DNA of 20,679 nt from a virus, in IMG/VR virus record IMGVR_UViG_3300032116_001575, positions 1 to 20,679 of that record. One strand, written 5' to 3'. The translations under genes were made by a program, and so were the position numbers. Position 1 is the first letter of the stretch. Each line of letters opens with the position of its first letter. A model generated the notes under the pieces. It searched no databases. It had not been told where the DNA came from and saw only the letters and a list, made by a program, of their open reading frames with translations. This document shows, in pieces, positions 1 through 20,679 of this stretch.

Positions 1-1
1 A

Positions 2-580
2 GTGGAAGCTCGCGCAGTGGAACCGAAGCCTCAGGTGAGCGCTGCGACCCGTCGAGCGCGGGCCAGCCAGCCCATTATCCCCGGGCTGGAAGGCGATGTG
101 CGCTTCCCGGCCAACGCCTTAGACCCCGTAACGCGTGATCTGGCTAGGTATATGGCAGAGCGCGCCCCGCAGGTTGGCACGCGCAATCCCGAACAAGTCG
201 TGCAATATGTGCCGGCAGAACTGTTCAACCGATTCTTCACGCAGCAAGCACCCGAGGGGGCGGGTGGCGGCACCCGGCAGGGCGAGCTGCAGCTCAATAC
301 GCTGCAACGCGGCATGGCGGACGCTCTATTCGGGCGCTCTGATCGAGCCGCCCGCGCAGGCGGGTATACGGCTTCTTATATCGATGACGTGGCCCAATAC
401 ATGGAAGCGCAACAGAAGCAGCGGGCTCTCGAGGAGAAAGCGTCAACCGCGCCTGTACTGGCATCGACTAATACTGTCCAGGAATCCCTGCTGAACGCGC
501 CCGCCAGCCCTAAGAGCGCACCGACTGCGATGGCGGATGAGCTACTGAAGCGCAGGCTGGGCCGCATGACTGGTCGATGA
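2..580 (+). CDS. C-terminal part of an unrecognised virion-like protein (5' end outside window)
   Basis: The frame is open from the first bases of the window to a TGA at 578-580, so this is probably the C-terminal 192 residues of a longer protein; the GTG at position 2 need not be its start. The visible part is rich in Ala, Gln and Arg. A mixed helical region (about residues 40-140) holds a run resembling 'ALFGRSDR..AGGYT..YIDDVAQYMEAQ', and the tail is low in complexity and ends basic. I see no enzymatic motif. Its composition and its place at the head of a run of structural-type genes suggest an internal or tail virion protein. The stop overlaps the next start as ATGA (577-580), indicating translational coupling. 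The product is inferred from context only. Confidence 0.6.
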   Translation: MEARAVEPKPQVSAATRRARASQPIIPGLEGDVRFPANALDPVTRDLARYMAERAPQVGTRNPEQVVQYVPAELFNRFFTQQAPEGAGGGTRQGELQLNTLQRGMADALFGRSDRAARAGGYTASYIDDVAQYMEAQQKQRALEEKASTAPVLASTNTVQESLLNAPASPKSAPTAMADELLKRRLGRMTGR

Positions 581-816
581 ACAGCGCGAAAAGAGAGAAG
601 GCCCGCGGATTAGCGCAGGCCTTCCAAAAGATGAGCAAGCCAGCGAGCAAGGGTGGAACCGGCGGCACGTTTACAACTGCGGCTACCAAGGCTGGACATG
701 CCGACAGCCCGGAGGGCCGTAAAGAGTTCGCCGAGAAAGTCCTGGCCAACCCTGATCAGCATTCAGAGAAGATGGTGCGAAAAGCCAACTTCTACAAGAA
801 TGTGATCAGTAAATAG
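577..816 (+). CDS. Small lysine-rich basic protein, unknown function
   Basis: This 79-residue protein starts at an ATG that overlaps the preceding stop by four bases (ATGA), so coupling probably sets its start. It is strongly basic, with Lys/Arg spread along its length, a Gly/Thr-rich stretch around residues 24-35 and a C-terminal helix ending in Lys. There are no membrane segments or cysteines. Small basic proteins among phage structural genes often bind DNA or the capsid interior, but nothing specific is recognisable here. A TAG hexamer follows the stop by seven bases, so this gene closes its transcription group. Confidence 0.6.
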   Translation: MNSAKREKARGLAQAFQKMSKPASKGGTGGTFTTAATKAGHADSPEGRKEFAEKVLANPDQHSEKMVRKANFYKNVISK

Positions 817-822
817 CTTCGT

Positions 823-828
823 TAGACT
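823..828 (+). promoter_or_regulatory. Candidate -10 element TAGACT
   Basis: TAGACT fits TAnnnT and lies in the gap 817-852, 24 bases upstream of the GTG start at 853. No convincing -35 element is seen. Its weight comes from similar hexamers in most other intergenic gaps of the window. Confidence 0.4.
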
Positions 829-852
829 GAATCGCATTGGGACGACTGCCCC

Positions 853-1131
853 GTGGCGTTCAGGTACGACGGCAAAGATGTTGCCACTGCCTTGGGTCAG
901 GGAGTGGATAACAAGCTCACTCGAGCCGAGGCTCCGGTCACCTTTGGATATGAGGCCGGCACACCGATTCGTTTTGCGGGTAAGCAGCTCGCAGACAACA
1001 TCGGCATGGTTGGTGAATTCGGGGTCAGCACCAAAGACCCCAACATGAAGGGTTACTTCAAGGACTGGACCGGCTTCTGGGCGAACGGCCCCTTTGGCCC
1101 CGCAGCACCTGACAACGGAGGAATGGCGTAA
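853..1131 (+). CDS. Small unrecognised protein (92 aa)
   Basis: The frame begins with GTG at 853 after a 36-base gap and ends at a TAA sharing one base with the next ATG (TAATG, 1129-1133). No strong ribosome-binding site precedes the GTG, so the start is uncertain. The protein is Gly/Phe-rich and soluble-looking, and its last third is rich in aromatic residues and glycine (the 'DWTGFWANGPFGP' region). I recognise no family. Position and coupling place it in the run of virion-type genes. Near its end, GGAGGA (1117-1122) acts as the ribosome-binding site of the next gene. Confidence 0.55.
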   Translation: MAFRYDGKDVATALGQGVDNKLTRAEAPVTFGYEAGTPIRFAGKQLADNIGMVGEFGVSTKDPNMKGYFKDWTGFWANGPFGPAAPDNGGMA

Positions 1132-1640
1132 TGGCTGGCCCACGTATGGCCATGGGCCTCAAGAATCTTGGGGCGCTATTGCGAGACATCCTTCCGCAAA
1201 GTAAAGGAGAGTGGGCTCTGCGCCTGGGGCCTGAGGCTGGTTTCGCGTTGATTAGCGCCGGCATGGCTCCGGAGGGAACTCCTCTCAGTGACCGCATCGC
1301 GCTGGCTGCCGAAGACATGTTGATCGGTGCCGGCAGCTCGTTTCTTGGTAGCGGCGCAGGTAGGGCCGTCGGGGAGGCTCTCTACCCGGCCGCTAAGTAT
1401 GCGGGCAAGAGCGCAGAACGCGCGCAGAAACTGTCGCAGGCTATGACCGCTGGCGACATCCTGGCGGCGCCGCTGCCGATGTTCGCGCCTCGCCCCATTG
1501 CATCGGGCGTCTATGAGCGAGCTATGGAAGGCCAGAGCAAGCGCGAGCAAGAGCAGCTTGTGGCCCAAGAAGAGGAGAGGCTGATGCAAGAAGCACTGCT
1601 GAGCTCCCTGCTGACCGGAGGCGGAGCATTGCTGAGCTGA
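1131..1640 (+). CDS. Putative membrane-active virion protein with C-terminal coiled coil
   Basis: This 169-residue protein starts at an ATG overlapping the previous stop by one base, with GGAGGA eight bases upstream. The N-terminal half has short hydrophobic, Ala/Gly-rich stretches (about residues 37-50 and 60-85, with 'GAGSSFLGSGAG'). Residues about 130-158 are a highly charged Glu/Gln/Arg helix predicted to form a coiled coil, and the end is hydrophobic (LLSSLLTGGGALLS). This glycine-rich hydrophobic plus coiled-coil design recurs in the neighbours at 2977, 3371, 5129 and 5733. It fits proteins packed in the virion and inserted in a membrane at infection, but that is inference. Its TGA overlaps the next ATG (TGATG). 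Confidence 0.6.
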   Translation: MAGPRMAMGLKNLGALLRDILPQSKGEWALRLGPEAGFALISAGMAPEGTPLSDRIALAAEDMLIGAGSSFLGSGAGRAVGEALYPAAKYAGKSAERAQKLSQAMTAGDILAAPLPMFAPRPIASGVYERAMEGQSKREQEQLVAQEEERLMQEALLSSLLTGGGALLS

Positions 1641-2974
1641 TGGCTGAGTTCTCTCGTGACGAACTGCTGTACGGCTTCGAGCGATCCGCAGTTGCCCTGC
1701 CTGGTGCAGCGCAGGCGCTGATTCGCCGCCGCCTCGGAGACGAGTACGAAGGCACCCCCGTCGAGCAAATGCTCCAGGGGTCGCAGCTGCTGAACTACGC
1801 CCGCCAGCGATTACCGGAAAACATCGCCCAGACAAAAGCTGGCAAAGCACTGACAGATCTGCTTCCAGAGCGAGCGGGAAAAGTTAAAGAGGCCATTGGC
1901 AGGATCCCCCTCGGCGGCTTCGGCGAGCAAGAGGTTCGCCAACTCGACGCCTATCGAGACGGCGATCCGGCGCTCGACATGGAGGGCGATGCCGAGGTCA
2001 GGCGTAACACGGTTCGCGTCGGCAAATTTCCTGTGCCCGGCGGTGACGTGCCGACAGGTGACAGCTTCCGCGCTGCCGCGACGCAGGCCGCTGGTGTCGG
2101 AGTGGCGGATCTTGCGTCCGATGGACTCCGTAATATCTGGTGGTTCCTGAATGCCCCGCAGGCTCTGACGCAGCTCGCGATGCTGCAGGGGACCCAGAAC
2201 GCGGCCCAGGACTTCCAGGCACCGGGGCGCCAGGCACCGCTGATCAAGAATCGGACGGTACGGATGGCGACGACCCTGCCGGCGTTGGTCGGCATATCGC
2301 TTGCAGTTGGAAATGCGTACCGGCAGCCGGGCTACAAGGCAGCGGTGCCGAGTGAGGCTGACCCCACGCAAACTGCTGATCCCCTGGCTGAGTTGGGATC
2401 GCGTTACTTCCTCGGCAGAACCGGAGCCCTGCTCCCCTATGACGAATTCGTCAAGGAGCGTCCTGATGTTTCCAAGGGCGAATACGACGCCTACAAGTCG
2501 TACCTCTTCGGGAACGCGATGCCGCTGAAGGCCACGACTGAAGGAATCCACGGCCCTGAGGTGACGTTCTTAGGTAAGAGCATTCCCATCGCGACAGGGG
2601 TTCTGCCTGCGGTGGCTGCGGTGATTGGTGGGCGCTTTGGCGCACGCAAGGCTGGAGCCCGTCTGGCCGATCGAGGCGATCTGAATCGAGCGGCTGATCT
2701 CAGGGATGAGTGGGTAGACCTCAAGCGTGAGTCAAAGAACCCTGATTCCGGTATCCAAGAAGCGGATATCGCAGAAGCCTATAACCGCTATGAAGACCAG
2801 CAAATGAAGAATGAGCGTGAAGTTGCTCTGCAGACAATCCTGTATAGCAGCCTCGGCATGGGTGGTACGGCTATTGCAGGGCAGACTTTAGAATCAATCC
2901 GTCGAGCCCTCAAAGGGAAAGCACCTGTTGAGGATTCTGGTGAGGAGCAATCCTCACTTCCTGCCTTGAGCTGA
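1640..2974 (+). CDS. Large virion-like protein with three hydrophobic segments
   Basis: This 444-residue protein is coupled to the upstream gene by a one-base TGATG overlap. Residues 1-160 are soluble and charged. Hydrophobic segments lie at about 209-227, 315-333 and 399-415. Between the first two is a conserved-looking stretch (about 255-312) with 'GRTGALLPYDEF', 'RPDVSKGEY' and 'GIHGPEVTFLGKS', which I loosely associate with virion proteins of cyanobacterial phages; I cannot verify that. The last 30 residues are hydrophilic. No catalytic motif is visible. The several membrane-type helices in a gene among structural genes suggest a protein that enters or crosses the host membrane. The next gene starts two bases after its stop. 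Confidence 0.65.
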   Translation: MAEFSRDELLYGFERSAVALPGAAQALIRRRLGDEYEGTPVEQMLQGSQLLNYARQRLPENIAQTKAGKALTDLLPERAGKVKEAIGRIPLGGFGEQEVRQLDAYRDGDPALDMEGDAEVRRNTVRVGKFPVPGGDVPTGDSFRAAATQAAGVGVADLASDGLRNIWWFLNAPQALTQLAMLQGTQNAAQDFQAPGRQAPLIKNRTVRMATTLPALVGISLAVGNAYRQPGYKAAVPSEADPTQTADPLAELGSRYFLGRTGALLPYDEFVKERPDVSKGEYDAYKSYLFGNAMPLKATTEGIHGPEVTFLGKSIPIATGVLPAVAAVIGGRFGARKAGARLADRGDLNRAADLRDEWVDLKRESKNPDSGIQEADIAEAYNRYEDQQMKNEREVALQTILYSSLGMGGTAIAGQTLESIRRALKGKAPVEDSGEEQSSLPALS

Positions 2975-2976
2975 CG

Positions 2977-3303
2977 ATGGCATACGGATCTTTTGCAGGC
3001 CTGGATGGTTACGTTGGTGGATTCCAGCCATCCAGGGAAGGCGCTGACGCCCTGGGCGGGATGGCTGCCAAGAAGTACGAGACCGGTGCAGCACTTGCTG
3101 GTAATGCCCTGGCGTCGCAGGCGCAGCTGCGGGCCCAGAAATATCTAGCCGACGCGCAGATTGAAGCAGCTCAAATCCAGGCAGACGCGGCGAACGATCC
3201 ACTCAAGCTTGGTCTAGGCCTACTTGGGCAAGTCGGTGGTGCATTTGCTGGCGGCTTCGGTGGCGGCATCGGCAAGGCGGCAGGTGCCAAGTGGTTTGCA
3301 TAA
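2977..3303 (+). CDS. Small glycine-zipper protein (108 aa)
   Basis: The ATG at 2977 follows the preceding TGA after two bases, so coupling is likely; no clear ribosome-binding site is seen. Residues 30-72 form an Ala/Gln-rich amphipathic helix, and residues 79-103 are a Gly-rich hydrophobic segment with repeated GxxxG spacing, a pattern typical of helices packing in membranes. It ends in a short basic/aromatic tail. One such segment plus a helical stem fits a small virion protein entering the host membrane, or less likely a holin; a typical holin of this size would have two or three membrane spans, and only one is visible here. The family is not recognised. Confidence 0.6.
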   Translation: MAYGSFAGLDGYVGGFQPSREGADALGGMAAKKYETGAALAGNALASQAQLRAQKYLADAQIEAAQIQADAANDPLKLGLGLLGQVGGAFAGGFGGGIGKAAGAKWFA

Positions 3304-3334
3304 GGGACAAGAAGAACATCAAATTCTGAAGTCC

Positions 3335-3340
3335 TAGAAT
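3335..3340 (+). promoter_or_regulatory. Candidate -10 element TAGAAT
   Basis: TAGAAT lies in the 67-base gap 3304-3370, 30 bases before the GTG at 3371, and is followed at once by a hairpin (3341-3356). No clear -35 is seen. The same hexamer occurs at 18928 and, on the minus strand, at 14159-14164. Confidence 0.45.
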
Positions 3341-3356
3341 CACCTGTATCCAGGTG
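3341..3356 (+). promoter_or_regulatory. Leader hairpin CACCTG-tatc-CAGGTG
   Basis: A perfect 6-bp stem with a 4-base loop starts right after the TAGAAT hexamer. A transcript started from that hexamer would begin inside or just before the stem, giving a structured 5' end. No T-run follows at once, so this is not a standard terminator. Confidence 0.4.
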
Positions 3357-3370
3357 GTTGTTGTCTGATC

Positions 3371-4645
3371 GTGAATCTGCAGGAGTTCATGCAGGGCGGC
3401 GGCCTACTGCCTCCTCCGGCGCGACAGCAAAACGCTTGGAGCTTTGAAACAGGTGGCGGTATCGACGCCGAAACAGAGCGACGGGCTCGTCTCTACGAAG
3501 ACCTGCTTGTTGGCGCTCGCAATGAGGCTGTAGCGCGGCGACTCGCAACGGAAGCTCTTGAGGCTCCTGCCGCAATTGTTGGCAGTAGTCCATTCCTTGG
3601 TACTGGTTCTACCGGCAGGCTGGGTATTCGCCAAGCGGCAACACCTGCCACACCAGTCATTGGCCGCGCGCAGAACTATCTCGACGCTGAGCGCATAGCT
3701 GACTCACTCGAGGCGCCGATGGCAACCCTGGGGAGTTCTCCCTTTGCTGGCACCGCAAGCACTGGTCGCCTGGGGATCCCGTACACCGCAACGCCAGCAA
3801 CTCCGATCGTGGAGCGGGCTCAGCGTTTCTTGGATGCAGAACGTCTGGCGCCGAGTCTTGAGGCTGCGCCCGCTGTGCTCCAGGCATCGCCCCTGCTGAC
3901 GTCGGCCGCAACCGGTCGAGCCCCTACAACCACCCGCGCTGCGACTATGAACAAGGCAGAAGGACCCTCCCTGGCGGACGCGGATCCGCTGGTTGCCACG
4001 GAGGTCGTCTCAGATGGCCTGCCCTTTGGTCGGCGCGCTCGCATGGCAGCTGAGCGCCCGCTGCAGACTCTGGGCCTAGCTAAAGATGGCAAGCTCCGGA
4101 TGGGCCGCGTCGCTGGCCTTGGGTCAATCCTGACCTTGCTCTCAGCCGCGAGCGAACTGAACGACCCAACCGAGTCCGCTGGCCGCAATCTCGCTCAAGC
4201 CGGAGGTAGTGCGGTTGGCGGCCTGAGTGGCGGTGCAGGTGGGGCATTCCTGGGCGGACTGCTCACAGCTGGTAACCCGATTGGGATTCTGGTGGGCTCC
4301 GCGATCGGCAACGCTCTAGGGGGCGGAGCCGGCAAAGGTCTGGCGACATTCGCCGCCGATCTTGCGGAAGGCTCTCCAGAAGATCGGGCCATTCGCAATG
4401 CCCAGAAGCAAGCCCGAGCCGCCGCAGAAGCAGAGGCCGAGCGCGCGCGGATCTTGATGCCGATTCAGGATCAAGCCGCGCAGGTCGCACTGCGCAACGA
4501 GGAGGCGCGCCAAAAGATGTTGTCTGGCATCGCAGCCGAACAACTCCTGCAGCGCGCCATGGCTGAAGGACTCCTCGCTCAACAGCAGTCAGGCGCTCAG
4601 CAGCAGTTGGCGATGACTAACGCAATCCTTGGAGGTCTCATCTGA
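3371..4645 (+). CDS. Virion-like protein with three 50-residue repeats, glycine zipper and coiled coil
   Basis: The frame gives 424 residues from GTG 3371. An in-frame ATG at 3389 has AGGAG only three bases upstream, so either start is possible; GTG matches the usual 23-34 base distance from a TAG hexamer. Domains: a Gly/Pro-rich N-terminus; a tandem repeat of period exactly 50 residues from residue 63 to about 192 (units at L63, L113 and L163, the last diverged and incomplete); a linker; a long Gly-zipper hydrophobic region at 278-323; and an Ala/Glu/Gln-rich coiled coil at about 340-405. The zipper plus coiled coil resembles ejection proteins carried in podovirus heads by design only. The stop overlaps the next start (TGATG), with GGAGGT at 4631-4636. 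Confidence 0.65.
   Translation: MNLQEFMQGGGLLPPPARQQNAWSFETGGGIDAETERRARLYEDLLVGARNEAVARRLATEALEAPAAIVGSSPFLGTGSTGRLGIRQAATPATPVIGRAQNYLDAERIADSLEAPMATLGSSPFAGTASTGRLGIPYTATPATPIVERAQRFLDAERLAPSLEAAPAVLQASPLLTSAATGRAPTTTRAATMNKAEGPSLADADPLVATEVVSDGLPFGRRARMAAERPLQTLGLAKDGKLRMGRVAGLGSILTLLSAASELNDPTESAGRNLAQAGGSAVGGLSGGAGGAFLGGLLTAGNPIGILVGSAIGNALGGGAGKGLATFAADLAEGSPEDRAIRNAQKQARAAAEAEAERARILMPIQDQAAQVALRNEEARQKMLSGIAAEQLLQRAMAEGLLAQQQSGAQQQLAMTNAILGGLI
3557..3946 (+). repeat. Three tandem 150-bp coding repeats (50 residues each)
   Basis: Units begin at 3557, 3707 and 3857 (residues 63, 113 and 163 of the 424-residue protein). Shared features are 'LEAP', 'GSSPF.GT.STGRLGI', 'ATPATP' and 'RAQ..LDAER.A.S'. 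Units one and two are close to identical in protein; the third keeps 'LEAAPA', 'SPLLTSAATGR' and then diverges. DNA identity between units is lower than protein identity, suggesting an old duplication kept by selection. Confidence 0.8.
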
Positions 4646-5082
4646 TGGCCGTCGCTGAGTCGTACCTGGCGAGCTTCCGGCCGGTCATGCCGGTTCCGGG
4701 CTTTGAGACGGTGCTGAGCAATATCGGCACCCAAGCGCTTGGCAAGATCCCTGGCGAGAAGGCAGCACTCCAGGCTCAGCTTGCATCCACGGCCCTGCAG
4801 GAGATTGGAGCGATTGAGCGCCTGCAGCGCAATCTTGACGCGGTCAGTGCCGAGAACGCGTTGACCCGGTCCTCCAATCGAAAAGGTGGGGCGCTGCGGA
4901 TGGCAGGCGAACTGCTGGCGTTCGCTCTCCCTGGGACAGCGCAGGCCGGTGTTCAGGTTGCAGATCCGCTGGCATTGATGAATGCCATAGGTGACTTCAA
5001 TCAGACGGAACGCCGCCGCCGCGCGTCCAACATGCTGAGGAGCAATAGCTTTGTATCCGAAGCGCTCAAAGGCCTGGGTTGA
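4645..5082 (+). CDS. Small helical virion-like protein (145 aa)
   Basis: Starts at an ATG overlapping the previous TGA by one base, with GGAGGT at 4631-4636 eight bases upstream, so this start is well supported. The first 30 residues are moderately hydrophobic; a Gln/Leu/Glu-rich helix follows (about 38-72), then a short hydrophobic stretch (about 86-106) and a basic segment with an arginine run (RRRR near residue 125). No catalytic motif or family is recognised. It ends an uninterrupted coupled pair with the 424-residue gene and is followed by a TAG hexamer and a palindrome. Confidence 0.6.
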   Translation: MAVAESYLASFRPVMPVPGFETVLSNIGTQALGKIPGEKAALQAQLASTALQEIGAIERLQRNLDAVSAENALTRSSNRKGGALRMAGELLAFALPGTAQAGVQVADPLALMNAIGDFNQTERRRRASNMLRSNSFVSEALKGLG

Positions 5083-5092
5083 GCAAATTACT

Positions 5093-5098
5093 TAGGAT
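5093..5098 (+). promoter_or_regulatory. Candidate -10 element TAGGAT
   Basis: TAGGAT lies 10 bases after the stop at 5082 and 30 bases before the ATG at 5129. The 14-base palindrome at 5111-5124 would fall in the transcript leader. No -35 match is seen. Confidence 0.4.
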
Positions 5099-5110
5099 GA
5101 CATCAGTAGA

Positions 5111-5124
5111 ACTCCCGCGGGAGT
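5111..5124 (+). promoter_or_regulatory. Perfect palindrome ACTCCCGCGGGAGT holding a ribosome-binding site
   Basis: The 14-base sequence is perfectly self-complementary. Its right half contains GGGAG (5119-5123), placed five bases before the ATG at 5129, so it doubles as the ribosome-binding site. Folded in the RNA (a tight loop, so probably five pairs) or bound by a dimeric protein on DNA, it could control the gene at 5129. Confidence 0.55.
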
Positions 5125-5128
5125 ATTG

Positions 5129-5719
5129 ATGTCCACTCCAAATCTGCTGGAAGGGGCTGGCACGGCCGCCTACAACAATCTGTACAAGGCATTCACCGGG
5201 CAGCCGATCCCTGGCAGCCAGGAAGCTAAACAGCGGCAGATTGAAGACCTGCGGCTGCAGAAGCAGCTGCAGGACGAACTCAAGCCAAGAACCGGTGAAG
5301 GTAGCGCAGAGTTCCTGAAAAGAATTCAAGGGTTGAATGATCTCGCTCTTGAAACCAAGCGCAAGCAGGGCCTGATGGACCTGGAGCTTGGTGGCGGCCC
5401 CGGAACAACCAGTCAGCTTGATATCAGGCAACGCCTTGAGCAGCTGGGCATTCAACGTGAGGCTGCACGCACGCAGAACGAAAAAGATCTCTTAGGCGCC
5501 CAAAACCAAGCCAAACTGCAACTGCTGAATCCGGTTCTGGGCCAGGAGCTAGCACTAGACGAGCGCGACTCCGCCCGCATGGATAAGGTGCTGGGATACA
5601 TGGAGCGTGCCCAGGACAGGAACCTTGCCGCACAGGCGGAAGCGCGCCGTCCCAACATTGGCACCATCGCCGGACTGCTCGGAAGTCTGGGCCTTGCCGC
5701 AGCCTCACTCTTCGGTTGA
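5129..5719 (+). CDS. Helical virion-like protein with C-terminal hydrophobic tail (196 aa)
   Basis: I chose ATG 5129 (not TTG 5126) because GGGAG lies five bases upstream. After a short soluble N-terminus, residues about 30-165 are dominated by charged helix (Gln, Glu, Lys, Leu, Arg), with coiled-coil character at about 30-50 and 95-125. The last 20 residues are a hydrophobic Gly/Leu/Ala segment (TIAGLLGSLGLAAASLFG), a single C-terminal membrane-type helix. This tail-anchored design fits the neighbouring virion-type proteins. No enzyme motif or family is recognised. The upstream palindrome may control its translation. Confidence 0.6.
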   Translation: MSTPNLLEGAGTAAYNNLYKAFTGQPIPGSQEAKQRQIEDLRLQKQLQDELKPRTGEGSAEFLKRIQGLNDLALETKRKQGLMDLELGGGPGTTSQLDIRQRLEQLGIQREAARTQNEKDLLGAQNQAKLQLLNPVLGQELALDERDSARMDKVLGYMERAQDRNLAAQAEARRPNIGTIAGLLGSLGLAAASLFG

Positions 5720-5732
5720 TTGGTAGCTAACC

Positions 5733-6398
5733 ATGGCATCCTTCGCAAACAAGGTGAGAGGCAACGCTGCCTACAAGACAGCGGCCAAGTCTTTGGATAT
5801 GAGGCCCAAAGACGTCAAGACCAAAGAGGCATTCCAGCGGGTCAAGGCATACGCACGAGAGAACAGGCCAAGCCAGGCCGCAGCGCAGCCGACCCAGCAA
5901 CCTGCGCCCCGCACGACGCCCACTGGTAGCGCCGCTTACACCCCGGCAACACCCGGGGGAAGCTTTGTCGGGGCTGGCATCAGCACGATCACTGATGTCC
6001 TCAACAAGTATCCCGGCAACGAGACCTTGGCAGGTCTTGGGGTTGGCTCCATCTTTGATATTGGTAAAACCCAGGCCAATACAGGTCTGGCGATTGCCTA
6101 TAACGATGCGTACCTTGGATCACTCGGTAAGTTCCAAAGCGGTCAAGAGAACCTGAAGACCGCCAACACAATGAAGCTCATGGGGGTTGAGGGCGCAATT
6201 GAGCGTGACATGCTCACCAAGCAAGGCGAAGAGCAGCGTGCCGGGATCCGCGAAACCGGATCGGAGCAGCGCCTGGGCTTCCAAGAGCAGGGCCGCCAAG
6301 AGCGAGAAACGCTCTTGCAGAAGGGCCTCGAAGAAAGGAAGATGCGCGCAGATGCGCGAGGCGCGATACGTTCACAGGGTGCACGGTTCTACGGCTGA
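5733..6398 (+). CDS. Virion-like protein with C-terminal 11-residue repeats (221 aa)
   Basis: Starts at ATG 5733 after a 13-base gap with no clear ribosome-binding site. The first 45 residues are basic. A Pro/Ala/Thr/Gln-rich linker spans about 45-75; a Gly/Ile/Leu-rich stretch (about 75-125) is mildly hydrophobic. From residue 164 to 207 there are four consecutive 11-residue repeats, each starting with a residue and Gly followed by a charged cluster (QGEEQR, TGSEQR, QGRQER, KGLEER). The hendecad pattern predicts a long, slightly right-handed amphipathic helix that could lie on a membrane or bundle. The C-terminus is basic and aromatic. The family is not recognised. The stop overlaps the next ATG (TGATG). 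Confidence 0.62.
   Translation: MASFANKVRGNAAYKTAAKSLDMRPKDVKTKEAFQRVKAYARENRPSQAAAQPTQQPAPRTTPTGSAAYTPATPGGSFVGAGISTITDVLNKYPGNETLAGLGVGSIFDIGKTQANTGLAIAYNDAYLGSLGKFQSGQENLKTANTMKLMGVEGAIERDMLTKQGEEQRAGIRETGSEQRLGFQEQGRQERETLLQKGLEERKMRADARGAIRSQGARFYG
6222..6353 (+). repeat. Four hendecad (33-bp) coding repeats
   Basis: Residues 164-207 of the protein at 5733 fall into four 11-residue units: QGEEQRAGIRE, TGSEQRLGFQE, QGRQERETLLQ and KGLEERKMRAD. Gly at position 2 and Arg at position 6 are invariant. The DNA units are diverged, so conservation is at the protein level. Confidence 0.75.
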
Positions 6399-6907
6399 TG
6401 GCAAATCTCGGGGATTGTCCAGTTGCGACGTTTCTGGCGGCGCTTGATGACGATCGCCGAGAAGGTTTCCTTAATTACGCCGAGAACACCTACTCCGTCT
6501 ACGAGATCTGGCTCTACGCCAGCGTGCTGGGATATGACGACAGCTTCACAGCACTAGAGCGCTGGATCAATAAGCACTACCGCAAGCTCAATAAGCGGGA
6601 ACTTCTCCTGGCTGAAGCCTGCAAGCTCGAGGCCGACGTCGACTTCCTTAGGCAGCAGGTCCAAGCAGATCTCGTCAAGCCGGATGCTGCGGCCAGTCGC
6701 ATCGCGCATTTATCCAAGGAATTGCGAGGACACCTGACGGAGATCGACAAGATGACTCGCACCACGGACCGCAAGGGCCTAATCATGGCCGGGGCAGATG
6801 CAGTCATGCGTCAGCTGCGGGCAATCTTCAAGGACAACGACGAAGTGGTGACGGCGTTGGACTCGGCGTTTGAGTCTGTGTGGGCACAACTGGAAAACGA
6901 GAAGTAG
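6398..6907 (+). CDS. Putative terminase small subunit
   Basis: This 169-residue protein lies immediately upstream of the large terminase, the usual place for the DNA-recognition subunit. Residues about 10-62 are helical, with aromatic residues (YSVYEIWLYASVLGY) followed by 'ALERWINKHYRK', a basic helix that could form a DNA-binding unit. The rest is a long charged helical region (about 66-120) suited to oligomer formation. The length is normal for small terminases, which diverge too much to identify by eye, so the call rests mainly on position and helical content. It starts by coupling (TGATG) to the upstream gene, linking the virion-protein run to packaging. Confidence 0.5.
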   Translation: MANLGDCPVATFLAALDDDRREGFLNYAENTYSVYEIWLYASVLGYDDSFTALERWINKHYRKLNKRELLLAEACKLEADVDFLRQQVQADLVKPDAAASRIAHLSKELRGHLTEIDKMTRTTDRKGLIMAGADAVMRQLRAIFKDNDEVVTALDSAFESVWAQLENEK

Positions 6908-6960
6908 ACAGAAATCGCCGAAAGCGCGCGGCGTGGTCTACATGAATAGTGAAAAACAAG

Positions 6961-6966
6961 TAGATT
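6961..6966 (+). promoter_or_regulatory. Candidate -10 element TAGATT
   Basis: TAGATT lies in the 66-base gap before the terminase and ends only seven bases before its ATG (6974). If it works as a -10 box, the message would start at or next to the start codon, giving a nearly leaderless terminase transcript. Confidence 0.3.
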
Positions 6967-6973
6967 GTGAGGC

Positions 6974-8518
6974 ATGGCAGGCGCATCGATTGCTCTAGCG
7001 CGCAAGAGAAGTGCGCTGAAGGCGGCTCAAAGCATTAAGAAGCAGCCGGAGGTGGTCGTCGAAGAGCCGGTGATCCCGCCTCATGTCCTCAAGGCGAGGG
7101 ACAACTTCGGCTACTTCTGCGAACTGATGGGCAAGCCACCGGCTCGCCACATGAAGGAATGGCACCGAGCATTCCTCACTAATCAGAGCAACGAACACCT
7201 GCTGGACATTGCAGGGCCCAACACCTGCCTGCTCAGTCCGCGGGGTAGCGCGAAGAGCACGGTGCTGGGCCTGCTGCTGGGGTGGCTGATTGGCAGGCAC
7301 GCGTTGGCGAAGAAGCTGCTGCGGATCCTGTACGTCTCCTACAACGTCGACGTTGCGCGCAATAAAAGCGCTGCGATCAAAAACCTGATCCTCTCGAGGG
7401 AATACCAGGAGATCTTCCCGTGTGTCCGTCTATCCAAAACCAGGACATCAGATGAGTTGTGGAGCATCGACTGGGACTTCGCCGAGGTGGATGTTCGCGG
7501 TGAGGATGCGTTCACCATCGCCTGCGCTGGCCTGAAGGGCACGATCACCTCGAAGCGAAGCTCGTTGATTGTGGTCGATGACGCCATCAAAAGCGCGGCG
7601 TCGATCGCGAACCCCGACATCCGCCGGGAGATGGAGACGAACTGGACGAACGTGATTGTGCCGACGATGTTCCAAGGCGCGCGCGCCATCGCCCTGGGCA
7701 CGCGGTTCCATTTTGATGATCTGTTCGCGACCATCTTCACCGAAAAGAAGGGCTGGAAAACGGTCGTCCAGTCGGCCCTGCGCTACGACGAGGACGGCCG
7801 GCCCAAGTCCTACTGGCCTGAGATGTGGTCGACGAAGTACCTGCTGAAGCTCCAGCACGACGACCGCATTGCTTTCTCATACCAGTACTTGAACCAGCCG
7901 GTGCGATCCACCGAGCTGGGTGTGAGCCCCGAGCTGTTCGTGCGCGGTGAGGTGCCTGAGACCTACGACATGGTGGGCGTCGGCATCGACCTCTCGGCGG
8001 GGATGAGCGAGCGCAATGACTGGACTGTCTTCACCCTGGCTGGCCGCGTTGACGATAAGTGCTACATCATTGATTACAGGCGCATGCGCTCGATGGGCAA
8101 CATCGAGAAGGTGGAAGCGTTGTGCGAGCTGTTGATGGAGTGGAACCTGCTTGCCACCAACGACGATGGTCAGTACTTTCCGACAAACTCACCGGTCACG
8201 ATCTGGCCTGAAGTCGTGGCATACCAAAAGAGTTTCGAGGGGGACCTCAAGCGGATTCTGTTCAATGAATGGCAGCTGTACAACCTCCACATTTCTCCGG
8301 TGAAGGGTTTCCGCGGGGACAAGCTCGCCAGGCTGCGAGGGATCCTTGGCCTCTTCCAGGCCAAGAAGATCATTTTCAACAAGTACCGCGATTTCAGCTA
8401 CATGATCGACGAGATCACGAACTTTGGCCACAGCCCTCACGACGACTGTGCCGACAGCCTGAACATCGTTGTCCAGGGACTGATGAAGCGCGGGGCTGCG
8501 CAAATCGAATGGACTTAA
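6974..8518 (+). CDS. terL: Terminase large subunit (packaging ATPase-nuclease)
   Basis: The 514-residue protein drives ATP-dependent DNA translocation through the portal and cuts concatemers. The ATPase domain has a Walker A-type loop SPRGSAKS (residues 88-95), hydrophobic strand plus acids LIVVDD (198-203, Walker B) and a coupling-type motif 'ALGTR' (about 240-244). The C-terminal RNase H-like nuclease shows a first acid in GIDLSAG (D339), a candidate middle acid at E413, and a terminal 'PHDDCADSL' (489-496, D490/D491/D494). Length is normal and the domains look intact. The basic N-terminus (residues 1-40) is probably a flexible tail. It ends nine bases before the portal gene, the standard order for tailed phages. 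Confidence 0.93.
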   Translation: MAGASIALARKRSALKAAQSIKKQPEVVVEEPVIPPHVLKARDNFGYFCELMGKPPARHMKEWHRAFLTNQSNEHLLDIAGPNTCLLSPRGSAKSTVLGLLLGWLIGRHALAKKLLRILYVSYNVDVARNKSAAIKNLILSREYQEIFPCVRLSKTRTSDELWSIDWDFAEVDVRGEDAFTIACAGLKGTITSKRSSLIVVDDAIKSAASIANPDIRREMETNWTNVIVPTMFQGARAIALGTRFHFDDLFATIFTEKKGWKTVVQSALRYDEDGRPKSYWPEMWSTKYLLKLQHDDRIAFSYQYLNQPVRSTELGVSPELFVRGEVPETYDMVGVGIDLSAGMSERNDWTVFTLAGRVDDKCYIIDYRRMRSMGNIEKVEALCELLMEWNLLATNDDGQYFPTNSPVTIWPEVVAYQKSFEGDLKRILFNEWQLYNLHISPVKGFRGDKLARLRGILGLFQAKKIIFNKYRDFSYMIDEITNFGHSPHDDCADSLNIVVQGLMKRGAAQIEWT

Positions 8519-8527
8519 ACTAGATCC

Positions 8528-10750
8528 ATGAGCCAACCCAAAACCGAGCGTTTTCGCCGCATCCTTGAGGCCGCGCGCAAGCGTGATGGTACGGCTGGTG
8601 TTGACACGATGGTGGTCAACTCGCATCTCGCGCAGATGCGGCTATTCATGCTGCGCCAGGGTCTGGAGTTCTTCCCTGCGCAGGACACCTTTGGTTTCCG
8701 CAAGAGCTTCCTCGCGGATCTGATCCAGGACAACGAGATCGACGCGCGCCTTGAAGGCATCGTCGATGACTTCCTGCTGGACGGTAAGGGGCTGTGGTAC
8801 TTCCGCCCGGTGCAGGACACCTACCGCTTGATGTGGTTCAGCAAGGAGAACTACCGCGCCTATTACGACGCCGCGGGCCAGCTGGAAGAGGTGGAGCTCA
8901 TCTATAGCTTCACCGTGCGTGATGGCATCGGCGCCATGGGCTCGATTGCCGGTGGCGATGGCGGCTCCCTGCGTTACGTCAAGCTGCAGGTTCGCCGGGA
9001 CACCATCAAGGAATCCATCACGACCGAGAAGCCGAGCTTCGATGCTGGTGTCGCGACCCTGAACTACGCGCCCAACACGACGCGAACGCTGCGAAACAGC
9101 TTGGGATTCATCCCTGCTGTCGAGTCTTTCAACAATATGCGCTCGACTGGCATGGATGCCAGTGGCGAGTTCGATTGGCTCAGCGATCACATCGTGACGC
9201 ACGATGAGCTGATCAAGAATATCCGAGCCAATATCACCTTCTATGGAAACCCGACCTTGGTTTCCAGCCGCCCGAAGCAGGACTTGATCGAGTCGGGCGA
9301 TGGTGACGAGTTTCGTCCGACAATCAGTTCACAGGCCGGCTTCTACGCTGCGAATCGACCCTCGACGCGACTCAGCTCACCTTTGGGCGCCGGCGGTGGT
9401 GGCGGCGGGGTGAAGGTGCCTCGGATTATCGCCAACATCGAGGCCACCGATCGTGTCGCCTACATCACGCCGGACGCGGTGAGCGGCGATCAGAACCTCT
9501 ACGCACGCCAGTACCGCGAGGAGCTGCGCAACGCCATGGGTGGCGTTGACGAGCTGGGCATCAGCTCCGGCGCGACGGCATATGAAGTCAAGTCGCTGTA
9601 TGGCCGGGCTGCGACAACAGCCGCTCGCAAGTGCCGCGGGCTGTTGACCTACGGCCTGTGCAAGCTGCTGGCACTTGTGCTGTTCAACGAAGAAAAGATC
9701 TTCCGCGAATCCTTTGCCGCTGCCGTTGGCCTCGAGGAGCCGCCCGTGCCGTTGCGTGAGGAGTTTGCGGATGCCGAGCAATACCAAGAGGCGGTTGCAG
9801 CATTCCAGGAGGCATACCAGCAATTCGAGCAAGCGCTGGAAGCCCAGATTGCCGAAGCGGTGCAAGCACGTCAGCTTCCGCCCGGTGTGGTTGGGCTGAT
9901 CCCTGACGGCGATCGAAAGATCGAGTGGCGCTGGAAGGGGCCAGTCTTTGAGGATTCCACAGAAGATATACTGAACTCAAGCATTGTTGTGCGCAACCTG
10001 CAGGAGCTCGGTGTTAACAGCATCGAGGCCCTCAGGTACCTCTTCCCGGATAAAACCGACGAAGAGCGCAGCGCAATGCTTAGTGGCTATCCATTCCGAA
10101 TGGCTCAAGCCACGCAGCAAAGCATTGGCACCTTCCTGTCGCTGATTCAAAACATGCGACAGACCCCGCATCCGCAGGCTCCGGACCTCCCCCTGCTGGC
10201 GGATCCCAAGCTCGATTTGACGCCCTACGTCTATCGAGCCCTCGAATTCCTTAAGAGAGAACTGACCTATGCAGGACAGTACAACGATGGCGACGGCAGT
10301 GGCGACCCCGCAGCCCTCGATCCCATCCAGCGTGGCCGCGCCGACCGTGGCCTCCCCGTCGATGCCGCAGGCACCCCAAGCTTCGTACCCGACGGCTCAA
10401 CCCCAGGCTCCGGCTTACTCCCCGGAAGCTCCGGTTTCAGTGCCTCAGGCCAACCCGTGGCAGGCGGCGTACCAGGGTCTGCTCGCCAGCTTGAGCGCGA
10501 CGCCGCAATCCCAGCCCCAGGCGTCCTACTCGGCACCGACCCAACAGGCGGCCCCTACCCCGGCGGCCTACCTGCAAGCACCGGTGAGCTACCAGGCGGC
10601 TCCCTCCGTTACGGCGCCGCTGACCTCAGCATTCCCACAAACGGCGGCCTATTCCCAGGCGATGCCGGCACAGGCGCCGAGCTACAGCAGCGAGCAGAGC
10701 GCAGCCGCGAGCGACGAGTATCTGCAAAGCGTCAGCAGCGAAAGTCTTGA
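8528..10750 (+). CDS. Portal protein with an overlapping low-complexity C-terminal extension
   Basis: The portal is the dodecameric ring at one head vertex through which DNA passes. The call rests on its place just after terL, its size (740 residues) and portal-like features: 'NSLGFIPAVESFNN' followed by 'EFDWLSDHIVTHDELIKN' (about residues 195-230) resembles the SPP1 gp6-type core, with an Ala/Gln/Glu-rich helix further on (about 415-450). A polyglycine stretch (GAGGGGGGVK, about 287-296) is probably a loop. Residues 581-740 are Gly/Pro/Ser-rich and basic at the end. They are encoded by the same DNA as the first 160 codons of the gene at 10269 and look unrelated to the portal fold. No clear ribosome-binding site precedes ATG 8528; TAGATC sits directly before it. 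Confidence 0.85.
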   Translation: MSQPKTERFRRILEAARKRDGTAGVDTMVVNSHLAQMRLFMLRQGLEFFPAQDTFGFRKSFLADLIQDNEIDARLEGIVDDFLLDGKGLWYFRPVQDTYRLMWFSKENYRAYYDAAGQLEEVELIYSFTVRDGIGAMGSIAGGDGGSLRYVKLQVRRDTIKESITTEKPSFDAGVATLNYAPNTTRTLRNSLGFIPAVESFNNMRSTGMDASGEFDWLSDHIVTHDELIKNIRANITFYGNPTLVSSRPKQDLIESGDGDEFRPTISSQAGFYAANRPSTRLSSPLGAGGGGGGVKVPRIIANIEATDRVAYITPDAVSGDQNLYARQYREELRNAMGGVDELGISSGATAYEVKSLYGRAATTAARKCRGLLTYGLCKLLALVLFNEEKIFRESFAAAVGLEEPPVPLREEFADAEQYQEAVAAFQEAYQQFEQALEAQIAEAVQARQLPPGVVGLIPDGDRKIEWRWKGPVFEDSTEDILNSSIVVRNLQELGVNSIEALRYLFPDKTDEERSAMLSGYPFRMAQATQQSIGTFLSLIQNMRQTPHPQAPDLPLLADPKLDLTPYVYRALEFLKRELTYAGQYNDGDGSGDPAALDPIQRGRADRGLPVDAAGTPSFVPDGSTPGSGLLPGSSGFSASGQPVAGGVPGSARQLERDAAIPAPGVLLGTDPTGGPYPGGLPASTGELPGGSLRYGAADLSIPTNGGLFPGDAGTGAELQQRAERSRERRVSAKRQQRKS

Positions 10751-11267
10751 AGTTCTCCAGCACTTCGGCGCTGAAGCCCCTGCCCTGCTGAATCGCTACG
10801 CCTGCGTCGTCGAGGACGCTCTCCTCGCCCAGGCCCAGCAGACCGCTCAGGCTCTGCAGCAAATCCAGGCCATCCAGGGTCAACTGCAGAACTCACACAC
10901 CGTGATCGAGGCTGCCGCTGAGGACAATGCCGCGTATCACACCCTGCTGACCAATCCCGAGATCCTCGCTGAGTACGTCAACGAGTTCTTCGGTCCCGAA
11001 GGTCCCTACCCCACCGAGCTTCCCCAGGATCGCCTGGCCGCTGAGGTTGCCGCGAACGAGCGTCGCTTTGCTCCCCCGGCTGCGACCTATCAGCGCCCGC
11101 AAATGGAAATGCCCGCTCCCGACGTGCAGGCAACCAATGGCGGCGGTGATGATTTCTGGGCCACCTTCTCTGCCATCAGCGAGCGCAATCCCGCCGCTGC
11201 ATGGCAGATGCTGAGCCAGGCTTCCCCCGAAGCGCTGCGCAGCAAGGTGCTGATATCTGAAGGCTGA
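10269..11267 (+). CDS. Putative scaffold/internal head protein, first half overlapping the portal gene
   Basis: This 332-residue frame starts at ATG 10269 inside the portal gene, in the +1 frame relative to it, after a weak GAGAGA site (about 10255-10260). Residues 1-140 are Pro/Ala/Gln/Ser/Tyr-rich with irregular repeats (such as PQA.SY, QAPAYSPEAP, QQAAPTPAAY). Residues about 155-240 are an acidic, Gln-rich helical region; the end is mixed helical. An acidic/Gln helical protein between the portal and later head genes is the usual position of a scaffold. Both frames lack stops over 482 bases. The region outside the overlap (10751-11267) is clearly coding in this frame, so the gene is real; only the exact start is uncertain. 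It is not a protease: no Ser/His/Asp motif is seen. Confidence 0.72.
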   Translation: MQDSTTMATAVATPQPSIPSSVAAPTVASPSMPQAPQASYPTAQPQAPAYSPEAPVSVPQANPWQAAYQGLLASLSATPQSQPQASYSAPTQQAAPTPAAYLQAPVSYQAAPSVTAPLTSAFPQTAAYSQAMPAQAPSYSSEQSAAASDEYLQSVSSESLEVLQHFGAEAPALLNRYACVVEDALLAQAQQTAQALQQIQAIQGQLQNSHTVIEAAAEDNAAYHTLLTNPEILAEYVNEFFGPEGPYPTELPQDRLAAEVAANERRFAPPAATYQRPQMEMPAPDVQATNGGGDDFWATFSAISERNPAAAWQMLSQASPEALRSKVLISEG

Positions 11268-11282
11268 GGCCAGGAGAGCGAG

Positions 11283-11570
11283 ATGGCAAACCTGCCCCCC
11301 GGCCTGCCGGCGCACTTTAATCCCGTCGCTGCTGAACTGAAGGCAGGGCCAGCACCTGCGCAAATGCAGCAATCGCTGCAGCAGGAAGCGACCCGCCAGG
11401 ATGTACGCAACGAAGCGCGCGAAGCCGCAGCGAATGCTCTGGTTCAACGCGCGAAGAAGGCCGTGCAACTTGCTGTTTTGCAGCAAGGAAGTGGCGACCC
11501 TAGGGCTACTCTGCCGGGCCTGACGACAATCGCAGATCGACCGGAGCTCCTGAATAATATCGGGCTCTGA
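11283..11570 (+). CDS. Small Gln/Ala-rich helical protein (95 aa)
   Basis: ATG 11283 is preceded by CAGGAGAG (about 11271-11278), a good ribosome-binding site. The first 25 residues are Pro-rich; residues about 28-67 are an amphipathic Gln/Arg/Ala helix; the rest is short and polar. It lies 15 bases after the scaffold-like gene and probably shares its transcript. Small helical proteins here can be head-completion or scaffold-accessory proteins, but I recognise no family. Confidence 0.6.
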   Translation: MANLPPGLPAHFNPVAAELKAGPAPAQMQQSLQQEATRQDVRNEAREAAANALVQRAKKAVQLAVLQQGSGDPRATLPGLTTIADRPELLNNIGL

Positions 11571-11581
11571 ACGAGGCTGGT

Positions 11582-11587
11582 TAGATT
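11582..11587 (+). promoter_or_regulatory. Candidate -10 element TAGATT
   Basis: TAGATT lies 11 bases after the stop at 11570 and 22 bases before the ATG at 11610. It matches the hexamer upstream of the terminase gene. No -35 match is seen. Confidence 0.4.
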
Positions 11588-11609
11588 AGGGCTACGGCGT
11601 CAAACGTGA

Positions 11610-11933
11610 ATGCGTTTAGCGGGCAGCCCTGAGCTATTCGATGCCCTGGTTCGGCAATATGCCGGCCGGGGCATTCCTCGTGGAGCCGCGCAGCACTTGG
11701 CCGCTGAGATTGCGACAGGCGATCAGCAGGTCGAGAGCAAGCTTGACGCATTCTTTGGTTTGTACGAGTTGCTGCAGTCGAAGGGCTACAGCGAGTCAGC
11801 GGCGCAACATCTGGCCGTTGAAATGATGGAAGGTCGAGAGCCAATGGCGCATTCGACACGTCGCTTTGCTGGCATTTATGGCGATTCATCCCCAGACGCT
11901 GTCATTAGCGACACGCTTGATCGAGGAATTTGA
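11610..11933 (+). CDS. Small protein with an internal duplication (107 aa)
   Basis: ATG 11610 follows a 39-base gap with a TAG hexamer. The protein has a recognisable internal repeat: 'GIPRGAAQHLAAEIATG' (about residues 20-36) and 'GYSESAAQHLAVEMMEG' (about 59-75) share G-x4-AAQHLA-E and similar spacing to a following polar segment, so it probably folds as two small helical units. Its end overlaps the endolysin gene by 56 bases (from ATG 11878) in another frame. No family is recognised. Its place just upstream of the endolysin allows a role in lysis, but it has no membrane segment and so is not a typical holin. Confidence 0.55.
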   Translation: MRLAGSPELFDALVRQYAGRGIPRGAAQHLAAEIATGDQQVESKLDAFFGLYELLQSKGYSESAAQHLAVEMMEGREPMAHSTRRFAGIYGDSSPDAVISDTLDRGI

Positions 11934-13044
11934 AGGGATTGAGCTTCAGGCCTACCTCGATCCAGTCGGCATCCCGACGATTTGCGCTGGGCTGACGCGC
12001 TATCCCAACGGAGAGCCAGTCCGCATGGGTGATGTTTGCGATCACCGCATCTGCAAGCGCCACCTGGAAGAACTGCTGCGCCGTCAATACATACCAGCCA
12101 TGGAATGTATACCAGGCTGGGACAGGCTAGGCCCTAAGCGCCAATCGGTTCTGCTGAGCTTTGCGTGGAATCTCGGTGCAAAGTTCTATGGCAGTGCGGG
12201 GTTTGAGACCATCACCCGAGTCCTGCGCGATGGCGCCTCAAGAGCCGAGATCTATCAGCAGATGCCCCAGGCACTCATGCTGTACGTCAAGGCAGGCGGA
12301 AGGACACTGGCTGGGCTAGTCAATCGTCGCAAGCGCGAAGGCGAAATCTGGCAACAAGAAGACGACGGAACCATGAAATTCATCGCACAACAGGACACGC
12401 TCCTCAAGAAAGCGGCCATCGACAGTCACTACCTCTCTGACGCCGGTAAGCGACCGGTCGCCAAAGGGGAGTTACTGGCAATCAGCCGGCTCGATGAAAT
12501 CCCCGGCGACAGTCACGCCTGGGTGTCACTCAACGGGAGCGGCGAGCGTTGGGCGCTGTTCATGCCCCACTGGCTCGAGGAGCAAGCCAAGCCTGCACCA
12601 GCAGCTGCACCCAAGATTAACTGGAATGACTTTAGCTGCCCGGTCGGGAAATACATCACGGTCGGCGAGGTGCTGCAATATGACGCGCGCCGCAAGCCCA
12701 AAGCAGGCAGCGCGGAAGAGAAAGCCATCATTGAGGTGTGCAAGCAATTTGATGCGATCCGCTCGGCATGGGCCGGCCCCATCGGTATCACCAGTGGTTA
12801 TCGCCCGGAGCCGATCAATAGCCAGGTGGGCGGCGTACCAGGGAGTTATCACGTCAAAGGAATGGCGCTTGATATCTATCCCATCGGCGAATCCCTGCAA
12901 CGCTTTCATGAATGGCTCGTGCAGCGCTGGAGCGGAGGGTACGGCGACGGACGACCAAAGGGATTCATCCATATCGATACACGCAATAACGGAAAGTTCA
13001 GCCCCCGCGCTGGAGTCAGACCAGCAGCAATCTGGGATTACTGA
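11878..13044 (+). CDS. Bifunctional endolysin: GH24 lysozyme plus M15 peptidase
   Basis: I chose ATG 11878 (388 residues) over TTG 11866. Residues about 10-160 are a T4-type lysozyme domain: E19, D28 and T34 have exactly the 9- and 6-residue spacing of the T4 lysozyme E11/D20/T26 triad, and 'GLVNRRKREGEIW' matches the family's end. Residues about 165-235 may form an SH3-like binding domain. Residues about 250-388 are an M15 zinc peptidase: 'SYHVKGMALDIYP' supplies H325 and D332 and 'GFIHIDTR' supplies H365. The segment from 'TVGEVLQYDARRKP' to 'GPIGITSGYRPEPINSQVGGV' is like M15 peptidases of cyanobacteria. It would cut both glycan and peptide bonds of peptidoglycan. No signal peptide is seen, so a holin elsewhere is expected. 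Confidence 0.92.
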   Translation: MAIHPQTLSLATRLIEEFEGIELQAYLDPVGIPTICAGLTRYPNGEPVRMGDVCDHRICKRHLEELLRRQYIPAMECIPGWDRLGPKRQSVLLSFAWNLGAKFYGSAGFETITRVLRDGASRAEIYQQMPQALMLYVKAGGRTLAGLVNRRKREGEIWQQEDDGTMKFIAQQDTLLKKAAIDSHYLSDAGKRPVAKGELLAISRLDEIPGDSHAWVSLNGSGERWALFMPHWLEEQAKPAPAAAPKINWNDFSCPVGKYITVGEVLQYDARRKPKAGSAEEKAIIEVCKQFDAIRSAWAGPIGITSGYRPEPINSQVGGVPGSYHVKGMALDIYPIGESLQRFHEWLVQRWSGGYGDGRPKGFIHIDTRNNGKFSPRAGVRPAAIWDY

Positions 13045-13050
13045 GCTCGT

Positions 13051-13056
13051 TAGACT
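13051..13056 (+). promoter_or_regulatory. Candidate -10 element TAGACT
   Basis: TAGACT lies six bases after the endolysin stop and 32 bases before ATG 13089. It is identical to the hexamer at 823-828, and both are preceded by CGT. Confidence 0.4.
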
Positions 13057-13088
13057 TGCTTTAACGCGTAGACACCTGGCGAGCACAC

Positions 13089-13538
13089 ATGGCCGTCATC
13101 GACAAGATCAATCGCAAAGGTATTGACGGCAAGCGGGTGATCACGGGACCCGCCGAGCTGGTCGGCCCTAAGTCAGGTGATACCAAGAGCGATTTCGCTC
13201 GACTCAGTGGCATTCGCGGCTCGGTTGATCAGTACGAAATCACTGATGGCGCTGGAACCAATGCCGGCGCCTATACCGTGACTGTGCGGCCCTACAGCGA
13301 GAACGGCTTCACCCAATCGCATCGCGCCGTTGGGGAGATCGCAGTGCTGCGCCAGATCGACGGCACTGCCACCCCCTTGGCAAGTATTGGCTGCCTGGGC
13401 CGGAAGAAGCCCGCTAACGGTGCGGCGGCAGTCATACTGGGCCCCTTTACCGTGCTCGCCGGTGATCGCCTCTGGGTGGTTGTCGAGCGCAAGGATCACT
13501 CGACGCTGAAGTATCAGCTCGAGGTGGACTTCGTCTGA
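13089..13538 (+). CDS. Beta-rich structural protein (149 aa), unknown role
   Basis: ATG 13089 follows a 44-base gap with a TAG hexamer; the upstream GGCGAG is a weak ribosome-binding site. The first 45 residues are basic and polar; the rest alternates short hydrophobic strands with Gly/Asp turns (YTVTVRPY, GEIAVLRQI, AAAVILGPFTV, RLWVVVERK, LKYQLEVDF), predicting a beta-sandwich. Such folds are common in phage decoration, tail or fibre proteins. I recognise no family. It is the last plus-strand gene before the inverted block and ends at a pair of competing hairpins. Confidence 0.6.
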   Translation: MAVIDKINRKGIDGKRVITGPAELVGPKSGDTKSDFARLSGIRGSVDQYEITDGAGTNAGAYTVTVRPYSENGFTQSHRAVGEIAVLRQIDGTATPLASIGCLGRKKPANGAAAVILGPFTVLAGDRLWVVVERKDHSTLKYQLEVDFV

Positions 13539-13573
13539 TACCTGGCAGGTATTGGCTACAGCCCCAATACCTG
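13538..13573. terminator. Alternative hairpins between convergent genes
   Basis: ATACCTG (13538-13544) can pair with CAGGTAT (13546-13552), while CAGGTATTGG (13546-13555) pairs perfectly over 10 bp with CCAATACCTG (13564-13573) across an 8-base loop. The longer hairpin sits four bases from the end of the convergent minus-strand gene, and the stop codon of the plus-strand gene ends at 13538. Neither strand has a T-run after the stem, so this may be a factor-dependent terminator or a 3'-end stabiliser for both transcripts. Confidence 0.45.
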
Positions 13574-13577
13574 AGCG

Positions 13578-13709
13578 TTACTTGCCTTGGCCGCGGCTGA
13601 GCTTGCGGCCGTGGCTGGCCTTGCTGCGGCGGCCCTGTCCTTGGCGCGTGAGCTTTTCGACGGGCTCTTTGTGGACGGCGCCGGTCGGGGATTTCTTGGG
13701 CTTAACCAT
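13578..13709 (-). CDS. Small Lys/Arg/Gly-rich protein (43 aa), easily missed
   Basis: On the minus strand an ATG (13709-13707) shares one base with the TGA of the upstream gene (TGATG), the same coupling seen in many gene pairs here. The 43-residue product is very basic: about a third Lys/Arg, almost no acidic residues, and a C-terminus with 'GQGRRSK' and 'SHGRKLSRGQGK'. The G-Q-G spacing occurs twice. It is too short for standard gene finders. The composition suggests a nucleic-acid-binding or capsid-lining peptide; I recognise no family. The opposite plus-strand frame (13552-13743) is Trp/Arg/Leu-rich in the manner of a shadow, and I prefer the minus-strand gene. Confidence 0.62.
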   Translation of the reverse strand: MVKPKKSPTGAVHKEPVEKLTRQGQGRRSKASHGRKLSRGQGK

Positions 13710-14125
13710 CAGACCAGACGGATCGCAAAAGCGCCGGCGTTGAACTGAACGGTGTCACCAGCCACAACATCAACAGAGGTGGTGAGCTGACCAGAGGCCA
13801 GAAAATTGCCACCGGTGACGGCATCCCAGACGCCGAAGTAGGTCACGGTTGCACTGCCGGCAGCATTCGTCGTGATCTGTACCGAGTTGTTATTAGTGAT
13901 CTGGAAGCCGCCACCAGGAGCCGATCCGACCGTGCTGAAGGTCGAGGTGGTCACACTCGTGCGGTTGGCGCTGCCGGTGATAGTCGATTGAACATTATTG
14001 TTTGCACCTGCTGTACCGGGGTCACCGGAGTGGAGGCTGACGAAAACAGTCGAAAGCGCAGTCGGGAAGGTCGTGCCTTTGATCCAAATCAGAATTTTGT
14101 CGGCAAGATACTGGGAAAACGCCAT
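13709..14125 (-). CDS. Phage structural protein, tail-fibre-like family (138 aa)
   Basis: The minus-strand ATG has AAGGA just upstream. The layout matches a widespread group of small phage structural proteins often annotated as tail fibre or capsid-fibre proteins: an N-terminal helix (MAFSQYLADKILIWIKG), a strand with 'VFVSLHSGDPG' (residues 27-37), a Ser/Thr/Gly-rich middle, then 'FGVWDAVTGGNFLASGQL' (97-114) and a beta-rich end. In related proteins the 'fGifDA.tGGnlL..G.L' region is the most conserved part. It is predicted to be a beta-sandwich on the virion surface. Its TGA overlaps the next start (TGATG). A TAGAAT hexamer lies 33 bases upstream on the same strand. Confidence 0.7.
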   Translation of the reverse strand: MAFSQYLADKILIWIKGTTFPTALSTVFVSLHSGDPGTAGANNNVQSTITGSANRTSVTTSTFSTVGSAPGGGFQITNNNSVQITTNAAGSATVTYFGVWDAVTGGNFLASGQLTTSVDVVAGDTVQFNAGAFAIRLV

Positions 14126-14158
14126 GTCCTTATTGGACCATTCGCGGGCAATGAATCG

Positions 14159-14164
14159 ATTCTA
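14159..14164 (-). promoter_or_regulatory. Candidate -10 element TAGAAT on the minus strand
   Basis: On the minus strand TAGAAT (14164 to 14159) lies in the 60-base gap between the genes ending at 14186 and starting at 14125, 33 bases before the latter's ATG. It follows the gene's strand, which supports a promoter role for this hexamer family. Confidence 0.5.
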
Positions 14165-14185
14165 GGTAAGGCGAGTCATGGCTTA

Positions 14186-14986
14186 TCAGTAGCCATATCC
14201 ACCGCCATACGGAGACTCGCTGCTCAAGGTTCCTTGTGACTGAGCTGAACCACTGGCTACGCCACTGAGCTTCCAGTTCATCATCAGGCGACCGCTTGGG
14301 ACCATTGTTCCGATAACGGCCCCGCGCAGAATACTGAGCGCGAGCGTTGGCAGTGCAGTACCGCCCGCTGAACCCGTTGCATTCTTGATGACGTTCGGTC
14401 GCAGCAGCGTGCCGGAGAGGGGTGCAGTTCCATCGGCTTGCCCGGTGGGCTTCACCAGCGGGATCCTGCCAACTGGGCTGAATGATCCTCGAGCAGCGCC
14501 ATCAAGTAGGGCGTAGCGACCAACGGCGATCGCGATCGCAAAGGGAATGCGTTGCCACTGACTACTAGAGACCGTGACGTAATAGGTCCCGGCGGGGACC
14601 CCTAAAAGGTTTTCGTAGGCGTCTGTACCGTGGATGTCGCATTCGGTGGCGTATCCACTGGTGTCAAGAGGTATTGGTTTGCGCTCGGCGTCGAGGATTC
14701 CGACGCTTAAGAAGCGATCAGTGCTGGCACCACTGCTGAGCTTGCGCACGCTAAGCTCAACGCGACGCGGCAGGGCGACCTTGAAGTAGAGGGTGTTACT
14801 GCCGGCCTCGGATCCAATCTCGCCGGTGAGGTCCGCGATGAGGATGTCGGTCTGGCCTAGGTCCCTTGATTTGCTAACAGCGTTGTACTTGACGTAATAA
14901 GGCCGCAAGAACGACGGCAGGGTTGGATCGCTACCGCCGTAACTGGTGCGCGTGAGTTCGTGGGCCTGTGTCTGTGTCAGGGTCAT
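14186..14986 (-). CDS. Beta-rich virion protein (266 aa), unknown role
   Basis: I chose ATG 14986, which overlaps the TGA of the small upstream gene (TGATG); GTG 14989 is the only other option before an in-frame stop. Residues about 40-165 are beta-rich: charged/hydrophobic strands ('TLYFKVALPRRVELSVRKL', 'FLSVGILDAERKPI') and 'GVPAGTYYVTVSSSQW', which resembles strand-turn-strand segments of extracellular beta-sandwich domains. The C-terminal hundred residues are Gly/Ser/Ala-rich, ending in a Gly/Tyr tail. No enzyme motif is seen. A structural role such as a fibre or head-surface protein is likely given the neighbour at 13709, but no family is recognised. Confidence 0.62.
   Translation of the reverse strand: MTLTQTQAHELTRTSYGGSDPTLPSFLRPYYVKYNAVSKSRDLGQTDILIADLTGEIGSEAGSNTLYFKVALPRRVELSVRKLSSGASTDRFLSVGILDAERKPIPLDTSGYATECDIHGTDAYENLLGVPAGTYYVTVSSSQWQRIPFAIAIAVGRYALLDGAARGSFSPVGRIPLVKPTGQADGTAPLSGTLLRPNVIKNATGSAGGTALPTLALSILRGAVIGTMVPSGRLMMNWKLSGVASGSAQSQGTLSSESPYGGGYGY
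14526..14539. repeat. Two overlapping HIP1-type octamers (GCGATCGC)
   Basis: GCGATCGC occurs twice sharing two bases, inside the beta-rich minus-strand gene, and once more at 17048-17055 in the capsid gene. HIP1 is enriched in many freshwater cyanobacteria. The copies seen are too few to indicate host. Confidence 0.5.
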
Positions 14987-15150
14987 CACGGGTCATAGAT
15001 ACGGCACTCATCGGCCCATGGATTCTCCTGGCAGAAGACAAGAAACTTGCGCCGGATCCCGGAATCGAGGGGATCAGGATCGCCCATGCGTTTCACTGCA
15101 GGAAGATCGCGATCTGATTTTGGATCGTTTTCAGCACCTTGCTGAGCCAT
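14986..15150 (-). CDS. Small hydrophilic protein (54 aa), coupled to the beta-rich virion gene
   Basis: Reading the minus strand, ATG (15150-15148) opens a 54-residue frame whose TGA (14988-14986) overlaps the next ATG as TGATG. The N-terminal half is rich in Asp, Lys, Pro and Gln. The C-terminal half has an aromatic/basic helix and a conserved-looking end, 'KFLVFCQENPWADECRIYD', with two cysteines. It is not a fragment of the neighbouring gene. The exact coupling, intact frame and globular-looking C-terminus argue for a real gene; the weak upstream GGCGGG leaves the start uncertain. I recall similar short proteins ending in a D/E-C-x-Y-like motif in cyanophages but cannot confirm it. It is the first gene of this minus-strand transcript. 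Confidence 0.55.
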   Translation of the reverse strand: MAQQGAENDPKSDRDLPAVKRMGDPDPLDSGIRRKFLVFCQENPWADECRIYDP

Positions 15151-15366
15151 ATAATGCCCGCCAGGGATGCAGCAATGCTAGTCAATACGCGGTTCCCTAA
15201 TAATTGCCGCTTATTGGGATTGCGCGTACCAGGCGCCGCCGCACGTTGATCAGACGCACGGCAGATCACTCACCAGCTTGGGGAAACGGCAAAAATCCAA
15301 GCTCCTGGATTCGATACCCCTGACGCCGTTCTTCTTCGGGGTTACTGCTTGCGCAGCCAGGTAAAG
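15151..15366. other. Gene-free spacer between the two minus-strand units
   Basis: I find no coding frame of note in these 216 bases on either strand. The spacer holds an imperfect inverted repeat, CCC-t-AATAA (15195-15203) and TTATTGGG (15211-15218), an 8-bp stem with one bulge and a 7-base loop that lacks a T-run on either side. On the minus strand it would be the 5' region of the transcript for the 54 and 266 aa genes. TAGCAT (15180-15175) is a possible -10 match with nothing convincing at -35. Part of the region (15301-15345) has a T-loop-like TTCGATA but no tRNA fold. Confidence 0.5.
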
Positions 15367-15927
15367 CTAGCGCCGCAGTGTAGGCAACTTGCAGCGGGGT
15401 AGAACCTTGCGCAGATCATGAATGAGATCGTCGGCAAAGATGCCATGAAATTCAAGGCGACCCCTTTGCACCAGAGCAGGCGTGTGACCAAGGTCAAGGG
15501 CCCAAGCGCGGAGATGCTGAGTTTCTTCGGCGTCAGCCCAGGAACGCAGGATCGCTTTGTTCTTGGCCACTGTCCCTGTATCGCACCAGAGTGCCGCTAA
15601 CCCTTGAGCGCCAGCAATCTTGAGAACTTCAGGCGTAAGGCGACGCTGATCGCGGAAGTAAAGCAGCTCGTAAACCCGGTAGAGATCAGGGCTGTGGACG
15701 CGAATGCGGCGATCGTCGTAGAAGCCGCTGCCCTGGACAATGTCAGAGGCAGCCTCGAGCTTGCCATCATGCGCCTTGTGCAGCATGCGCAGCTGATGAT
15801 TCAAATAGGTCAGATCCGTCTCCGGCCGCTTGATCTCGAGCCAAGGGCGCTTCTTCTGACCTCGCAAGCTGATCGTTCCCTTGCCCAAGCAGTAGCTCAG
15901 TGCGAGCGCTACGAATTGCGCTGACAT
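15367..15927 (-). CDS. LAGLIDADG-like protein, second unit with degenerate motifs (186 aa)
   Basis: This minus-strand frame has ATG 15927 with an AGAGG-type site about six bases upstream, so it may be made separately. It parallels the 253-residue frame before it: 'YELLYFRDQRRLTPEVLKIAGAQGLAALWCDTG' (about 86-118) corresponds to 'YNLLYPSGE..ISQTALDMLGAKAAAWLWAEG' there, the pattern of LAGLIDADG_2-type homing endonucleases ('YnLFYp.gkK.iP....lt..aLA.WfMDDG'). The first motif position is 'LSYCLGKG', with Lys16 where the catalytic Asp should be, and the second has CDTG for DDG. Nuclease activity is therefore doubtful. It may be a separate partner protein or the C-terminal half of a frameshifted fusion. 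Confidence 0.65.
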   Translation of the reverse strand: MSAQFVALALSYCLGKGTISLRGQKKRPWLEIKRPETDLTYLNHQLRMLHKAHDGKLEAASDIVQGSGFYDDRRIRVHSPDLYRVYELLYFRDQRRLTPEVLKIAGAQGLAALWCDTGTVAKNKAILRSWADAEETQHLRAWALDLGHTPALVQRGRLEFHGIFADDLIHDLRKVLPRCKLPTLRR

Positions 15928-16528
15928 CCCAGACCTCTTCTTGGAATAGATGGATGCGTGATGCAGGTGCGTAGGGGGCGAGTGCCTTGCGAATCTTGCT
16001 GGCCTCTCGCTGCTGGAAGCGCAGGCGCGGATTGATGTGGGTATCGGCCAGGGTGGCTTCCGCGCCGGTCAGCACCCCGATCCACTGGCAAACGCGCAGC
16101 GCCTCATCAAAGGTTTTGCCAACGCGAGCGAGATCGACGTAGCCCTCGGGATACACCCGCGCGCCTTCCGCCCAGAGCCAGGCCGCTGCTTTTGCGCCCA
16201 ACATGTCGAGCGCGGTCTGACTGATTTCGCGCTCGCCGCTGGGGTAGAGCAGGTTGTAGACGGGGCGCAGTTTGGTCGAGGAGACCCGAAAGCGCAGCAC
16301 CGAAGTGCTCCTGCCGTTGGACCTGGGCTTGGTTTTGTAGTGAACAATTTGCGCCTGAGTCGGCACAAATTGACGGAATTCTGCAACCTTCTCCTCGAGG
16401 AAGGCCGACTCCGAGGCCCCAGCGGTCAGGGTCAGCTGGATATAACCCCCGCCGGGACTGCGATATGGGACGAGGCTGCCGTCAGCCAGAAGTAAGCCGA
16501 GCAGCCCGCGGACGTCTGCAGCGTCCAA
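15767..16528 (-). CDS. LAGLIDADG-like protein, first unit with intact first motif (253 aa)
   Basis: The minus-strand TTG at 16528 is the first possible start after an in-frame TAG, and the motif LLGLLLADGS already begins at residue 9, so the start cannot lie far downstream. D16 fits the catalytic Asp of LAGLIDADG_2-type enzymes, while the second motif region reads 'AWLWAEG' (117-122) instead of a DDG motif, so one catalytic acid may be missing. Residues about 60-190 follow the family layout with 'LRPVYNLLYPSGE' and a last 'IRKALAPYAP' segment. The unit matches the next frame (15367-15927) along its length, so the two arose by duplication. Residues after about 200 overlap that frame and are Ser/Ala/Gln-rich, probably non-native. 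Confidence 0.62.
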   Translation of the reverse strand: MDAADVRGLLGLLLADGSLVPYRSPGGGYIQLTLTAGASESAFLEEKVAEFRQFVPTQAQIVHYKTKPRSNGRSTSVLRFRVSSTKLRPVYNLLYPSGEREISQTALDMLGAKAAAWLWAEGARVYPEGYVDLARVGKTFDEALRVCQWIGVLTGAEATLADTHINPRLRFQQREASKIRKALAPYAPASRIHLFQEEVWDVSAIRSARTELLLGQGNDQLARSEEAPLARDQAAGDGSDLFESSAAHAAQGA

Positions 16529-16529
16529 T

Positions 16530-16557
16530 TTTTCACACTACGCAACCTGCTTATAGT
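16530..16557 (+). promoter_or_regulatory. Candidate promoter of the major capsid gene
   Basis: TTTTCA (16530-16535, four of six matches to TTGACA) and TATAGT (16552-16557) are 16 bases apart. TATAGT sits in the hairpin-forming GCTTATAGTAAGC (16549-16561). It is the best match to a standard sigma-70 promoter I see here, 22 bases before the GTG start. Confidence 0.45.
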
Positions 16558-16564
16558 AAGCCCT

Positions 16565-16570
16565 AGGAGG
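16565..16570 (+). promoter_or_regulatory. Ribosome-binding site AGGAGG deciding the capsid start
   Basis: AGGAGG is eight bases before the GTG at 16579. The later ATG at 16618 has no such site, so GTG 16579 is the better start. Confidence 0.65.
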
Positions 16571-16578
16571 CACATTGA

Positions 16579-17760
16579 GTGCCCTCTCGCACACTTGTCA
16601 CTCGGACATTTCATCCCATGTGGATTGACAATGACTTTCCGAAGCTGCTAGGTGCCGAGCTTTATCGCCCCCATCCCTCGTACATCGTGGAGATGGCGGT
16701 CGAGCCCGTGGTTGTGCACGATTTCGCCAAGCAACCCGGCCAGACTGTTCAGCTTGATCGCTACCGCTTCTGGGGTGCCCCTGGCACTAAGGACAGCCGT
16801 GAGCGCACTGCTGATCAAACTCTCGGCACTGCATCTTCGCGCTCGATCGTGAAGGACAAGGTGCTGGTGACTCTCAAGGAGTACACCGGCCCCGCTGACC
16901 CGACCGATACCTCCGCCCCCTCCACCTTCAAGGTGGCCCGGGAAACCCTGCTGACTGCTCAGCGCCTGCTGCTGGACACCGGCAACCTGAATGTCTTCCA
17001 CCAGTCGATCGGTTCTCTGACCCTGCTGGATGACTACCGTCGTTGGCGCGATCGCGTTTTCGCCGACGAGCTGTTCAAAGCTGAAGCCAACGGCGCAGCT
17101 GACAGCACCAAGGGTGGTTACTTCTACCCCCTGAAGAAGGCCAAGGCAACCTCTGCCCCCTTCCTCACCTACGCAGCCGGCGAATCCGCCAAGTTCGATG
17201 TCAAGACCGACCTCCTCGAGGTGGTCAAGGACATGCGCAAGCGGAACGTCCCCACCTTTGCTGACGGCTACTACCGTTGCATTGCGGATCCCACCGCAAT
17301 GATGCACCTGCGCCAGAACGATGCGTTCCGTGAGATCGCTCGTTACGCAGGCAACGGCATGGTCAACCCCATGCAGCCCGAACTGGCCCCTAACGCCAGC
17401 TTCTTCCGTGGCATGGGCCCTGCCTACGGTCAGGCCGGCTTCGTTGCTGGTCAGCCCGTAATGCCTTCTGGCTTCCTGTTTGAGGGTGTGCGTTGGTTCG
17501 AAAGCACCAACCTGCCCGAGAAGAGCCTTCAGGTGACCATCACTGACGCTTCCATCAGCAGCGCAGTGACCACCGCTGCTCCGATGCTGTTCTTCGGCCC
17601 TCAAGCCGTGGGCGTTGGCATTGGCGGCAATAACGCTCAGATCCTGCTGAACAACAACGACGACTTCAGTCGTTTCATCATCATGATCTGGTCGCTCTTC
17701 GCCGGTTTCGAAATCCTGAACAAGGACTTCGTGACTGTGGCCTACTCGTTCGTGTACTGA
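16579..17760 (+). CDS. Major capsid protein (N4 gp56/P22-like, HK97 fold)
   Basis: GTG 16579 is chosen for its AGGAGG site and gives 393 residues. The protein matches the N4 gp56/P22-like capsid group by pattern: an N-terminal arm; 'DKVLVTLKEYTGPADP' (about 95-110); a helical spine ('ARETLLTAQRLLLDTGNL'); 'GYYRCIADPTAMMHLRQNDAFREI' (about 230-255); then 'GFLFEGVRWFEST' and 'FFGPQAVGVGIGGNNAQI'. It builds the icosahedral shell by self-assembly around the scaffold. Codon use is strongly biased (mostly CTG for Leu, many C-ending codons), as expected for the most abundant virion protein. It has its own promoter candidate and is followed 16 bases on by a putative decoration gene. Confidence 0.85.
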   Translation: MPSRTLVTRTFHPMWIDNDFPKLLGAELYRPHPSYIVEMAVEPVVVHDFAKQPGQTVQLDRYRFWGAPGTKDSRERTADQTLGTASSRSIVKDKVLVTLKEYTGPADPTDTSAPSTFKVARETLLTAQRLLLDTGNLNVFHQSIGSLTLLDDYRRWRDRVFADELFKAEANGAADSTKGGYFYPLKKAKATSAPFLTYAAGESAKFDVKTDLLEVVKDMRKRNVPTFADGYYRCIADPTAMMHLRQNDAFREIARYAGNGMVNPMQPELAPNASFFRGMGPAYGQAGFVAGQPVMPSGFLFEGVRWFESTNLPEKSLQVTITDASISSAVTTAAPMLFFGPQAVGVGIGGNNAQILLNNNDDFSRFIIMIWSLFAGFEILNKDFVTVAYSFVY

Positions 17761-17761
17761 T

Positions 17762-17768
17762 AGGAGGT
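17762..17768 (+). promoter_or_regulatory. Strong ribosome-binding site AGGAGGT
   Basis: AGGAGGT is eight bases before ATG 17777, predicting high translation of the gene after the capsid gene. Confidence 0.65.
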
Positions 17769-17776
17769 AACGAACA

Positions 17777-18415
17777 ATGGCTAAGAAGATCTATCCCGGT
17801 AACTACGTCAACCGCCTGAGCTCCTACCAGGGCCAGCCTGCGGTGTGCGTACCTGGCCGCGTGTACTACCACATCACTGGCTATGCCCTGGTGAACGCCA
17901 CCGGCGGCACCAGCTTCGATGTGATCATCCCCTCGCCTGATAAGCGTGGCGATGACAAGCCCCGTGCTGATATCACCGGCCTGACCCTGCCTGCCGGCGC
18001 CAACGTCTATTACCTGGGCGTTCGTGTTCCCGACCTGCGCAAGGATCGCGGTGTGGGCACTGCTTTCTCTGGTCTGGTCGGTACCAACACCGATCGCATC
18101 AAGTTAGCTGACGCCCTGGCCAACGACAACGTGCTGACTGCCACCACGCTGTCGACCAATAGCGCCACCATCGCTGTAGCCAGCACCACTGTGGCTCCTG
18201 TAGCTGCAAGCAAGTCAGTGATCACTCCCGTGGCACTGACTGGCGCCGAGACCCTGAAGGTCTACGTGACCAACAGCACCGGCACCGCTGCTGGTTCGAC
18301 TCTGACCTCCAGCCTGACTGGCGGCACCCCCATCATCTGCGAGGTGGCTTACTACCTCGACGATGCTGTGGCTGAGCTGAACGATGTGAGCATCCCCTAC
18401 ATCACTGAGTCCTGA
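17777..18415 (+). CDS. Putative capsid decoration or structural protein (212 aa)
   Basis: The ATG has a full AGGAGGT site and follows the capsid gene by 16 bases, so both probably share a message. Residues 1-60 hold strands with Gly/Tyr turns; residues about 115-185 are Thr/Ser/Ala/Val-rich and read like a second beta domain ('TTLSTNSATIAVASTTVAPVA'). The C-terminal end is acidic. Codon bias is as strong as in the capsid gene, supporting high expression. A beta-rich, strongly translated protein directly after the capsid gene is typical of a head decoration or cement protein; I recognise no specific family. A terminator follows. Confidence 0.62.
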   Translation: MAKKIYPGNYVNRLSSYQGQPAVCVPGRVYYHITGYALVNATGGTSFDVIIPSPDKRGDDKPRADITGLTLPAGANVYYLGVRVPDLRKDRGVGTAFSGLVGTNTDRIKLADALANDNVLTATTLSTNSATIAVASTTVAPVAASKSVITPVALTGAETLKVYVTNSTGTAAGSTLTSSLTGGTPIICEVAYYLDDAVAELNDVSIPYITES

Positions 18416-18448
18416 ACTCTGTGAACTGAGGGTTTGTCCCTACAATGA

Positions 18449-18478
18449 GGGCGTCTGTTTGATCAGGCGCCCTTTTTT
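18449..18478 (+). terminator. Rho-independent terminator after the capsid-decoration transcript
   Basis: GGGCGTCTG (18449-18457) and CAGGCGCCC (18464-18472) form a 9-bp stem with one G-U pair and a TTTGAT loop, followed by TTTTTT (18473-18478). The layout is classical. The next gene starts only 11 bases after the T-run. Confidence 0.85.
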
Positions 18479-18489
18479 GTTTGTGCGTT

Positions 18490-18921
18490 ATGGCGCTATA
18501 CCAGAACACCAAGAACGGCCAGATCGTTGAGTTCATCGCTCACCACGACAAGGACTGGGCGATGATCCGCAATTCGGCTGGCGCGGTGCAGTATCTGGCC
18601 CTGGCTGATCTTGTGGCTTACGAGCCCGGCAAGGGTCGGGTGGGCGACGGACCGAAGCCCCAATCCGCCGAGAGCCCTGCCGATGAGGATGCGATCCCGG
18701 AGAGCACCATCCCTGTGGATACCCGCCTGAATATCAACACAGCCTCGGCTGAGGCGATTGCCAAGGTCGTGAAAGGTATCGGCTACAGCACTGCCAAGAA
18801 AATTGTCGAGCTGCGCCTTAGCCTCTCTGGTGAACGCTTCAGCAATCTCGATCAGCTCAAGCGGATTGGCCGCGTTGACTGGGATGAGGTGATCGCTGCC
18901 GATCTGATCTACGTCGGCTGA
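18490..18921 (+). CDS. Helix-hairpin-helix protein in head-tail module (143 aa)
   Basis: I chose ATG 18490 over TTG 18481; neither has a clear ribosome-binding site because the terminator lies directly upstream. Residues 1-45 are a small beta-like unit ('NTKNGQIVEFIAHHDKDWAMI'), followed by an acidic linker (50-75). Residues about 78-140 are a ComEA-like helix-hairpin-helix pair: 'LNINTASAEAIAKVVKGIGYSTAKKI' with the GIG turn at 96-98, then 'FSNLDQLKRIG'. Such modules bind DNA backbones non-specifically. Its place between capsid and connector genes suggests a head-completion protein near the DNA exit. The position relative to the terminator implies read-through or a separate promoter. Confidence 0.72.
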   Translation: MALYQNTKNGQIVEFIAHHDKDWAMIRNSAGAVQYLALADLVAYEPGKGRVGDGPKPQSAESPADEDAIPESTIPVDTRLNINTASAEAIAKVVKGIGYSTAKKIVELRLSLSGERFSNLDQLKRIGRVDWDEVIAADLIYVG

Positions 18922-18927
18922 GAATCT

Positions 18928-18933
18928 TAGAAT
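18928..18933 (+). promoter_or_regulatory. Candidate -10 element TAGAAT
   Basis: TAGAAT follows the stop of the helix-hairpin-helix gene by six bases. It is 24 bases before the proposed AUC start at 18958, but 126 bases before the first ATG at 19060. Confidence 0.45.
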
Positions 18934-18957
18934 CGGTCAAGATCGGCGGTCAGTCCA

Positions 18958-19443
18958 ATCGAACTAAACGATTACGACAAAAGCCGTTGTCGCTTCCACC
19001 TGGGCATCAACGTCGGCGCGAATATCCCCGCCGGTGATGTAGCCCGCTTGGAGGAAGCGATGGCTCGCATACCCGACAGCTATTTCTATAGCCGGGTCAT
19101 CGAGCACCTGGATCGCTGCGACAAGGCGTACCGGATTTCCCAGATCTTCCGCGTTGAGGACCAGCCTCAACCGAGCCGGATTGAACGGATTACTGGTGAT
19201 ACCGATCGTGCGATCTACCAGTCCGATCCGCTGAAGGCGGCTAAGGATTACCGGGAGGTCTACCTGCGGGAGGTGGATCTTCTGGCTGAAACCCTCTATG
19301 TGGCGAACTACCGCCGAGAAGAGGTCCGCCGTTACGCCTTCGAGCGTGCTGGCGTGGAATTCATCATGGCCATCCCGGGGCCAGCAGATACAGCCGTTGG
19401 CACGCGCGTGATGCAGGCCACGGGTTCCATGAACTGGAGGTAA
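18958..19443 (+). CDS. Putative head-tail connector protein with a non-standard start
   Basis: The frame is open from 18931 (after TAG 18928-18930), but no ATG, GTG or TTG occurs in it before TTG 19048 and ATG 19060. The stretch before those codons reads like conserved protein: 'DYDKSRCRFHLGINVGANIPAGDVARLEEAMARIPDSYFY', which resembles, from memory, phage connector-like proteins beginning 'LT.YDKSR.R.HLGYN'. I therefore propose initiation at ATC 18958 (161 residues). If only ATG 19060 is used, which has GGAGG five bases upstream, the product is 128 residues. The protein is mainly helical ('RVIEHLDRCDKAYR', 'REVYLREVDLLAETLYVANYRREEVRRYAFERAG') like adaptor proteins below the portal. The next gene begins three bases after its stop. 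Confidence 0.55.
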   Translation: MELNDYDKSRCRFHLGINVGANIPAGDVARLEEAMARIPDSYFYSRVIEHLDRCDKAYRISQIFRVEDQPQPSRIERITGDTDRAIYQSDPLKAAKDYREVYLREVDLLAETLYVANYRREEVRRYAFERAGVEFIMAIPGPADTAVGTRVMQATGSMNWR

Positions 19444-19446
19444 GCG

Positions 19447-20679
19447 GTGGGCTACAGCCTTGCAGACGGACGATACGTCGACGATCAGGGAAAGACCTGG
19501 AAGAACTACAACGATGCGGCAGCGGCATCAGCTACTCGCAAGGCTAGGTCGGAGACCGAGTTCGAACTGGGACGGCAGCAGCAATATCGCCTGAATGCCA
19601 CGAACAAGCTGCAGCAGGGCCAACTCAGCAAACAGTTTTTCGGTTGGGTCCCTGGTCTGGGCGCCGCCATCGACCGGGGCATGGAAGCAGATGCGCGAGC
19701 CAAAGCGGAGGCCGAAGACGCGATGCGGGCGCTAACGGGGCAGGTCCGTATCTACAAGGCGCGCATGGGTGAAGGCTCTATGCCTCCCACCCGCGATCTG
19801 AGCAACGGCAATGAAGAGCCCGGCGGAACAGAGCCGCCTAAGTTGCCCTCTGTGCTGAGCGACGACGCCGATGCTCGAGCATCTGAGGCTCGGCGCATGC
19901 TTCAGCAGGCAACGCCTTACTGGGAGCGGGAAGAGAATCAAGGCATTCGCACCGCAGCAGCCGTCGGTGGTGGACCCCGTGCTGGCGAGGCCGGCTACGC
20001 CCAACGCGCCGACATCCAAGCCTGGATGGAGGCCAACAAGAACGCCCCGAAAGGAGCTGACGGCAAGAACATTGTCGATCGCTTCCTCGAGCAACAGCAG
20101 AAACGCGGTCTCCTGGATGCCCCCAGTCAGGGCGGCCCTGGCTTTGGTGGCGAGCGGATCGCGATGCCCGTGGACTCCGAAAGTGCTGTACAGGCAGGGA
20201 TCCGTGGGCTGGTCGGCTCCGGCACTAGTAGCACGCTCGAGCTGGCGCAGGCGGATGTCTCTGAACGGCAGAGTCGCGCCCGCGCTGCGTACACTCATCA
20301 AATCTTCCAAGCGGCAGCCGAGGGCAGGCTCCCGGAGATCGGCCAAAAGCTTCAGGTTCCTGAGAACATTGACATCGCGTTCCAGCGCCCTACTGGACTC
20401 CCCGGCGCCGCTGAAGCATTTACGGGCCTCGAGGTGGGCCAGCCGTTCACCAATCCGGAGATGAACCGGCAGCTGGCTGCTCTGGGGCAACCCGCTGCCG
20501 TTCAAGCCGTGGCGACGGGGACCGGAAGCGGCATCAACTTGCAGCCCTCGAGCGCTGCGGCCAGCGAGGCCGGCGTCGAGCCAGCGCAACCGGACGCCCC
20601 GGGCAATAAGCCCAACCCCGCCGATGACTTAGCCCGGCGGTATATCGATACCTTGCGCACAACTCGCGCAGCACGCCTT
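19447..20679 (+). CDS. Large virion-like protein, 3' end outside window
   Basis: GTG 19447 has GGAGGT (19436-19441) overlapping the previous gene's stop, a strong start. The frame stays open for all 411 codons to the window edge. The N-terminus ('YSLADGRYVDDQGKTWKNYNDAAAA') is followed by a Gln/Ala/Arg-rich helical region with coiled-coil character (about 25-100), polar Pro/Gly/Glu linkers and repeated mixed helical segments; a Ser/Ala/Pro-rich stretch lies near residues 345-395. No catalytic motif is visible. Length, composition and position suggest an internal, tail or ejection protein. The long minus-strand frame at 19732-20589 covering the same DNA is a shadow. Confidence 0.65.
   Translation, partial: MGYSLADGRYVDDQGKTWKNYNDAAAASATRKARSETEFELGRQQQYRLNATNKLQQGQLSKQFFGWVPGLGAAIDRGMEADARAKAEAEDAMRALTGQVRIYKARMGEGSMPPTRDLSNGNEEPGGTEPPKLPSVLSDDADARASEARRMLQQATPYWEREENQGIRTAAAVGGGPRAGEAGYAQRADIQAWMEANKNAPKGADGKNIVDRFLEQQQKRGLLDAPSQGGPGFGGERIAMPVDSESAVQAGIRGLVGSGTSSTLELAQADVSERQSRARAAYTHQIFQAAAEGRLPEIGQKLQVPENIDIAFQRPTGLPGAAEAFTGLEVGQPFTNPEMNRQLAALGQPAAVQAVATGTGSGINLQPSSAAASEAGVEPAQPDAPGNKPNPADDLARRYIDTLRTTRAARL

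Follow-up and report, generated by a model that had tools for sequence, protein, structure and literature searches.

The window, by which we mean the whole 20,679-base virus record that was analyzed, carries two overlapping minus-strand genes, U1 and U2, that we read with modest confidence, somewhat above an even chance, as a free-standing homing-type endonuclease and its dead partner, retained by vertical descent beside the major capsid protein (MCP) gene; that U1 cleaves, what it cleaves, and what U2 contributes are parts of this reading that we infer. U1 would be a LAGLIDADG_2 endonuclease that is complete as a monomer and has both of its catalytic acids, and U2 would be a full-length homologue lacking those acids, started at its own ATG within the end of U1 and probably translated by translational coupling to it. 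The cassette appears to have been kept divergent from the MCP gene at a position occupied in a sister clade by an unrelated NUMOD4/HNH endonuclease gene. We suggest that U1 may cut the capsid locus or its neighbor in related co-infecting phages, which would favor the linked allele through gene conversion or exclusion, and that U2 may bind DNA or U1 and so tune or protect. Free-standing homing endonuclease genes near essential phage genes, and their collaborative homing with neighboring introns, have been described (PMC10448857), as has the use of a phage endonuclease in competition against a co-infecting phage (PMC11620839). Such free-standing endonucleases are usually viewed as selfish and sporadic. 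Here, one capsid-side position is held by either of two unrelated endonuclease types, cleanly split between sister clades, and U1 is always accompanied by an overlapping, strongly selected U2 that is predicted to be nuclease-dead. The two small proteins and the defined adjoining gene offer a direct way to test why a phage keeps such an endonuclease and what purpose a dead LAGLIDADG partner serves.

The coordinates, frames, and starts first proposed for both units were confirmed. The U1 frame is open on the minus strand from a TTG at 16528 to 15767, and the U2 frame, which is +1 relative to that of U1, from an ATG at 15927 to 15367; U2 is preceded by an AGAGG, the Shine-Dalgarno-like site of U2, at 15938-15934. 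U1 consists of a core (15893 to 16528) and a C-terminal tail overlapping U2 (15767 to 15927), the latter made up of a conserved S.IRSARTELLLG segment and then a variable hydrophilic run. Beyond a divergent intergenic region (16529 to 16617) lies the uninterrupted MCP gene on the plus strand (ATG at 16618, to 17757; 380 amino acids), whose product matches phrog_1357 (E=1.9e-20) and shares 68.5% identity with that of Synechococcus phage S-EIV1. The window virus is related to cyanophage S-EIV1, through which alone a host would be assigned. In the isolated-phage collection, there was no DNA match to the window and no protein match to U1 or U2, and S-EIV1 was reached only through the MCP. Scans of viral contigs recovered 93 distinct U1 sequences with an adjoining U2; these are uncultivated contigs, and several of the comparisons that use them count kindred sequences. 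As predicted, the pair sits beside the capsid gene, with the MCP as its divergent neighbor in 90 of the 93 loci (those where an MCP was found).

Profile searches placed U1 in the Pfam LAGLIDADG_2 family (PF03161; curated cut-off, 25 bits) with 28.7 bits (E=1.5e-6) over profile columns 4 to 164 of 168, and U2 gave a weaker match under the cut-off (18.1 bits, E=0.0027). The family assignment made in the original prediction stands for U1 by this search and for U2 by its homology to U1 (hhalign probability 97.3, E=1.7e-11, 189 columns), at 19% identity in the profile alignment, and by its modeled fold. AlphaFold (AF2) models had a mean pLDDT of 84.9 for U1, whose tail is of low confidence, and 93.0 for U2, and in Foldseek searches I-SceI and I-WcaI rank first for both (U1 with I-WcaI, E=3.6e-10; U2 with I-SceI, E=2e-6). 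In these predicted structures, each unit is by itself a complete two-motif pseudo-dimer with a whole-chain I-SceI-like fold. On this ground, half-subunits of one dimer were rejected. A PDB sequence search with U1 and U2 returned nothing meaningful, and neither PHROGs nor NCBIfam gave a family for either. As for the pair having arisen by tandem duplication, the homology is borne out and the duplication itself is plausible, but it is unproven because U1 and U2 are not clearly closer to each other than either is to the LAGLIDADG open reading frames (ORFs) that lie inside capsid-gene insertions.

The two chains differ at the positions where LAGLIDADG homing endonucleases carry an acid in both motifs. 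D16 of U1 (codon 16483-16481) is found in 93 of 93 loci and E121 (16168-16166) in 88; the remaining five (L061, L062, L065, L075, and L080) have Q, which counts against U1 as an endonuclease. The WAEG of U1 had been taken for a loss of the second motif. Glutamate at the second-motif catalytic position can be catalytic, as in I-AniI and I-OnuI, and since known enzymes use it there, WAEG in U1 is not a loss. K16 of U2 (15882-15880) lies at the same distance from its start as D16 does in U1, and this position holds K, V, R, and others, with a single D among 93 loci; at T117 (15579-15577), Q, R, T, and others occur and never an acid in the 93 loci, and the neighboring D116 is kept in 92. The predicted pairing of one chain with catalytic acids and one without them was thus upheld at both motifs. 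Median dN/dS was 0.053 for U1 and 0.056 for U2 (pairs with dS of 0.1 to 0.9); the top U2 pairs, among them L005 and L006 with L071, go up to 0.70. This strong purifying selection on U2, together with both acids in U1, argues against the decay that the diverged motifs had suggested, and we regard U2 as a maintained protein that is predicted to be nuclease-dead.

Among the 80 MCP relatives surveyed, in a ranking that favors intact MCPs, those with more than 900 nt upstream fall into two sets: 26 have U1/U2 and no HNH gene, and 42 lack U1/U2 and have an HNH-type ORF in the slot without exception (42/42). The HNH-slot ORF has the same orientation as U1/U2 and starts about 104 to 126 nt from the MCP ATG, or 335 to 351 nt away in three loci in which an Rfam group I intron lies just before the MCP match. 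Two of these ORFs, both on the minus strand (L164, 4541-4894; L175, 4505-4894), were typed with Pfam; both contain NUMOD4 and one also a weak HNH_3, and the others were assigned by homology to these two. H72, H98, and N110, the candidate HNH residues, show no variation among 12 of these proteins. On the MCP tree, in which many branches are weakly supported, the distribution of U1/U2 and HNH needs a single change, rather than the sporadic, mobile distribution with decayed copies of a homing gene; no decayed U1/U2 copy was seen among the loci found by a search that favors intact copies. The slot pattern resembles one switch followed by stable inheritance and differs from that of a freely homing gene. 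In S-EIV1, nothing matches U1 or U2 and no endonuclease is annotated in the slot; the gene there is therefore not essential in the wider group. Homing genes usually pass through a cycle in which they decay after invasion (PMC13405050). Because the pair is stably retained without observed decay, unlike in the usual homing cycle, it may be domesticated, and it likely either benefits the virus or has a second function, for instance in regulation.

The distances of U1 and U2 correlate with each other (Spearman 0.62), and more weakly with those of the MCP (0.42 and 0.46 for U1 and U2). L051 and L071 have an MCP 96% like that of the window and a U1 that is only 63% alike. Exchange of the cassette relative to the MCP was considered and rejected for this comparison, as most flanking genes are also well diverged, which makes a strongly conserved MCP the simpler reading.

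Alternatively, U1 and U2 could be a domesticated pair of DNA-binding regulators, either WhiA-like or in the manner of an I-TevI-type autorepressor, acting on the divergent U1-MCP promoter region. Vertical retention under purifying selection and the divergent position adjoining a structural gene would suit such a role, and WhiA is among the Foldseek matches of U1 and U2. An alignment of 13 relatives adds short conserved boxes, CCCTA-like and TATAGTA-like, in the intergenic region. However, D16 and E121 of U1 are nearly invariant, which a pure regulator would not need, and the slot of the sister clade holds a nuclease of a different fold; we consider this explanation unlikely. An apparent GC hairpin can also be seen in the intergenic region, with a stem that varies among the relatives and a pairing judged by eye only.

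If U1 is instead a nuclease, U2 might serve as its self-protection or antidote subunit, occupying or masking the target of the cassette itself. U2 always follows U1 and diverges along with it, and in the predicted model it keeps the fold without both acids. At 19% identity, though, U2 is far from U1, so it is not obvious that both would bind one and the same site, and we hold the antidote role to be distinctly improbable. Equally speculative is the proposal that U2 either protects the capsid locus of its own virus against U1 or directs U1 elsewhere, which would make the overlapping pair a self-immune weapon for a capsid allele. Were this true, such a weapon pair would sit in the slot that the sister clade fills with an HNH weapon.

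The MCP gene of the relatives is often split, mostly by group I introns, and U1 and U2 could be imagined as a trans-acting maturase pair that aids their splicing. The MCP is split in 26 of the 90 U1-bearing loci with an MCP, at roughly ten sites between codons 4-6 and 292, which are too many for a single LAGLIDADG target, a point against our preferred endonuclease reading. Rfam scans covered 17 of these 26, as loci or as whole records, and Intron_gpI matched at or above the gathering score in 15 (L004, L030, L033, L038, L039, L040, L044, L049, L058, L073, L080, L012, L013, L057, and L122, the last as record G010). The L008 locus fell below the gathering score, with a weaker match in its record G002 (38.9 bits, E=6.4e-10), and L069 had no Rfam match at the gathering threshold. 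A LAGLIDADG_2 ORF is nonetheless present in the L069 insert, and others lie in MCP insertions of L004 and L044. By analogy, the splits in L009, L015, L016, L046, L048, L050, L056, L061, and L075 may be introns too. The MCP gene can be described as a hotspot for group I introns: L039 has as many as four in a single gene, and several inserts are only ~250 nt long. These split MCP genes and their introns also count among the evidence for the endonuclease reading.

In favor of a maturase role, no intron-like split was found among 80 HNH-slot loci retrieved regardless of MCP, three "split" HNH-side MCPs having been set aside for want of an intron-sized insert, and the 26 of 90 differ from 46 distinct HNH-side MCPs with a Fisher p of 6e-6, or 0.002 after stricter thinning, values that are not phylogeny-corrected. 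The bI3 maturase is also among the structure matches. Nevertheless, introns are present in the HNH clade as well (L199, L211, and L218), U1 and U2 lie outside the introns, and 64 of the 90 MCPs are intact with U1/U2 retained. The long records G001 (84,980 bases) and G003 (85,211 bases) contain U1/U2 and no Rfam group I intron, which counts against an essential maturase role, and the window, with its intact MCP, likewise has no Rfam intron match. We consider a maturase pair a very unlikely explanation.

Comparison of the homologues supports the original prediction of two separate genes: none of the 93 distinct viral pairs is fused into the single frame that would have spoken against it, and the U2 ATG is conserved in every locus. 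In 92 of the 93, this ATG lies in the +1 frame relative to U1 and its offset is almost constant, and the two genes overlap by 65 to 161 nt. The exception is the deepest relative, L023, whose U1 and U2 overlap by only four bases (ATGA) and whose U2 N terminus (MTAQFV..) is kept although U1 does not extend beneath it, for which initiation at the U2 ATG is the best explanation. The four loci in which only one unit gave a strong match are located at contig ends or close to them. A Shine-Dalgarno-like GGAG, GAGG, or AGGA occurs at -17 to -4 of U2 in 82 of the 93 loci, but it is no independent proof because it lies inside U1 coding sequence. Since the layout recurs in 93 distinct loci, it is not due to chance or sequencing error, and this conserved arrangement with dN/dS of about 0.05 also rules out a pseudogene.

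Both frames of the overlap are under selection. Across 57 representatives, the synonymous fraction among same-residue pairs was 0.23 in U2 codons 1-8 and 0.32 in codons 9-16, and mostly 0.6 to 0.7 elsewhere. U2 codon 8 encodes R, H, L, or T, yet 56 of 56 sequences retain the Arg of the U1 frame; U2 codon 11 ends in C or T, and the Leu of the U1 frame is likewise retained in 56 of 56. Within U2 codons 15-29, synonymous resampling predicts U1-frame stops in 30.1 of the 56 sequences, and they were seen in 2, a count that carries no independent-sample probability as the sequences are related. From this dual-frame constraint, we conclude that U1 very probably includes the S.IRSARTELLLG tail as a translated segment under selection. 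Production of a single protein of 386 residues (16528-15367) by a +1 shift joining U1 to U2, which the fixed +1 relation in 92 loci and the suppressed synonymous change around the junction might recall, is almost certainly wrong given the universal U2 ATG, the conserved U2 N terminus of L023 over a 4-nt overlap, and a selected U1 frame that stays open past the U2 start and the constrained 16 codons.

Among known systems, U1 and U2 most resemble I-SceI and I-WcaI in their whole-chain fold (Foldseek TMq of about 0.7 for both), in having two motifs ~105 residues apart, and, for U1, in the acids at both motif positions. They differ in sharing only ~10-14% sequence identity with these enzymes and, in U1, in having E rather than D in the second motif; to our knowledge, I-SceI and I-WcaI are single genes with no dead partner. 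WhiA resembles U2 as a LAGLIDADG fold without catalytic residues, whereas U1 keeps its catalytic acids. WhiA has a C-terminal helix-turn-helix (HTH) domain, and we know of no nuclease partner for it; no Pfam HTH family passes its cut-off in U1 or U2, and the tail of U1 is low-confidence in the model. The LAGLIDADG maturases bI3 and I-AniI share the fold, and the clade's association with group I introns recalls them, but they are intron-encoded, unlike U1 and U2, which persist in intron-free long records. Free-standing phage endonuclease genes beside introns, including the collaborative-homing case of cyanophage psbA (cited in PMC10448857), are alike in that an endonuclease gene adjoins an essential gene with group I introns in relatives. 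Here, in contrast, the gene is a LAGLIDADG pair, it is present also where the neighboring gene is intron-free, and the introns of relatives occupy several sites of that gene. Finally, gp210 of phage PhiPA3 (PMC11620839) is a homing-type endonuclease with a possible co-infection advantage; it differs in its HNH fold, in being intron-encoded, and in being experimentally shown, U1 and U2 being known here from sequence and models.

Several minor observations were made around these loci. Between U2 and a 267-amino-acid gene, the minus strand of the window holds a small ORF (15150-14986) ending in ..RRKFLVFCQENPWADECRIYDP, and similar endings occur in L010, L017, and L020. A gene for a sigma-70-type factor lies upstream of the MCP in HNH-clade viruses on the plus strand (L164, 3114-4070; L175, 2322-3269); regions 1.2, 2, 3, and 4 were recognized by Pfam in L164, and the L175 factor was recognized by eye. 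In L009, an HNH_3 ORF with weak helix-turn-helix matches (2766-3290, plus strand), encoded on the strand opposite to the MCP, separates U1 from the main MCP exon. U1-type sequences also appear in a genome collection, in metagenome-assembled genomes labeled Euryarchaeota or Phycisphaerae (L300, L301, and L302). These are probably mis-binned phage contigs, and L302 equals the viral-contig locus L021 in length and range.
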